DNA of 64,000 nucleotides from Christiangramia echinicola DSM 19838 (lineage in GTDB: Bacteria; Bacteroidota; Bacteroidia; Flavobacteriales; Flavobacteriaceae): assembly GCF_000423065.1 (NCBI RefSeq), contig NZ_AUHG01000011.1, positions 682,001 through 746,000 on the forward strand, written 5' to 3'. The notes under the pieces are model-generated. The model worked only from the letters and a program-made list of their open reading frames with translations. It ran no database searches and was not told where the DNA came from. Shown piece after piece: positions 1 to 64,000 of the stretch. Position numbers and translations under genes: made by a program. The stretch's first letter is position 1, and each line of letters starts with the position of its first letter.

Positions 1-1
1 T

Positions 2-484
2 CTTAAAATTATCACGACGCTGTGTGTTTCATGGATATATATCAAGGCACTGAGAAATCATGAATTAAGACGAAATCTTATTTATATCCTTTTAGTTTAC
101 CCGGTCTTGAGTATCATTAGTTTTTTTACTATCGGAGAATTTTTCAATGCATATGATCCCTATGTAAATATCATTGGAACCTTTATAATCCTTATTAGTG
201 TAGGTTCATTTTATGTAGAAATTCTGAGATCAGATCGTATACTTACTTTTTATGGTGATATTAGATTCTATATTTCTTTCGGAATGATTCTCTGGAGCCT
301 GTGTATGGTTCCTCTTGATATTTATAGTAGCTTTTTCAGTCTGAAAAATCCTCTTTACATAGAGCTTCATACATTAATTCATCGTTATGCGAGCATTTTT
401 CTGTATTCCTTATTTTCGCTAGGATTCTATATGGATTATAGAATGAATAGAAATGGAAAAGGCCAATCGGTTAAAAATAGTTGA
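2..484 (+). CDS. C-terminal part of an integral membrane protein, truncated by the window edge
   Basis: The reading frame is open from base 2, with no stop before 484, so the gene begins left of the window; the TTG at 107 is only an internal Leu codon. The visible 160 residues are strongly hydrophobic with at least four likely membrane segments (around FFTIGEFF, VNIIGTFIILISVGSFYVEIL, IRFYISFGMILWSLCMVPL and YASIFLYSLFSLGFY) and end in a short basic tail. I do not recognise the family. It lies 62 bases upstream of a histidine kinase that has a single membrane helix, so it may be a membrane sensor or partner of that two-component system; that is inference from position only. Confidence 0.6.
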   Translation, partial: LKIITTLCVSWIYIKALRNHELRRNLIYILLVYPVLSIISFFTIGEFFNAYDPYVNIIGTFIILISVGSFYVEILRSDRILTFYGDIRFYISFGMILWSLCMVPLDIYSSFFSLKNPLYIELHTLIHRYASIFLYSLFSLGFYMDYRMNRNGKGQSVKNS

Positions 485-546
485 ATCAGGTTTTTCTAGC
501 TTATGTATTATTTTATGTAACATTGTTGTGCTAATCAATTAATAAC

Positions 547-1326
547 ATGCTTCGAAAAGAAGAGATCTTACTCATTATTTATTTTATACTCGTGATCTTA
601 TTTCTGGCAGGGTTCACTATTTTATTCTTTATAACTTACCAAAGAAGGAAGAATAAAATTCTTCAGGAGAAATTTCAGGCCGAACAGGAGTTTAAAAATG
701 AACTTACTACTGCGAGATTAGAGATACAGGAAGCCACATTAAAGAATGTTAGCTGGGAATTGCATGATAATATCGGTCAATTATTAGCCGTGGCAAGTAT
801 GCAGCTCAATGTTCTGAATAAAAAAGTTACCGAGGAGAATAAAAATGGTTTTCTCGAAGTTAAAGATCTTGTAGCAAATTCCCTTGCAGAGATAAGGGCA
901 CTTTCAAGATCCTTAAATAATGAAGTGATAGAATACGTAGGCCTTGAAGCCTCTGTGAAAAATGAGATAGATCGTTTTAATAGACTTGAAGTTGTTGCAG
1001 CACGACTGGAAATAATAGGAGAAGGTTACACTATTCCACAAGAGCATAGCATTATTCTTTTTAGAATTCTTCAGGAATACTTTTCTAATGTTATTAAATA
1101 TGCTGGTGCCTCTAATCTTAAGGTGAAATTCGAGTATGTTGAGGATGCAATTTTTATTGAAGCGATTGAAGATGGTCGTGGCTTTGACATGGAGAAAGAA
1201 GAATCTGGTGCCGGGCTACTTAATATGCGAAGCCGTGCAGAGATGATTCACTCCGATTTTAATTTAAATTCTTCGATAGGTAAAGGAACTTCTTTATCTT
1301 TACGATATCCAACCAAGATGAACTAA
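547..1326 (+). CDS. Sensor histidine kinase, NarL/DesK type (HisKA_3)
   Basis: This 259-residue kinase has one membrane helix at about residues 8-30, a short coiled linker (32-65), a HisKA_3 dimerisation helix with the phospho-acceptor His73 in the motif WELHDNIGQLL, and an HATPase_c domain with the N box around residues 174-185 (LQEYFSNVIKYA), the G1 box DGRGFD (209-214) and GAGLLNMRSRA (221-231). It has no periplasmic sensor domain, so it probably senses the membrane or relies on a partner, possibly the membrane protein encoded just upstream. One base separates its stop from the response regulator start, which implies an operon and cognate pair. The signal sensed is unknown. Confidence 0.93.
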   Translation: MLRKEEILLIIYFILVILFLAGFTILFFITYQRRKNKILQEKFQAEQEFKNELTTARLEIQEATLKNVSWELHDNIGQLLAVASMQLNVLNKKVTEENKNGFLEVKDLVANSLAEIRALSRSLNNEVIEYVGLEASVKNEIDRFNRLEVVAARLEIIGEGYTIPQEHSIILFRILQEYFSNVIKYAGASNLKVKFEYVEDAIFIEAIEDGRGFDMEKEESGAGLLNMRSRAEMIHSDFNLNSSIGKGTSLSLRYPTKMN

Positions 1327-1327
1327 T

Positions 1328-1960
1328 ATGAACAAGACGATTATTATCGTTGATGATCATAAACTTTTTGCACAATCCCTTCAAATACTAGTCAGTTCTT
1401 TCGACGGTTTTGAAGTAATAGAAGTTTGTAAAAACGGAGAAGAGCTTGTAAATTACCTTCAGGCAGGGAATTCCATGCCAGATCTTATTCTACTTGATAT
1501 GCGTATGCCGGTTATGGATGGAATGCAAACCATGAAGTGGTTAAAAGAGCAGCATCCTGATCAAAAGGTGCTTACTCTTACTGTAGATCAGGAAGACGAA
1601 ACCATTATTAAAATGATAAGATTAGGCTGTAGAGGATACCTTTTAAAAGATATTGATCCTGAAGAATTTGAGCATGCCTTGAATGCCATAGATCGTACTG
1701 GATATTATTCTAATAAAACAATTTCTGAAGCTCTGAGCAGAGACGAGAGAAAGCAGAAATATGAAGAACTTACCCACCGGGAATTAGAGTTTTTAAATCA
1801 CGCTTGCAGCGAGCTTACCTATAAGGCCATTGCAGGTGAAATGAACCTGAGCCCTAAAACCGTGGAAAATTATCGTGAAAGTCTATTCAGTAAATTGCAT
1901 GTAAAGAGTAGGGTTGGTCTGGTGATTTTCGCTATTAAGGAAGGTATTTGCGAAGTTTAA
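1328..1960 (+). CDS. Response regulator transcription factor, NarL/FixJ (LuxR-type HTH) family
   Basis: The 210-residue protein has an N-terminal receiver domain with acidic pair D9/D10, phospho-acceptor Asp57 (in LLLDMRMPVMDG) and Lys102-type end motif (GYLLKDI), followed by a LuxR-type helix-turn-helix at about 148-205 (LTHRELEFLNHAC to KTVENYRESLFSKL). It is the cognate regulator of the kinase encoded one base upstream. The regulon cannot be read from the sequence. Confidence 0.94.
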   Translation: MNKTIIIVDDHKLFAQSLQILVSSFDGFEVIEVCKNGEELVNYLQAGNSMPDLILLDMRMPVMDGMQTMKWLKEQHPDQKVLTLTVDQEDETIIKMIRLGCRGYLLKDIDPEEFEHALNAIDRTGYYSNKTISEALSRDERKQKYEELTHRELEFLNHACSELTYKAIAGEMNLSPKTVENYRESLFSKLHVKSRVGLVIFAIKEGICEV

Positions 1961-2044
1961 GAATACTTTAATTCAAATCTCTATTTTCAAATTATATAAC
2001 TGCATATTCTGCAGTATCTTCGCGTATCCAAAAATTACATTGCC

Positions 2045-3568
2045 GTGATAGATTCAGCAAAAATAGAACTAAGAAATTTACAGGTTAAAGACTACGAGGA
2101 ATTAAAGATCTCTATGGTGAAGAGTTATCAGGCCATGCCTGATGAATACTGGAGTAAAGGAGAGATAAAAACCCTGGTAAATAAATTCCCTGAAGGGCAA
2201 CTATGTATCGTTATAGATAACCGTATTGCCGGTTGCGCACTTTCTATTATTGTAGATTATGATAAATTCGATGATACTCATAATTACGAAGAGATCCTTG
2301 GTGGAGAGAATTTTTCAACGCATACTAAGAACGGAGATATTCTGTACGGGATTGATGTATTTATTCATCCCGAATTCCGCGGAATGCGATTGGGACGTAG
2401 ACTTTATGAGGCCAGAAAAGAGCTATGCGAGCATCTCAATTTAAAGGCCATCATATTTGGAGGCCGTATTCCTAATTTCTCTAAATATGCCCATGAACTA
2501 ACTCCTAAAAAGTATATAGACAAAGTCAAACTACAGGAAATACATGATCCTGTTTTATCCTTTCAGCTTAAAAATGATTTTCATGTAAAAAAGGTCATTA
2601 AAGGATACTTGCCCGGAGATCACGAAAGCAAGGAATTTGCCACCTTAATGGAGTGGAATAACATCTATTACACCAAACCTCAGAAGCTAGTAAACACCAC
2701 TAAGACGGTTGTACGACTTGGCCTGGTGCAATGGCAAATGCGTCTTTTTAAAGATTATGATGCCTTGGTTTCACAAATAGAATTCTTTGTAGACGCGGTG
2801 AGTAATTACCAGAGCGATTTTATTCTTTTTCCTGAACTCTTTAATGCGCCATTAATGGCTCAATTCAATCATTTATCTGAACCTGAGGCAATTCGTGGAC
2901 TTTCAGATTATACCGAAAGATTACTGGAGACTTTCCGGGAATTCGCGATTAATTATAACATTAATATCATTACTGGGAGTATGCCGTTGCCTGAAGGAGA
3001 GCATATGTATAATGTAGGTTATTTATGCCGAAGAGACGGTAGTTACGAACGTTACGAAAAACTTCATATCACTCCGGCTGAAGAAACTGCCTGGGGAATG
3101 AAAGGCGGGAATAAACTGGAAACTTTTGATACCGATTGTGGAAAAATTGGAGTTTTGATCTGTTATGATGTAGAGTTTCCGGAATTATCGAGACTGCTGG
3201 CCGAAGAAGGAATGAATATTCTATTTGTGCCATTTATGACCGATACTCAAAATGGATATTCCCGTGTGAAGATCTGTGCTCAGTCCAGGGCTGTAGAAAA
3301 TGAATGTTATGTTGCCATAGCTGGATCTGTAGGAAACCTACCCAAAGTTGATAATATGGATATTCAGTATTCTCAAAGTGCGGTTTTAACACCTTCAGAT
3401 TTTGCTTTTCCGGTAAATGGGATCAAAGCTGAAGCAACTCCGAATACCGAAAGTACTTTACTGGTAGATGTAGACCTGGATCTTTTAAAAGAGCTTCATA
3501 ACTTCGGAAGTGTTAGAAACATGAAGGATAGAAGAAAGGATCTTTATTCTCTTAAAAAGAAAAAGTAA
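2045..3568 (+). CDS. GNAT acetyltransferase fused to a nitrilase-family (carbon-nitrogen hydrolase) domain
   Basis: A 507-residue two-domain protein. Residues 1-215 form a GNAT fold with the acetyl-CoA loop near RGMRLGRRLYEA (112-123). Residues 223-485 form a carbon-nitrogen hydrolase with the family's Glu-Lys-Cys triad visible at E264 (LFPELFNAP), K339 (YEKLHITP) and C373 (LICYDVEFPEL). Such fusions are known in Bacteroidota, but the substrate is not established; an amide hydrolase acting with an acyl transferase on one small metabolite is plausible. The start used is GTG at 2045, because the first beta strand of the GNAT fold lies directly after it and the next Met (residue 24) would cut into the fold. 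The gene is monocistronic. Confidence 0.88.
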   Translation: MIDSAKIELRNLQVKDYEELKISMVKSYQAMPDEYWSKGEIKTLVNKFPEGQLCIVIDNRIAGCALSIIVDYDKFDDTHNYEEILGGENFSTHTKNGDILYGIDVFIHPEFRGMRLGRRLYEARKELCEHLNLKAIIFGGRIPNFSKYAHELTPKKYIDKVKLQEIHDPVLSFQLKNDFHVKKVIKGYLPGDHESKEFATLMEWNNIYYTKPQKLVNTTKTVVRLGLVQWQMRLFKDYDALVSQIEFFVDAVSNYQSDFILFPELFNAPLMAQFNHLSEPEAIRGLSDYTERLLETFREFAINYNINIITGSMPLPEGEHMYNVGYLCRRDGSYERYEKLHITPAEETAWGMKGGNKLETFDTDCGKIGVLICYDVEFPELSRLLAEEGMNILFVPFMTDTQNGYSRVKICAQSRAVENECYVAIAGSVGNLPKVDNMDIQYSQSAVLTPSDFAFPVNGIKAEATPNTESTLLVDVDLDLLKELHNFGSVRNMKDRRKDLYSLKKKK

Positions 3569-3593
3569 AGAAAGGCTGGCCTAGATTTAAGAC

Positions 3594-3623
3594 CGTCACC
3601 CTGAACTTGATTCAGGGTCTCTA
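3594..3623 (+). repeat. Half copy of intergenic palindromic repeat family A
   Basis: CCCTGAA (3599-3605) and TTCAGGG (3611-3617) form a 7-bp hairpin around CTTGA. The segment matches the left half of the longer family A elements found between arginine genes (CGTCA...CCTGAACTTGATTCAGG). It lies just after the GNAT/nitrilase stop codon and may also serve as a 3' end hairpin. A second perfect inverted repeat, TTCTGAAA-AA-TTTCAGAA, follows at 3645-3662. Confidence 0.7.
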
Positions 3624-3739
3624 AACTATTACAAGAAAATGAGATTCTGAAAAATTTCAGAAAGACACAATGATCGATTTAAAATAAATTTAATGATCAT
3701 ATTTTCAGGTTATTAAATTTTATTTTTTACTTTAGAAAT

Positions 3740-3811
3740 ATGATTACAGCAGTTCAGAACATTATCGCATCAATTATTGAGGTCCTTTTCGTTTTCGAAA
3801 ATCGACCCTGA
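3740..3811 (+). CDS. Putative ilv leader peptide (Ile/Val/Leu-rich, 23 residues)
   Basis: A mini-ORF with an ATG start and TGA stop encodes 23 residues, of which nine are the end products of the downstream operon: Ile at 2, 8, 9, 12 and 13, Val at 5, 15 and 18, Leu at 16. A strong terminator starts 28 bases after its stop, 190 bases before ilvD. This is the arrangement of ribosome-mediated attenuators of ilv operons in Proteobacteria. The reading frame and composition are visible; translation and function are inferred. Confidence 0.7.
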   Translation: MITAVQNIIASIIEVLFVFENRP

Positions 3812-3868
3812 GAGATGTGCGTTCTATTCATTATAAATCAAAGCCATCTTTATAGATGGCTTTTTTTA
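3811..3868 (+). promoter_or_regulatory. Candidate ilv attenuator: alternative antiterminator and terminator hairpins
   Basis: The terminator is a perfect 10-bp stem, 3840-3849 with 3854-3863 (loop TTAT), followed by a T-rich run. Its left arm can instead pair upstream: AGAGATG-GC at 3811-3820 pairs with GCCATCTTT at 3843-3851 (nine pairs, one G-T, one bulged T3818). The antiterminator strand begins on the last base of the leader stop codon, so a ribosome at the stop would cover it and allow termination, while one stalled earlier on Ile/Val/Leu codons would leave it free. Pairings were worked out by eye; no energies were calculated. Confidence 0.7.
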
Positions 3869-4057
3869 TTTCCTGTTTCTAAGTTTTGCAGTATTCATAG
3901 CCATTAGCTATTGTAAAACAAAATGATGTAAATATCTAAAAAACAGATAGTTATATTTTTTGATTACTGTTTGGGCTTAATTCAGCAATTGTTAGTTAGC
4001 CAGGACACTGTAGTGAACCAAGTATTTTTAAATCTTATTGAAAACGAAACGAATTAA

Positions 4058-5731
4058 ATGAATACCAAATTTAGTAGCACCATAACACAAAGCGATTCTC
4101 AACCTGCTTCCCAGGCCATGCTTCATGCTATAGGATTAAGCAAGGAAGATCTTAAAAAACCATTTGTGGGAATTGGGAGTACCGGTTACGAAGGTAATCC
4201 CTGTAATATGCACTTAAATGACCTTGCAAAAGAAGTCAAAAAAGGCACTCAGCAGGCAGGTATAAACGGATTGATCTTCAATACAATTGGAGTAAGTGAT
4301 GGTATTTCTATGGGAACGGCTGGGATGCGCTATTCGCTTCCTTCCCGTGATCTAATTGCCGATTCAATGGAAACTGTAGTTGGCGGGATGTCTTATGATG
4401 GGTTGGTAACTGTAGTTGGTTGCGATAAGAATATGCCCGGTGCCTTAATGGCTATGTTAAGATTGAACCGTCCTTCAGTTCTGGTATATGGCGGAACAAT
4501 AGCTTCAGGTTGTCATAATGGTAAAAAACTGGACGTGGTTTCTGCATTTGAAGCCTGGGGATCTAAAGTTTCCGGAGAAATGCAGGAAGAAGAATATCAA
4601 CAGGTGATAGAAAAGGCATGCCCTGGTGCTGGTGCCTGCGGGGGAATGTATACGGCCAATACGATGGCTTCAGCAATTGAGGCTTTAGGGATGAGCCTTC
4701 CTTTTAATAGTTCAAATCCAGCTACCGGTCCTGAAAAAATTCAGGAAAGTGTTAAAGCCGGTGAGGCAATGGAACTTTTGCTGGAAAAGGATTTAAAGCC
4801 AAAAGATATAGTAACCGCGAAATCTTTAGAAAACGCTATTAGATTGCTTACAGTTCTTGGAGGTTCTACCAATGCAGTTCTTCATTTTCTGGCTATTGCC
4901 AAGGCTGCAGAGATCAGTTTCGGGTTAAAGGATTTTGAAAGGATCTGCGAAGAGACTCCATTTCTGGCAGATCTTAAACCAAGTGGAAAATATTTGATGG
5001 AAGATATTCACAGGATAGGAGGAATCCCAGCTGTGATGAAATATATGCTTGAAAAAGGATTACTTCATGGCGAATGCATGACCGTTACCGGTAAAACGAT
5101 TGCCGAAAATCTTGAAAATGTGGAACCTATGCCTTTCGATCAGGATGTGATACATCCTGTGGAGAAACCTATCAAGGCCACCGGACACATCAGAATACTA
5201 TACGGTAATCTGGCTGTTGATGGATCCGTTGCTAAAATAACGGGAAAGGAAGGTTTGAAATTTAAAGGAAAAGCGAAAGTATTTAACGGTGAATTTGAAG
5301 CTAACGAAGGAATTTCCTCCGGAAAGGTTCAAAAAGGAGACGTGGTCGTTATTCGCTATGAAGGCCCCAAAGGCGGCCCGGGAATGCCGGAAATGCTTAA
5401 GCCTACTTCAGCAATTATGGGTGCCGGACTTGGGAAAGAAGTAGCCCTGATCACCGATGGAAGATTCTCAGGAGGAACCCACGGCTTTGTAGTAGGTCAT
5501 ATCACTCCGGAGGCTCAACAAGGTGGACTTATTGGATTGCTTAAAGACGGGGATGAGATAAGTATCAATGCTGAAACAAATAGAATTGAAGCTCATTTGA
5601 GTGATGAAGAAATAAAAAAACGGAAAGAAGCCTGGAAAGCACCAGCTTTCAAGGTGACCGGAGGTGTACTCTATAAATATGCAAAAACAGTGGCATCAGC
5701 TTCAGAAGGCTGTGTGACAGATGAATTTTAA
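4058..5731 (+). CDS. ilvD: Dihydroxy-acid dehydratase
   Basis: The 557-residue enzyme dehydrates 2,3-dihydroxy-isovalerate and -methylvalerate to the 2-oxo-acids, the third common step of valine and isoleucine synthesis. Family motifs are present: the iron-sulphur Cys in [20 protein letters not shown] and [17 protein letters not shown], and C-terminal [15 protein letters not shown]. Length is normal for the family. It is the first structural gene after the candidate attenuator and lies 11 bases before ilvB. Confidence 0.97.
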
Positions 5732-5742
5732 TATGGTGAATT

Positions 5743-7476
5743 ATGCAGGTAAAAACAGCAAGTTTTGAAAAGGTAAGCACAAAGAACACCTTGACTGTTT
5801 CGGGAGCTGAAGCGGTGATTAAATGTTTGCTTGAAGAAGGTGTGGAAACAATTTACGGTTATCCCGGAGGGGCGATCATGCCCGTCTACGATGAGCTGTA
5901 CAAATATCAGAAGGAAATTCACCACGTCCTCACCAGGCATGAGCAGGGCGCTACACATGCAGCTCAGGGTTATGCCAGAGTTTCAGGAAAAGTTGGTGTG
6001 GCCGTTGCTACATCTGGTCCCGGAGCAACGAACCTTGTAACCGGGATTGCAGATGCGCAGATAGATTCTACGCCTATGGTTTGTATTACGGGTCAGGTTG
6101 GTTCTCATTTACTGGGTAGCGATGCTTTTCAAGAAACCGATATTGTAGGTATTTCAACGCCAATAACGAAATGGAATTACCAGATCACGAAAGCAGAAGA
6201 GATTCCGGAAGTAATGGCCAAAGCATTTTATATCGCCAAATCTGGTAGACCAGGGCCTGTTCTTATTGATATCACTAAAGATGCACAGTTCGCTTCCCTG
6301 GAATTCAGCTATAAAAAATGCTCCGGCATTAGAAGCTATAAGCCATATCCTGAGTTGAATCTTTTAGAGGTTCAAAGAGCTGCAGAGGTTATTAATAAAG
6401 CGAAAAAGCCAATGATCGTGTGGGGCCAGGGAGTGATCCTTGGTGGAGCTGAAGATCTATTAAAACAAGTAGTGGAAAAAGCAGGAATTCCTGCGGCATG
6501 GACCATTTTGGGTCTTTCAGCATTACCAACAGATCATCCTCTAAATGTGGGAATGGTGGGAATGCATGGTAATTACGGTCCAAATATGCTCACGAATGAA
6601 TGTGATGTATTGATCGCTATCGGGATGCGTTTTGATGATCGTGTAACCGGTAACCTGGAGAAATATGCGAAGCAGGCCAAAGTCATTCATTTTGAAATTG
6701 ATCCTGCGGAAATCAATAAAAATGTAAAAGCAGATTTTCCCGTTTTAGGAGATGTAAAAGAAAGTCTGAAAGCATTACATGAATTATTAGAGCCAAATTC
6801 TCATGAAGAATGGCATCAGGAATTCAAGGATATGTATAAAACCGAATATGAAAAGGTCATAAAAGGAAATCTGGATGTCACCAAAAAAGATCTTGGAATG
6901 GCTGAGGTTATCCAGGAGATCAATATTCAGTCTAAAGGTGATGCGATCATCGTTTCTGATGTTGGTCAACATCAAATGGCAGCCTGCCGTTATACTAAAT
7001 TCAATCAAACCAGAAGCAACGTAACTTCTGGGGGGCTGGGAACCATGGGTTTTGCACTTCCGGCAGCAATTGGAGCAAAAATGGCTAAGCCAGAAAGGGA
7101 TGTTGTCGCAGTTATTGGTGACGGCGGTTACCAGATGACTATTCAGGAACTGGGAACTATTTTCCAAACCAAAGTACCGGTGAAAATTGTGCTTTTAAAT
7201 AATGGTTTCCTGGGAATGGTTAGACAATGGCAGCAGTTATTCTTTGATAAAAGATATGCTTCCACCACCATGATAAATCCAGATTTTATAACCATCGCCA
7301 GGGGTTATCATATCCAGGCTAAACAGGTTACAGAGAGAAGTCAGCTGGAAGCCGCAGTGAAAGAAATGATGGAAAGTAAGGAGGCCTATTTTCTGGAAGT
7401 AAAAGTTGAACAGGAAGAAAATGTGTTCCCCATGATCCCAACGGGAGCTGCAGTTTCAGAAATATTATTAGAGTAA
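5743..7476 (+). CDS. ilvB: Acetolactate synthase, large (catalytic) subunit
   Basis: The 577-residue ThDP- and FAD-dependent enzyme condenses pyruvate with pyruvate or 2-oxobutyrate. Visible features are the N-terminal ThDP Glu in YPGGAIMPVYDEL, the FAD domain (GMHGNYGPNMLTNECDVLIAIGMRFDDRVTG) and the C-terminal GDGGYQMTIQEL...NNGFLGMVRQWQ motif. The stop overlaps the ilvN start (TAATG), so the two subunits are probably translationally coupled. Confidence 0.97.
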   Translation: MQVKTASFEKVSTKNTLTVSGAEAVIKCLLEEGVETIYGYPGGAIMPVYDELYKYQKEIHHVLTRHEQGATHAAQGYARVSGKVGVAVATSGPGATNLVTGIADAQIDSTPMVCITGQVGSHLLGSDAFQETDIVGISTPITKWNYQITKAEEIPEVMAKAFYIAKSGRPGPVLIDITKDAQFASLEFSYKKCSGIRSYKPYPELNLLEVQRAAEVINKAKKPMIVWGQGVILGGAEDLLKQVVEKAGIPAAWTILGLSALPTDHPLNVGMVGMHGNYGPNMLTNECDVLIAIGMRFDDRVTGNLEKYAKQAKVIHFEIDPAEINKNVKADFPVLGDVKESLKALHELLEPNSHEEWHQEFKDMYKTEYEKVIKGNLDVTKKDLGMAEVIQEINIQSKGDAIIVSDVGQHQMAACRYTKFNQTRSNVTSGGLGTMGFALPAAIGAKMAKPERDVVAVIGDGGYQMTIQELGTIFQTKVPVKIVLLNNGFLGMVRQWQQLFFDKRYASTTMINPDFITIARGYHIQAKQVTERSQLEAAVKEMMESKEAYFLEVKVEQEENVFPMIPTGAAVSEILLE

Positions 7477-8015
7477 TGGAAAAGCAAAATTATACAGTTT
7501 CAATTTATACTGAAAATAACCTTGGACTACTTTCAAGGATCGCAGCTATATTTTTGAAAAGGCATATCAATATTGAAAGTATTACCGCCTCGCCAAGTGA
7601 GGTAACCGAGGTAATGCGTTTTATCATTATTGTAAAAGTGACCGAAGAACAGATCAAAAAGATCGTAGGCCAGATAGAGAAACAGATCGAGGTGATCAAA
7701 GCATTTTATCATACCGACGCCGAAACTATCTATCAGGAAACGGCTTTGTATAAGATCAAATCTGAAGACTTTTTAGATGATCATAATATCCAGGATTTTA
7801 TTAAAGAGACCAACGCAAGGATCGTAACGGTAACCAAGGAATTTTTTGTAATTGAAAAGACCGGAAAAAGAACCGAGGTCGATGCTCTTTATGAAACCTT
7901 GAAACCATACGGATTAATGCAGTTCGTAAGATCGGGAACCATTGCGGTAACCAAGAACGAGATGCCAATATCAGGAATTCTAGAAAAATTTAATACCACA
8001 AACTCATTATCATGA
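7476..8015 (+). CDS. ilvN: Acetolactate synthase, small (regulatory) subunit
   Basis: The 179-residue regulatory subunit begins with an ACT domain ([37 protein letters not shown]) followed by the C-terminal activation domain of this family. It confers feedback control by branched-chain amino acids on the catalytic subunit. It overlaps both neighbours, by 1 base with ilvB and by 4 bases (ATGA) with ilvC. Confidence 0.96.
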
Positions 8016-9481
8016 CCAACTATTTTAATAGCCTATCTAAAGCTGAAAAACTAAATCAATTAGGTACCTGCAGATTTATGGAACTGGATGAATTCAGCGA
8101 TGGAACCCAAACCCTTTATGGTAAGAAAATAGTCATAGTTGGCTGCGGAGCTCAGGGTCTCAACCAGGGACTTAATATGCGCGACAGCGGACTCGATATT
8201 TCATACGCCTTGAGAGAAGGTGCGATCAAAGAGAAACGACAATCCTGGAAAAATGCTACTGAAAATGATTTCACCGTTGGCACCTATAAGGAACTAATTC
8301 CTGAAGCTGACCTGGTAATTAATCTTACCCCGGATAAACAACATACTAATGTTATTAAAGCTATTCAGCCTTATTTGAAAAAAGGAGCGGTACTTTCCTA
8401 TTCTCATGGTTTTAATATCGTGGAAGAGGGTATGAAGATAAGAGAGGATGTTACCGTGATCATGGTAGCGCCGAAATGTCCGGGTTCTGAAGTTCGTGAA
8501 GAATACAAACGAGGGTTTGGTGTACCAACCTTAATTGCAGTGCATCCTGAAAACGATCCGAAGGGAATTGGTTTGGAATGGGCGAAAGCATATGCTTATG
8601 CTACCGGGGGTCACCGAGCGGGAGTGCTGGAATCTTCTTTTGTAGCTGAAGTAAAATCTGATCTTATGGGAGAGCAAACCATTCTTTGTGGTGTTTTGCA
8701 AACCGGCTCAATTTTAACCTTTGACAAAATGGTTGCTGAAGGTGTAGATAAGAATTATGCTGCAAAACTCATCCAGTATGGCTGGGAAACTATTACCGAA
8801 GCATTGAAGCACGGCGGAATCACTCAAATGATGGACAGGCTTTCTGATCCGGCCAGGCTGAGAGCTAATGAGATTTCAGAGGAATTGAAATCTAAAATGC
8901 GTCCGCTTTTTCAGAAGCATATGGATGATATTATTTCAGGTGAGTTCAGTAGTCGAATGATGCGCGATTGGGCCAACGATGATAAGGAATTACATACCTG
9001 GAGAGCTGAAACCGAAAATACTGCCTTTGAAAAAACAGAAGCGACTTCTGAGGAGATCTCTGAACAGGAATATTTCGACAAAGGAGTGCTGCTGGTAGCA
9101 TTCGTGAAATCTGGAGTAGAGCTTGCTTTTGAAACTATGGTAGATGCCGGGATCATTGAAGAATCTGCTTATTATGAATCTTTGCATGAAACTCCACTGA
9201 TAGCAAATACCATCGCCAGAAAGAAATTATACGAAATGAACCGTGTCATCTCTGATACTGCTGAATATGGTTGCTATCTGTTTGATCATGCCGCTAAACC
9301 GCTTATCAAGGATTATGTGAATTCCCTTGAGCCTGAAGTTGCAGGAAAAACATTTGAAGGAAAGGAACCAGATAATCAAAAACTGGAGAAAATAAATGCT
9401 GAAGTAAGAAATCACCCTGTTGAGGAGGTCGGAGCAAAACTAAGATCTGCGATGACCGCAATGAAGAAAATATACGCGTAA
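8012..9481 (+). CDS. ilvC: Ketol-acid reductoisomerase, class II (long form)
   Basis: At 489 residues this is the long class II enzyme (E. coli/plant type, with a duplicated C-terminal helical domain) rather than the common class I form of about 330 residues. The N-terminal Rossmann motif [19 protein letters not shown] is clear, as is the metal-binding region [17 protein letters not shown]. It isomerises and reduces acetolactate to dihydroxy-isovalerate. Its stop overlaps the ilvA start (TAATG). Confidence 0.96.
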
Positions 9482-10755
9482 TGGATACACTGCTGGAAAA
9501 AGATAAAATATACAAACCAACCCACGAAGCCGTTAAACAGGCTGCTGAAAGAATTTCCAAAGTGGTTTTAAAAACACCATTGGCTGAATCTTTTACTTAT
9601 AGCAAGAAGTTTGAAGCCAATGTAATGCTGAAAAGAGAAGACCTGCAACAGGTTCGATCTTATAAGATTCGCGGTGCGTATAATAAGATTTCCAGCTTGC
9701 CCAAAGATCAGCTTGAAAAAGGAGTGATCTGTGCCAGCGCCGGGAATCATGCGCAGGGTGTCGCTTTTGCCTGCAATAAACTGAAGGTTAAGGGAGTGAT
9801 CTATATGCCCGGTACCACTCCAAAACAAAAGGTGGAACAAACCGAAATGTTTGGTGGTGAATGGGTAGAGGTCGTTCTGAAAGGCGATACCTATGACGAT
9901 TCTTTTAAGAGTGCCATGAAGCAAATGCATGAGCAGGGTCTTGTATTTATTCATCCATTCGATGATGAAAAAGTAATAGAAGGCCAGGCGACCATCGCTT
10001 TGGAAATTCTCGAGCAGGCTGATGCCCCAATAGATTATATTTTCGCTCCCCTTGGTGGTGGCGGATTGCTTGCAGGGGTTTCTTCTATGTTTAAAGAGTT
10101 GTCACCGAATACAAAAATTATAGGGATTGAGCCCGCTGGGGCACCTTCTATGAAAACTTCCCTCAAGGAAGGAAAGGTAATAGAATTGGCTAATATCGAA
10201 AGATTTGTGGACGGAGCGTCAGTTCAGAAAGTGGGATCCAGAAATTTCGCGATCTGTAAAGAGAATCTGGATGAAATGATCACCGTTCCTGAAGGTAAAA
10301 TATGCCAGACCATTCTTGATCTTTATAACCAGGATGCTATGGTGGTAGAACCGGCAGGAGCCATGGCAATCTCAGCGCTGGATCTTTATGCGGAAAAGAT
10401 CAAAGGCAAGAACGTGGTCTGTATCGTTAGTGGCAGTAATAATGATATCATCAGGATGGCAGAGATAAAGGAAAGAGCTCTGCTTTATTCAGGATTGAAA
10501 CATTATTTCGTGGTTGTTTTTCCGCAGAGAGCAGGAGCATTAAAGGAATTTGTCGCTAAGGTGTTGGGACCTAATGATGATATTACCCATTTTGAATACT
10601 CAAAAAAGCACAATCGGTCTAATGGACCAGCAGTTGTCGGGATTGAATTAAAAGATCCGAAAGACTTCGGACCGCTTGTAGACAGGATGAAAAAAAGAAA
10701 TTTTTATGGTGAATATCTGAATGATAATCCAAATTTATTTCAATTTTTGATCTAG
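9481..10755 (+). CDS. ilvA: Threonine dehydratase (threonine deaminase)
   Basis: The 424-residue PLP enzyme makes 2-oxobutyrate from threonine, the committing step of isoleucine synthesis. The PLP lysine lies in YKIRGAYNK, the phosphate loop in GGGGLLAG, and SASAGNHAQGVAFA is the substrate loop. The C-terminal region (from about 335, HYFVVVFPQRAGALKEFV) is one ACT-like regulatory domain, the shorter Bacillus-type arrangement. It is the last gene of the ilv operon; its presence fits biosynthetic rather than catabolic use. Confidence 0.95.
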   Translation: MDTLLEKDKIYKPTHEAVKQAAERISKVVLKTPLAESFTYSKKFEANVMLKREDLQQVRSYKIRGAYNKISSLPKDQLEKGVICASAGNHAQGVAFACNKLKVKGVIYMPGTTPKQKVEQTEMFGGEWVEVVLKGDTYDDSFKSAMKQMHEQGLVFIHPFDDEKVIEGQATIALEILEQADAPIDYIFAPLGGGGLLAGVSSMFKELSPNTKIIGIEPAGAPSMKTSLKEGKVIELANIERFVDGASVQKVGSRNFAICKENLDEMITVPEGKICQTILDLYNQDAMVVEPAGAMAISALDLYAEKIKGKNVVCIVSGSNNDIIRMAEIKERALLYSGLKHYFVVVFPQRAGALKEFVAKVLGPNDDITHFEYSKKHNRSNGPAVVGIELKDPKDFGPLVDRMKKRNFYGEYLNDNPNLFQFLI

Positions 10756-10782
10756 TAAATGCCTGTAAACTAAAAATTTGTA

Positions 10783-10790
10783 TACATTTG
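10783..10790 (+). promoter_or_regulatory. Candidate -7 promoter element before the arginine leader
   Basis: TACATTTG matches the Bacteroidota sigma factor -7 consensus TAnnTTTG. It lies only four bases before the ATG of the first Arg-rich mini-ORF, so transcription from it would give an almost leaderless mini-ORF message, perhaps starting at the second ATG (10798). I see no convincing -33 TTTG at the usual spacing. Read-through from ilvA remains possible. Confidence 0.4.
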
Positions 10791-10794
10791 TAAC

Positions 10795-10854
10795 ATGATG
10801 TCTATCAAACAGATAATATTACCCCGTTTCAATTTCAGGCCCCGCCGCTTCTAG
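10795..10854 (+). CDS. Putative arginine leader peptide 1 (19 residues)
   Basis: A mini-ORF, ATG ATG ... TAG, encodes MMSIKQIILPRFNFRPRRF, with four Arg among the last nine residues (codons CGT, AGG, CGC, CGC). It follows the ilvA stop by 39 bases and precedes the arginine gene cluster. CGTTTC in its codons 11-12 (10825-10830) can pair with GAAACG at 10865-10870, which is followed by ATTTTCT. A role as arginine-sensing leader peptide is inference from composition and position. Confidence 0.5.
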   Translation: MMSIKQIILPRFNFRPRRF

Positions 10855-10877
10855 GCAGTGACCCGAAACGATTTTCT
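10825..10877 (+). promoter_or_regulatory. Long-range hairpin spanning the end of arginine leader 1
   Basis: CGTTTC at 10825-10830 and GAAACG at 10865-10870 are perfectly complementary, with a small inner GCC/GGC pairing at 10844-10846 and 10854-10856, and ATTTTCT directly after the right arm. The left arm lies inside the Arg-rich mini-ORF and would be opened by a translating ribosome. The right arm can also pair with an identical CGTTTC inside leader 2 (10976-10981). This could be a terminator or an antiterminator switch; it is weaker than the ilv case. Confidence 0.35.
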
Positions 10878-10966
10878 ATTAATATTATTTGATTTTTTCC
10901 ATTTTGACTTACTTAAACAGCATAGAATACAAACTTAATATCAGCACATTTTCTGATATTTCTCTT

Positions 10967-10996
10967 ATGCGCCGCCGTTTCCCCCGTCGCACGTAA
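10967..10996 (+). CDS. Putative arginine leader peptide 2 (9 residues)
   Basis: ATG CGC CGC CGT TTC CCC CGT CGC ACG TAA encodes MRRRFPRRT, five Arg in nine residues, all by CGC or CGT. The frame could extend upstream to TTG at 10904 (30 residues in total), but the ATG form is the simplest. The stop codon lies in the loop of a small perfect hairpin, CGCAC-GTAA-GTGCG (10988-11001). It starts 122 bases before the candidate argA gene. It would be hard to explain as chance in this AT-rich genome, but function is unproven. Confidence 0.55.
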   Translation: MRRRFPRRT

Positions 10997-11088
10997 GTGC
11001 GTCTATATATTTATGGAACTTAGGTGAGTCCGGTTCCGCTCTCGAAAACCCAAATCAAAATATTTTTTTCAACATAAATTTTTAGCAG

Positions 11089-11730
11089 ATGAAAATTGTC
11101 ATTGCTAATAAATCTCATGCTTCTTATGCTGAGATCATTTGTAATACTATAGAAGAGTCGGCGAAAGTCCGTGGGACAGGTATTGCCCGCAGGACACCAG
11201 ATTACATCATTAATAAGATGGAAAAGGGAAATGCCGTGATCGCTCTTGATGGTGAAAAGTTCGCCGGATTCTGTTATATAGAAACCTGGAGCCATGATAA
11301 ATATGTGGCCAATTCCGGACTTATAGTTCATCCCGATTACAGAAATCAGGGCCTCGCCAAGGATATAAAGGAGGTCATCTTTAAACACTCCAGAACAAAA
11401 TATCCGGAGGCGAAGATTTTTGGGATCACTACAGGTCTTGCTGTTATGAAGATCAATTACGATCTTGGATATCAGCCCGTAACTTTTTCTGAACTTACCG
11501 ATGATGAATCTTTCTGGAAAGGTTGTCAGACCTGCAAGAATTACGACGTCCTAACCAGAACAGAACACAAGATGTGTTTATGTACGGGGATGATGTATGA
11601 TCCTGAAAAAAAGAAAGAAACCAAGAAACCCGAAAAGCCTAAAAGTAAGTTTAACGATAAGGCATTTCAAAGATTAAAGCATATAAAACAAACGCTTTTT
11701 TATAAAAAGGAAAAAGCAGAGAATAAATAA
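11089..11730 (+). CDS. GNAT-family acyltransferase, candidate first enzyme of arginine synthesis
   Basis: The 213-residue protein has a GNAT core (residues 1-140, acetyl-CoA loop in VHPDYRNQGLAKDIKEVI), a Cys cluster (CQTCKNY...CLCTGMMYD), and a Lys-rich tail from about 168. It is the first gene after the Arg-rich leaders and before argG, and no classical argA or argJ is visible in the cluster although argB, argC, argD, argF' and argE are. It is therefore the best candidate for N-acylation of glutamate, with acetyl- or succinyl-CoA as donor. That role rests on context; the fold call is firm. Confidence 0.75.
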   Translation: MKIVIANKSHASYAEIICNTIEESAKVRGTGIARRTPDYIINKMEKGNAVIALDGEKFAGFCYIETWSHDKYVANSGLIVHPDYRNQGLAKDIKEVIFKHSRTKYPEAKIFGITTGLAVMKINYDLGYQPVTFSELTDDESFWKGCQTCKNYDVLTRTEHKMCLCTGMMYDPEKKKETKKPEKPKSKFNDKAFQRLKHIKQTLFYKKEKAENK

Positions 11731-11736
11731 CAAATT

Positions 11737-11816
11737 CGTCAAGCCGAATTTATTTCAGCTTCTGAAGAGATCCTGAAATCGAAGATTCGACGAAGTCAAA
11801 CAAGTTCAGGATGACG
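11737..11816 (+). repeat. Intergenic palindromic repeat, family A (80 bp)
   Basis: An imperfect palindrome beginning CGTCAAG and ending CAAGTTCAGGATGACG, with the internal segment AATCGAAGATTCGACGAAGT shared with the copy at 17081. It fills the gap between the GNAT gene and argG, which begins 16 bases later. Confidence 0.75.
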
Positions 11817-11832
11817 ATTTACTAAGAATAAA

Positions 11833-13020
11833 ATGAAAAAAATAGTTATAGCATACAGCGGAGGATTGGATACCTCATACTGCGCGAAATATTTATCTGA
11901 AGAAGAAGGATTTGAAGTTCACGCGGTGAGTGTGAATACCGGAGGTTTTTCAGAAGAAGAAATTCAAAAGATAGGAGATAACGCTAAAAAGATCGGAGCC
12001 AGCAGTTATAAGAATATCGATGCGATCTCCTCTTTTTATCAGAAAGTGGTAAAATATCTCATCTTCGGAAATGTGCTGAAGAACGATACCTATCCATTAT
12101 CGGTAAGTGCGGAAAGAATAATCCAGGCGATAGAAATAGTAAATTATGCTAAGAAAGTCGGTGCAGGATATATCGCTCATGGAAGTACCGGTGCCGGAAA
12201 CGACCAGGTGAGATTTGATATGATCTTCCAGATCATTGCTCCTGAAATTAAGATCATAACCCCAATAAGAGATAAACAACTTTCAAGACAGGAAGAGATC
12301 GAGTACCTTAAAAGTAAAGACGTTGAGATGAACTGGGAAAAAGCCAAATATTCGGTGAATAAAGGTCTTTGGGGAACCAGTGTTGGAGGAGCGGAAACTC
12401 TGACTTCAGAAAAAGCATTACCGGAAGAAGCCTATCCATCGCAACTAAAGGATAAGAAACAAAAGCAAGTCAAACTAAGCTTTACAAAAGGCGAATTGAC
12501 TGCGATCGATGGGAAGGAAAATGTACCGGAAAAGAATATCGAAATTCTCGAAGGGATTGCTTCAAAATATGCCATTGGCAGAGATATTCACGTTGGGGAT
12601 ACTATTATTGGAATTAAAGGTAGAGTAGGATTTGAAGCCGCTGCCGCATTGATCACGATCAAAGCACATCATTTACTGGAAAAGCATACTTTGAGTAAAT
12701 GGCAACTTCAGCATAAAGATTATACCTCCAATTGGTATGGAATGCATTTGCATGAAGGTCTATACCTTGATCCAGTGATGCGTGATTTTGAGGCTCAATT
12801 GGAAAGTTCCCAGGGCAAGGTTACCGGAGATGTGTTTGTTACGCTTCATCCTTATAGATTCACTTTAGACGGAATAAAGTCTCCAAACGATCTCATGAAC
12901 AGCAGTTTTGGGAATTATGGCGAAGAGAACAAAGCCTGGACTGCCGATGATGCGAAAGGATTTATTAAGATACTTTCAAATTCAGGGAAAATCTATCAAC
13001 ATGTAAATCAGGATTCATGA
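11833..13020 (+). CDS. argG: Argininosuccinate synthase
   Basis: The 395-residue enzyme ligates citrulline and aspartate using ATP. The N-terminal PP-loop IAYSGGLDTSYCAKYL and the motif YIAHGSTGAGNDQVRFD are diagnostic. Its last four bases overlap the argC start (ATGA), so it is translationally coupled to argC. It sits 16 bases downstream of a palindromic repeat. Confidence 0.97.
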   Translation: MKKIVIAYSGGLDTSYCAKYLSEEEGFEVHAVSVNTGGFSEEEIQKIGDNAKKIGASSYKNIDAISSFYQKVVKYLIFGNVLKNDTYPLSVSAERIIQAIEIVNYAKKVGAGYIAHGSTGAGNDQVRFDMIFQIIAPEIKIITPIRDKQLSRQEEIEYLKSKDVEMNWEKAKYSVNKGLWGTSVGGAETLTSEKALPEEAYPSQLKDKKQKQVKLSFTKGELTAIDGKENVPEKNIEILEGIASKYAIGRDIHVGDTIIGIKGRVGFEAAAALITIKAHHLLEKHTLSKWQLQHKDYTSNWYGMHLHEGLYLDPVMRDFEAQLESSQGKVTGDVFVTLHPYRFTLDGIKSPNDLMNSSFGNYGEENKAWTADDAKGFIKILSNSGKIYQHVNQDS

Positions 13021-13982
13021 TAGAAGCAGGAATCATAGGAGGCGCGGGGTATACCGCTGGCGAATTAATCAGGATCCTGCTGAATCACCCAGAGGTGAAT
13101 CTGAATTTTGTTTTTAGTACTTCACAACCGGGGAAACCTGTTCATAGTATTCATCAGGATCTAATCGGCGATACAGAACTTAAGTTTTCTAATAAGATCA
13201 ATCCTGAAGCAGATGTGGTTTTTCTTTGTCTAGGTCACGGAAATTCTAAAAAGTTTCTTTCTGAAAATCAGTTTTCAGAAAACACAAAAATAATTGATCT
13301 GAGTACAGATTTCAGAATGAAAGCTGAAGATCACGAATTTGTATACGGACTTCCGGAATTGAATAAAAAGGAAATCAAATCAGCGGATTACATTGCTAAC
13401 CCGGGTTGTTTTGCTACCGCTATCACCCTGGCCATTCTTCCTTTAGCCGAAACAAATTTATTGAATGATGAGGTGCACGTTAACGCGGTTACCGGTTCAA
13501 CCGGGGCAGGAACTTCATTATCTGCCACTACACATTTTACCTGGAGGGATAATAATTTCTCAGCCTATAAGTCTTTTGGACATCAGCATTTGCATGAGAT
13601 AGGGCAGAGTTTAAAACAGCTGCAGAAAAATCATAGTTCAGAAATTAATTTTATTCCGAATAGAGGAAATTTTTCAAGGGGAATTCATGCGACCGCGTAC
13701 ACAAAGTTTTCAGGAGAGTTTGAAGAAGCCAAAAAGCTCTATAATGAATTCTATAAGGATGCAGTATTTACTTTTCTAACTGAAGAGGAACTGCATTTAA
13801 AGCAGGTGGTTAATACAAATAAATGTATTCTGAGATTGGAGAAATATGGTGATAAACTTTTGATCACGAGTGTGATCGATAATTTATTGAAAGGCGCTTC
13901 AGGTCAGGCAGTACAGAACATGAATTTAATGTTTGGCCTTGATGAGAAATCAGGCTTGAACTTAAAGGCAAGTTATTTTTGA
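13017..13982 (+). CDS. argC: N-acyl-gamma-glutamyl-phosphate reductase
   Basis: The 321-residue NADPH enzyme reduces N-acylglutamyl phosphate to the semialdehyde. It has the Rossmann start IIGGAGYTAGELIRILLNHP and the catalytic Cys in YIANPGCFATAITLAI. Length is at the short end for the family. It is followed at once by a family A palindrome. Confidence 0.96.
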   Translation: MIEAGIIGGAGYTAGELIRILLNHPEVNLNFVFSTSQPGKPVHSIHQDLIGDTELKFSNKINPEADVVFLCLGHGNSKKFLSENQFSENTKIIDLSTDFRMKAEDHEFVYGLPELNKKEIKSADYIANPGCFATAITLAILPLAETNLLNDEVHVNAVTGSTGAGTSLSATTHFTWRDNNFSAYKSFGHQHLHEIGQSLKQLQKNHSSEINFIPNRGNFSRGIHATAYTKFSGEFEEAKKLYNEFYKDAVFTFLTEEELHLKQVVNTNKCILRLEKYGDKLLITSVIDNLLKGASGQAVQNMNLMFGLDEKSGLNLKASYF

Positions 13983-13986
13983 TGTA

Positions 13987-14044
13987 CGTCATCCCTTAAC
14001 TTGATTCAGGATCTCAGAGAAGCTGAATCAAGTTCAGCTTGACG
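13987..14044 (+). repeat. Intergenic palindromic repeat, family A (58 bp)
   Basis: A near-perfect palindrome: CGTCA at the left end and TGACG at the right, with AACTTGATTCAG (about 13998-14009) complementary to CTGAATCAAGTT (about 14021-14032). It occupies the gap between argC and proC and could fold into a long stem in the transcript. Confidence 0.85.
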
Positions 14045-14064
14045 ATTTTAAAACAAATTTTAAT

Positions 14065-14859
14065 ATGAAAATAGCAATTATCGGTACAGGGAACCTGGGA
14101 GTTTCGATCGCTAAAGGATTGATCTTTAGTAATGCTTTTACCACGCTTTATCTTACCAAGCGAGATCTTGATGATATTCAGGAACTTTCTGAATATTCAA
14201 AGGTCACTTTGACTTCAGATAATGTGGAGGCAATTAAGAATTCAGATATTCTGATCTTCGCTGTTCAACCCACCCAATTCGAAAGAATTCTTACAGAGAT
14301 CAAAGACGAACTTACCGATAAACATGTGCTAATCTCTACGGTTACCGGATTTATGATTCCGCGAATGGAAGAAGTAATTGGAAAGGATCATTTTATCATC
14401 AGATCCATGCCCAATACCGCGATTGCGGTTGGAAAATCGATGACCTGTCTTTGCAGTAACGAAATCGGGCAAAAAAGGATCAAGATCGCCGAAGCCATTT
14501 TCAACCGTTTAGGTACAAGTATCATCATTCCGGAAAATAAGATGCAGGCAGCGACTGTAATTTGTGCAAGCGGTGTCGCTTTCTGGATGCGTTTGATACG
14601 CGCAACTACTCAGGGAGCTGTACAGCTTGGGTTTGACGCGAAAGACGCTCAGGAGCTCTCTATGCAAACCTGCCTGGGTGCTGCCAGTCTATTGATCGAG
14701 TCCGGTAAACATCCGGAGGAGGAGATCGATAAAGTCACTACTCCGCGAGGCTGCACCATTGAAGGTCTAAACGAAATGGAACATAACGGACTCAGTTCCT
14801 CTCTTATTAAAGGAATCCAGGCTTCTTTCAAAAAAATTAATAATATCTCAGATCAATAA
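14065..14859 (+). CDS. proC: Pyrroline-5-carboxylate reductase
   Basis: The 264-residue enzyme makes proline from pyrroline-5-carboxylate. It shows the Rossmann motif IIGTGNLGVSIAKGL, the FAVQP strand, RSMPNTA and the C-terminal GAASLLIESGKHPEEEIDKVTTPRGCTIEGLNEME signature. It is embedded in the arginine cluster two bases before argD, so proline and arginine synthesis from glutamate are probably co-transcribed. Confidence 0.96.
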   Translation: MKIAIIGTGNLGVSIAKGLIFSNAFTTLYLTKRDLDDIQELSEYSKVTLTSDNVEAIKNSDILIFAVQPTQFERILTEIKDELTDKHVLISTVTGFMIPRMEEVIGKDHFIIRSMPNTAIAVGKSMTCLCSNEIGQKRIKIAEAIFNRLGTSIIIPENKMQAATVICASGVAFWMRLIRATTQGAVQLGFDAKDAQELSMQTCLGAASLLIESGKHPEEEIDKVTTPRGCTIEGLNEMEHNGLSSSLIKGIQASFKKINNISDQ

Positions 14860-14861
14860 TT

Positions 14862-16019
14862 ATGGAATTATTTGATGTTTATCCACTATATAATATAACT
14901 CCGGTTAAAGGAGAAGGTTGCTATGTATTTGATGAAAGCGGAAAAAAATACCTGGATCTTTATGGAGGTCATGCGGTGATCTCTATTGGTCATGCGCATC
15001 CTAAATATGTAAAAGCTATCCAGGAGCAGGTTTCGAAACTTGGATTTTATTCGAACTCGATCAAGAACCCTTTGCAAAAGGAACTGGCCGATAGACTTGA
15101 AGAGGTTTCTGGAGTACAGGATTACAGCCTGTTTTTATGCAGTTCAGGAGCTGAGGCGAATGAGAATGCCTTAAAAGTCGCCTCATTTCATACCGGCAAA
15201 GACAGGGTCATCTATTTTGAAAATGCATTCCACGGAAGGACTTCCGGAGTGGTGGCGATCACCGATAATGAAAATATTAAAGCACCTTTTAACCTTGGGC
15301 ATAAAGCGACAAAACTGGCTTTTAATGATACCGATCCTCTTAAAGCTGAGATCGAAAAAGAGGATGTCGCCGCGGTGATATTTGAAGTCATTCAAGGCGT
15401 AGGCGGACTTGATGAAGCCAGTTCAGAATTCTATAAAGAAGCTGCGGAAATTTGTAAGGAAAATAAGGTAATGTTGATAGTAGATGAAGTTCAATCGGGT
15501 TATGGAAGAACCGGTGATTTCTTTGCATTTCAAAAACATAGTATCAGGCCCGATATTATAACTATGGCTAAAGGAATGGGTAACGGATTTCCCATTGGAG
15601 GAATTCTAATAGATAATAATATTTCCTCGAAATACGGTATGCTGGGAACCACTTTTGGTGGAAATCATCTCGCTTGTGCCGCCGGAATTTCGGTGCTGGA
15701 TGCAATCAAGGAGGAGAATTTGATGCAAAATACCGCTGAAATTTCAGAATATATAAAAGAAAAAGCAGCCAGGATTCCGGAGATTAAAAAGATAAAGGGA
15801 CGAGGCCTGATGATCGGGCTGGAATTCGATTTCGAAATTGCTTCTCTTCGCAAAGAATTGTTATTCGAGTACCAGGTATTTACCGGAGCATCAGCAAACA
15901 AAAAATTGCTCCGTATCCTGCCACCATTAAATATTAAAAAAGAACATTTTGAAACTTTTTTCGATGCTTTGCAGAAAGCATTAAAAAGCCAAACAAAAAA
16001 AATCGAGGCGTCAAGCTGA
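14862..16019 (+). CDS. argD: N-acylornithine aminotransferase
   Basis: The 385-residue class III PLP aminotransferase has the motif IVDEVQSGYGRTGDFFAFQ with the PLP Lys in TMAKGMGNGFPIGG. It transfers an amino group to the N-acylglutamate semialdehyde. The last three codons and the stop (TCA AGC TGA) lie inside a family A repeat that starts at 16009, so the repeat supplies the end of this gene. Confidence 0.95.
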   Translation: MELFDVYPLYNITPVKGEGCYVFDESGKKYLDLYGGHAVISIGHAHPKYVKAIQEQVSKLGFYSNSIKNPLQKELADRLEEVSGVQDYSLFLCSSGAEANENALKVASFHTGKDRVIYFENAFHGRTSGVVAITDNENIKAPFNLGHKATKLAFNDTDPLKAEIEKEDVAAVIFEVIQGVGGLDEASSEFYKEAAEICKENKVMLIVDEVQSGYGRTGDFFAFQKHSIRPDIITMAKGMGNGFPIGGILIDNNISSKYGMLGTTFGGNHLACAAGISVLDAIKEENLMQNTAEISEYIKEKAARIPEIKKIKGRGLMIGLEFDFEIASLRKELLFEYQVFTGASANKKLLRILPPLNIKKEHFETFFDALQKALKSQTKKIEASS

Positions 16020-16034
16020 ACTTGATTCAGCTTT
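16009..16034 (+). repeat. Half copy of family A repeat overlapping the argD stop codon
   Basis: AAGCTGAA (16013-16020), CTTGA, TTCAGCTT (16026-16033) form a perfect 8-bp hairpin, preceded by CGTC. The argD stop codon TGA (16017-16019) is within the left arm. Confidence 0.8.
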
Positions 16035-16046
16035 ATAAAGAAAGAA

Positions 16047-16108
16047 TGTCATTTCGAACGAAGTGAGAAATCTAATCTTCCTTAGGCGCAAATTTCTTCG
16101 GAATGACA
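16047..16108 (+). repeat. Intergenic palindromic repeat, family B (62 bp)
   Basis: It starts TGTCATTTCGAACGAAG and ends TTTCTTCGGAATGACA, with GAGAAAT and ATTTCTTC as inner arms. It lies 17 bases before the argF' start and is unrelated in sequence to family A. Confidence 0.85.
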
Positions 16109-16125
16109 AATAACAAAATTCTAAA

Positions 16126-17073
16126 ATGAAAAACTACACTAGTATATCAGACATCGATGACCTGGAATCTATGATCGGGGAGGCCAGAAGTTTAAAAACT
16201 AAAAACACGAGTTCCAAAGTTGGAGAAGGCAAAACTCTCGGGATGCTGTTTTTTAATCCGAGTCTGCGTACTCGATTGAGTACAGAGAAAGCAGCAAAAC
16301 TGCTGGGGATGCAGGTAATGGTGATGAATGCAAGTAAAGATGGCTGGGCGCTTGAATTTGAGGATGGAGCGGTAATGAATTCAGATAAGGCTGAACATAT
16401 TAAAGAAGCAGCCGCCGTACTTTCCCAATATTGCGATATAATAGCGGTTAGAGCTTTTCCGGGTTTAAAAGACAGGGAAAAAGATGAATCTGAACTGGTG
16501 CTGAATAGTTTTAAAAAATATGCTACTGTACCGGTGTTAAATCTGGAAAGTGCGACTGGACATCCTTTACAGGCATTGACCGATGCAATTACTATTCAGG
16601 AATTTAATCAGGCCAAAAAGCCAAAAATCGTACTTAGCTGGGCTCCACATCCAAAGGCTTTACCACAATCTGTTGCTAATTCTTTTGCAGAAATGATGCA
16701 GCGTCTGGACGTAGATTTCGTGATCACCAATCCGGAAGGATATGACCTGGATCCAAAAATTAGAAAAGATGTCAAGGTGGAGTATAACCAGGAGAAAGCA
16801 TTTGAAAATGCAGATTTTATTTATGTGAAAAACTGGAGTAGTTATGAGGATTATGGCCAGGTTAAGGAGATTGAAAAAAACTGGACGGTAGATAAGTCAA
16901 AACTAAAGCATACAAATAATGCCAGAGTTATGCACTGTCTACCAGTTAGAAGAAATGTGGTGATTGCAGATGATGTTCTGGATAGTGAGAACTCAATTGT
17001 GATCCAGCAGGCTAATAACAGAACCTATGCAGCCCAGGCTGTTTTGAAAAGAATTTTAGAGTGTGCTAAATAA
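16126..17073 (+). CDS. argF': N-acylornithine carbamoyltransferase (probable N-succinyl type)
   Basis: The 315-residue enzyme carbamoylates N-acylornithine. Carbamoyl-phosphate motif FFNPSLRTRLSTEKA (42-56), HPLQALTDA and HCLPVRRN are present, and the sequence follows the Bacteroides fragilis succinylornithine enzyme closely, including WAPHPKALPQSVANSFAE. In that family one loop residue sets the acyl group: Pro90 in the B. fragilis succinyl enzyme and Glu92 in the Xanthomonas acetyl enzyme (from memory). Here the position is Ala89 (SDKAEH), which argues against the acetyl type. It is flanked by repeats on both sides. Confidence 0.88.
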   Translation: MKNYTSISDIDDLESMIGEARSLKTKNTSSKVGEGKTLGMLFFNPSLRTRLSTEKAAKLLGMQVMVMNASKDGWALEFEDGAVMNSDKAEHIKEAAAVLSQYCDIIAVRAFPGLKDREKDESELVLNSFKKYATVPVLNLESATGHPLQALTDAITIQEFNQAKKPKIVLSWAPHPKALPQSVANSFAEMMQRLDVDFVITNPEGYDLDPKIRKDVKVEYNQEKAFENADFIYVKNWSSYEDYGQVKEIEKNWTVDKSKLKHTNNARVMHCLPVRRNVVIADDVLDSENSIVIQQANNRTYAAQAVLKRILECAK

Positions 17074-17080
17074 ACAGTTC

Positions 17081-17160
17081 CGTCATTCTGAACTTGATTC
17101 AGGATCTCTGGAGAAGCTGAAATCGAAGATTCAACGAAGTTAAATAAGTTAAGGATAACG
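17081..17160 (+). repeat. Intergenic palindromic repeat, family A (80 bp)
   Basis: It begins CGTCATTCTGAACTTGATTC and ends AAGTTAAGGATAACG; its centre AATCGAAGATTCAACGAAGT matches the copy at 11737. It begins seven bases after the argF' stop. Confidence 0.8.
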
Positions 17161-17170
17161 TTTAATTATA

Positions 17171-17240
17171 TGTCATTTCGAACGAAGTGAGAAATCTTTT
17201 AATATGAGATTCCTCGGTCGAATTCTCCCTCGGAATGACT
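17171..17240 (+). repeat. Intergenic palindromic repeat, family B (70 bp)
   Basis: It begins TGTCATTTCGAACGAAGTGA, identical to the start of the copy at 16047, and ends CCCTCGGAATGAC. An in-frame ATG at 17204 inside this element gives a false 18-residue extension to argB. Confidence 0.85.
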
Positions 17241-17257
17241 TTAAGCGAATAAATGGT

Positions 17258-18034
17258 ATGAAACAAACACTAAAAGTCCTAAAAATAGGAGGAAGGCTAA
17301 TAGAAAATGAAGCTTTACTGAATTCCTTTATGGACGACTTTGTAGAATTAAAAGGGCCAAAGATCCTGGTGCATGGTGGTGGAAATAAAGCTACTGAAGT
17401 TGCCGGTAAACTTGGTTTTAAAACGAAAATGATCGACGGTAGAAGGATCACCGATAAGGATTCCATGGAAGTGATCACGATGGTATATGGTGGGCTTTTA
17501 AATAAAAGTATCGTGGCAGGACTTCAGGCAAAAAAGCAGAATGCAATTGGTCTATGTGGAGCAGATGGAAAGGTTTTGATCTCCAAAAAGCGTGAAAATA
17601 AGGAGATCGATTATGGATATGTAGGCGACGTGGTACATGTGAATATTAATTTTATAGAATCACTACTGAAGCAAAATATTGTGCCGGTATTTTCGGCAAT
17701 ATCGTGTACTGATGAAGGGATGTTGTTAAATACTAATGGAGATTCTGTAGCTTCAGAAATTGCCATTGCAATGAGTAAAACTTATGAAACTCAACTTTAT
17801 TATTGTTCTGAAAAGAAAGGAGTTTTAAGAGATATTGAGGATGACAATTCTGTAATTACTGAACTAAATTCTGAAAATTATAAAGAGCTAATAGCTTCAA
17901 AAGTGATCACTGATGGGATGTTACCTAAATTGCACAATTGCTTTGAAGCTATAAGCAGAGGTGTTTCTGCTGTTTTTCTAGGTGACGCTAATCTATTGAA
18001 GGAAAATGTAAGCCATACCAAAATTGTAAAATAA
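17258..18034 (+). CDS. argB: N-acylglutamate kinase
   Basis: The 258-residue amino acid kinase phosphorylates N-acylglutamate. It starts MKQTLKVLKIGGRL, with the Lys-Ile-Gly-Gly nucleotide motif, ILVHGGGNKATEVAGKLG and a C-terminal GMLPKLHNCFEAISRGV. I chose ATG 17258 rather than the in-frame ATG 17204, because the extra 18 residues are encoded by a family B repeat and do not belong to the kinase fold. Its stop overlaps the argE start by one base (TAATG). Confidence 0.95.
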   Translation: MKQTLKVLKIGGRLIENEALLNSFMDDFVELKGPKILVHGGGNKATEVAGKLGFKTKMIDGRRITDKDSMEVITMVYGGLLNKSIVAGLQAKKQNAIGLCGADGKVLISKKRENKEIDYGYVGDVVHVNINFIESLLKQNIVPVFSAISCTDEGMLLNTNGDSVASEIAIAMSKTYETQLYYCSEKKGVLRDIEDDNSVITELNSENYKELIASKVITDGMLPKLHNCFEAISRGVSAVFLGDANLLKENVSHTKIVK

Positions 18035-19101
18035 TGCAGTTAAAAGAACTTCAGCAACAAGCCATAGAATTATTGAAAAACCTGATCGAGACTCAGTCTT
18101 TTTCAGGAGAAGAGGATAAAACTGCCGATCTGCTTGAGAAATGGTTCAAAGAACATCAAATTCCCTATAACAGACACCTTAACAATGTCTGGGCGGTGAA
18201 TCAAGATTTTGATAAAGCCAAGCCTACTTTGCTGCTAAACTCTCATCATGACACGGTAAAACCAAATTCGGCCTATACTCGTGATCCTTTTAAAGCGGAA
18301 ATCGTAGAAGGAAAGTTATTTGGTTTGGGAAGCAATGATGCAGGAGGCTGCCTGGTTTCATTATTGGCAACTTTCACATATCTTTATTATGCTGAAAATT
18401 TGACTTATAATATTCTTTTTGCCGGAACCGCTGAAGAAGAGATCAATGGTAAAAATGGGATTGCAGCTTTAATTCCAGAGATCCCACCTATTGATGTGGC
18501 GATCGTTGGCGAACCAACACTGATGAATCTTGCCGTTGCCGAAAAAGGATTAATAGTATTCGATGCGGTGGTGAAAGGAACTCCCTCTCATGCTGCACAT
18601 CCAAATACAGATAACTCTATTTATAAAACAGCGAAGGTTCTGAAATGGTTTGAAAATTTCAAATTAGATAAAGTCTCTGAAACTCTAGGCGAAGTGAAAG
18701 TGACCGTTACGCAGATCAATGCCGGGAGCCAGCATAATGTGGTACCCGCAAAGACTCACTTGGTTATAGATGTTCGGGTGAATGATAAATACAGCAATAA
18801 AGAGATCCAAGAGATTTTACAAAAAGAGGCTCCGGTAGATGAAATAACCGCCAGAAGTTTAAGATTGAATTCATCTTCGATTCCATTAAACCACGAACTG
18901 GTGAAAGCCGGAATTGATCTGGGAATGGCAACTTATGGTTCTCCAACACTTTCTGATCAGGCGATGCTGAGTTGCCCGTCATTGAAAATAGGTCCGGGAG
19001 ATTCTACAAGATCACATTCGGCAGATGAATTTATTTATGTGAAAGAGATCGAAGAAGGAATTGAAAAATATATAAAACTGCTTGAGAAAGCTCTTAAGTA
19101 A
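18034..19101 (+). CDS. argE: N-acylornithine/N-acylcitrulline deacylase, M20 family
   Basis: The 355-residue di-zinc M20 peptidase-like enzyme has the metal ligand motifs NSHHDTVKPN, GSNDAGG, the Glu pair in AGTAEEEINGKNG, GEPTLMN and the C-terminal His in STRSHSADEF. It removes the acyl group to complete the linear (non-recycling) pathway. With a transcarbamylase of the N-acylornithine type, the natural substrate should be N-acylcitrulline. It is coupled to argB. Confidence 0.93.
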   Translation: MQLKELQQQAIELLKNLIETQSFSGEEDKTADLLEKWFKEHQIPYNRHLNNVWAVNQDFDKAKPTLLLNSHHDTVKPNSAYTRDPFKAEIVEGKLFGLGSNDAGGCLVSLLATFTYLYYAENLTYNILFAGTAEEEINGKNGIAALIPEIPPIDVAIVGEPTLMNLAVAEKGLIVFDAVVKGTPSHAAHPNTDNSIYKTAKVLKWFENFKLDKVSETLGEVKVTVTQINAGSQHNVVPAKTHLVIDVRVNDKYSNKEIQEILQKEAPVDEITARSLRLNSSSIPLNHELVKAGIDLGMATYGSPTLSDQAMLSCPSLKIGPGDSTRSHSADEFIYVKEIEEGIEKYIKLLEKALK

Positions 19102-19106
19102 ATGCA

Positions 19107-19127
19107 GCACTGAGCCTGTCGAAGTGC
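19107..19127 (+). repeat. Short palindromic repeat, family C
   Basis: GCACT (19107-19111) and AGTGC (19123-19127) flank GAGCCTGTCGA. It is the first element of a 260-bp array of repeats between argE and argH and differs from families A and B. Confidence 0.6.
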
Positions 19128-19147
19128 GATATTATTACTATGAAAAA

Positions 19148-19209
19148 TGTCATATCGAACAAAGTAAGAAATCGGAGATTACACAGTCGCGAGCTTTTTC
19201 GGAATGACA
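19148..19209 (+). repeat. Intergenic palindromic repeat, family B (62 bp)
   Basis: It begins TGTCATATCGAACAAAGTAA and ends TTTTTCGGAATGACA, a diverged copy of the element at 16047. Confidence 0.8.
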
Positions 19210-19220
19210 AAAAAATAATT

Positions 19221-19278
19221 CGTCATCCTGAACTAGGCTCAGGATCTCTAAAGAAGCTGAATCAAGTTCAGCTTGACG
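19221..19278 (+). repeat. Intergenic palindromic repeat, family A (58 bp)
   Basis: It begins CGTCATCCTGAAC and ends CAAGTTCAGCTTGACG. Length and right half match the copy at 13987. Confidence 0.85.
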
Positions 19279-19310
19279 AAAAAATGAGCATAAAGCATAA
19301 ATCTTTAGAA

Positions 19311-19368
19311 GTCATTCCGAAAGTAGAGAAACCTGAGATTGCTCAGTTGTGAACTCTTTAGGATTGAC
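19311..19368 (+). repeat. Diverged palindromic repeat, family B-like, inverted
   Basis: It begins GTCATTCCGAAAGTAGAGAA and ends CTCTTTAGGATTGAC. The GTCATTCCGA start resembles the reverse complement of the family B right end, so this may be an inverted, degenerate copy. Together with the neighbours it fills the whole 288-bp gap before argH; no gene is present there. Confidence 0.6.
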
Positions 19369-19389
19369 TGGGAAATAAAAAATTAAAAT

Positions 19390-20667
19390 ATGAAACTCTG
19401 GGACAAAGGTATTTCAATAGACAAGCAAATAGAAAAATTCACGGTAGGCAATGACCGTGAACTGGATATGTATCTGGCTGAATATGATATTCAGGCCTCC
19501 AAGGCACATGCAAAAATGCTTGGAAAAGTTGGGATTTTAAAAAGTGATGAAGTTGAATCATTACTGCTAGAATTGGAAAAATTAAAAGTTCAGCTTGAAA
19601 ATGGTGAATTTCATATCGAGGAAGAATTTGAAGATGTTCATTCCAAGATAGAATATGAACTAACAAAGAAACTGGGAGTCACTGGGAAAAAGATTCATAC
19701 TGCCCGTTCCAGGAATGACCAGGTTTTAGTGGCGCAGCAATTATATTTTAAGGATAACCTTCAACAAATATCTGGTAAAACCAGGAAATTAATTGATGTT
19801 CTTCTTGAGCTCGCCGATGAGCATAAAGTAAAACTACTGCCGGGTTATACACATCTTCAGGTGGCCATGCCCTCATCTTTCGGGTTATGGTTTTCAGCGT
19901 ACGCAGAATTGCTTATTGATGATCTTTATTTACTGGAAGCCGGCTTAAAGATAGTAGATCAGAACCCATTAGGTTCTGCAGCAGGTTATGGTTCCTCTTT
20001 TCCCATAGACAGAGAATATACAACGCAGGAACTTGGATTTTCAACACAGAAATATAATGTGGTCGCCGCACAAATGAGCAGGGGAAAATGTGAAAGGACG
20101 GTAACTTCAAATATCGCATCGCTGGCCAATACATTATCCAGATTTGCCATGGATATTTGCCTATATATGAGTCAGAATTTTGATTTTATCAGCTTTCCGG
20201 ATGAATTGACCACGGGCTCTAGCATAATGCCGCACAAAAAAAATCCGGATGTTTTTGAGCTGATCAGAGGGAAATGTAATAAACTCCAGGCGATCGCCAA
20301 TGAAATGATCCTGATCACAAATAATCTTCCCAGTGGTTACCACAGGGACTTTCAGCTCATAAAAGAGAATAGTATTTACGCGGTGGAAAATATGAAAGAA
20401 ATACTTGATGTTTTTACCCATTCTATTGCGCAGATCAAAGTGAAAGAGGTAGATCTAAAAGAGGAAAAATATAAATATCTTTTTACCGTAGACAGTATTA
20501 ATGAATTAGTGATGAGTGGCAAATCTTTCAGGGATGCCTATAAAATAATAGGAGAACAGGTTCAGAATGGAACTTATAAAGCTTCCGAGGGAATGCAACA
20601 TTCACACTCAGGCAGTAAAGATAATTTATCATTGAACCTCATCAGGTTAAAACTTCAGCAGTTATAA
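19390..20667 (+). CDS. argH: Argininosuccinate lyase
   Basis: The 425-residue enzyme of the fumarase/aspartase superfamily splits argininosuccinate into arginine and fumarate. The signature GSSIMPHKKNPDVFELIRGK and HTARSRNDQV are present. It is somewhat shorter at the C terminus than the E. coli enzyme (457). It is the last arginine gene and ends facing the convergent leu operon. Confidence 0.96.
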   Translation: MKLWDKGISIDKQIEKFTVGNDRELDMYLAEYDIQASKAHAKMLGKVGILKSDEVESLLLELEKLKVQLENGEFHIEEEFEDVHSKIEYELTKKLGVTGKKIHTARSRNDQVLVAQQLYFKDNLQQISGKTRKLIDVLLELADEHKVKLLPGYTHLQVAMPSSFGLWFSAYAELLIDDLYLLEAGLKIVDQNPLGSAAGYGSSFPIDREYTTQELGFSTQKYNVVAAQMSRGKCERTVTSNIASLANTLSRFAMDICLYMSQNFDFISFPDELTTGSSIMPHKKNPDVFELIRGKCNKLQAIANEMILITNNLPSGYHRDFQLIKENSIYAVENMKEILDVFTHSIAQIKVKEVDLKEEKYKYLFTVDSINELVMSGKSFRDAYKIIGEQVQNGTYKASEGMQHSHSGSKDNLSLNLIRLKLQQL

Positions 20668-20669
20668 AA

Positions 20670-20711
20670 AGACATGCCTCCTGAAGAAAATTCTAGCAGG
20701 AGGCAGCTGTC
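20670..20711. terminator. Hairpin between convergent argH and leuB
   Basis: GCCTCCTG (20676-20683) and CAGGAGGC (20697-20704) form a perfect 8-bp GC-rich stem, with AGAC and GTCT as possible outer arms. It has no T-run on the plus strand, so it may be a weak bidirectional terminator or 3' end stabiliser. Confidence 0.5.
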
Positions 20712-20732
20712 TAAACAAACATGAACTAATCT

Positions 20733-21848
20733 TTATATGATGGTCATTTGGCCGAGGCTAAGGTTTTCATTGTTCACAATGTGACCTTCAGTATCGCTGA
20801 TCACACTTTCCAGAAAGTCACCAACCCGCTCGGTAGAATAATGATTGTCTTTATTAATATCGATGGTGCAAACGTTAAGTTTAATACTAAGATCCACAGC
20901 CATTCTCACTGTTTCTGCTTCCTTTCTAAGTCCTAAATGATCCAGTAGCATTGCGGCAGAAAGCACCGATGCTAATGGATTTGCAATTCCCTGACCAGTG
21001 GCTTGTGGATATGAACCATGAATAGGCTCAAAAAGCGCATTTTCAGTTCCTACCGAGGCAGATTCCAGTAAACCTATACTTCCTCCAATTACACTGGCCT
21101 CATCTGAGATGATATCTCCAAACATATTCTCGGTCAGGATGACATCAAACTGCTTTGGATTCAGGATCATCTGCATGGCAGCATTGTCTACAAATAGATA
21201 ATCAACTTTTACATCTGGATATGCTTTAGCTAGTTCGGTCACCGTTTTTCGCCATAAGCGAGAAGTTTCCAGGACATTTGCTTTATCTACAAGGGTAAGT
21301 TTCTTTCTTCTTTCCTGAGCAGCTTTGAAAGCCAGATGTGCCACACGTTCAATTTCTTCTACGGAATAGGTGCAAAGGTCTGAAGCACTTCTTCCATCTT
21401 CAGAAGTACTTTTTTCACCAAAATAAATCCCGCCGGTGAGCTCGCGGAAAATTACCATATCTGCCCCTTCGATATTTTCGGGTTTCAGAGGTGATTTATG
21501 AATGAGACTTTCATAAGCCCGCACCGGTCTGATATTTGCAAAAAGACCCAGCTCTTTTCTAAGTTTCAATAATCCCTGTTCCGGCCTTATTTTAGCCGAA
21601 GGATCATTGTCATATTTAGGATCGCCAATTGCCCCAAATAGCACAGCGTCAGATTTTTTACATAGTTCCAGTGTGGTGTCAGGCAATGGATCCCCCATTA
21701 AATCTATTGCAATTGCACCCACTTCAGCTTCTTCAAAAATGAACTCATGATCAAATCTATCTGCAACAGCTCTCAGCACTTTAACTGACTGCTGCGTTAT
21801 TTCGGGACCAATCCCGTCTCCGGGAAGTACAGCTATATTGAATTTCAT
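20733..21848 (-). CDS. leuB: 3-isopropylmalate dehydrogenase
   Basis: The 371-residue NAD enzyme oxidatively decarboxylates 3-isopropylmalate. It starts FNIAVLPGDGIGPEIT and carries the metal motif NMFGDIISDEASVIGGSIGLLESASVG and HGSYPQATGQGIANP. Last gene of leuA-C-D-B, 11 bases after leuD. Confidence 0.96.
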   Translation of the reverse strand: MKFNIAVLPGDGIGPEITQQSVKVLRAVADRFDHEFIFEEAEVGAIAIDLMGDPLPDTTLELCKKSDAVLFGAIGDPKYDNDPSAKIRPEQGLLKLRKELGLFANIRPVRAYESLIHKSPLKPENIEGADMVIFRELTGGIYFGEKSTSEDGRSASDLCTYSVEEIERVAHLAFKAAQERRKKLTLVDKANVLETSRLWRKTVTELAKAYPDVKVDYLFVDNAAMQMILNPKQFDVILTENMFGDIISDEASVIGGSIGLLESASVGTENALFEPIHGSYPQATGQGIANPLASVLSAAMLLDHLGLRKEAETVRMAVDLSIKLNVCTIDINKDNHYSTERVGDFLESVISDTEGHIVNNENLSLGQMTII

Positions 21849-21859
21849 ATGTTTTAGGT

Positions 21860-22477
21860 TTATAGGGTTTCCTGCGGAATAGATTCTTTACCGCTTCGTT
21901 TTTCTTCAAATTTTTTAATTTCTGCCAGTTTACTGGTTAAAAAGTCAATATCATCATAAGCATTAATGAGACAGGTCTTTTTATAAGGATCAATATCAAA
22001 ATGTTCTGAATCTCCTGAACTTTTGATCGTGATCTTTTGTTGCTCCAGATCTATACTGAATTTTTCTTTCGGATCTTTTTCAACTGAAGTAAACAACCTA
22101 TGCAGAAAATCAGGGCTTACCTGAACAGGTAATAACCCATTATTTAAGGCATTGCCTTTAAATATATCTGCGAAATAGCTGGAAACAACAGCTTTGAAAC
22201 CGTAGGCTTTAATGGCCCATGCGGCATGTTCCCGACTGGATCCACAACCAAAATTGTTCCCGGCTATGAGTATGGAACCTGAATATTTATTCTGATTTAA
22301 GACAAAATCCTCAATTGGTTCTCCATTCTTATCAAATCGCCAGTCTCTGAATAGATTCTCTCCAAAACCAGATTTATCTGTTGCCTTAAGGAATCTTGCA
22401 GGGATGATCTGGTCTGTATCCACATTTTCAGCATCTAAAGGAATGGCCGTATCTATTAATTTTATAAACTTTTCCAT
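21860..22477 (-). CDS. leuD: 3-isopropylmalate dehydratase, small subunit
   Basis: The 205-residue swivel-domain subunit of isopropylmalate isomerase has the motifs [14 protein letters not shown] and [17 protein letters not shown]. Its start overlaps the leuC stop by one base (TAATG). Confidence 0.96.
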
Positions 22478-23859
22478 TAGTTTAATGTTAGAGTGTGATC
22501 TGAAATTTTCCCTGAAATTGCCGTTGCTGCAGCAGTTAACGGGCTGGCCAGGATTGTTCTGGAACCAGGACCCTGTCTTCCTTCAAAATTTCTATTACTA
22601 GTTGAAACACAATATTCCCCTTCCGGGATCTTATCGTCGTTCATTGCTAGACAGGCTGAGCACCCGGGTTGACGAAGCGTAAATCCAGCTTCCTCAAAAA
22701 CTTTATCCAGACCTTCTTCTCTGATCTGCGTTGCAACCTGCTGGCTTCCGGGAACGATCAATGCGTTCACATTATCAGCTTTTCTTTTTCCTTTAATATA
22801 GGAAGCAGCGACCCTAAAATCTTCGATTCGCGAATTCGTGCAACTACCTATGAATATATAATTAATGGGTTTTTCGAGTAATGTTTCACCTGGCTTAAAA
22901 TTCATATAAGACAGTGCTTTCGCATCACTTTTATCCCCTTCAATTGGGATGGAACCTGTTAATTTAATGCCCATTCCCGGATTTGTTCCGTAGGTGATCA
23001 TAGGTTCTATATCTTCAGCCTCGAATGAATATTCCTGGTCAAATTCTGCTCCTTCATCGGTTTTTAATGTTTCCCAGTAAGCTTTCATTTTTTCAAATTC
23101 TTCGCCTTTTGGAGCGAACTCTCTGCCTTCCACATAATCTATGGTGGTCTGGTCTGGAGCGATAAGCCCACCACGGGCACCCATTTCAATGCTCATGTTA
23201 CAAACCGTCATTCGGCCTTCCATAGACATTTCTTCAAAAACATTTCCTGCATATTCACAGAAATAACCCGTTCCGGAATTTGTTCCCAGTTTACTGATAA
23301 TGTATAGGATAACATCTTTTGGAAGTACTCCCTTTTTCAGTTTTCCATTTACATTCACCCTAAGTTTTTTCGGCTTTTCTACCAATAAACACTGACTGGC
23401 AAAAACCTGGGTGACCTGGCTGGTGCCAATTCCGAAGGCAATAGTTCCGAAGGCTCCATGAGTAGAGGTGTGGCTATCTCCGCAAACTATGGTCATTCCA
23501 GGTTGTGTGATTCCAAGCTCGGGAGCCATTACATGGACAATGCCATTGTAAGGATGGCCAAGTCCATATAAGGTGATATTATTCTCTTCACAATTCTGAC
23601 TCAGTTCTTTCAGCTGTTTTCTGGATAAAAGATCCTTTACCGGTAAATGCTGATCCTGGGTTGGTGTATTATGATCGGCCGTTGCAACGATCTGTTCCGG
23701 ACGAAAAACAGGAATATTTCTTTCCTTTAATTCATTAAAAGCCTGTGGGCTCGTTACTTCATGTATCAGATGTTTATCGATATATAAAATATCCGGACCA
23801 TCAGGTATGCTCTCCACCACATGGGAGTCCCATATTTTGTCAAATAAAGTTTTCTTCAT
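22477..23859 (-). CDS. leuC: 3-isopropylmalate dehydratase, large subunit
   Basis: The 460-residue aconitase-family subunit holds the 4Fe-4S cluster: Cys in [15 protein letters not shown] and the pair in GCSACLAMN, plus [13 protein letters not shown] use ATG 23859; an in-frame GTG two codons upstream (23865) is possible. Six bases separate it from the leuA stop. Confidence 0.96.
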
Positions 23860-23865
23860 AATCAC

Positions 23866-25038
23866 TTAAGCTATTGCTCTTGAGCTCTTTCTAAAAATGT
23901 CCATAATGGTGTGAATATCACGATCTGCAACTTCTTTTTTCGCATCGGCGAAATTCAGAAATTCATGATATACGTGATCTAATTCAAGCTTGGTTAGATC
24001 ATACCCCATTTTCTTGGCTTTATAAGCAAGTGCTGCTCTACCACTACGGGCAGTTAAAACAATAGCCGACTCGGTTACCCCTACATCGGCTGGATTTATA
24101 ATTTCATAAGTTTCCCTGTTCTTTATGACGCCGTCCTGATGAATGCCTGAACTATGCGCAAATGCATTGGCGCCGACTATTGCCTTATTAGGTTGGACGT
24201 ACATTCCCATTTCCCTTGAAACCATTTTACTAGTGTCATATAACAACTGCGGATTGATATCTGTATTTAATTGTAAATAAGGATGTTGTCTTAAGATCAT
24301 GACGACCTCTTCCAATGCGGTATTACCTGCACGCTCACCTATTCCATTAATGGTACATTCAATTTGTCTTGCACCATTGGTAATTCCTGCAATGGCATTA
24401 GCTGTAGCCAATCCAAGATCATTATGACAATGACATGAAATGATCACATTTTCAATTCCAATTACATTTTCCTTAAGATATTTGATCTTTTTACCATATT
24501 CTTCAGGAAGGCAATATCCAGTGGTATCTGGAATATTAAGCACGGTGGCGCCATTTTTCACTGCTTCAGTACAAACCTTGGCTAAAAATTCATTTTCAGT
24601 TCTTCCGGCATCTTCCGCATAAAATTCCACATCATCCACGAAGCTTTTAGCATAAGCCACCGCTTCTCCAGCTCTTTCAATAATTTCGGGTCTGCTTGAT
24701 TTGAACTTATATTTTATGTGAGAATCTGAGGTTCCAATACCTGTATGAATCCTTGGTTTTCTGGCATATTTAAGCGCATCTGCAGCAACCTTGATATCAT
24801 TTTTTACTGCGCGGGTGAGTCCGCAAACGGTAGCATTTTTTACGAGTTTAGATATTTCGGTTACAGAGTTGAAATCACCTGGACTTGAAACCGGAAAACC
24901 AGCTTCGATTACATCTACACCCAGTTCATCGAGTCTCGCAGCGATCTTCTTTTTCTGTTCCGTATTCAGTTTGCAGCCGGGGACTTGTTCTCCGTCCCTC
25001 AATGTAGTGTCAAAAATTTCTACCTTTTCAGTACGCAT
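23866..25038 (-). CDS. leuA: 2-isopropylmalate synthase
   Basis: The 390-residue enzyme condenses acetyl-CoA with 2-oxoisovalerate. It has the HMGL-like barrel motifs [31 protein letters not shown] and [14 protein letters not shown]. It lacks the C-terminal LeuA dimer (allosteric, leucine-binding) domain of about 120 residues found in typical 510-residue enzymes, so classic leucine feedback at this domain is absent. First gene of the leu operon. Confidence 0.94.
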
Positions 25039-25068
25039 ATGAGATTTATTTTACTTTATCTTTATCTA

Positions 25069-25124
25069 AAGTATCGGAATCATTATGCTTTTGGCCCTGA
25101 TTAACGGAAAGGCTTACGATACTT
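25069..25124. promoter_or_regulatory. Inverted repeat in the leuA / 25187 divergent promoter region
   Basis: AAGTATCG (25069-25076) and CGATACTT (25117-25124) are perfect inverted copies 40 bases apart in the 148-bp gap between two divergent genes. They could be an operator or a stem in the leuA leader. Confidence 0.35.
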
Positions 25125-25186
25125 GAAGTGGATAATAATTACTGTAAAGTGTTGTTTTGCAGTGTATTGTAAAATATTGAATTACA

Positions 25187-26731
25187 ATGACCAATGACTT
25201 AACCGAAAATCTTTTTTCTCTGATCAAATCATTATCAGCCTCAGAGAAAAGACAGTTTTCATTATATGTGGGACGAATAGGAGTGAATTCAGATTCTAAA
25301 TTTCTGAATTTATACAAGGTCATGTTGCGTCAAAAGAAATACAATGAAGCTGAAATTCTAAAGGGAACAAAGATCACCAAGATTCAGCTTTCAAACGTAA
25401 AATCACATCTTTATAAACAGCTGCTGATCTCACTTCGGCTGAATCCCGCGCATCAAAGTATTCCGGTTCAAATAAGGGAGCAGGTTGATTTTGCTTATAT
25501 CCTTTATCACAAAGGGCTTTATCAGCAAAGTTTAAAGTTGCTGGACAAAGTAAAGACCCTGGCCATCAATTACGAGGAAAAAAATCTCACTTACGAGATT
25601 TTGGAACTGGAAAAGATCATAGAATCTCAGTATATAACTCGTAGTATGAGCAACCGTGCAGAAATCCTTATCAAAGAGACTGAAGATATTAGCAACTTGA
25701 ATACCATTTGGGGTAAACTATCTAATTTATCTCTGGAACTGTATTCTATTTTTTTAAAGAAAGGTTATTGCAAAAGTGAAAAGGAAGCAGATGAGATCAA
25801 GGCATATTTTAAGGAAAAATTACCGGAATATCATTATCAGGAGTTGGGCTTTAGAGAGCGTTTGTGGTTGTATAAATGCCATCTTTGGCGTAGTTTCCTG
25901 ATTCAGGATTTCCTGGGTTGCTATAGATATTCGATGAAATGGAAAGATCTTTTTATTGAATATAATCATCTTATCCCGATACATCCGGTTTCTTATTTAA
26001 AAGGAAGTCATTACCTCCTGGAATCATTGTTTTACCTGAATCATACCGAATTATTCGAGCAGACGCTCAAACAGTTAGAAAACTCATTGCGTGATCCAAA
26101 GATCCCCCATAATGACAATATTTCGGCATTGTCTTTTCTTTACGTCTATTCCAATAAACTGAACCTTCGATTTATGAAAGGGGAGTTTAGTAATGCTGAT
26201 GAATTGATTGAAAAGATCAATGAAAAGGTTGTTAAATTCAGAGGCAGACTGGACGAGCATCACATCATGGTATTTTATTATAAGATCGCCTGTTTGTATT
26301 TCGGGGACGGAAACAACAAAAAATGTATTGATTTTCTGAAGAAAATTATTACTAATAAGTCGCTAGAAATGCGTCAGGATCTTATGTGCTTTGCAAGAAT
26401 TCTAAATTTGGTCGCACATTATGAGGCTGGGATGGATTATCATTTGGATAGTCTGGTGAAATCGACCTATAAGTTCCTGATCAAAATGGATGATATGCAT
26501 GAAGTGCAGATTGAAATGATTAAATTTTTAAGAAAATTACCAGACGTTTCCCCGTTGGATATCAAAGATGAATTTAGAAAATTGCACTCTACTTTAAAGA
26601 AATTTGAAGATCATCCTTATGAGCGGAGAGCTTTCCTTTATCTGGATATCATTTCCTGGCTGGAAAGTAATATTGAAAACAGGCCGGTGAAAGATATAAT
26701 GATGGAAAAAAGTCAGGAATATTATAGATAA
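25187..26731 (+). CDS. Conserved hypothetical protein, all-helical (TPR-like)
   Basis: The 514-residue protein has no signal peptide or membrane segment. It is Leu/Lys/Tyr-rich, with repeated helical pairs such as AYILYHKGLYQQSLKLLDKVKTLAINY and FYYKIACLYFGDGNNKKCIDFLKKII that look like degenerate tetratricopeptide repeats, and a C terminus ending SQEYYR. I do not recognise a named family. It is transcribed divergently from leuA and 10 bases upstream of an EamA transporter. Confidence 0.75.
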   Translation: MTNDLTENLFSLIKSLSASEKRQFSLYVGRIGVNSDSKFLNLYKVMLRQKKYNEAEILKGTKITKIQLSNVKSHLYKQLLISLRLNPAHQSIPVQIREQVDFAYILYHKGLYQQSLKLLDKVKTLAINYEEKNLTYEILELEKIIESQYITRSMSNRAEILIKETEDISNLNTIWGKLSNLSLELYSIFLKKGYCKSEKEADEIKAYFKEKLPEYHYQELGFRERLWLYKCHLWRSFLIQDFLGCYRYSMKWKDLFIEYNHLIPIHPVSYLKGSHYLLESLFYLNHTELFEQTLKQLENSLRDPKIPHNDNISALSFLYVYSNKLNLRFMKGEFSNADELIEKINEKVVKFRGRLDEHHIMVFYYKIACLYFGDGNNKKCIDFLKKIITNKSLEMRQDLMCFARILNLVAHYEAGMDYHLDSLVKSTYKFLIKMDDMHEVQIEMIKFLRKLPDVSPLDIKDEFRKLHSTLKKFEDHPYERRAFLYLDIISWLESNIENRPVKDIMMEKSQEYYR

Positions 26732-26741
26732 AGCGCGGGAT

Positions 26742-27629
26742 TTGTCAGAAAGACGTCAATATTTTACCAATATTCTTCAATTAAATCTAGCGGTTTTACT
26801 CATTAGTACTTCTGGTGTTTTAGGCCGGTATATCGTTTTACATCCTGTTGTTACCATTTTTTACAGATGTCTTTTGGCGGTGCTTGTTTTTTACCTCTAT
26901 TGCAGATGGAAAAAAATAGACCTTAAAATTGAGAATAAACGAGACCTTTTAAAAATGGTTCTCGGGGGAGTATTAATGGGTGGTCACTGGATCACTTATT
27001 TTTTTTCCTTGCAGTATTCCAGCGTGGCGATCGCATTACTGTCATTATTTACTTATCCGGTGATAACTGCATTCCTGGAGCCGATACTTTTTAAGACCAG
27101 GTTCAATAAAATTCATATTGCACTGGGATTACTGGTACTGGCGGGTATCTACTTTCTGAGTCCGGAATTTGATCTGGAGAACGATTATTTTATTGCCATT
27201 ATTTTCGGAATAGCTTCGGCTATATTTTATGCTTTTCGGAATCTATTAATGAAGCGGGAAGTAGAGCGCTACAATGGTTCAGCGTTAATGTTCTATCAGA
27301 TCCTTGTGATCTCCATTCTACTTGTTCCGGCGGTATTTTTCAGTGATTTCGAAATGGTCTTAACGCAATGGAAACCCTTATTGATGCTTGCAGTGATTAC
27401 AACTTGTATAGGACATACCTTGTTCCTAAAGAGCTTTAAAAATTTCACCATTACTGCGGCTAGTATCATGAGTAGTATTCAACCGGTCTACGGAATAATA
27501 TTAGGAATGATCTTCCTTAATGAGATCCCATCTTTAAAGACCGTAATAGGAGGAACGCTTATAATCAGTGCCGTGGTGATAGAAAGCCTGATCTCAATGA
27601 GAAAAAATCCGGAAGCAGAGAATTCTTAA
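26742..27629 (+). CDS. EamA/DMT-family transporter
   Basis: The 295-residue protein has about ten hydrophobic segments in two EamA halves (for example VLGGVLMGGHWITYFFSLQYSSVAIA and SIMSSIQPVYGIILGMIFLNEIPSLKTVIGGTLI). Family members export metabolites or amino acids; the substrate is unknown. The start used is TTG at 26742, since no ATG or GTG exists between the preceding in-frame stop and the first helix. Its stop overlaps the convergent zinc peptidase gene by four bases. Confidence 0.88.
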   Translation: MSERRQYFTNILQLNLAVLLISTSGVLGRYIVLHPVVTIFYRCLLAVLVFYLYCRWKKIDLKIENKRDLLKMVLGGVLMGGHWITYFFSLQYSSVAIALLSLFTYPVITAFLEPILFKTRFNKIHIALGLLVLAGIYFLSPEFDLENDYFIAIIFGIASAIFYAFRNLLMKREVERYNGSALMFYQILVISILLVPAVFFSDFEMVLTQWKPLLMLAVITTCIGHTLFLKSFKNFTITAASIMSSIQPVYGIILGMIFLNEIPSLKTVIGGTLIISAVVIESLISMRKNPEAENS

Positions 27630-28459
27630 TTAAAGGTATTCCCCTGCCTGATATCGCCGGTTCTAAATCCCTTCATAAACCATTCTTTACGCTGCTGCGA
27701 AGTTCCATGGGTAAATGAATCAGGGTTTACCTGGCCTCTGGTTCTCTTTTGAATGGCATCATCTCCTACCGCGTTTGCGGCACTTAGTGCTTCCTCAATA
27801 TCACCTTCACTTAAATATTTCCGGTTATGTGACGTGAAAACGCCGGCATAAAAGTCAGCCTGAAGTTCCAGAGAAACGGAAAGTTCATTGGCTTCCACAT
27901 TACTACTTTGTTGTTGTAACCTTCTTACTTCAGAAGCTGTTCCAAGTAAATTCTGAACATGATGGCCAACCTCATGAGCCATAACATAAGCTATGGCATA
28001 ATCTCCACCTTTGGCTCCGAATCTTCGCCTTAATTCTTCGAAGAAAGTTAGATCCATATAGATCTTTTGGTCCGCAGGACAGTAGAATGGTCCGCTGGCA
28101 GCAGATGCACCACCACAAGCAGTTTGTACCGCATCAGAGAATAATACTAATCCAGGTTCGCGATATTCCATATTATTTTCTGCAAAGATCTTATTCCAGA
28201 TGTCTTCTGTATCTGCCAGGACAACTTCAGTAAAATTACCTAATTCTTTTTCTTCGGCCGTAAGTTCACGAGATTCTGTAGATGGTGAGCTTACATTATC
28301 GAGTTGTTCAAGGACAGAGATATCCCCATCACTAAGAACAAATTGTGCGATCAAAAAGATTACTCCAATAATACCACCTCCGGCGATTAATTTTCCTTTT
28401 CCTGAAGATCCTCTTCGATCTTCAACATTTCCACTTTGTCTTCGACCTCGCCATTTCAT
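27626..28459 (-). CDS. ypfJ: Neutral zinc metallopeptidase, YpfJ family
   Basis: The 277-residue protein has a basic N terminus, one membrane helix (about 25-42), and a zinc peptidase domain with HEVGHH at 163-168 and the downstream SLELQADFYAGVFTSH region, typical of the YpfJ family. It should face the periplasm. The substrate is not known. Confidence 0.9.
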   Translation of the reverse strand: MKWRGRRQSGNVEDRRGSSGKGKLIAGGGIIGVIFLIAQFVLSDGDISVLEQLDNVSSPSTESRELTAEEKELGNFTEVVLADTEDIWNKIFAENNMEYREPGLVLFSDAVQTACGGASAASGPFYCPADQKIYMDLTFFEELRRRFGAKGGDYAIAYVMAHEVGHHVQNLLGTASEVRRLQQQSSNVEANELSVSLELQADFYAGVFTSHNRKYLSEGDIEEALSAANAVGDDAIQKRTRGQVNPDSFTHGTSQQRKEWFMKGFRTGDIRQGNTFN

Positions 28460-28510
28460 TTTCAGAGAGTTTTTCTAAAAATAAGAATTAATCTGAGACA
28501 AAATTCAAAA

Positions 28511-29215
28511 TTAATTCATAATGGCGTCCCAGATCGAGTCTGATGGCGGAGGAGCGATAATATGAATCGGCTCTTTTTTTACCGGATGGAGGAACTTTAG
28601 CTCCCGGGAATGTAAATGAATACTTGCATCTTTATTACTGCGATCAAAACCGTATTTCAAATCGCCTTTTATTGGGCAACCTATGGCAGATAACTGACTC
28701 CTTATCTGGTGATGTCTTCCAGTATGAAGATCTATTTCTAGTAAAAAATAATTATCCAGTTTTTTAATTATCCGATAATCCAGAATTGCCTTTTTAGAAT
28801 CTGGCACTTCATTTTTATGAGCATAAGATTTATTCTGCTTGGAATTTCGCTTCATGAAATGGATCAACTCACCTGAATCATTTGGTGGCGCATTTTTCAC
28901 CACTGCCCAATAGGTCTTTTTAGCCTCTTTATCTTGAAATAACTTATTAAGCCTTGGTAAAGCTTTAGACGTTTTTGAGAAAACAACAATACCGCTTGTT
29001 GGCCTATCCAGACGATGTACAACTCCTAAATAGACATTTCCGGGTTTATTATATTTTTCTTTTATAAAAGATTTTACAACCTCGCTTAGTGGTTTATCCC
29101 CGGTCTTATCACCCTGGACAATATCACCGGCTCTTTTATTTACGATGATAATATGATTATCCTCATGCAAAACCTGAAGATTATCTTTATTAGAAAGCGT
29201 TTTATCCTGACTCAA
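28511..29215 (-). CDS. RluA-family pseudouridine synthase
   Basis: The 234-residue protein is a catalytic domain only, with HRLDRPTSG at 67-75 (catalytic Asp70) and LLEIDLHTGRHHQIRSQLSAIG. It lacks an S4 domain. It isomerises uridine in rRNA or tRNA; the target cannot be assigned. The start appears to be TTG (29215). Confidence 0.88.
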   Translation of the reverse strand: MSQDKTLSNKDNLQVLHEDNHIIIVNKRAGDIVQGDKTGDKPLSEVVKSFIKEKYNKPGNVYLGVVHRLDRPTSGIVVFSKTSKALPRLNKLFQDKEAKKTYWAVVKNAPPNDSGELIHFMKRNSKQNKSYAHKNEVPDSKKAILDYRIIKKLDNYFLLEIDLHTGRHHQIRSQLSAIGCPIKGDLKYGFDRSNKDASIHLHSRELKFLHPVKKEPIHIIAPPPSDSIWDAIMN

Positions 29216-29238
29216 AAATTTAGGTTTAAATACAGAGA

Positions 29239-30057
29239 TTAATATTGCTCATCATCAGATGGAAATGCTCTACTTTTCACATCATCCCTGTAATTTTGAA
29301 AAGCTTTGGTCATCTCCCCGTGAAGATCAGCGTAACGTCTTAAGAATCTTGGATTAAATTCGTGGGTCATACCTAACATATCATGTACCACTAGAACCTG
29401 ACCATCAACACCATTTCCGGCACCAATTCCAATTACGGGAATTGTTAAACTTTCAGCTACTTCCTTAGCCAGATCTGCCGGTACTTTTTCGAGAACAATA
29501 GCGAAGCAACCCATTTTTTCCAGCATTTTCGCATCAGATTTAAGTTTTTCAGCTTCCTGTTCTTCTTTAGCTCTTACAGTATAAGTTCCAAATTTATAGA
29601 TAGACTGTGGAGTAAGTCCTAGATGTCCCATTACAGGAATTCCGGCATGAAGAATACGCTTCACACTTTCTTTTACTTCTTTTCCACCTTCAAGTTTTAC
29701 GGCATGTCCGCCACTTTCTTTCATGATCCTGATCGCAGATCTTAAGGCTTCTTTAGGGTCACTTTGATAACTTCCGAAAGGTAGATCAACTACAACCAGC
29801 GCTCGATTAATAGCTCTTACAACACCTGTGGCGTGATAGATCATTTGGTCCAGGGTTATTGGTAAAGTAGTTTCATGTCCCGCCATTACATTACTGGCAG
29901 AGTCACCAACAAGGATTACATCGATGCCTGCACCATCAACAATTTGAGCCATGGTGAAATCGTAAGCCGTAAGCATACTGATCTTTTCACCGTTAGATTT
30001 CATATCTACAAGAGACTTTGTTGTGATACGCTTGTATTCCTTTTTTGCAACAGACAT
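29239..30057 (-). CDS. panB: 3-methyl-2-oxobutanoate hydroxymethyltransferase
   Basis: The 272-residue enzyme uses methylene-tetrahydrofolate to make ketopantoate from 2-oxoisovalerate, the first step to pantothenate. Motifs include [26 protein letters not shown] and [15 protein letters not shown] chose ATG 30057 ([15 protein letters not shown]); 16 more codons upstream in frame are unlike the family. It draws on the ilv product made by the operon at 4-11 kb. Confidence 0.95.
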
Positions 30058-30121
30058 CTGGTCAATTTTAAATTTGAGTAAAAGTAGTAAATTCGTGAAC
30101 CACATTCAAAACTACTTCATC

Positions 30122-30580
30122 ATGAAACGAATCTTCTTTATTGCCTTTCTGCTTATTAATATGACTGCTTTCGCTCAAACTGAAAAAACTACGAATACAC
30201 CCAAAAAATTGGTGGTAGATTTCTTCGAGGCTTTTCACGCTCAGGATACCATAAAACTCAAAAGTTTCGCTTTAGACGGTATTAAAATGCAATCTGTTTC
30301 TATGGATGCGGAAGGAAATACCAAATTGAATTCAGATGACTATTCGAAGTTCCTGAAATCTATAGCTTCTATTCCTGCTGACGCTAGTTTTGAAGAGAAA
30401 TTACACGAATTTAGAGTTGAGGAAAATGGTTTACTGGCTACAGTGACTACTCCATACTCATTTTATTTCAACGAGAATTTTTCTCATTGCGGCGTAAACA
30501 GTTTTCAACTCGTAAAATTTAATGGAGAATGGAAGATCACTAGCCTGATAGATACAAGAACTAAGAAAAATTGCGATTAA
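30122..30580 (+). CDS. Secreted NTF2-like protein
   Basis: The 152-residue protein has a signal peptide (residues 1-19, cleaved after AFAQ) and a small domain resembling the NTF2/SnoaL-like cone fold (VVDFFEAFHAQDTIKLKSFALDG ... GEWKITSLIDTR). ATG 30122 is chosen because it gives the signal peptide; the frame runs open upstream into the panB promoter region. Function is unknown. It is convergent with the next gene, overlapping it by four bases. Confidence 0.75.
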   Translation: MKRIFFIAFLLINMTAFAQTEKTTNTPKKLVVDFFEAFHAQDTIKLKSFALDGIKMQSVSMDAEGNTKLNSDDYSKFLKSIASIPADASFEEKLHEFRVEENGLLATVTTPYSFYFNENFSHCGVNSFQLVKFNGEWKITSLIDTRTKKNCD

Positions 30581-31608
30581 ATATCTTTAACGCATCTAAA
30601 ACCGGTATGTTCAAGACCCGTATCTGGAGCAGAACTCATCCTGGCCGCATTTCTATAACCTGTGCAATAGCTTTCACTGCATAAAAAAGATCCGCCACGA
30701 ATTACTTTTTGCTGATCCATATTTTCAAATTCCTGAAAATAACCATCTACCTTATCTTCAGTTTTTGAATAGGCATCCGGGCGATAGGTATCAAGACACC
30801 ATTCCCAAACATTACCAGCAGTTTCGTATAAACCATAAGGATTCGCAGGGAAACTTTTTACAGGTGCTCTCTTTTTAAAATCATCCTCTAATAAATTCTT
30901 TCTGGGAAATTCCCCCTGGTAGAAATTTACCATTTCAGGAGCCTTTTCAAAATCATTTCCCCAGTGATAAACCAGGGTGTCATTACCGGCTCTGTTAAAG
31001 TATTCATATTCAGCTTCAGTAGGTAATCTTTTCCCAGCCCATTTAGCGTAAGCCATGGCATCATACCAGGATACCTGAACTACAGGTTCGTTATCCTTTC
31101 CTTCAATATTGCTTTCTGGTCCTTCAGGATGTCTCCAATTAGCCTTTTTTTCAAATTTCCACCACCATTCAGGATTATATGGATCAAACACAAGGGCGCC
31201 AGGCTCGTATTGCTTTCCTTTGATCTCAAAGGAGCGTTCTGCGGTAGTAACATAACCAGTCTCTTCAACAAATTGCCGAAATTGTTTATTGGTAACTTCA
31301 GTTTCATCTACGTAAATGGGTTCGATGTTTTCTCTATGCCTGGGAAACTCGTCTGGTTTAGCCTGATTATTATTACCGCCCATCATATAGCTGCCGCCAT
31401 CAAGTTTTATCATGCCCCTGGTGGAGGCAGAATCTTCCCGGGTTTTTATGTAGGAGATCTCCCTTAAATAGTTTTCATGATAATTTACCTTTTCAGTTTC
31501 GGGTTCCTGTTCTACGACCTGAATTGGCGATGATTTTTTGTTCTCTTTGCATGAAATGATGAATATACTTAAAGCAAGTATAATGACTGACTTAAATTTT
31601 GATGACAT
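30577..31608 (-). CDS. Lipoprotein with formylglycine-generating enzyme (SUMF1) domain
   Basis: The 343-residue protein has a lipoprotein signal with acylated Cys20 (LSIFIISC) and an FGE-sulfatase domain from about 66 to 341 (MIKLDGGSYMMGG ... HTGFRCV). Unlike many SUMF1-domain proteins, it keeps the two copper-binding active-site Cys of genuine formylglycine-generating enzymes, Cys310 and Cys315, in GGSFLCSESYCTGYRNAAR. It may activate sulfatases in the periplasm; no sulfatase is encoded nearby. Confidence 0.85.
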   Translation of the reverse strand: MSSKFKSVIILALSIFIISCKENKKSSPIQVVEQEPETEKVNYHENYLREISYIKTREDSASTRGMIKLDGGSYMMGGNNNQAKPDEFPRHRENIEPIYVDETEVTNKQFRQFVEETGYVTTAERSFEIKGKQYEPGALVFDPYNPEWWWKFEKKANWRHPEGPESNIEGKDNEPVVQVSWYDAMAYAKWAGKRLPTEAEYEYFNRAGNDTLVYHWGNDFEKAPEMVNFYQGEFPRKNLLEDDFKKRAPVKSFPANPYGLYETAGNVWEWCLDTYRPDAYSKTEDKVDGYFQEFENMDQQKVIRGGSFLCSESYCTGYRNAARMSSAPDTGLEHTGFRCVKDI

Positions 31609-31735
31609 TTAGCTTCACATTAAAGCTCAAATATAACGATAAATTATCCGTCTGGTTTATGGCTGTTCAGACACACTCATCTTCTTATAGCTAAACTTAT
31701 TTTAAAAGGAATCTTATAAAAAATGCTAAGATGAA

Positions 31736-32419
31736 TTAAAATTTAGTAAAGGGAAATATAAATAAAATGACTATTGAATTATTCATGCTGTGCATCAAAA
31801 TTGGCCAGATCATTCCTTTATTTTCCAGTTTTATTTTTCCGAAGAAAAATCCTGCGATAATGCGCGGGAAGATCATAATGAATAATGCCAGATCAATTTG
31901 AAAACTGTCTACGTAATTAAAAATATGGACAAAACCGAAAATGATGGCACCAAGGATCCAATTGATCAGGTAAAACCTGTGTAGCCAGTAACATGTTTTT
32001 CTGAATACATGTTCCGGGATTAATTCCCCCAATGCATAAAAAGCAAGTAGTAAAGTACCGCCAATTATTCCATATTTTAAACTCCAGTGCGCTTCTTCTG
32101 GGATAAGTATGATACCAATCATAAATAGTACACAGCATAGAAAGAATTTAAGACTGAATTCGGTGGGTTTAAGTAAACTTCGGAATAAACCTTCCTCTAT
32201 GACCGGAGCGAAAATGGCCGCCATAAAAGCAAATTTCCATGGTTGTGTTTTTAATAATTCGAAGATCTCGGTTTGCTGATATTTATCGAAATTAAAAGAT
32301 GGAAATGAGGATTGTATAATGGCCAATAGCATGAAGAAAAGGAAATAACAACCTAGCATCTTTCCGAAATTAGTAAGCAGGTTGATAATCTTAAACCTCA
32401 GGGTGGCTTCTGGCGGCAT
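31736..32419 (-). CDS. CPBP-family intramembrane glutamic endopeptidase
   Basis: The 227-residue protein has about six to seven membrane segments and the CAAX/ABI protease motifs: EEGLFR at 75-80, a His in FGFVHIFNY, and HSMNN near the C terminus. Its role is unknown; family members process prenylated or peptide substrates or handle immunity to bacteriocins. Confidence 0.82.
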   Translation of the reverse strand: MPPEATLRFKIINLLTNFGKMLGCYFLFFMLLAIIQSSFPSFNFDKYQQTEIFELLKTQPWKFAFMAAIFAPVIEEGLFRSLLKPTEFSLKFFLCCVLFMIGIILIPEEAHWSLKYGIIGGTLLLAFYALGELIPEHVFRKTCYWLHRFYLINWILGAIIFGFVHIFNYVDSFQIDLALFIMIFPRIIAGFFFGKIKLENKGMIWPILMHSMNNSIVILFIFPFTKF

Positions 32420-32587
32420 TCATGGTAACATTTGAGTCTGCAATATAAGAATAGGAACTGCTTAAATAAACTTTCTAAATTGAAAATGTCTTCTATATGA
32501 TTAATAGTCTGAAAACTTTAAGAATAGATTAAGGCTCATCAAAAAGTTTAGTTTTTCGTGTTTTCTATCTTTAAGAAAAATTGGATT

Positions 32588-34210
32588 ATGAAGTTTTTTA
32601 TAAATGAAGCAAACCAGGTTGTAAATGAGGGAATAGAAGGATTACTTGCCAATCCTAAGCTTACGAGACTGGATAATTTCCCTGAAGTTCGTGTAGTTCT
32701 ACGTAAGGACTGGGATAAATCAAAAGTAGCAATTATTTCTGGCGGTGGATCTGGTCATGAACCAACTCATGCAGGATTCGTTGGAAAAGGAATGCTCACT
32801 GCAGCGGTATGCGGTGATATTTTTGCTTCCCCTTCGGTAGATGCAGTGCTTTCAGCAATTATTGCTACAACAGGCGATGCAGGCTGTCTTTTAGTGATCA
32901 AGAACTATACGGGAGATAGACTTAATTTTGGTCTTGCGGCAGAGCAGGCTAGAGAAATGGGTTATAAAGTGGAAACTATCATCGTAGGAGATGATATAGC
33001 CTTAGGAGAAGATACAGAACAACGAGGATTAGCCGGAACTCTCTTTGTACATAAAACGGCCGGATATTTATCTGAAGAAGGAAAGTCTCTGGAAGAAATT
33101 TTAAAGCTGGTAAAGAGAGTTGCTCAAAATTCTTATTCCATAGGCCTTTCTTTAGAAGAAGGACAGAAATTCCAGGGTAAAGAAGAATCTCGATTAGATG
33201 AATCTGAAGCTGAATTGGGTCTTGGAATTCACGGGGAACCAGGAGTTGAAAAAATAGCTGTTGCGAAAGCCGATGAGCTTATGAAAACCGCGGTGAAAAA
33301 ACTTCAGGAATATACAAGTGGAACTGAATATGCACTTATTTTGAATAACCTTGGAAGTGTAACTCCGGTTGAAATGAATGTATTACTGAATTCTTTTAGC
33401 AAAACTTCTATGGCTGAGAATGTAAAACTACTCGTAGGTCCCGGAAGTTTTATGACTTCACTGAATATGAAAGGTTTTTCTATTTCTGTCGTGAAACTGG
33501 ATGAGGAGATCAGAGAAGCTTTGCTGGCAACTTGTGATCCTGTTTCCTGGTTCATTAGTGAATTTGGAAAAGCCAGCTCGATCAACAGTCCCGAACTTCC
33601 GGAAACCCTTCCTTTTGAATCTTCAGAAAACGCCAGAACTAAAAAGTGGCTAAAGGAAATTTCTGAAGAATTGATCGACATGAAGGATGAGATCAATGCT
33701 CTGGATGAAAAAGTAGGAGATGGCGATGCCGGTTCTACCTTTGCAAGTGCAGGGAAGAATGTTCTGGAGGTCATTGATAAATTACCATATGCCAAAAACT
33801 GGGAACTATTCATTAGTATAGGAAGAATCTTTTCCAGAGAAATAGGAGGCTCCAGTGGGGTGCTTTTTTCACTCTTATTTACCAGAGCCGGAAACGCATT
33901 GAAAGAAAATGATGATCTGGGAAAAGCTTTATTAAGCGGATTGGATAAAATGAAGGATTATGGTGGCGCCAAACAAGGGGAACGTACGATGATAGACGCC
34001 CTGCAACCAGCTTTTGAAGCGATCGCCAATGGTGAAAGTATGGAGAATGTTAAGTCGGCTGCACGAAAAGGAGCTGATGCTACTAAAGAAATCACCGATA
34101 CTAAATTTGGTAGATCTTCTTATCTATCAGAAGATAGTTTGAAGAATGTTCCAGATCCGGGAGCAGAAGTTGTTGCCAGGGTTTTTGAAAAACTAGCGGC
34201 AATTAAATAA
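32588..34210 (+). CDS. dhaKL: Dihydroxyacetone kinase, fused DhaK-DhaL (ATP-dependent)
   Basis: The 540-residue protein joins a DhaK domain (GGGSGHEPTH at 52-61; the substrate-binding His in LGLGIHGEPGVEK) to a DhaL nucleotide domain (LDEKVGDGDAGSTF, GGSSGVLFSLLF, GERTMIDALQP). The fusion is the ATP-using type, not the PTS-linked DhaKLM. I use ATG 32588, which matches family N termini; a GTG at 32558 is in frame. It phosphorylates dihydroxyacetone or glyceraldehyde. Confidence 0.93.
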   Translation: MKFFINEANQVVNEGIEGLLANPKLTRLDNFPEVRVVLRKDWDKSKVAIISGGGSGHEPTHAGFVGKGMLTAAVCGDIFASPSVDAVLSAIIATTGDAGCLLVIKNYTGDRLNFGLAAEQAREMGYKVETIIVGDDIALGEDTEQRGLAGTLFVHKTAGYLSEEGKSLEEILKLVKRVAQNSYSIGLSLEEGQKFQGKEESRLDESEAELGLGIHGEPGVEKIAVAKADELMKTAVKKLQEYTSGTEYALILNNLGSVTPVEMNVLLNSFSKTSMAENVKLLVGPGSFMTSLNMKGFSISVVKLDEEIREALLATCDPVSWFISEFGKASSINSPELPETLPFESSENARTKKWLKEISEELIDMKDEINALDEKVGDGDAGSTFASAGKNVLEVIDKLPYAKNWELFISIGRIFSREIGGSSGVLFSLLFTRAGNALKENDDLGKALLSGLDKMKDYGGAKQGERTMIDALQPAFEAIANGESMENVKSAARKGADATKEITDTKFGRSSYLSEDSLKNVPDPGAEVVARVFEKLAAIK

Positions 34211-34228
34211 TTTATGTCAAATTAAGAT

Positions 34229-34264
34229 ACCCACCTTGAAATTTAATCAGGGTGGGTTTTTTAT
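34229..34264. terminator. Rho-independent terminator between convergent dhaKL and sdaA
   Basis: ACCCACC (34229-34235) pairs with GGTGGGT (34251-34257), and the stem extends inward to 11 pairs including one G-T, followed by a T-run on the plus strand. It serves dhaKL and perhaps sdaA. Confidence 0.85.
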
Positions 34265-34270
34265 TAAATA

Positions 34271-35704
34271 TTAGCAATCACTAAGGCTTACTTTTACTGC
34301 AAGACCACCTTCAGAAGTTTCTTTATATTTAGAATTCATATCCTTTGCGGTTTCCCACATAGTCTCGATCACTTTGTCCAGTGGAACTTTAGCGCGACTT
34401 GCATCACTTTCCATAGCAATTTCAGCAGCATTGATCGCTTTGATCGCACCCATGGCATTTCTCTCGATACATGGAACCTGAACTAATCCAGCAATTGGAT
34501 CACAGGTTAAACCCAGATGGTGCTCCATCGCAATTTCACTGGCCATTAAAACCTGTTCTGGTGTTCCACCCATTAATTCAGTAAGTCCACCAGCCGCCAT
34601 AGCCGATGACACTCCAATTTCTGCCTGGCATCCTCCCATAGCTGCAGAAATGGTCGCTCCTTTTTTGAAAAGACTACCAATCTCACCAGCCACTAACATG
34701 AACTTTTTAATATCCTCATAGGTTGCATCATGGTTTTCAATTACCAGGTAATACATTAAAACAGCAGGTACAGTTCCAGCACTACCATTAGTTGGTGCGG
34801 TGACTACTCTTCCTAAAGACGCGTTCACTTCATTTACACTAAGAGCAAAGCAGCTAACCCATTTTAATATCTGACGGAATTTTACTTCTGTCTGTCTTAT
34901 TGCAGGGATCCAGTCTTCAACACTGGTATAACCGGTTTCTCCAATAAGTCGCTGATGCATTTCGAATGCTCGTCGTTTTACATTAAGTCCACCAGGAAGT
35001 GTTCCTTCAGTATGACAACCTATATACATGGATTCCAGCATCACATCCCATATTTGCTTAAAATTGGCATCAATTTCCTCATCGGTTCTTAAAGACCTTT
35101 CGTTCTCTAAAACTATTTCTGAAATCGGTTTGTTTTCTGCCTTACAAAATTGCTGGAGCTCTATAGCTTTTTCAATAGGAAAAGGGAATTGTTTGAAATT
35201 CTTCATTTTCTTACTGGCATTCTTTCGTTCTTTTTTCACTACGAAACCGCCACCAATAGAATAAAATGAAGAAGATATTTTTTTACCGTTATATAAGCAA
35301 GCTCTAAAGGTCATTCCGTTAGGATGAAATTCCAGGAACTTTCTATTGAATTTGATATTCTCAACAAAACTGAAATTTATATCTCTTTCACCATTTAGCA
35401 TTAGCTTTCCTGTCTCCTTGATCCTTGCAATTTCAGATTCGATAATAGAAATATCCATGGTAACAGGATCATGACCTAATAAACCAAGCAGAGTTGCAAT
35501 ATCTGTCGCATGTCCTTTCCCTGTAAGACTTAAAGAACCATAAAGATCTATATGGATCTTCTCGACATCTTCAAAGCGATCTTTTTTCTTTAATTCATCT
35601 ATCCAGCGTTGTGATGCTCTCCAGGGACCCAAAGTATGTGAACTGGAAGGACCCACACCCACCTTTAACATGTCAAAAACGCTAATGCATTCTATTTTTC
35701 GCAT
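34271..35704 (-). CDS. sdaA: L-serine ammonia-lyase, single-chain iron-sulphur type
   Basis: The 477-residue enzyme deaminates serine to pyruvate. The N-terminal beta domain starts SVFDMLKVGVGPSSSHTLGPW, and the alpha domain has GGCQAEIGVSSAMAAGGL and CDPIAGLVQVPCIERNAMGA with the cluster Cys residues. It stands alone, divergent from dnaK. Confidence 0.95.
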   Translation of the reverse strand: MRKIECISVFDMLKVGVGPSSSHTLGPWRASQRWIDELKKKDRFEDVEKIHIDLYGSLSLTGKGHATDIATLLGLLGHDPVTMDISIIESEIARIKETGKLMLNGERDINFSFVENIKFNRKFLEFHPNGMTFRACLYNGKKISSSFYSIGGGFVVKKERKNASKKMKNFKQFPFPIEKAIELQQFCKAENKPISEIVLENERSLRTDEEIDANFKQIWDVMLESMYIGCHTEGTLPGGLNVKRRAFEMHQRLIGETGYTSVEDWIPAIRQTEVKFRQILKWVSCFALSVNEVNASLGRVVTAPTNGSAGTVPAVLMYYLVIENHDATYEDIKKFMLVAGEIGSLFKKGATISAAMGGCQAEIGVSSAMAAGGLTELMGGTPEQVLMASEIAMEHHLGLTCDPIAGLVQVPCIERNAMGAIKAINAAEIAMESDASRAKVPLDKVIETMWETAKDMNSKYKETSEGGLAVKVSLSDC

Positions 35705-35724
35705 TCAGAGTATAAATTTGGTGA

Positions 35725-35732
35725 CAAAAATA
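35725..35732 (-). promoter_or_regulatory. Candidate -7 element for sdaA
   Basis: On the minus strand TATTTTTG matches TAnnTTTG, 20 bases upstream of the sdaA ATG. No clear -33 box at the usual spacing. Confidence 0.4.
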
Positions 35733-35775
35733 GTGAATTGTCAATGCTGCCCATAAGAATTTGCTAAAATTATAT

Positions 35776-35792
35776 CGTTGTAGTTAACAACG
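35776..35792. promoter_or_regulatory. Perfect inverted repeat in the sdaA-dnaK gap
   Basis: CGTTGT-AGTTA-ACAACG is a perfect 6-bp inverted repeat in the 215-bp divergent intergenic region. It may be an operator or a hairpin. Confidence 0.4.
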
Positions 35793-35826
35793 CAGAACAG
35801 ACTAGTGACAAGGTGTTTAGAAAAAG

Positions 35827-35839
35827 TGACAGTCTGTCA
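35827..35839. promoter_or_regulatory. Candidate heat-shock operator upstream of dnaK
   Basis: TGACAG-T-CTGTCA is a perfect 13-bp palindrome 80 bases upstream of dnaK, and a partial second copy TGACAAGGTGT lies at 35806-35816. No CIRCE element is present. A role in dnaK control is inferred from position and symmetry. Confidence 0.45.
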
Positions 35840-35919
35840 GAAGATTTGTGCTGGCATAATGATTGACTTCTTGTGGTTGTAAAATTGATAAACTAACGTA
35901 AAAAATAAGTTATATAGTT

Positions 35920-37845
35920 ATGAGTAAAGTAATTGGAATTGACTTGGGTACCACCAACTCCTGCGTTGCCGTAATGGAAGGTAGTGAGCCAACAGTGATA
36001 CCTAATGCTGAAGGAAAAAGAACTACACCATCTGTTATCGCATTTGTTGAAGGTGGCGAGATAAAAGTTGGGGATCCTGCAAAACGTCAGGCAGTAACTA
36101 ACCCTACTAAAACTATTTCTTCCATAAAGAGATTTATGGGGAATAAGTATTCTGAATCTTCGAGAGAGGCAGGAAGAGTACCTTATACTGTAAAGAAAGG
36201 TGATAATGATACTCCACGTGTAGAAATTGACGGTCGTCTTTATACTCCACAGGAACTTTCAGCGATGGTGCTTCAGAAAATGAAGAAAACTGCTGAAGAT
36301 TACCTTGGACAGGATGTAACCGAAGCGGTTATTACCGTTCCTGCATATTTTAATGACTCTCAGCGTCATGCCACAAAAGAAGCCGGTGAGATCGCAGGTC
36401 TTAAAGTAAGAAGAATTATAAACGAACCAACCGCTGCAGCACTTGCATACGGATTGGATAAAAAGTCTCAGGATCAGAAGATCGCTGTGTATGACCTTGG
36501 TGGTGGTACTTTCGATATTTCTATTCTTGAACTAGGTGATGGTGTATTTGAAGTACTATCTACTAATGGTGATACTCACCTTGGTGGGGATGATTTTGAT
36601 GAAGTATTGATCGATTACCTGGCAGATAACTTCCAGAAAGCAGAAGACATTGATCTTAGAAAAGATCCTATGGCACTTCAGCGTTTAAAGGAGGCTGCAG
36701 AGAAAGCGAAGATCGAGTTATCTTCTTCTTCTCAAACAGAGATCAACCTACCTTATGTAACAGCTACTGCTAGCGGACCAAAACACCTTGTAGAGACTAT
36801 TTCAAGATCTAAATTCGAGCAATTAGCTGCGGAATTAGTAACTAGATCTATGGAGCCTGTGAAAAAAGCTCTTAGCGATGCAGGTCTTTCTAAAAGTGAT
36901 ATAGACGAGGTAATTCTTGTGGGTGGGTCAACTCGTATTCCTAAGATACAGGAAGAGGTTGAAGCATTTTTCGGAAAAAAACCTTCTAAAGGGGTGAACC
37001 CAGATGAGGTTGTAGCAATTGGTGCTGCGATTCAGGGTGGTGTACTTACAGGAGATGTAAAAGATGTTTTGCTACTTGATGTTACTCCACTTTCTCTAGG
37101 TATTGAAACTATGGGAGGAGTTAACACAAAGCTAATTGAATCAAACACTACGATCCCAACTAAAAAGTCACAGACTTTCTCTACGGCGGCAGATAATCAG
37201 CCATCGGTTGAGATCCACGTATTGCAGGGAGAGCGTCCAATGGCGACAGATAATAAGACGATTGGTAGATTCCATTTAGACGGAATTCCACCAGCGCCAA
37301 GAGGAACTCCTCAAATTGAAGTAACTTTCGATATTGATGCTAATGGTATCATTAAAGTAAGTGCTACAGATAAAGCAACTGGTAAGTCTCAGGATATTCG
37401 TATCGAAGCTTCTTCAGGATTAACAGAAGAAGAGATCGAGAAGATGAAGAAAGAGGCTGAAGCGAATGCTGATGCTGATAAGCAAGCGAAAGAGAAAGTT
37501 GATAAGCTGAACGAAGCTGATGCAATGATATTCCAGACTGAAAAGCAATTGAAAGAATTTGGTGATAAATTATCTGATGATAAGAAGAAGCCAATCGAAG
37601 ATGCATTGGAAGAATTGAAGAAAGCCTATGAAACTAAGGAGCTTGATCAAATCACTCCAGCTTTAGATAAGATCAATGAGGCATGGAAAACTGCTTCAGA
37701 AGAAATGTATAAAGCTCAGGCAGAAGCTCAGGGCGGTGCAAACGGACAACCAGGTGGACCTGAACAAGGTGCAACCGGAGCTGAAGGTGGAGACGCTAAG
37801 AGTGGAGATGATGTAGAAGATGTAGATTTCGAAGAAGTTAAGTAA
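35920..37845 (+). CDS. dnaK: Chaperone DnaK (Hsp70)
   Basis: The 641-residue chaperone has the nucleotide-binding domain ([46 protein letters not shown]), the substrate-binding domain from about 390 and a helical lid, ending in a Gly-rich linker and EDVDFEEVK. grpE and dnaJ are not adjacent. It has its own long upstream region and a run of hairpins downstream. Confidence 0.98.
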
Positions 37846-37849
37846 GCAG

Positions 37850-37909
37850 GACGTTAGTTTTGCTTAAGCAAAGCCTTACGTCTCACTTATCCCTGGCATA
37901 GCGAGGGAT
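37850..37909 (+). other. Two tandem hairpins after dnaK
   Basis: GACGT (37850-37854) with ACGTC (37878-37882) encloses the palindrome TTTGCTTAAGCAAA, and ATCCCT (37889-37894) pairs with AGGGAT (37904-37909). They precede the terminator and may protect the dnaK message from 3' decay. Confidence 0.5.
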
Positions 37910-37938
37910 CTTCATAGAATCGAATCACAATAAATTTG

Positions 37939-37972
37939 AAAAGCCTCGCAGAAATGCGAGGCTTTTTTATTT
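37939..37972 (+). terminator. Strong Rho-independent terminator of dnaK
   Basis: AAAAGCCTCGC (37939-37949) and GCGAGGCTTTT (37956-37966) form an 11-bp stem with loop AGAAAT and a T-run. Confidence 0.93.
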
Positions 37973-38019
37973 TCGTACCTACTAAACCAGATTTGATCAT
38001 TTTATATAAAATTAGAAAA

Positions 38020-38361
38020 ATGAAAAGGCTATTTCTCTTTGCGGCTTTTTTGTCCCTTTGTTCATGTTCTAATGATGATTCTCCAGATTGTTCATCAGGA
38101 TCAAACCAGGTGTGGTTTCAGGGTCTTAAAGATCACCTGGATGCCGACTGTTCAATTAAAACTTCTATTTTTCAGGCAGTATATAATGGGCGAATTGTAT
38201 ACTATGTATTGATTACAGATCCAAGAGTGAATTTTTCACCAAGGTTGGATATGCTGGATTGTAGGGGTAATATTATTGTCGAACTCACTAATGATCAAAG
38301 TATAGAATATTTGAATGGTGATGGTAGGGATGATGAAGTTATCTACACTTGTTCAGAATAA
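38020..38361 (+). CDS. Small lipoprotein, unknown function
   Basis: The 113-residue protein starts MKRLFLFAAFLSLCSC, with acylated Cys16 followed by an Asp/Ser-rich linker. I use ATG 38020 because the longer in-frame start (37936) lies inside the dnaK terminator. The mature part has four more Cys and resembles short, solitary secreted proteins of flavobacteria; I do not recognise it. It converges on the Nramp-family gene, one base apart. Confidence 0.7.
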   Translation: MKRLFLFAAFLSLCSCSNDDSPDCSSGSNQVWFQGLKDHLDADCSIKTSIFQAVYNGRIVYYVLITDPRVNFSPRLDMLDCRGNIIVELTNDQSIEYLNGDGRDDEVIYTCSE

Positions 38362-38362
38362 A

Positions 38363-39625
38363 TTAAATGAACCAGGTAGTTATATATGCCAGGTTGAATA
38401 GAATTAATACTCCCAGACAAATAATACTGAAAATCCTATACTTTTTTCCAGGTCTGTCTTCTATTTTCATCTGATCGCTGGTCACTAACTTATAATTGAA
38501 CCAGGCGAGAACAGGTGCCGAAAGAAAAGATAGGGCAGTAGCAAAATCGATTAAAACAGTAAATGAGGCTGTGAAAAAATATAGAATTAATAGCGATAGA
38601 ATTGGAATGATAAATACATTTAACCTGTAATTTTTCCATTTCTGTTCCTTTGTCCATTGCGGTTTTTCTTCAGCAAAAATTTCTGAAATAACCCTGGGGA
38701 TGGCATCGGTAACGGCAAGAGTTGTAGAGAGCATGGCGATTAAAGCGGCTACGGCAACTATTGGTTTGCTCCAGTCACCCAGGGTCTTTCCATAAAGGTC
38801 CACGAGTTGTCCGGAGAACTCTACCCCGTTACCTGAAAAGCCAATGCCACTTCCAAACATAATCAAAGCTCCCATAAGAAAGAATAAAAGTCCGATAACT
38901 GCGGCAGCGAGATAACCAATATTAAAATCGAAAAAAGCCTCCTTTAAAGAGGTACTCCTTTTATTACTCAGGGCTTTTTCTTTGGTCCAGATGGAGTGCC
39001 AAACCGAAGCGTCCAGAGGTATAGGCATCCAACCCATAAATGAAATAATAAATGCGATACCTACTTTGTTCCAGACATCGGGTGTTTCAACTGCCATAGC
39101 AGTTTCCAGTCTGCCTTCTCCAAAGGCTAGAATTACCGCGGTGAGTGTTGCTAACCCTAGTAAACTCACTATAGCTTTCATCGTTTTATCCAGGGCGGGA
39201 TATTTTCCTATAAGGAGCAGGGCTATGCAGAAACCAATTATTACAAAGCTCCAAGTAAAGGTTGACCAGCCCATTCCAAAAAGTCTTTCAGCGAGACCGG
39301 CAGTAACAATAGTAACGGCAGCCTCAACTATAAACATGCCACCAATCGTTATAATTATAAAGGTCCAGTAGGGGAGTTTGCCTAATTTTTTATATCCGGT
39401 TATGAGATGGTTCCCGGTTCCTGCAGCATAACGTGGGCCGAATTCCAGAAAGGGATATTTGGTTATACAGGCTATAATTAAAACCCATATTAATAAAAAT
39501 CCATAGTCGGCTCCTGCTCGTGTAGCCTGGACCAAATGTGAGACTCCAATGGCGGCTCCGGCTAAAAGGAATCCGGGTCCTAGAGTCTTGAAAATAGAGG
39601 TTTTTCCGGAGGATTTTTTCTGCAT
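38363..39625 (-). CDS. Nramp-superfamily transporter lacking the canonical metal motif
   Basis: The 420-residue protein has about eleven membrane helices and the Nramp fold start LGPGFLLAGAAIGVSHLVQATRAGADYG. The canonical helix 1 motif DPGN is replaced by IGVSH (26-30), and the helix 6 metal motif MPHN-type region is GWMPIP (198-203). The usual Asp, Asn and Met ligands are thus partly missing. Family members carry manganese, iron or, in divergent branches, magnesium or aluminium; the substrate here is open. Confidence 0.8.
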   Translation of the reverse strand: MQKKSSGKTSIFKTLGPGFLLAGAAIGVSHLVQATRAGADYGFLLIWVLIIACITKYPFLEFGPRYAAGTGNHLITGYKKLGKLPYWTFIIITIGGMFIVEAAVTIVTAGLAERLFGMGWSTFTWSFVIIGFCIALLLIGKYPALDKTMKAIVSLLGLATLTAVILAFGEGRLETAMAVETPDVWNKVGIAFIISFMGWMPIPLDASVWHSIWTKEKALSNKRSTSLKEAFFDFNIGYLAAAVIGLLFFLMGALIMFGSGIGFSGNGVEFSGQLVDLYGKTLGDWSKPIVAVAALIAMLSTTLAVTDAIPRVISEIFAEEKPQWTKEQKWKNYRLNVFIIPILSLLILYFFTASFTVLIDFATALSFLSAPVLAWFNYKLVTSDQMKIEDRPGKKYRIFSIICLGVLILFNLAYITTWFI

Positions 39626-39718
39626 TAAAATAAGGTTGTAATTAATTTGTCAAAGTGAATTTAATTCAGCTTCTAAGTAGAACCTGAGATATATTCAGGA
39701 GGACAAGTTAAAGTGAAA

Positions 39719-40354
39719 TTAAGCAAATTTAGAGATCAATTCAGTATTTACTTCATGGCCGCCTTCAAAAGAGTAGATCTGAAGATTATTGGGGAATAAT
39801 TCCTGTAATCGTTTTCCCTCTACTTTTACAATTCCAGATTTTAAGTATTCATCTTCAGTTCCGTATATAAAACTAAACTCAGTTTCATTGAGAAAATTAA
39901 AATCTTTCATGCTCAATTCCTGCGGAACTTTTCCGGAAAGCAGGATCAAATTTTTGCATTGAATCTGTCTTCTTGCAACGAATCTGGTAGCTACCGATAC
40001 TCCCTGAGAATAACCAAGAATATTCAAATTTTGAATTTCAGATAAATTTTCAGCTTCAAAAACAGCATCAAGATAATTCAGCATATTTTCTATTTCAGCC
40101 TCCGTATTTTCTTTAGTTAGCCAGGAAGCACCTACGTGACGGTATTCTCCATTTAAATAATATTTGGATTGCGCCTGGGGAGCGATGATATAATTTTCTT
40201 CGGGATCCAGGTGTTTAAAATATTTCAGGAAGTACCTGCTCAAATAGCCAATTCCGTGAAATACAAGCCAGACCGTTTTTGTTTTATTTGTTTTTGAGTT
40301 CAGGGTTTCATAAGTGTTCAAAATCTGATACGAGACCGAAAATTCTTTTTTCAT
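39719..40354 (-). CDS. Alpha/beta hydrolase, small esterase
   Basis: The 211-residue protein has an alpha/beta hydrolase fold with the nucleophile in LGYSQGVSVA, a catalytic Asp probably in IYGTEDEYL and His in EGGHEVN. It resembles phospholipase/carboxylesterase family members. I use ATG 40354; a TTG 17 codons upstream (40405) is in frame. Cytosolic; substrate unknown. Confidence 0.82.
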   Translation of the reverse strand: MKKEFSVSYQILNTYETLNSKTNKTKTVWLVFHGIGYLSRYFLKYFKHLDPEENYIIAPQAQSKYYLNGEYRHVGASWLTKENTEAEIENMLNYLDAVFEAENLSEIQNLNILGYSQGVSVATRFVARRQIQCKNLILLSGKVPQELSMKDFNFLNETEFSFIYGTEDEYLKSGIVKVEGKRLQELFPNNLQIYSFEGGHEVNTELISKFA

Positions 40355-40405
40355 AAATGCTTTTTTAATTGATGCTCTTGCAAAACTAGCGATTAAATTT
40401 TCCAA

Positions 40406-40742
40406 GGTAAGCTCGAAAGGAAAATCAATGAGAACAGTTTAATTGATTCTCGAACAAAAAACATCTAACCTTCATGTGATCTTTCCGGATATTTATTCTA
40501 TATCTAAGCGTTAAAATAATTTAGGGAATTCCCCTATAAATTTTATTGATTTCTTCTTTTAAATTTACTGTAATCTTTGAAGAAAAAGCCCTTCCCAAAT
40601 CAGACAGACTTAAGACTTATCTCCTCCCTCTATGGTAACCCTATAACCCTACATTAAATTTCCCCCTACTAGATCTCGAATGCATTTTCCAGTTGAGAGG
40701 AAAAGTGTAGGATATATGTAATAACCAATAAACTTTTAAATT
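40406..40742 (+). promoter_or_regulatory. Long upstream region of the repeat lipoprotein gene with CCCTA motifs
   Basis: This 337-bp gap has no gene. It holds TAGGG-AATT-CCCCTA (40522-40536, with the palindrome GGGAATTCCC) and then CCCTATAA (40639), CCCTACA (40648) and CCCCCTACT (40662) in direct orientation. The clustering of CCCTA suggests binding sites for a regulator. Confidence 0.4.
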
Positions 40743-43700
40743 ATGAAATTGTACGTAAAATGCATCACTATTCTAGTGATGTGCCTAATTCTGTTTTACT
40801 CTTGTAGCAAGGAAGATGATGCTGCTTTGATTGAAATAGATGAAAATGTAGGAGTAATCTCTTTAGGTCCTGTGCTTAACGATTTTGTCCAAAATAACTT
40901 AAGACAGACTACAGATGGTATTCCAACTTGTTCAGATGAAGTAGCTGCGTATGCTCAAATATCTTTATTTTATGGAGATGCAAATACGCCAATAGACTTG
41001 GTGGTTGAAATTCTTGAAGATGATAATGGTTTGTTTACTGCATATGATAAAGCTCTTGAAATACCAATACCACAGGGATCTAATTTTGTTACTGTAACAC
41101 TAAATGAGTTTCTAGTATGGTCTAATGATTCTGGTGAACCAGGAGAAATAATTTGGGCTGCACCTAAGATTGATAGTGATTTTGAAGTATTCTCTGATAA
41201 TCCGCTTCCATTTACCTGGGATCTTCGAGGTGGAACAAAAACCTATACCCATGTCGAAGTTTTATGTTTTGATAATAGGCTTGTAAACTTTTATGGCTAT
41301 CAATTCTTCGATATAAATCCGGAAACTGTATATGAAGTCTGTTTTTTCGCGAACTACTGTAGTGAGTCCGGAAGGCACTATACAGCGAACTATAGTCTGG
41401 ACCTTTATTACGGAACCGATGCTCAGGGTATTCCGTTGTATTCGGGTGAAGTTCCGGTAACGGGTGAAGATGGTGGATACTTTGCAGATCCTTTATGTCT
41501 GGCTATACCCGGACCTCAGAATGATGAGGCCGATGGCGATCCATATTTATATTATGAAGCCACTTTAGAGGACTGGGAAGGTAATTATGGAAGTGCGGAC
41601 GGGCAGACTGTTTCCGGTACCTGGAGTTGGATTGACATTGAAAGTCTATTAAATGAAGATGGTGAAACCTCTGAATATTTCCATGCCTTTATAAATTGTG
41701 ATGAAGACGATGGCGGAGGAGAACCTGTAGATTCTGATGGAGATGGAGCAGACGATGCGGAAGATAACTGTCCAGATACTGCTAATGAAGATCAGGCTGA
41801 TACTGATGAAGATGGAGTAGGTGATGCCTGCGATAACTGTATGGAAACACCGAACGCTGAACAGACGGATACCGACCAGGATGGTATTGGAGATGCCTGT
41901 GATGACTCCGATTCAGATGGTGATGGCACCGATGATTCTGAAGATAATTGTCCTGATACCGCGAACGAAAATCAGGCTGATACAGATCAAGATGGCGTTG
42001 GAGATGCTTGTGATAATTGTCCTGATGATGCTAATCCAAACCAGGAAGATGCAGATGAAGACGGAATAGGCGATGCCTGTGAAGAGGTTGCTCCTGATGC
42101 CGATGAAGATGGTATACCAGATGCTGAAGATAATTGTCCAGATAACGCTAATGAAGATCAGGCTGATGAAGATGGTGACGGCGTAGGTAATGTTTGTGAC
42201 AACTGTCCGAATGAAGCTAATGAAGACCAGGCAGATGAAGATGAAGATGGAGTAGGTGATGCCTGTGAAGAGGTTACTCCTGATGCCGATGAAGATGGTA
42301 TACCAGATGCTGAAGATAATTGTCCAGATACCGCTAATGATGACCAGGCTGATGAAGATGGTGATGGAGTAGGTGATGTATGTGACAATTGTGTAGACAC
42401 TGCTAATCCAGACCAGGCAGATACAGATGAAGACGGAGTAGGTGACGCCTGTGAAGCTGCACCGGATGGAGACGGAGACGGCACACCCGACTCCGAAGAT
42501 AACTGTCCAAATGAAGCTAATCCCGACCAGGGAGATACCGATGGTGACGGTGTAGGTGATACTTGTGATAACTGTCCGGCTGAAGCCAATCCTAACCAGG
42601 AAGATTCTGATCAGGATGGAGTAGGAGATGCTTGTGAAAATAATGGTACTCCCGGAGATGGTGGTAATTTAATAAATGGCGAAAATCATTTCGGAGAGAT
42701 TCCACTTGGAGACATAGATGAATGGACTTTTAACGCTGAGGCTGGAGATTTTATACAGCTTACTATGGTTGGAATTTCGGGTAATTTGAGTCCGCAGATT
42801 AGATTAATGTCACCCACAGGTGAGGTTATAGATGTTGTAGCTCCCGGTGGAGGTTCGGCTTCTCTAGTAGTGGAGAATGCACCTGAAAGCGGTGAGTATC
42901 GTGTTATAGTAGATGATTGGGGGACAAATGGCTCTGGTGAATATATTCTCCGTCTGGCCCAAACACCGAATAGTTACATTGTACCTATTGACGATCAAGG
43001 AGGACCTCTCACAAACGGGGATAATCATTTAGGAAGCATTCCTTATGGCGATATCGACCAATGGACATTTTCGGCGGAAGCAGGAGATTTTATACAGCTG
43101 AATATGGTTGGGGTTACGGGTAATTTGAGTCCCCATATTAGGCTCTTTGACCCTAGTGGAGATCAAGTGGATAGGATAGCCCCTGGTGGCGGTTCAGCAT
43201 CACTTGTAGTAGTGAATGCTCCTACAAGCGGTGAGTATCGTGTTATAGTAGATGACTGGGGTACTAATGGATCTGGTGAATATAACCTACGTTTGGCTCA
43301 GACACCAAAAAGTTATATGGTACCCACTGAAGATGAAGGAGGAGCCCTCGCTAACGGGGATAATCATTTAGGAAACATACCTTATGGCGATATCGACCAA
43401 TGGACCTTCGCGGCGGATGAAGGAGATTTTATTCAGTTGACCATGGTTGGTGTGTCGGGAAATTTGAGTCCGCAGATTCGTTTGTTTACACCGAATGGAA
43501 CTGAAGTGGATAGATCAGCTCCCGGGGGCGGATCAGCTGCCTTGTATATTGTTAATGCTCCTGAAAGCGGCTCCTATCGTGTCATAGTAGATGACTGGGG
43601 TACTAATGGGGGAGGTGAATATGTCCTTCGATTGGCTCAAGTGCCTCAAGTTTTTGAGGTGCCTAATGGCGATGAAGGAGGAGAATTAACTAACAGTTCA

Positions 43701-43982
43701 AATCATTCAGGTGATATTCCATATGGAGACATAGACCAATGGACCTTGACAGCGGAAGCGGGCGATTTTATCCAATTGACAATGGCTACCACAACAGGTA
43801 ACTTAAGTCCTCAAATTCGGTTGATGTCGCCATCCGGAGAAGTTGTGGACGTTGTGGCACCCGGGGGTGGGTCTGCCACTCTTGTAGTGGAGGATGCGTC
43901 AGAAACTGGTACATATCGAGTGATTGTGGATGACTGGGGTACCAACGGTTCGGGCAACTATATACTCACAACATCCTGGTGA
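40743..43982 (+). CDS. Large surface lipoprotein with thrombospondin type 3 repeats and four 113-residue repeats
   Basis: The 1079-residue protein has a lipoprotein signal with acylated Cys21 (LILFYSC), a unique N-terminal region to about residue 325 with several Cys pairs, about a dozen thrombospondin type 3 calcium-binding repeats (about 329-633, units such as DEDGVGDACDNC), and four tandem repeats of exactly 113 residues (from about 640 to the end). Each repeat has the core GDIDQWTF.AEAGDFIQL ... SGEYRVIVDDWGTNGSGEY and looks like a bacterial pre-peptidase (PPC-like) beta domain. No T9SS C-terminal domain is seen. A calcium-stabilised surface stalk or adhesin is likely; the partner is unknown. 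Confidence 0.85.
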   Translation: MKLYVKCITILVMCLILFYSCSKEDDAALIEIDENVGVISLGPVLNDFVQNNLRQTTDGIPTCSDEVAAYAQISLFYGDANTPIDLVVEILEDDNGLFTAYDKALEIPIPQGSNFVTVTLNEFLVWSNDSGEPGEIIWAAPKIDSDFEVFSDNPLPFTWDLRGGTKTYTHVEVLCFDNRLVNFYGYQFFDINPETVYEVCFFANYCSESGRHYTANYSLDLYYGTDAQGIPLYSGEVPVTGEDGGYFADPLCLAIPGPQNDEADGDPYLYYEATLEDWEGNYGSADGQTVSGTWSWIDIESLLNEDGETSEYFHAFINCDEDDGGGEPVDSDGDGADDAEDNCPDTANEDQADTDEDGVGDACDNCMETPNAEQTDTDQDGIGDACDDSDSDGDGTDDSEDNCPDTANENQADTDQDGVGDACDNCPDDANPNQEDADEDGIGDACEEVAPDADEDGIPDAEDNCPDNANEDQADEDGDGVGNVCDNCPNEANEDQADEDEDGVGDACEEVTPDADEDGIPDAEDNCPDTANDDQADEDGDGVGDVCDNCVDTANPDQADTDEDGVGDACEAAPDGDGDGTPDSEDNCPNEANPDQGDTDGDGVGDTCDNCPAEANPNQEDSDQDGVGDACENNGTPGDGGNLINGENHFGEIPLGDIDEWTFNAEAGDFIQLTMVGISGNLSPQIRLMSPTGEVIDVVAPGGGSASLVVENAPESGEYRVIVDDWGTNGSGEYILRLAQTPNSYIVPIDDQGGPLTNGDNHLGSIPYGDIDQWTFSAEAGDFIQLNMVGVTGNLSPHIRLFDPSGDQVDRIAPGGGSASLVVVNAPTSGEYRVIVDDWGTNGSGEYNLRLAQTPKSYMVPTEDEGGALANGDNHLGNIPYGDIDQWTFAADEGDFIQLTMVGVSGNLSPQIRLFTPNGTEVDRSAPGGGSAALYIVNAPESGSYRVIVDDWGTNGGGEYVLRLAQVPQVFEVPNGDEGGELTNSSNHSGDIPYGDIDQWTLTAEAGDFIQLTMATTTGNLSPQIRLMSPSGEVVDVVAPGGGSATLVVEDASETGTYRVIVDDWGTNGSGNYILTTSW
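41727..42640 (+). repeat. Thrombospondin type 3 repeat array (coding)
   Basis: Short Asp/Asn-rich units of 12-15 codons repeat with variants of GATGAAGATGGAGTAGGTGATGC. The array is DNA-level repetitive and prone to slippage or recombination between units, which can change stalk length. Confidence 0.85.
42660..43979 (+). repeat. Four tandem 339-bp coding repeats
   Basis: Repeat starts at GGTGGTAAT (42660), GGAGGACCT (42999), GGAGGAGCC (43338) and GGAGGAGAA (43677) are exactly 339 bp (113 codons) apart. Repeats 2 and 3 are closest in sequence. The last is cut short by the stop codon. Confidence 0.88.
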
Positions 43983-44108
43983 AAATAGGCTCGTTTTGAT
44001 AAATTAGAGAATATAAAATTTTGGTAGTTTAAAGCTATTAGTTTTGAATCAAAATTAAATCAGTTTCAAAACTCTTTTAAAGAAACTAATTCATTTTTTT
44101 TACATATG

Positions 44109-44140
44109 AAGAGAGCTGCTTATATGCGGCTCTCTTTAAT
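44109..44140 (+). terminator. Rho-independent terminator after the repeat lipoprotein
   Basis: AAGAGAGC (44109-44116) pairs with GCTCTCTT (44129-44136), followed by TAATTA. It is moderately strong and separates the lipoprotein from the menaquinone genes. Confidence 0.75.
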
Positions 44141-44200
44141 TATCTATCTTGATATAATTTATGACAGTTTTGTACTTTTACAAAGTAACCAATCTTTTAT

Positions 44201-44626
44201 ATGATGACGAAGGAAGAAATGCTCGAGCTTTCTAAAAAAGTATGTAAAAATACTTTGATGGAAACTCTGGAAATTGAATTTACAGAAATAGGTGAAGACT
44301 ATCTTATTGCAAAAATGCCGGTTAATTCCCGGGTACATCAACCCGATGGAGTTTTGCATGGCGGAGCTAGTGTAGCCCTTGCAGAAAGTGTTGGTAGCAT
44401 GGCTAGTTATGTGTTCCTTGATACTGATAATTTCTTCGTAAGAGGAATCGAGATCACTGCAAATCACTTAAAAAGTATTAAAGAAGGTTGGGTTTTTGCT
44501 AAAGCTACTTTTATTCATAAAGGAATGACTACTCAGCTTTTTGAAATAAGAATTACCGATGAGGCTGCGAATTTGATCTCAATTGTGAAACTTACTACTA
44601 TAGCCTTACCAAAGCAGGAGAAATGA
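44201..44626 (+). CDS. menI: Hotdog-fold thioesterase, probable DHNA-CoA hydrolase
   Basis: The 141-residue PaaI-type hotdog protein has the motif HGGASVALAESVGSMAS. Its stop overlaps the isochorismate synthase start (ATGA), and menD follows, so hydrolysis of 1,4-dihydroxy-2-naphthoyl-CoA in menaquinone synthesis is the likely role. ATG 44204 is an equally possible start. Confidence 0.85.
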   Translation: MMTKEEMLELSKKVCKNTLMETLEIEFTEIGEDYLIAKMPVNSRVHQPDGVLHGGASVALAESVGSMASYVFLDTDNFFVRGIEITANHLKSIKEGWVFAKATFIHKGMTTQLFEIRITDEAANLISIVKLTTIALPKQEK

Positions 44627-45765
44627 TAAATGCAAGAGAATTTTACGATAAGCTTAGAAGCCAGTTAGAAGAGGAAAGGCCTTTTGTTGCATATAGAAAA
44701 CCTGGTTCTCAGTCTGTAAAAGCTTTACTCCAAACAGACTCAGAAATATACTATTCTAAAGATCTGTCTGAAAGTGGATTTGTATTTGCGCCTTTTAATT
44801 CTGAAGCAAATTCCTATATAATTCCGGTAGATAAGTCCGCAATATTGGAACATGAAAATATTGATGTAGATACTGTTGAAGTAGAAAACTCATTGAACGG
44901 TGTTGATTTTGAATACATGGAAGAAGACCAGAAAAGGCATGAAAATCTGGTACAAAAAGGAATTGACCATATAAAAGAAGGGGACTTTAAAAAGGTTGTG
45001 CTTTCCAGGTCTGAAAAAGTACAGGTGCTGGATCCAGATCCTATCAGAATTTTTAAGAGACTACTGTCCAGTTATTCTCATGCAATGGTATATGTATGGT
45101 TTCATCCGGAAACAGGGGTTTGGTTGGGAGCAACTCCAGAAACATTGCTAAAAGCAGAAAGGAATAAATTTAAGACCATGGCTCTAGCCGGCACTCAGTT
45201 ATTTAAGGGGGAGACAGATGTAGAGTGGGAAACTAAGGAAGTCGAGGAACAACTTTTTGTGACCGATTATATTCTTGAGTCTTTAGAAAAACTACGGAAT
45301 GTAGAAAATATTCAGGCCTCCAGGCCTTACTCTGCTAAAGCTGGAAATCTACTGCATATTTGTACAGATATTTCTGGCCATTTAAAAGATCCTGAATATC
45401 TAAAAGACCTGGTTAAGGCCTTGCATCCAACTCCTGCAGTTTGCGGATTACCTAAAGAGAAAGCGCTTAATTTTATTCTGGAAAATGAAGATCATTCTAG
45501 AGAATTTTATTCGGGTTACTTAGGCGAAGTCAACTTAAAAACTGAGCAAAAGCGAAATTCTAACAGGAGAAACCAGGAAAACCAGCAATTCACTTCTATT
45601 CTAAAACAAACCGATCTTTTTGTAAATCTTCGATGTATGAAATTAAAAGATGGCAATGCTACAATTTTTGTAGGAGGAGGCGTGACAAAAGGTTCGAATG
45701 CCGGGGATGAATGGATGGAAACGGTGAATAAATCACAGACCATGAAAGCTGTACTTGTTAAATAA
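44623..45765 (+). CDS. menF: Isochorismate synthase
   Basis: The 380-residue chorismate-binding enzyme converts chorismate to isochorismate. Typical blocks are KVVLSRSEKVQV, WLGATPETLLKAE, LAGTQLFKG, LHPTPAVCGLPKEKA and FVNLRCMKL. It could also be called entC by homology, but the neighbours menI and menD place it in menaquinone synthesis. Confidence 0.93.
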   Translation: MINAREFYDKLRSQLEEERPFVAYRKPGSQSVKALLQTDSEIYYSKDLSESGFVFAPFNSEANSYIIPVDKSAILEHENIDVDTVEVENSLNGVDFEYMEEDQKRHENLVQKGIDHIKEGDFKKVVLSRSEKVQVLDPDPIRIFKRLLSSYSHAMVYVWFHPETGVWLGATPETLLKAERNKFKTMALAGTQLFKGETDVEWETKEVEEQLFVTDYILESLEKLRNVENIQASRPYSAKAGNLLHICTDISGHLKDPEYLKDLVKALHPTPAVCGLPKEKALNFILENEDHSREFYSGYLGEVNLKTEQKRNSNRRNQENQQFTSILKQTDLFVNLRCMKLKDGNATIFVGGGVTKGSNAGDEWMETVNKSQTMKAVLVK

Positions 45766-45800
45766 GCTCAAAAACAGGTCTTAAAATTATTGGTAAATTG

Positions 45801-45808
45801 TAATTTTG
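45801..45808 (+). promoter_or_regulatory. Candidate -7 element for menD
   Basis: TAATTTTG is a perfect TAnnTTTG, seven bases before the menD ATG, which would give a very short or no 5' leader. No good -33 box. The gene may instead be read from the menF transcript. Confidence 0.35.
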
Positions 45809-45815
45809 GTCTTCT

Positions 45816-47549
45816 ATGAAGTACTCAAAAATTCCAGTTGCCCGCTCTGTGGTTGCTTTATGCGTGGCAAAAGATATAAAACATGTCGTTATTTCTCCAG
45901 GGTCAAGAAATGCTCCGCTTACCATTGGTTTTACTCACCATGATGAAATTACTCCATATAGTATTGTTGATGAACGCTGCGCGGCCTTTTTTGCCCTGGG
46001 AATGGCTCAGCAATTAAAGAAACCAGTTGCACTTGTTTGTACTTCAGGTTCTGCTTTACTTAACTATTATCCGGCCATTGCTGAAGCATTTTATAGCGAT
46101 ATCCCTTTGGTGGTCATTTCTGCAGATAGACCTATAGAGCGAATAGATATTGGGGATGGGCAGACAATACGACAAAAGAATGTCTTTGAGAACCATATTT
46201 TATATTCAGCAAATCTGTATTCTGAACTGGTTCTGGAAAATGAAGCAATAGATCCAAAACTTCAGCAAAAGCAATTTGAAGCCCAAAAACATAATGAGAG
46301 AGAAGTAAACCTGGCCTTGAATAAGGCTATCGAAGAAAAAGGACCTGTACATATTAATGTCCCTTTTTATGAGCCGTTATATGATACTGTTGAAAATATT
46401 AAGGTAAATCCTTTACAGATCCTTCCAGAGATCAAAGAAAGGCATTATTCAAAAAATCAATTATCAAACTATGCAGAGGTATGGAATTCTGCGAAGCGTA
46501 AAATGGTAATTGTTGGTGTAGCCCAGCCAAATGCCGTTGAACAGAAATTTCTGGATAGCCTGGCTAATGATCCAAGTGTGATCGTATTAACCGAAACTAC
46601 TTCTAATTTACATCAATCTGAATTTTTTACGAGGATTGATACGCTTATAGGACCCATTGAAAAGGATATAAATAAAGAAGAACTTTTCAGAAAATTACAG
46701 CCAGATTTGCTGCTGACTTTTGGAGGTATGATAGTTTCGAAAAAAATAAAAGCCTTTTTAAGGAATTACAATCCAGATCATCACTGGCATGTAGACTCAA
46801 AGAAGGCATATAATACTTTTTTCTGCCTGAATAAACATTTTGAAACTGATGTGAATTCATTTTTTTCAGAATTCTTTCCGCTTACAAAAAATACTCAGAG
46901 TGATTATGGAAAGTTCTGGAAGCAGGTAAAAAGCAAAAGACAAACCAGGCATGAAGAATATATGGCTGAGATCCCATATTCAGATCTTAAGGTCATGCAG
47001 CAAATTGTCCCACAAGTACCGGAAAATTCTATAGTACATTTCGGGAATAGCTCTAGCATTAGATATGCTCAGTTGTTTCAATGGGAACCTAGCTTAAAAA
47101 CATATTGCAATCGTGGAACCAGCGGGATAGATGGTAGTGTTTCTACCGCAGTTGGTGCCGCAGTGAGCAGTCCCGAGACAGTTTTAATGATCACAGGCGA
47201 CCTTAGTTTCTTTTACGATAGCAATGCATTGTGGAATGATCATATTCCTTCAAATTTCAGGATCATTGTCTTGAATAATAATGGAGGAGGGATATTCAGG
47301 ATCTTACCCGGAAATAAGAATTCGGAAAACTTTGAAAAATTTTTCGAGACTACTCATAATATGAAGGCTAAGCCTATTTGTGATCTTTACAATTTCGAGT
47401 ATTTTCAGGCAGATTCAGAAGAAACAGTTCAATCTTCCCTTGAAGGTTTCTTCAATAAATCTGATAGGCCTAAGCTTTTAGAGATTTTTACTCCTAGAAA
47501 ATTGAATGATGAGGTATTACTTGAATATTTCAATTTTATGAAATCTTAA
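45816..47549 (+). CDS. menD: 2-succinyl-5-enolpyruvyl-6-hydroxy-3-cyclohexene-1-carboxylate synthase
   Basis: The 577-residue ThDP enzyme condenses isochorismate with 2-oxoglutarate. It has the N-terminal region HVVISPGSRNAPLTIGF, VDERCAAFFALGMAQ with the catalytic Glu, and the ThDP motif GDLSFFYDSNALWN...NNGGGIFRILPG. It lies 50 bases after menF. Confidence 0.95.
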   Translation: MKYSKIPVARSVVALCVAKDIKHVVISPGSRNAPLTIGFTHHDEITPYSIVDERCAAFFALGMAQQLKKPVALVCTSGSALLNYYPAIAEAFYSDIPLVVISADRPIERIDIGDGQTIRQKNVFENHILYSANLYSELVLENEAIDPKLQQKQFEAQKHNEREVNLALNKAIEEKGPVHINVPFYEPLYDTVENIKVNPLQILPEIKERHYSKNQLSNYAEVWNSAKRKMVIVGVAQPNAVEQKFLDSLANDPSVIVLTETTSNLHQSEFFTRIDTLIGPIEKDINKEELFRKLQPDLLLTFGGMIVSKKIKAFLRNYNPDHHWHVDSKKAYNTFFCLNKHFETDVNSFFSEFFPLTKNTQSDYGKFWKQVKSKRQTRHEEYMAEIPYSDLKVMQQIVPQVPENSIVHFGNSSSIRYAQLFQWEPSLKTYCNRGTSGIDGSVSTAVGAAVSSPETVLMITGDLSFFYDSNALWNDHIPSNFRIIVLNNNGGGIFRILPGNKNSENFEKFFETTHNMKAKPICDLYNFEYFQADSEETVQSSLEGFFNKSDRPKLLEIFTPRKLNDEVLLEYFNFMKS

Positions 47550-47611
47550 ATAGTCTAACATTTGTCAGGAATTATTATATTGAAGGTGATTTAACCACAT
47601 AAAATAAAATT

Positions 47612-47956
47612 ATGAGTAAACTTGATGAAAAAGTAGGACAATACCTGGATGATCTAAAGTCTAAAGTAGGTGAAAAAAATCCCGACGTAGATCTGCTTCG
47701 TAAGATAGCTAAATCTATGGGTCCTAGTATTTACAATGCTGATGCTGAAACTGTTGCATCTTCCAGCGAATCTGAAGTAGATACCGTAAAGAAGAATTTT
47801 GTAATGAAAAAGTTAGGCGAAACCGATGAAAGTAAAGTAAATGAAGCTGTAAATCAGGTTTTGGAAAAATACGGCAAATCTAATCGCAACAAATATAGGG
47901 TAGTAATATACTATTTACTTACAAAGCATTTTGGAAAGGAAAACCTGTACAAATAA
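47612..47956 (+). CDS. DUF2853 family protein
   Basis: The 114-residue soluble, helical, charged protein matches the DUF2853 family in length and in the motif KIAKSMGPSIYNADAETVASSS...VKKNFVMKKLG. Function is unknown. It lies 62 bases after menD and before a strong terminator, so it may share the men transcript. Confidence 0.82.
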   Translation: MSKLDEKVGQYLDDLKSKVGEKNPDVDLLRKIAKSMGPSIYNADAETVASSSESEVDTVKKNFVMKKLGETDESKVNEAVNQVLEKYGKSNRNKYRVVIYYLLTKHFGKENLYK

Positions 47957-47976
47957 TATTAATTTTTTAGAATTTC

Positions 47977-48015
47977 ATCCGTTTATGGGATATTCCCTTA
48001 AACGGATTTTTTTAT
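47977..48015 (+). terminator. Strong Rho-independent terminator
   Basis: ATCCGTTT (47977-47984) pairs with AAACGGAT (48000-48007), inner GGGA with TCCC (47987-47990, 47994-47997), followed by a long T-run. It ends the menI-menF-menD-DUF2853 unit. Confidence 0.93.
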
Positions 48016-48028
48016 TTATGATTAAGAC

Positions 48029-48036
48029 TATCTTTG
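48029..48036 (+). promoter_or_regulatory. Candidate -7 promoter element for the CvfB-like gene
   Basis: TATCTTTG matches TAnnTTTG exactly, 19 bases before the ATG and just after the preceding terminator. The -33 region falls in the T-run and is degenerate. Confidence 0.55.
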
Positions 48037-48055
48037 TACGCTAAAGTTTTTATTT

Positions 48056-48892
48056 ATGATCCAATTAGGAGAGTTCCATAATTTAATTATCATCAGAGAA
48101 TCTAATCACGGTATTTATCTTGAAAATGATGAAGGTGATGAGGTGCTCCTGCCAAACAAGTATGTTCCTGAAACCTGGATGGTTTATGATAAGATAGAGG
48201 TCTTTGTATATCTGGATCATGAAGAAAGACCGGTAGCTACAACTTTAAAGCCTAAAATTAAGTTAGATCAATTCGGTAGTTTAACTTGTGTTGAAGTAAA
48301 TAAATTTGGTGCCTTTTTAGATTGGGGACTTGAAAAACATCTTTTTGTTTCGTTTAAGGAGCAGGTTATCCCAATGCAACCGGGACATGAATATTTGGTA
48401 TTCTGTTACCTGGATCTTGAAACAGGCAGATTAGCCGCGTCTTCTAAGGTTCATGCTTTTCTGGATAATGATGTATTAACTGTTGAGCCAAATGAGGAGG
48501 TAGATCTTCTGGTTAGCAATCAAACAGACCTGGGATATAATGTGATCGTTAATCAATTGCATTTAGGCCTTATTTACCATGATGAGGTTTTTAAACCATT
48601 AAAGATCGGTGATGCTGTCTCAGGCTTTATTAAAAGGATTCGGAAGGATAATAAGCTGGATATAATGTTGCAACGTCCGGGCTACCGTAGTATAGAGCCT
48701 AATTCTCAGAAAATCCTGGATAAATTGAAAATGGCTGGTGGTTTTATGGATATTTCAGATAAATCTAATCCAGAAGATATAAAGAGCAGACTCCAAATGA
48801 GTAAGAAGAGCTTTAAAAAGGCCGTTGGAAATCTTTATAAACAACGTCTAATTGACATTAAAGAAGACGGGATTCAACTAAAAGATCAGTAA
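48056..48892 (+). CDS. cvfB: CvfB-like S1 RNA-binding protein
   Basis: The 278-residue protein has several S1-like OB domains (for example LTCVEVNKFGAFLDWGLEKHLFVSFKEQ and GDAVSGFIKRIRKDNKLDIMLQRPG) and a C-terminal winged helix (KLKMAGGFMDISDKSNPEDIKSRLQMSKKSFKKAVGNLYKQRLI), the CvfB/YitL layout. It binds RNA; in Staphylococcus the family affects virulence gene expression. Its end overlaps the next gene by seven bases, convergently. Confidence 0.92.
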   Translation: MIQLGEFHNLIIIRESNHGIYLENDEGDEVLLPNKYVPETWMVYDKIEVFVYLDHEERPVATTLKPKIKLDQFGSLTCVEVNKFGAFLDWGLEKHLFVSFKEQVIPMQPGHEYLVFCYLDLETGRLAASSKVHAFLDNDVLTVEPNEEVDLLVSNQTDLGYNVIVNQLHLGLIYHDEVFKPLKIGDAVSGFIKRIRKDNKLDIMLQRPGYRSIEPNSQKILDKLKMAGGFMDISDKSNPEDIKSRLQMSKKSFKKAVGNLYKQRLIDIKEDGIQLKDQ

Positions 48893-49338
48893 TCGTAACG
48901 ATAGGGAGAGTATCGTCTCGAATTTAATCCACGTCGATTATAATTATTTATAAACGGACTGGGATAATAAGGATTTAGGAAAATATCATTGGCATCTCTG
49001 GCCCTGACATCTCCCGATATTTCAAATAATTTTTTCTCTTTTTCTTTTCTTTGCGGAAGAGGTGATCCCAGATCTACCTCTCGCTGTACTCGGTTTCTAT
49101 TGGTTTGATCTATCACAGCCAACATGTCTATTTGGTCATTTTGAATGTGATTTTTTAAGTGTAGAAAAGAACCATCTGGAAGACTGAAGCGGGATTGTTC
49201 CTGCCATGAAAAACTGAATTCTCTCCAAGTATTCTCAATACCTCTATTACCAATCTCAAAATCTTCACGATCCCAATATTCCTGTGCGCTTACATTGGAA
49301 AAGGCAAACAGAGCAAGAAAGAGGTATAGCGGTTTCAT
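48886..49338 (-). CDS. Secreted hypothetical protein
   Basis: The 150-residue protein has a signal peptide (residues 1-19, VSAQ) and a mature part rich in Arg, Asn and Tyr, ending NRRGLNSRRYSPYRYDY. I do not recognise a family. It appears to be an exported flavobacterial protein of unknown function. Confidence 0.7.
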   Translation of the reverse strand: MKPLYLFLALFAFSNVSAQEYWDREDFEIGNRGIENTWREFSFSWQEQSRFSLPDGSFLHLKNHIQNDQIDMLAVIDQTNRNRVQREVDLGSPLPQRKEKEKKLFEISGDVRARDANDIFLNPYYPSPFINNYNRRGLNSRRYSPYRYDY

Positions 49339-49610
49339 TTTGTTTTTTCCTTAGTTAATCAAAGATTATGCAAAATTAAGCGATAATGCTTTTTTCATGG
49401 TTTTTATTTTAATAAAAGTTTCAAATCCTTCTTTATTGATTTGCTAAAAAACTGTTAAGAAGATTAAAAGAGTTATAAGTTAAAACATAAAAAATAATTA
49501 CGTTTTTTATATTAAAAAGATGAAGGATTCTCTTAAAAATTAATATATAATTAACATTGCGTCATATTTTACATATATTTACTCTTCTTCTAAACCCAAA
49601 AAATTCAATT

Positions 49611-52600
49611 ATGACAAAAAAAATCATCCTGTTTTTTATTGTCTTTTTTACCTCAAACTTTATAGTCCTGAGTGCTCAGGAAAATGAGGTTACAGGTGAA
49701 GTTAGAGACAATAATGGTGTGCCTATGATAGGTGTAACCATTCTCGTGAAGGGTACTAATACCGGGACAACCACTAATTTCGATGGTGAATATTCCATAA
49801 ATGCCCCAGATGGGAGTACCTTGGTCTTTTCTTTCGTGGGATTCATTACCCAAGAAATGCCAGTTACAGATTCCACTATTAATGTTGCCATGAGAGAGGA
49901 TCAAAATGCCTTGAGTGAAGTAGTGGTTACAGCGTTTGGAATAGAAAGGGAGACCCGTTCCCTTGGTTATTCTGTTACAAAGGTAGATGCAGAAGATATT
50001 AATTTAAATGGTAATACAAATGCCCTATCGGGACTACAGGGACGTGTTGCTGGTGTTCAGATCAATCAAACCTCGGGTTCTGCCGGTGGAGGTATAGATA
50101 TTCTTATTCGTGGAATAACTTCTATAAATCCTCAAAGAGGAAATCAACCATTAATTGTAATAGATGGTTTGGCTTTAGATAATGATACTTTTTCTGGAGA
50201 TGTAAGGCCTAGTGCAGGATCCAACTCTCCAAATAGTGCAGAACAATTCTCATTCACGAACAGGGCGGCAGATTTAAACCCTGAAGATATTGAGTCTTAT
50301 AACGTACTAAAAGGTGCTGCGGCTACCGCACTTTATGGTGTAAGAGCGGCCAATGGAGCAATAATTATCACAACGAAGAAAGGAAAACAGGGTAAGGCTC
50401 AGATAAATGTTTCAGCCTCTACCACATTTAAAAGTATTGAAACAGTTCCTGAGCTTCAAACAACCTATCGTGAAGGTTTCAGTGGAGAGCCAAACACTTT
50501 GTATACTCCGGAAACTGAGACCGGATTTACCAGATTGGGTGGAACATCATTCTATTCATGGGGACCTAGATATTCTGAAGATTCAATAACCAGGGAAGAT
50601 GGTCAGGTTGTAGATCTTTCTAATGATCAATTCTATAGTCCGTATGATCTCTTTAAAACAGGAGTTATTACTCAGGTAGATCTTAACCTGAGTGGAGCAA
50701 CCGAGAAACTTAATTACTATTTTTCAGTAGGAAATGATAGCGAAGAAGGGGTTTTGCCAAATACTAATTATGATAAGACCAATTTAAGATTAAAGGCAGG
50801 TTACCAGGTGACAGATGATTTTAATATTAATACTTCGGTTAGTTATTCAAATTCTGGCGGTGCCAGGGGTAATGGAGGTGATAAATCTGTTTTTAGTTCA
50901 CTGTCTTATTTTTCAGGTTCATTTCCAATAAACGATTATCAAAATGCAGACGGAACCCAGAGAAACTACTCTTTCGGGATTATCGATAACCCAAGGTATT
51001 TACTGGAAAAAAGCCCACTGATCGATGATGTGAACCGTTGGGTGGGAAATATTTCTTTAAACTGGTCTCCTATAGACTGGATGAATATTTCTTATGCCGC
51101 ACAAGTTGACAATTACTCAGATAGAAGAAATCGTTTTGTAGCTCCAGACCTGGATGTTGGTACTCAGGTTGGAGGATTTATATTAGAACAGAATAATGAT
51201 TTTCTAGGCCTTGAGTCTAACTTCCTCATCAATTTCGAAAAAGACTGGACAGAAGATTTTGGTTCATCTTTCACTATAGGAAATCAAATTTCAGATTCAA
51301 AACGTGATTATTCATTTGTTCGAGGAGAAACCCTAAATGTGCCTGGAATTAATGATTTAGCGAATACTATAAATACTTTTGGAGGAAAAACAATTACCCA
51401 GATTAGAAATATTGGGGTATTTGGAGAACTGAAACTAGATTACCGTAATGAATTGTTCTTAACGGTGACTGGAAGGAATGACTGGGTATCTACACTTCCT
51501 CAGGAAAATAGGTCATTTTTCTATCCATCGGTAAGTTTAGCTTATGATTTTCATAATTTAATAGATGAAGATAGCGAATTTCTAACCTTCAGTAAATTGA
51601 GAGCTTCCTGGGCCGAGGTAGGGAAAGGTCCGTTATTTGGACAAATAGGAAGTTATTATATTGCAGATCCAGCTTTTCCTTTTGGTGGAACAGGTGGGTA
51701 TAGAGCCGATACTTCAATAGGTGATCCACTCATTGTACCAGAAAAAAACAGGTCTTTTGAAGTTGGTGCCGATCTTAGATTCTTTGAGAATCGTTTGAGA
51801 TTTGACTATGCTTATTATAAAACGACGGTAGACAATCAGATATTTACCGTAGGGACAGCATATTCTACTGGATTATCTGGTATCGTAAGAAATGCGGGGG
51901 AGTTTGAATCATCAGGTCATGAATTACTAGCTTCTTATGATATCTTCAGGGAAGATGATTTTACCTGGGAGGCTTATATTAATTTTTCTACCAATAAAGG
52001 AGAAGTGGTTTCCTTACCAGAAGATATAGAATCTCTGGTATTTGCAGACGCAGGATTTGCAGGGGTAACTTCTGAGATCCGAGACGGGGATGAATTAGGT
52101 TCCTTATATGGATATACGTGGAGATATGAAAACGGCCAGCGTTATATTGATGAAAATGGATTACCTGTGGTTGAAACAGGTGCAGATGATCGTAAAAAGG
52201 TAGGAAACGCATTCCCAGACTTTATTGCGTCTATAGGAAACAGGGTGAATTATAGAGGATTTAATTTTGATTTCCTACTTGAATGGAAAGAAGGAGGGGA
52301 TCTTTATGATTCTGGAAGAAGAAACTCATTGAGAAACGGAATTTTAGAAGTTACTGAATTTCGTAATGTAACAACCGTATTAGAAGGAGTCATGGATGAT
52401 GGTAATGGTGGGTTTGTGCCTAACACACAGGAAGTTTTTATAGATCAAAATTACTACAGAAACTCTAACGCATATAATCGTGCATCAGAAATCCTTGTAC
52501 AGGATGCCTCCTGGGTGAAGCTTCGAAATATCTCATTAGGATATGATTTTTCTGGTAATATTCTAGAGACATTGAACCTCGACAGACTTTCGATTAATGC

Positions 52601-52751
52601 AAGTGGAAGCAATATTTTGATCTGGACTCCTTATGATGGTTATGATCCCGAAGGAAATCAATACAGTGCGGGAAGTAATGTTTATGGTTTTGCCGGTTTG
52701 AGTACGCCTCTTACACAAAATTTTTCGCTAGGACTTAAATTAGGATTTTAA
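49611..52751 (+). CDS. susC: SusC/RagA-family TonB-linked outer membrane transporter
   Basis: The 1046-residue protein has a signal peptide (1-23, LSAQ), a carboxypeptidase-regulatory-like domain (about 25-100, VTGEVRDNNGVPMIGVTI), a TonB plug (ALSEVVVTAFGIERETRSLGYSV to GAAATALYGVRAANGAIIITTKKG) and a long beta-barrel ending SLGLKLGF. I chose ATG 49611; a TTG at 49557 would add 18 residues in front of the signal peptide. It takes up a ligand captured by the SusD partner. Confidence 0.94.
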   Translation: MTKKIILFFIVFFTSNFIVLSAQENEVTGEVRDNNGVPMIGVTILVKGTNTGTTTNFDGEYSINAPDGSTLVFSFVGFITQEMPVTDSTINVAMREDQNALSEVVVTAFGIERETRSLGYSVTKVDAEDINLNGNTNALSGLQGRVAGVQINQTSGSAGGGIDILIRGITSINPQRGNQPLIVIDGLALDNDTFSGDVRPSAGSNSPNSAEQFSFTNRAADLNPEDIESYNVLKGAAATALYGVRAANGAIIITTKKGKQGKAQINVSASTTFKSIETVPELQTTYREGFSGEPNTLYTPETETGFTRLGGTSFYSWGPRYSEDSITREDGQVVDLSNDQFYSPYDLFKTGVITQVDLNLSGATEKLNYYFSVGNDSEEGVLPNTNYDKTNLRLKAGYQVTDDFNINTSVSYSNSGGARGNGGDKSVFSSLSYFSGSFPINDYQNADGTQRNYSFGIIDNPRYLLEKSPLIDDVNRWVGNISLNWSPIDWMNISYAAQVDNYSDRRNRFVAPDLDVGTQVGGFILEQNNDFLGLESNFLINFEKDWTEDFGSSFTIGNQISDSKRDYSFVRGETLNVPGINDLANTINTFGGKTITQIRNIGVFGELKLDYRNELFLTVTGRNDWVSTLPQENRSFFYPSVSLAYDFHNLIDEDSEFLTFSKLRASWAEVGKGPLFGQIGSYYIADPAFPFGGTGGYRADTSIGDPLIVPEKNRSFEVGADLRFFENRLRFDYAYYKTTVDNQIFTVGTAYSTGLSGIVRNAGEFESSGHELLASYDIFREDDFTWEAYINFSTNKGEVVSLPEDIESLVFADAGFAGVTSEIRDGDELGSLYGYTWRYENGQRYIDENGLPVVETGADDRKKVGNAFPDFIASIGNRVNYRGFNFDFLLEWKEGGDLYDSGRRNSLRNGILEVTEFRNVTTVLEGVMDDGNGGFVPNTQEVFIDQNYYRNSNAYNRASEILVQDASWVKLRNISLGYDFSGNILETLNLDRLSINASGSNILIWTPYDGYDPEGNQYSAGSNVYGFAGLSTPLTQNFSLGLKLGF

Positions 52752-52761
52752 AAAATTGAAT

Positions 52762-54243
52762 ATGATAAATTATAACAAAATTATATATATAGTATTACTG
52801 CTAGGGCTCTTCTCCTGTAGTGAAGACTATTTCGATGTTAATAGACCTTCCGGTACCGCAGAGGTCGATCAGTTAAGAATCAATGACCTGCTGGCTCCGG
52901 TTATTTTCCATACAGTAGAAGGACAGTATTCCGCAGGTTTAAGCTTTGGGAATTATGTACAGAATTTTACCGGGGAGTCAGGAAATGCAGCTGGTGAAAC
53001 AACTGCTGCTGGTCTTTGGGCAGACGTGTACCTTTATGCGTTACCAAATATTGAAACTATTAAAGAAAAGGCCGCAGAATCTGGAGCAACTCATTATGCT
53101 GCTATAGCAGATATTCTGAAGGCAGTAAATCTTGGAATAGCTACAGATTCATGGGATTATGTCCCGTTGACCGAAGCATCCATGGGAGATGATAATCTTT
53201 TTCCAGATTTCGCTTCGCAGGAGAATGTGTATAGTGCAATTTTCGATCTTCTGGATGGAGCAATTGCAGATCTGGAAGCGGAAGATACATCTAGTATTAA
53301 TATAGGTAGTGAGGATTTAATTTATGGAGGTAATGTTGAGCAATGGTTAAGAGCGGCTTACACTTTCAAAGCTCGTTATCAATTACATTTAGTAAATAAA
53401 GGTGTGGTTTCACCTGGGGAGGTAATTAATACTATAGAAAATGGTTTTACTTCTAATGATGATGATTTTCAAATGTTTTACGATGACAGGAGTATAAACC
53501 CAAGATACTCTCTGGAGATACTTGCTAGAAACACGGGGAATCCTCATAATGTTCTGGCAAGCCAGATCGTTAGCAGCATGAACGGTGATTATTATCCTTT
53601 CGAAAGTGACGCTTTAGAAATAGATCCCAGGTTACCTGTCTTTGGAGAGATAGATAATTCTGAAGATACCGAATGGAAAGGTCATGTAAGTGGAGGTGGC
53701 GGATTGGCACCTGACGGGACGGTAGCTAATGTGCAGTTTGCAGATGGAGGTTACTATACAAGAGCAGAAGCTCCAATTGTAATAATCACTTATGCCGAGG
53801 CGCAATTCATTAAAGCTGAAGCTGAATTTCTGGCTAATGGTGGAACAACTACAAGTGCAGGTATTACAGAGGCCGGATATCAGGCATATCTGGAAGGTAT
53901 CATGGCCAGTATGGCTAAATATGGTGTAGATGGTACAGCCTACATTAATGATCCCGCAGTGGATGTTGGAGCAGAAAATCTAATGCTTCATCATATTATG
54001 AAAGAAAAATATATTCATAACTTTCTTAATCCTGAATCCTTCGTGGACTTTAGAAGATATGATTTTTCAGATGAAGTGTTTACTGGTCTTACGATCAGGG
54101 AAGATGGAGAGAATAGTGTAGAGTATGAAGGTCAGTGGTTTAGAAGAGCTACATATCCAACTACAGAGATAAATAGAAATGGTAGTGTTGTTCAGCAATA
54201 CCAGGAAACTCCTGTAACACCTGTTTGGTGGGATGCTGACTAA
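52762..54243 (+). CDS. susD: SusD/RagB-family nutrient-binding lipoprotein
   Basis: The 493-residue protein has a lipoprotein signal with acylated Cys19 (LLLGLFSC) and a SusD-like_2 type fold (TPR helices with ITYAEAQFIKAEAEFLANGG and the C-terminal EKYIHNFLNPESFVDFRRYDF). It forms the lid of the SusC channel. It starts 10 bases after susC. No glycosidase, sulfatase, peptidase or regulator of a polysaccharide locus is adjacent, so the ligand is unknown. Confidence 0.93.
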   Translation: MINYNKIIYIVLLLGLFSCSEDYFDVNRPSGTAEVDQLRINDLLAPVIFHTVEGQYSAGLSFGNYVQNFTGESGNAAGETTAAGLWADVYLYALPNIETIKEKAAESGATHYAAIADILKAVNLGIATDSWDYVPLTEASMGDDNLFPDFASQENVYSAIFDLLDGAIADLEAEDTSSINIGSEDLIYGGNVEQWLRAAYTFKARYQLHLVNKGVVSPGEVINTIENGFTSNDDDFQMFYDDRSINPRYSLEILARNTGNPHNVLASQIVSSMNGDYYPFESDALEIDPRLPVFGEIDNSEDTEWKGHVSGGGGLAPDGTVANVQFADGGYYTRAEAPIVIITYAEAQFIKAEAEFLANGGTTTSAGITEAGYQAYLEGIMASMAKYGVDGTAYINDPAVDVGAENLMLHHIMKEKYIHNFLNPESFVDFRRYDFSDEVFTGLTIREDGENSVEYEGQWFRRATYPTTEINRNGSVVQQYQETPVTPVWWDAD

Positions 54244-54276
54244 TTCCTGACATAGATATAGTATAGAAATTCTTAT

Positions 54277-54312
54277 AAAACCGGTCAACCACATATTGGC
54301 CGGTTTTTTTTA
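54277..54312 (+). terminator. Rho-independent terminator of susCD
   Basis: AAAACCGGTCAA (54277-54288) pairs with TTGGCCGGTTTT (54296-54307; one G-T pair), followed by a T-run. Confidence 0.9.
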
Positions 54313-54452
54313 TTTTAATAATGTATTCTTTAACGTTCCTGGTCAGAGTTAATTCGTGACCTTATATGAGGATTGAAGTATCCTGAGTTTCGATCAGCAT
54401 AAAAATTTAGATAGTAATTCGTATTTTAGTCGGAAATTTTGAAATAAAGAAT

Positions 54453-55292
54453 ATGCCTAAAATAAACTGGAAAACAGTAAAGGAATACGAAGACATCACT
54501 TATAAAAAATCTGAAGGGGTAGCAAGGATAGCTTTTAACCGCCCCGATGTTCGAAATGCCTTTAGACCTAAAACAACTTCAGAATTACTGGATGCTTTTC
54601 ATGATGCTCATGAAGATACTTCTATTGGGGTGGTTCTTCTATCTGCTGAAGGACCTTCCTCAAAGGATGGGAAATGGTCATTTTGTAGTGGTGGCGATCA
54701 AAAGGCAAGAGGTCATAAAGGATATGTAGGTGAAGATGGATATCACAGATTGAATATCCTGGAAGTTCAAAGGCTGATTCGCTTTATGCCTAAAGCGGTT
54801 ATTTGTGTAGTTCCTGGATGGGCAGTAGGAGGAGGGCATAGTCTTCATGTGGTTTGTGATCTTACCCTGGCCAGTAAGGAACATGCGATCTTTAAACAAA
54901 CCGATGCCGATGTTACCAGTTTTGATGCAGGATACGGGTCGGCATATTTGGCTAAAATGGTAGGGCAGAAGAAAGCCAGAGAGATTTTCTTTTTAGGTAG
55001 AAATTATTCCGCTCAGGAGGCTTATGAAATGGGAATGGTGAATGCCGTAATCCCGCATGATGAGTTAGAGGATACAGCTTATGAATGGGCTCAGGAGATC
55101 ATGGAAAAATCACCTACCTCTATTAAAATGCTGAAATTCGCTATGAATATGACTGATGATGGAATGGTTGGGCAGCAGGTTTTTGCAGGAGAAGTAACCA
55201 GACTAGCTTACATGACCGATGAAGCTAAAGAAGGAAGAGATGCTTTTCTGGAAAAGAGAAAACCGAATTTTGAAAAGAAATGGATTCCTTAA
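54453..55292 (+). CDS. menB: 1,4-dihydroxy-2-naphthoyl-CoA synthase
   Basis: The 279-residue crotonase-fold enzyme cyclises o-succinylbenzoyl-CoA. Motifs are SGGDQKARGHKGYVG, GWAVGGGHSLHVVCDLTLAS and TSFDAGYGSAYLAKMVGQKKAREIFFL. The residue after Gln-Thr is Asp151, where E. coli MenB has the Gly of its bicarbonate site, so this should be the bicarbonate-independent type that uses its own carboxylate (recalled family knowledge). It is separated from menI-F-D by susCD. Confidence 0.96.
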   Translation: MPKINWKTVKEYEDITYKKSEGVARIAFNRPDVRNAFRPKTTSELLDAFHDAHEDTSIGVVLLSAEGPSSKDGKWSFCSGGDQKARGHKGYVGEDGYHRLNILEVQRLIRFMPKAVICVVPGWAVGGGHSLHVVCDLTLASKEHAIFKQTDADVTSFDAGYGSAYLAKMVGQKKAREIFFLGRNYSAQEAYEMGMVNAVIPHDELEDTAYEWAQEIMEKSPTSIKMLKFAMNMTDDGMVGQQVFAGEVTRLAYMTDEAKEGRDAFLEKRKPNFEKKWIP

Positions 55293-55648
55293 TACTGGAG
55301 TTTTATACGGTACCTTATTATTGTTTTACTTGAAGTTATTTATATTATTTAGTTAAATAAAATAACAACTAAAATTATTCTGAAAAAATATGATCTGAAT
55401 TATCGGAATTTTCGTGAATTTAATTGGTAAGATTAAATTAGAGACTAAGATTAAATTTTATCTATAAATAACTAACTATAGAATAAATAGAGGAGGTACA
55501 TCAATTAAGATTGAAAAATTTTAAAAATCAATCAGAATGAGAAGTAGTAATGTTGAATTAATTTAAAAAATTTTCATCTTGCAATGGAATAATAGGTGCT
55601 AGCTGAATTTTAGAGGTGGGATTCAAACATGGTATTTAAGTTTGAAAT
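55293..55648. other. AT-rich intergenic gap without a recognisable gene
   Basis: This 356-bp stretch has no convincing ORF on either strand and no clear terminator after menB. AAGATTAAATT recurs (about 55429 and 55448), and the region is very AT-rich. It may contain the 3' end of a small RNA or a decayed gene, but I see nothing to support one. Confidence 0.5.
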
Positions 55649-56404
55649 TTAAAATGCACTATTATAATAGTCAATAATTTTTAATAAGTCTTCTTCTTTT
55701 TTTGGCTTTAAGTTATTCTTATTGATGAAATTTTCAATTTGTTCCTGAATTTTGTAGGGAAAACTTTTTACAAGATTCTTAGTCTTTGTCTCGGAGTAAA
55801 ATGCTTCTCCCGATGATTTGAATTTAAGGTAGAATTTTGAATCATCTGTAAATTTTGGAGGAAAACCTCTTGCAATATTTCTCTCTGTTCCTCTAACTTC
55901 TTTTCTTAGTTTTTCCAAGAGAAGTAAATTAGCGTTTGAGTCATGATTTTTCATTTTGAAATAACCTAAATAATATTTCCCCTCACTATCTAAATATCTG
56001 AATTTTCTAAACACTGAATTTTCAATTATAACTGGAAAGTCATTATTTAAAACCTGATATTGATTTTCTTCCAATTGAATTTGCATTTCTTCCGCTGCGA
56101 TATCATATCTAATATTTACATTTATTAGTTTCTCGTTGGGCAAAATTAATTTTCCAGGAAGAAATTCTTTCGTATTTTGATAATACGGACTCCCATCTAT
56201 ATCTTTATATTTAGTTGAATTACCCCTTATTCTAATTTCCCCCTTCAATGTTTCAAGTTGACCATATAGGGGGTTATTAGGAGCCGTGGTACTTACAATA
56301 TTTGTAACATCATTAAGTCCTGGGGTTTGAGAATAGCCAAAAACGGATAGAAGTGTAAAAAATAGAAGTATTTTTATATGGTTCAAAATATAATTATTTA
56401 ACAA
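55649..56404 (-). CDS. Secreted hypothetical protein
   Basis: The protein of up to 251 residues has a signal peptide (ILLFFTLLSVFGYSQ) and a basic, Asn/Lys-rich mature part without a family I recognise (blocks LETLKGEIRIRGNSTKYKDIDG and SFPYKIQEQIENFINKNNLKPKKEED). No ATG is available near the N terminus: TTG 56404 or TTG 56386 must be used, and the latter gives a signal peptide of usual length. Confidence 0.65.
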   Translation of the reverse strand: MLNNYILNHIKILLFFTLLSVFGYSQTPGLNDVTNIVSTTAPNNPLYGQLETLKGEIRIRGNSTKYKDIDGSPYYQNTKEFLPGKLILPNEKLINVNIRYDIAAEEMQIQLEENQYQVLNNDFPVIIENSVFRKFRYLDSEGKYYLGYFKMKNHDSNANLLLLEKLRKEVRGTERNIARGFPPKFTDDSKFYLKFKSSGEAFYSETKTKNLVKSFPYKIQEQIENFINKNNLKPKKEEDLLKIIDYYNSAF

Positions 56405-56534
56405 TTGAGTGGACTATTTTATAAATAAAATTAAATATTCTACTTCCCTTATTAGGGAAATAATACTTCTAAAGTAAGATTAAAATAAAACAGCGCAATA
56501 TTATTTAGGGTATTTCTATCTATATCAGTTCGAA

Positions 56535-58934
56535 TTATCTCAACTTAGGATATTTGTTTGGATTAGATTCATGCATAATGGCATAGATCTTCTCATAAAT
56601 ATCTTCTGCTGAAGGTTTGGAGAAATAATCTCCATCTGTACCATAAGCAGGTCTATGTTCCTTAGCAGTGAGTGTTTGAGGTTTGCTGTCCAGGTATCTG
56701 TAAGCATTCTGCTCGTCAAGTACCTTTTGCAATATGTAAGCAGAAGCCCCTCCAGGCACATCTTCGTCTATTACTAATAATCTGTTTGTTTTTTCAACGC
56801 TCTTAACAATGTCATGATTAAGATCGAAAGGAAGCAATGATTGTACATCTATAACTTCAGCATCTATATCAACCTCCTGCAATTCTTTCGCCACCTCCTC
56901 TACAATTCTTAAAGTAGAGCCATAAGAAACTAATGTAATATCATTTCCTTCACGAACAGTTTCGGTAACTCCAATTGGCGTTTTAAATTCACCAAGATTA
57001 TTAGGTAGCTTTTCCTTTAGGCGATATCCATTTAGACATTCAATCACCATAGCGGGAGTGTCTAGATCTAATAGGGTGTTATAGAATCCTGCCGCTTTGG
57101 TCATATTACGTGGTACCAGAATATACATACCTCTTAAAAGATTTAAAAAGCCTCCCATTTGAGAACCACTATGCCAGATACCTTCTAATCTATGACCCCG
57201 GGTTCTAACAATTAGCGGTGCCTTTTGCTTTCCTTTGGTTCTATAGTGAACAGTAGATAGATCATCACTCATTCCCTGAAGACAATACATAACGTAATCA
57301 AGATACTGTATTTCGGCAATTGGCCTAAGGCCTCTCATAGCCATTCCAATTCCCTGTCCCAGGATAGTAGCTTCTCTAATACCGGTATCAGAAACTCTGA
57401 ATTCTCCGTATTTCTTCTGTAGTCCTTCTAATCCCTGGTTAACATCACCAATTTCACCGGAATCTTCTCCAAAGATCAAGGTGTCTAGTCTGTTACTGAA
57501 TATTGTGTCGAAATTATCTCTTAAAATAATTCTCGCATCTACCTCTTCCACGTCATCATCATAGCTTGGCAAGACTTCTAACTGAGTATCTTCTTCTTTA
57601 TATAAATAAGTGGCATAATCTTCATGTGCCTGCTCATTAAAATCATTTAACCAATTGATCAGGGCACTTTTTTCAGAAGTATCTTCGCCAATTAAATAGC
57701 GTAGACACTTTCTACCTGCAGAGACAAGATCCTTTTTTAGAGGTTCTTTAGTGCCTGCGATCTCCTTTTTAATTGAGTTTATGAAATTTGCATTTGCACT
57801 TGAACCAGCTACATTTTCCAGTAATTTTATAAATTCCTTTTGCTTGGTAAGGGTTGGTTTTAAATAAGCCGTCCATGCATTATGCTTAGCAGTTCTAACT
57901 TCTTTCTTAATCCCTTTTTCAAGTTCTTCAAGCTGTTCTGAAGTTGCAAAATCATTCTCGATCATCCATTCTCTGAACTTCACATTACAATCATGCTCTT
58001 TTTCCCAGCTAAGTCTATCTTCAGATTTATATCTCTCATGAGAGCCTGAAGTAGAATGACCTTGTGGCTGAGTTAATTCAATCACATGTATAAGCACCGG
58101 GCAATGCTCTTTTCGAGCAATGGTAGAAGCCTTTTCATAAGCATCTACTAGTTTAGGGTAATTCCATCCTTCAACAACCATGATCTCATACCCATCCTTT
58201 TCTTTATCTCTTTGGAATCCTTTTAGGATCTCAGAAATGTTCTCTTTTGTGGTTTGATGCCTGGCGTGTACAGAAATTCCATATTCATCATCCCATACAT
58301 TCATGACCATAGGAACTTGCAATACACCTGCAGCATTAATCGTTTCCCAGAAATGACCTTCACTTGTACTAGCATTACCTATAGTTCCCCAGGCGATCTC
58401 ATTACCCTGATCAGAAAATTTCTCTGCATCAATTCCTTCTACATTTCTAAAAATCTTGGAAGCCTGTGCCAAACCAAGTAAACGTGGCATCTGGCCTGCA
58501 GTAGGTGAAATATCTGAACTGGAATTCTTCTGTTCCATTAGATTTTTCCAATCTCCGTTTTCATCCAGACTGTGGGTCATAAAATGGCCACCCATCTGAC
58601 GTCCTGCAGACATCGGTTCATTTTCTATATTGGTATCGGCATAAAGGCCGGCAAAAAATTGTTCGGGGGTTAATTCATTAATTGCCATCATAAAGGTTTG
58701 ATCCCTGTAATATCCAGATCTCCAGTCACCTTTTTTAAAAGCTTTTGCCATGGCTAATTGCGGTACTTCCTTTCCATCACCAAATATTCCGAACTTCGCC
58801 TTCCCGGTAAGCACTTCTCTACGTCCTAGAAGACTGCATTCCCTGCTGGTAACAGCAGTTTTGTAATCTTCAAGTACCTGAGACTTGAATTCATCAAATG
58901 AAATTGAATTTTCAGTTTGTGTTTCGCTTTGCAT
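56535..58934 (-). CDS. Fused 2-oxo-acid dehydrogenase E1 (alpha-beta) component
   Basis: The 799-residue protein joins an E1-alpha-like part (about 20-400) to an E1-beta transketolase-type part (about 470-799, DTLIFGEDSGEIGDVNQGLEGLQKKYG, VSDTGIREATILGQGIGMAMRGLRPIAEIQY, DEDVPGGASAYI). It probably decarboxylates branched-chain 2-oxo-acids or pyruvate with ThDP and passes the acyl group to a lipoyl E2 that is not in this window. The ThDP motif is altered: GDG...NN is GNA (186-188) ... WDDEY (D215, D216). Confidence 0.85.
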   Translation of the reverse strand: MQSETQTENSISFDEFKSQVLEDYKTAVTSRECSLLGRREVLTGKAKFGIFGDGKEVPQLAMAKAFKKGDWRSGYYRDQTFMMAINELTPEQFFAGLYADTNIENEPMSAGRQMGGHFMTHSLDENGDWKNLMEQKNSSSDISPTAGQMPRLLGLAQASKIFRNVEGIDAEKFSDQGNEIAWGTIGNASTSEGHFWETINAAGVLQVPMVMNVWDDEYGISVHARHQTTKENISEILKGFQRDKEKDGYEIMVVEGWNYPKLVDAYEKASTIARKEHCPVLIHVIELTQPQGHSTSGSHERYKSEDRLSWEKEHDCNVKFREWMIENDFATSEQLEELEKGIKKEVRTAKHNAWTAYLKPTLTKQKEFIKLLENVAGSSANANFINSIKKEIAGTKEPLKKDLVSAGRKCLRYLIGEDTSEKSALINWLNDFNEQAHEDYATYLYKEEDTQLEVLPSYDDDVEEVDARIILRDNFDTIFSNRLDTLIFGEDSGEIGDVNQGLEGLQKKYGEFRVSDTGIREATILGQGIGMAMRGLRPIAEIQYLDYVMYCLQGMSDDLSTVHYRTKGKQKAPLIVRTRGHRLEGIWHSGSQMGGFLNLLRGMYILVPRNMTKAAGFYNTLLDLDTPAMVIECLNGYRLKEKLPNNLGEFKTPIGVTETVREGNDITLVSYGSTLRIVEEVAKELQEVDIDAEVIDVQSLLPFDLNHDIVKSVEKTNRLLVIDEDVPGGASAYILQKVLDEQNAYRYLDSKPQTLTAKEHRPAYGTDGDYFSKPSAEDIYEKIYAIMHESNPNKYPKLR

Positions 58935-58955
58935 GAACTAATTTTTGAATGGTAA

Positions 58956-58986
58956 CAAATGTAGCGAAAAGTATGATTAAATACAA
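58956..58986 (-). promoter_or_regulatory. Promoter of the fused E1 gene
   Basis: On the minus strand TTG (58986-58984), a 20-base spacer and TACATTTG (58963-58956) match the Bacteroidota -33/-7 pattern. The -7 box is 21 bases before the ATG. Confidence 0.6.
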
Positions 58987-59129
58987 TTCAAATTTTTCAG
59001 CAAAAATTGATAATAATGTAATTTTAACCTTTAAATAGTATTTATTTCAGAATTAAAAGCTTCAGTATTATGAATTTGTTGATAATACCGAAATTACGGT
59101 AGGGATAATTTAATAATTAGATTTCTCCC

Positions 59130-61940
59130 TTAATACCAGCGTCTTGTGAATAATCTAATAAGGGTATTAATGTCCAGGGCCACTATGAATCTAATCCTTT
59201 GGTCGTAATCTGGCTGACCTATTTCCCATCCTAAACTTGAATAAACCGGCAAGAATACCTCAAAATAGTCCTGTACAAGACTCACTCTTACGCCCGAATC
59301 GAATAAAAATTTACCATTGTCACCTCTGTTTTTAACAATTCCAACATCTCCATATGCATAGATCCATTTCCAGATATTGGTGCTAGCATTAACTGTAGTT
59401 AACCATTCATTAGCAAATTCTGGTTGTAATTGAGATTTAAAACCACCTTCAGCGACAATAATTTGCTGGCTGAACAATCCGCTACCCTGGCTACGACCAT
59501 AATAATTGTAATCAAAGAGGTAATCTGTTGGTCGGTCCAGGGCGAAGCTAAAATAATCGTTGGAACCAGAATCATTATAAAGGAATGCGCCCGAAAAAAA
59601 CCTCAGATTAATCTGACGGTTATTGGTAAAAAGTTTTCTGTATTCTGCAGTAATAGAAACTTTGCTAAATTTATCTGAAAGCTGATAATCAAAATTAGCC
59701 GTTAGATGTTTTAGAAAGTTAGGATTACTATAACTGTATCTTACATTAAAGACATTATAATCTGGTTGAATAAGAGGATCAACGGGATTTTGATCTCTGC
59801 TCACATTTACATTTCTAATTAGTAACCTCTGTCTTTCATTACTTCTTAAGTAAGAGTTACGAAAAGAAAAGGCTAGAAAGGGGCTGAATTTTTCGTAAAA
59901 CAGACCATAACCGTATGAGAAGCGGGAACCACCAATACCATAGATAATATTGTATAATTCTTTATTCTCAAATTGATGTGAATTATAGACAGAAGCAGAT
60001 CCTACAATGGTTTCACTAGTGAAACCGTATTTAGGAGAAATCGCAAAATTGAATGTTTTACTAAGTACCGTTTTATTGTATAATTTAGGACCTATAGATA
60101 TACCATCGTATAAATTATATTCGAACTCTGGCATGAAAAATATCTGGTGATACCTGGGGTCCTCAACATCCTGTAACAACCTGAACTGTATTGGTTTATC
60201 CAGTAATTTTGTAACGCCCTTATAGTTGTTGCGTTGATTGAATTCTGGAATTTCCTGATTGTAATTTAAGGCCAGTCGCTGAATACTGTCTTTCGGGATG
60301 GTCACACTCAGGGTGTCTCTTACATTTTCTACCCAGGTTTTATAAACCACCTTTTTATCATTGATCCCGTAAAGACTAACAGGAAAATCATTCTTGCGAA
60401 GATTTTGAATGGTCACTTTTAAGGAATCATCAAGTTTTTCAACATTCTTGATCTTAAAATCTATCTTTTGATTAGAGTCTACATAATCATTGAAAAACCA
60501 GGAGATATCTTTGGTAGCATTTTTCTGAAGCAGGTTCACGAAATCCTCATCTGTAACCCTTTTTAGTTTATATTCTGAATAGAATTCTGATATAGATTTT
60601 TTAACTGAATCATCGCCCAGAAATTCCTCGAGGTACTTCATTCCAACCCCGGCTTTATAGGCATTTGCAATATTTTTATTGAACTTAACCAGTGAATCCT
60701 GACTTGTAGTAAGAGGTTGGTCCAGGTTTAACCTGGCCATATTCATATATAAGAACTGATATTGATCATTAAACTCAAGATCGGCAGCATGGAACCATCT
60801 TAGTCCTATAATTTTACTCAGACTTCCTATTAATTTCATTTTAGGATAGTAAGTGTCTACATAGTCCATCATTAAAGAAACCATGATAGCATCTGTAACC
60901 CATTTTTCTTCCCTGGGGTTTATAAAAATGGTATTTTTTAGATAGTTGCTGGTTATGGTTTTAAATAACTTCAGGTCGTACTGGAATCCATCAGGAAAAG
61001 GTCTTATAAATCCTGGTAATTGATTCAGACCATAAATAGGACTGTTTAAATAATCTTCCTGAGTAATAAAAATGTTTTGGTGAGGATAAGCTCCAAGTCT
61101 TTCATTAAGGAAATTAACAGATCTTTCTAGTAGTGAATTCTTAAGATCAAATTGAATATCTTCATCTTCGATATTGGTAATAACCTGATTGGCTTTGGCA
61201 TTGATAGATTCAAATATAAAAGACCTGGTGAGATACATTTCACTATCTACCCGCTCTTCGCCTTCGAACTGGATGGTTTTAAAACCCTGTCTTGTTTGTG
61301 TTCTCTCAAGGTTTAAAGCCGAGGCGGCATAGAATTCTGTAGGAACATCAACATTAATTTTGATATGGTATGGTTTAACATATTGCAAACCCAGATCCTT
61401 ATGGCTATAAAGTTTCCAGCCATTATCCAAAGGTGCCGGCACCATATACCAATACCTTAATTTATAGTTGCCCAGGTCATCCCTTCCAAACCTGGTGAAT
61501 TTATCGTCGGGGATCTTTAGCTCATAATCTAATTTTAAAAGAATAGTGTCGCCGGGCTGCAAAGGTTCATCGAGTGTGATCCTTACCAGATCGGCAATAT
61601 TGCCTGGTCTATCCCATTTAAGCTCAGATTCTGTAGAGCTTTTGATAGAATTAATGTTTGTATGACCTCTTTCTTCTTCTTTGGCAAAATGAAAACGTCT
61701 CGCATAATCTTCTGCGAAACGTTTTGCTAAAGCCGTAGTTTTATTACTGAAAGCGTTGTTCCAGTCATTTAGATAGATACTTACTAATTCCCTTTCTTCA
61801 GTATTTACGAACTTGATCTCCTGTTCTATCTTTAAGGTGTGAATGCTGTCTATAAGACGTGCGTTCACAGTGATGGCATTCTGAGCAGAAAGGCCACCTG
61901 TGAAAAATAGAAATAATAGGAAAAAGTGAAGGTGTTTCAA
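59130..61940 (-). CDS. M1-aminopeptidase-like protein without zinc site, with probable C-terminal outer membrane barrel
   Basis: The 936-residue protein has a signal peptide (1-19, GLSAQ), an M1-peptidase-like N-terminal beta domain and a helical catalytic-like domain (about 265-520), then from about 600 a long series of amphipathic beta strands ending RRWY, typical of an outer membrane beta-barrel. The zinc motif HExxH-18-E is absent: where it should be there is YDLKLFKTITSNYLKNTIF, and GAMEN is replaced by PIYGLNQLPGF. It is probably not a peptidase. The start is TTG (61940). Confidence 0.72.
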   Translation of the reverse strand: MKHLHFFLLFLFFTGGLSAQNAITVNARLIDSIHTLKIEQEIKFVNTEERELVSIYLNDWNNAFSNKTTALAKRFAEDYARRFHFAKEEERGHTNINSIKSSTESELKWDRPGNIADLVRITLDEPLQPGDTILLKLDYELKIPDDKFTRFGRDDLGNYKLRYWYMVPAPLDNGWKLYSHKDLGLQYVKPYHIKINVDVPTEFYAASALNLERTQTRQGFKTIQFEGEERVDSEMYLTRSFIFESINAKANQVITNIEDEDIQFDLKNSLLERSVNFLNERLGAYPHQNIFITQEDYLNSPIYGLNQLPGFIRPFPDGFQYDLKLFKTITSNYLKNTIFINPREEKWVTDAIMVSLMMDYVDTYYPKMKLIGSLSKIIGLRWFHAADLEFNDQYQFLYMNMARLNLDQPLTTSQDSLVKFNKNIANAYKAGVGMKYLEEFLGDDSVKKSISEFYSEYKLKRVTDEDFVNLLQKNATKDISWFFNDYVDSNQKIDFKIKNVEKLDDSLKVTIQNLRKNDFPVSLYGINDKKVVYKTWVENVRDTLSVTIPKDSIQRLALNYNQEIPEFNQRNNYKGVTKLLDKPIQFRLLQDVEDPRYHQIFFMPEFEYNLYDGISIGPKLYNKTVLSKTFNFAISPKYGFTSETIVGSASVYNSHQFENKELYNIIYGIGGSRFSYGYGLFYEKFSPFLAFSFRNSYLRSNERQRLLIRNVNVSRDQNPVDPLIQPDYNVFNVRYSYSNPNFLKHLTANFDYQLSDKFSKVSITAEYRKLFTNNRQINLRFFSGAFLYNDSGSNDYFSFALDRPTDYLFDYNYYGRSQGSGLFSQQIIVAEGGFKSQLQPEFANEWLTTVNASTNIWKWIYAYGDVGIVKNRGDNGKFLFDSGVRVSLVQDYFEVFLPVYSSLGWEIGQPDYDQRIRFIVALDINTLIRLFTRRWY

Positions 61941-61963
61941 TTAGCAATAGATTTAGAACTGAT

Positions 61964-62002
61964 AAGGTATCAGGGCTAAATATAATCAAACTTTGATACC
62001 TT
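61964..62002. promoter_or_regulatory. Perfect inverted repeat between the LOG and M1-like genes
   Basis: AAGGTATCA (61964-61972) and TGATACCTT (61994-62002) are perfect 9-bp inverted copies 21 bases apart, filling most of the 77-bp gap. It may be an operator or a processing hairpin; there is no T-run after it. Confidence 0.45.
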
Positions 62003-62017
62003 CAGCAGGCCTATTAA

Positions 62018-62707
62018 CTAGAAATTAGGACTTAGATTATATTCCCCGTAGAATTGATCCAGAATTTCTATTACTTCATCCTCGGTATCCACAACCTGAA
62101 CAAGATCTATATCTGCAGCGCTTATATTTTCAAAGTTGTCTAATAGTGTACTTTTTATCCAATCTACCAGGCCACTCCAGAATTCACTACCAACTAAGAT
62201 AATTGGGAACTTGTCAATTTTATGAGTTTGAATAAGGGTGATCGCTTCAAATAATTCATCTAAAGTTCCAAATCCTCCAGGCATTACCACAAATCCCTGA
62301 GAGTATTTTACAAACATTACTTTTCTTACAAAGAAGTAATCAAAATCAAGACTTTTATCGTTGTCTATATAAGGATTGTCATGTTGTTCAAAAGGAAGTT
62401 CGATATTTAATCCTACAGAAGTTCCCCCTGCCAGATGAGCACCTTTATTACCAGCTTCCATAATACCCGGACCACCACCGGTAATTACTCCATAACCATG
62501 ATCTACTATCTTTTTTGCCACTTTTTCTGCCAGTTTGTAGTATTTCATATCTGGCTTGGTTCTGGCTGAACCAAAAATAGATACACATGGGCCAATCTGA
62601 CTCAGTTTTTCATAACCGTTCACAAACTCTCCCATTATTTTAAAAATAGCCCAGGAATCGTTGGTTTTTATCTCATTCCAGGCTTTATTCCTATTATGTG
62701 TCTTCAT
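62018..62707 (-). CDS. LOG-family protein (nucleoside monophosphate phosphoribohydrolase type)
   Basis: The 229-residue Rossmann-like protein has the LOG motifs GGGPGIMEAGNKGAHLAGG and PGGFGTLDELFEAITLIQT, with the PGGxGTxxE active site intact. Family members release the base from nucleoside 5'-monophosphates (cytokinin-activating LOG or PpnN-like). The physiological substrate here is unknown. It lies nine bases after uvrA in the same direction. Confidence 0.9.
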   Translation of the reverse strand: MKTHNRNKAWNEIKTNDSWAIFKIMGEFVNGYEKLSQIGPCVSIFGSARTKPDMKYYKLAEKVAKKIVDHGYGVITGGGPGIMEAGNKGAHLAGGTSVGLNIELPFEQHDNPYIDNDKSLDFDYFFVRKVMFVKYSQGFVVMPGGFGTLDELFEAITLIQTHKIDKFPIILVGSEFWSGLVDWIKSTLLDNFENISAADIDLVQVVDTEDEVIEILDQFYGEYNLSPNF

Positions 62708-62716
62708 ATTTTTTGA

Positions 62717-64000
62717 TTAGTGTAATTCCTTTTTCAGGAATTTTGCAGTATAACTTTTTTTGTCTTTAATAATTTCCTCTGGTGTACCGGTTGCTACGAC
62801 CTGTCCACCGCCTTTTCCACCTTCGTATCCAATATCGATAATATAGTCTGCCATCTTAATAACGTCCATATTATGTTCAATTATTAAAACTGTATTTCCT
62901 TTATTGGTTAAAGTGTTAAGAACTTCCATTAAAACACGAATATCTTCGAAATGTAGTCCCGTGGTTGGCTCGTCTAATATATAGAAAGTATTTCCGGTAT
63001 CACGCTTAGAAAGTTCTGTAGCCAGTTTAATTCTTTGCGCCTCACCACCAGAAAGGGTTGTAGATTGCTGTCCCAGACTTATGTAGCCTAGACCAACATC
63101 TTGAATAGTTTTTAATTTTCTGTGAATTTTTGGAATGTTCTCGAAGTAAGGAATAGCCTCGTCTATGGTCATTTCTAATATATCTGAAATAGACTTTCCT
63201 TTATATCTTATTTCCAGAGTCTCCCTATTGAATCTTTTACCCTGGCAGGTTTCACATTCAACATAAACGTCTGGGAGGAAGTTCATCTCAATAACTCTTA
63301 GTCCGCCGCCTTTACAGGTTTCACATCTACCGCCTTTAACATTAAAGCTGAACCTTCCCGGTTTGTAGCCTCGAATTAAAGCTTCTGGAGTTTTGGCGAA
63401 AAGATTTCTTATTTCTGAAAATACTCCTGTATAAGTAGCAGGGTTAGACCTTGGCGTTCTACCTATGGGACTTTGATTAATATCAATGACCTTATCTATA
63501 TGGTCAAGACCTTTTATGCTTTTATATGGTTTCGGGATTTTAACGCCATTGAAATAATGGGCGTTCATGATAGGGTAGAGGGTCTCATTGATAAGAGTAG
63601 ATTTACCACTACCAGAAACCCCTGTTACTGCGATCATTTTACCCAAAGGAATACTGATATTTACCTTTTTCAGGTTGTTACCGGTGGCTCCTTTTAATTC
63701 TATTTTCTTACCGTTACCTTTTCTACGTTCTTTGGGTACAGGTATCTCTTTTTTTCCGCTTAAATAATCTGCCGTTAATGTATTATGCTTCATAAGTTCG
63801 GCTGGTGTGCCTTCACTTATGATCTCTCCACCATGTTTACCTGCCCGCGGACCAATATCAATCACATGATCTGCTCTTTCTATCATGTCCTTGTCGTGTT
63901 CCACAACAATAACGGTATTGCCTATATCGCGAAGGGATTCTAATGAGTTAATGAGCTTTTCATTATCTCTTTGATGCAGACCGATACTTGGCTCATCTAA
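62717..64000 (-). CDS. uvrA: Excinuclease ABC subunit A, C-terminal part (cut by the window edge)
   Basis: The frame is open to base 64000, giving the last 427 residues. The 5' edge reads [16 protein letters not shown], the Walker B/D-loop of the first ATPase; then come the second Walker [12 protein letters not shown], the zinc finger CETCKGGG...CETCQGKRF, the signature [15 protein letters not shown] and [13 protein letters not shown]. It recognises DNA damage in nucleotide excision repair. The 5' part lies beyond the window. Confidence 0.97.

Follow-up and report, generated by a model that had tools for sequence, protein, structure and literature searches.

The arginine biosynthesis genes of Christiangramia echinicola DSM 19838 are preceded by a leader region that encodes two short arginine-rich peptides and contains two RNA hairpins, here termed P1 and P2. 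From sequence comparison we consider it likely, with a probability of roughly 0.68, that this region mediates ribosome-dependent attenuation of the arginine operon by sensing charged tRNA-Arg, with P1 as a ribosome-gated stop signal. The arginine genes would probably be turned on once ribosomes stall because arginine runs short. All coordinates given below refer to the analysed stretch of 64,000 nucleotides, the window.

The leader is located in the 333-bp gap between ilvA and a gene for a GNAT acetyltransferase (10756–11088), which holds both arginine-rich stretches. The GNAT protein (gene at 11089–11730, plus strand), recognized by its Pfam match, is a candidate N-acetylglutamate synthase and may take the role of ArgA. 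It is followed by argG for argininosuccinate synthase (11833–13020, plus strand), which is the next gene on the same strand in 159 of 160 loci with enough downstream DNA (the exception being L205; L028 and L243 offered no room downstream and were left out, and the locus sets overlap). In a genome of only 600 kb, a GNAT-like stretch and ArgG share a single frame (locus L183, 295–2082, minus strand), a fusion that supports a role of the GNAT protein in arginine synthesis. Frames of comparable length (591–630), which may be similar fusions, cover the GNAT match in further genomes from the family of L183, in G282 and in G413. The C-terminal tail of the GNAT protein (window positions 11500–11727) appears rich in cysteine and lysine by eye, and a contact with metal or RNA is conceivable for it. 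Relatives were taken from family, order, phylum and genus samples that overlap, such that some organisms occur in more than one set. The family sample comprised 149 Flavobacteriaceae genomes, one per genus, and the GNAT gene was present in 98 of these, in 54 of 119 genomes of the order survey, in 83 of 198 of the phylum survey and in all 24 genus members. A further set consisted of 66 named loci, the nearest of which stem from Christiangramia (Gramella).

An earlier note, made from the DNA sequence of the window alone, had pointed to two tandem mini-ORFs in this gap, and both are present where it placed them, MMSIKQIILPRFNFRPRRF with its stop codon at 10795–10854 and MRRRFPRRT with its stop codon at 10967–10996. 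The first, ORF1 (plus strand), has a counterpart with at least two arginines in all 24 genus members, some of which start with a non-ATG codon. Outside the genus, sequence comparison indicates that ORF1 is not general, as a single rule detected it in 42 of the 98 family genera, including a few doubtful cases. The second was drawn too short: the arginine-rich MRRRFPRRT forms the C-terminal part of a longer frame, ORF2 (10904–10996, plus strand; leader peptide (M)TYLNSIEYKLNISTFSDISLMRRRFPRRT), which opens with a putative TTG start at 10904, contains the ATG at 10967 as an internal codon and is open in all 24 genus members. Frame and TTG start are kept in every one of them, the window included, with the TTG at positions -178 to -187, and in other genera an ATG, GTG or TTG is found near the matching place. 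ORF2 is probably 31 codons long including the stop, not 9 to 10. When differences between 23 aligned ORF2 sequences were counted by codon position, 1607, 1145 and 2231 were obtained for positions 1, 2 and 3, respectively (the counts are summed over pairs and therefore not independent). The corresponding pattern of ORF1 is weak (986, 694 and 1039), as expected if the ORF1 DNA also serves pairing. Loss or frameshifting of the ORFs in relatives with the same gene order, which the note had named as evidence against its proposal, was not seen in the genus, where they are kept in frame in all 24 members. Both arginine-rich mini-ORFs are real and, judging from relatives, appear to be coding and widely conserved.

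The codon usage is also as described in that note. Nine of the 28 codons in the two mini-ORFs specify arginine (five CGC, three CGT and one AGG) and eight of them are thus CGC or CGT, whereas the 130 arginine codons in 13 window genes favor AGA (AGA 62, AGG 29, CGT 18, CGA 12, CGC 6, CGG 3). In the family, ORFs with at least four arginines in eight codons (98 loci) contain 258 CGC, 153 CGT, 28 AGG, 27 AGA, 15 CGA and five CGG codons. When an ORF within 400 nt of the GNAT gene was counted as arginine-rich if it had at least three, four or five arginines in eight codons, such ORFs preceded the GNAT gene in 94, 71 and 29 of the 98 genera, whereas 20 dinucleotide shuffles gave 18.1, 1.65 and 0 on average; the enrichment in codons for the end product by which trp and his leaders are recognized is therefore present. 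On the reverse strand, the same count gave 41, 23 and 8 of 98. Four loci contain no arginine-rich ORF (L075, L156, L190 and L191), and two of these, L075 and L190, match the P1-P2 model described below. The layout varies between genera, with either two leaders or a single longer one that often ends in RRRP-stop, and other lineages have arginine-rich leaders as well, ending for example in RIPRRR-stop in another family and in DGETFRVRR-stop in the Bacteroidales.

Several further features were observed in these leaders. An inverted repeat, ATATCAG/CTGATAT, lies inside ORF2 just before the internal ATG (window positions 10938–10959), and similar repeats were seen by inspection at the matching place in some relatives. 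Loci from other lineages (L208–L220 and L060–L065) have arginine-rich leaders of their own and different downstream hairpins. In genus g128, which we take to be Flavobacterium, a different, strongly conserved and arginine-poor leader, MNKISLHITSLSRTN.P.TSPEVR.L, follows a TACTTTTG box in all seven loci inspected (L156, L164, L165, L167, L206, L207 and L211, at about -330 to -240); none of the nine g128 genomes in the phylum survey matched P1-P2.

Upstream of ORF1, TACATTTG (10783–10790, plus strand) matches the Bacteroidota -7 box TAnnTTTG and would put the transcription start at 10795. As this box occupies positions -12 to -5 according to passages of a study on Flavobacterium psychrophilum (PMC9723704), ORF1 of the window is predicted to be leaderless, with the first base of its ATG as +1. 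Leaderless mRNAs made up 5.5% of those examined in F. psychrophilum in the same passages (PMC9723704). Among the 82 family loci with an ATG-started leader, 30 have a TAnnTTTG that ends 0–12 nt upstream of the first leader ATG, mostly at 4 or 7 nt, and an exact box within 40 nt is absent in 49; at random positions the frequency is 1.9%.

A stretch within ORF1, arm A (CAGATAATATTA, 10810–10821, plus strand), can pair with arm B (TAATATTATTTG, 10880–10891, plus strand), which ends 12 nt before the ORF2 start codon. In the window fold this A:B stem has a z value of -1.8, with 9 of 200 shuffles as good. Across genera, the duplex energy of a leader's own arms was below that of swapped arms in 35 of 42 genera, a few of which probably contributed frames that are no leaders (Wilcoxon p 8e-8, with no correction for relatedness). 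A control segment located more downstream gave -10.7 versus -10.2. An earlier test on 60 loci yielded a z below -1.5 in only 25. The pairing that the earlier note had proposed is a different one. The motif CGTTTC does occur in both mini-ORFs (10825–10830 and 10976–10981), and the single GAAACG that was thought to switch between them is present at 10865–10870, but GAAACG faces CGTTTC in both ORFs in only 2 of the 24 genus members. The stretch after ORF1 has a 6-nt complementarity to ORF1 in 23 of 24 members of the genus and to the end of ORF2 in 3 of 24. The more general idea of that note, control of the arginine genes by an arginine leader peptide, gains from the ORFs with arginine codons before the arginine cluster, in frame in 24 of 24 genus members, and from the absence of an ArgR match in all 149 family genomes; its switch is not conserved, and the conserved structures, P1, P2 and the A:B stem, were not named in it.

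Hairpin P1 (CGCAC-GUAA-GUGCG, 10988–11001, plus strand) was identified by folding, by a terminator rule and in relatives. Its 5' arm together with one loop base constitutes the last two sense codons of ORF2, and the stop codon forms the rest of the loop. Base counts characterize the segment between P1 and P2 (11002–11014, plus strand) as a U-rich tail. P1 is the only terminator-like site in the region 10700–11150 (one versus 0.2 in shuffles), and it passes the same simple terminator rule in 64 of 148 distinct relatives, compared with 5–8 when sequences were shuffled, and fails in 84. The stem is short (5 bp) and the tail is U-rich rather than a run of U. The pairing probability of P1 is 0.86 in the full-length window fold and exceeds 0.5 in short local folds of 73 of 84 loci. 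P1 shows less variation than P2: one of the five pairs has changed on both sides (CG to AU), the outermost pair fails in 25 of 90 cases, and the loop is GUAA in 85 of 148, varying in the others.

Hairpin P2 (GGAAC-UUA-GG-UGAGU-CC-GGUUCC, 11015–11037, plus strand) consists of a stem of six pairs, a bulge with A as its last base, a GG/CC element and a UGNGU loop. The A-GG-UGNGU-CC loop is nearly invariant and the stem covaries: all six stem pairs and one of the two upper pairs have changed on both sides. In the model-fitted alignment A3 (91 matches from 98 loci, 90 distinct rows), 96.4% of the cells pair, 78 cells of the whole structure have changed on both sides compared with 16.8 in shuffles (all 500 were lower), and the covariation score is 0.275 versus 0.123 in shuffles and at most 0.076 in slid controls, figures that are biased toward the P1-P2 model to which A3 was fitted. 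That model, R1, was built from 30 sequences sharing one bulge type, four of 34 listed having been dropped. The MAFFT alignment A2 (30 sequences) gave a covariation score of 0.199 versus 0.124, with a slide of +1 reaching 0.119, and three pairs changed on both sides versus 1.7, a value that 87 of 500 shuffles equaled or exceeded. RNAalifold recovered only four pairs from A1, an initial MAFFT alignment comprising 116 of the 148 distinct sequences, a poor result that we attribute to misalignment of the varying P2 bulge. In folding calculations, P2 forms in the short local fold, with an inner pair above 0.5 in 65 of 84 loci; it does not form in folds of 10960–11050 or of the whole window leader (probability 0.0003), and in the latter the P2 loop is engaged with the start of ORF2.

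In the window, 10906–10916 at the ORF2 start and 11020–11030 in the P2 loop can form 11 pairs. We treat this pairing as not conserved because, across 84 loci, the P2 loop paired no better with its own upstream 100 nt (-7.49) than with shuffled sequence (-7.76), the own value being lower in 34 of 84. An antiterminator that would exclude the terminator, as known from trp and his leaders, was found neither by this loop pairing test nor by inspection, which revealed no complementarity between the P1 3' arm and the P2 5' arm. A third ORF within P2 (ATGGAACTTAGGTGA) was rejected as it is not kept in relatives by inspection. Within its own genome, the P2 motif is present once without a mismatch; occurrence at other operons was dismissed, as the 12 further matches all have two mismatches and the total of 13 compares with 11 in a reversed control. 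A search of 10200–11400 with Rfam covariance models at E values up to 1 returned only SCARNA7, a snoRNA, below its cut-off, and P1-P2 fits no Rfam family, be it T-box, riboswitch, Flavo-1 or others. In L175 and L195, from a sister family of the same order, a different second hairpin was seen around ATGGTTACGTACCAT.

When the family sample was searched with the P1-P2 model, 90 of 149 genomes matched, once each, and 89 of these matches lie 41–244 nt (median 49) before the GNAT gene on the same strand. The match was absent in nine genomes with the GNAT gene at that threshold and in 7 of 98 in a permissive locus search. The 90th match lies elsewhere: in G084, leaders and P1-P2 precede an ORF of 194 codons (L262, 1154–1738) that replaces the GNAT gene, has neither a Pfam match nor blastp similarity to the GNAT protein, and is followed by argG, a semialdehyde dehydrogenase gene read as argC and a class-III aminotransferase gene read as argD. 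In the phylum survey, P1-P2 was detected in 10 of 198 genomes, all of them Flavobacteriaceae, with strict filters that can lose weak matches. On these comparisons, P1-P2 looks like a family trait, while arginine-rich leaders are spread more widely.

Bacterial arginine synthesis is a textbook case of control by ArgR. Such control acts on the same target genes, but through a DNA-binding repressor, and ArgR (PF01316) had no match in the genome studied here (0 of 1) or in any of the 149 family genomes, in a search that detected it in 9 of 14 control genomes. Across the phylum survey, ArgR was found in 73 of 198 genomes, only two of which also have the GNAT gene, and both are doubtful: G185, a member of the Flavobacteriaceae, scored 26.9 bits, and G287 has weak hits. 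These weak hits are five equal ArgR-domain matches located in frames of 127 codons, which may represent a repeated element. The split between ArgR and the GNAT gene follows kinship and is therefore not an independent test.

Attenuation could proceed as follows. Transcription would start at the ATG of ORF1. When arginine is plentiful, ribosomes would traverse both ORFs, terminate within the P1 loop and dissociate. P1 and its U-rich tail would then form, and most polymerases would stop or be lost before reaching the GNAT-argG operon. When charged tRNA-Arg is short, a ribosome held on the arginine codons of ORF2 would cover the 5' arm of P1, and as P1 could then not form, transcription would go on. 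ORF1 might act as a first gate, since a ribosome at its first arginine codon would cover arm A and free arm B, which would favor ORF2 translation. P2 may set the efficiency of the system by being recognized or by inducing a pause. The arginine-replete state depends on timing, because a ribosome at the ORF2 stop codon also covers P1.

We base this reading on the arginine-rich ORFs, the frame and start of ORF2, the linkage of P1-P2 to the GNAT gene, the covariation, the terminator rule passed by P1, the A:B pairing, the absence of an ArgR match, the leader kept in G084 without the GNAT gene, and the leader-peptide arrangement of the neighboring ilv operon described below. Against it stand the weakness of P1, the lack of an antiterminator, the absence of P2 from the full-length fold, seven genera with the GNAT gene but no P1-P2, the weak first A:B test, and the comparison with the ilv genes next door, the terminator of which looks far stronger than P1. 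There, an ILV-rich leader peptide (MITAVQNIIASIIEVLFVFENRP, 3740–3811) and an intrinsic terminator (3840–3863) precede ilvD (4058), which makes leader-peptide attenuation probable elsewhere in this genome; this type of leader peptide plus terminator was seen in 6 of 20 fetched loci, 12 of which showed the expected ilvD N-terminus.

Three other mechanisms have to be weighed, and they differ from ribosome-gated termination at P1 in the output, in the sensor or in the signal. The main rival for the output, judging from the analysis as a whole, is that Rho-dependent termination or mRNA decay is governed by the position of the ribosome on the arginine codons, as for speF of Salmonella, and that P1 and P2 are related to Rho or an RNase rather than being an intrinsic terminator. 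We consider this rather unlikely: P1 is indeed a weak terminator, with no other detected in the vicinity of the gene, and consecutive arginine codons act together with Rho and RNase G in the described part of the speF system (PMC6386406), but P1 plus U-rich tail satisfies the terminator rule roughly ten times as often as shuffled sequences do. The main sensor could instead be P2 (with P1), acting as an RNA that binds a protein or a ligand, for instance as an arginine aptamer or an autoregulatory site for a protein of the operon, with the peptides only tuning the response. Its near-invariant loop on a covarying stem is the pattern of a recognized hairpin, and the mismatch-free motif occurs once in the genome; however, P1-P2 was matched only in Flavobacteriaceae (10 of 198, with strict filters) whereas arginine-rich leaders occur in other families too, and P2 persists in G084 despite the loss of the GNAT gene, which together make a P2 sensor improbable.

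That the peptides arrest ribosomes by sensing free arginine or ornithine in the exit tunnel, in the manner of TnaC or SpeFL, instead of reporting charged tRNA, appears very unlikely. Many leaders do end in RRP-stop, but the proline follows from hairpin P1, the window ends in RRT-stop and Salegentibacter in RRTLVRV-stop with the hairpin kept in both, and other residues vary widely. Chance occurrence of arginine codons in a short gap, finally, is scarcely worth entertaining: short ORFs do arise by chance, and the reverse strand reaches 41 of 98 at the loosest threshold, but comparison refutes this explanation through conservation, frame, covariation and gene linkage.

Ribosome-mediated transcription attenuators of the trp, his and ilv type have a leader peptide enriched in codons for the operon's end product. 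The arginine leader resembles them in this respect and in a hairpin with a U-rich tail before the first gene, and differs in having two tandem leaders, in having arginine as its amino acid, in the extra conserved hairpin P2, and in a candidate terminator arm that consists of the leader's own last codons without a detectable antiterminator. We do not class it as a trp-type attenuator because the stem is short, the tail lacks a run of U and the search for an antiterminator was negative. It is a tentative and, in our estimate, doubtful proposal that a two-stage ribosome sensor constitutes a new RNA regulatory class, distinct from trp-like attenuation. According to this proposal, the phylum would largely split into carriers of ArgR and carriers of the leader-bearing operon, the sensor controlling the second group; a leaderless first leader would gate a second one, the last arginine codons of which are the terminator arm; and the family-specific P2 would signal, as part of the nascent RNA, to RNA polymerase or to a dedicated factor. 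For translational attenuation of the ErmC type, in which a hairpin hides the start site of the controlled gene, no sign was found in the window fold of this one genome, in which the last 31 nt before the GNAT gene are unpaired.

Arginine-sensing leaders have been described elsewhere, in the published passages considered here never before arginine synthesis genes. In Salmonella, consecutive arginine codons in the upstream ORF orf34 of speF sense arginine; this single upstream ORF, as opposed to two in the window, controls an ornithine decarboxylase via Rho, RNase G and masking of the ribosome-binding site in the parts of the report cited (PMC6386406). The leader peptide rbfL of Staphylococcus aureus likewise senses arginine shortage by slow arginine codons, but as far as described in the passages cited it has eight residues with AGA/AGG codons, blocks the ribosome-binding site of a biofilm regulator and lowers expression upon arginine shortage (PMC13009471). 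Closer relatives offer hints: passages on F. psychrophilum, a member of the Flavobacteriaceae, report clues for leader-peptide attenuation before amino-acid operons, and those in the main text name no arginine operon, although the supplement could (PMC9723704), and short ORFs in long 5' UTRs of Bacteroides thetaiotaomicron were described, in the part cited, as reminiscent of leader peptides (PMC7366714). Searches of an open-access library yielded no paper describing arginine leader peptides ahead of arginine biosynthesis operons in bacteria.

None of the 149 sampled genera has an ArgR match, and 90 of them instead contain a covarying RNA in a single copy, which in 89 genera directly precedes GNAT-argG. 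The leader suggests how these bacteria sense arginine, and it contains an RNA motif without a match in Rfam.
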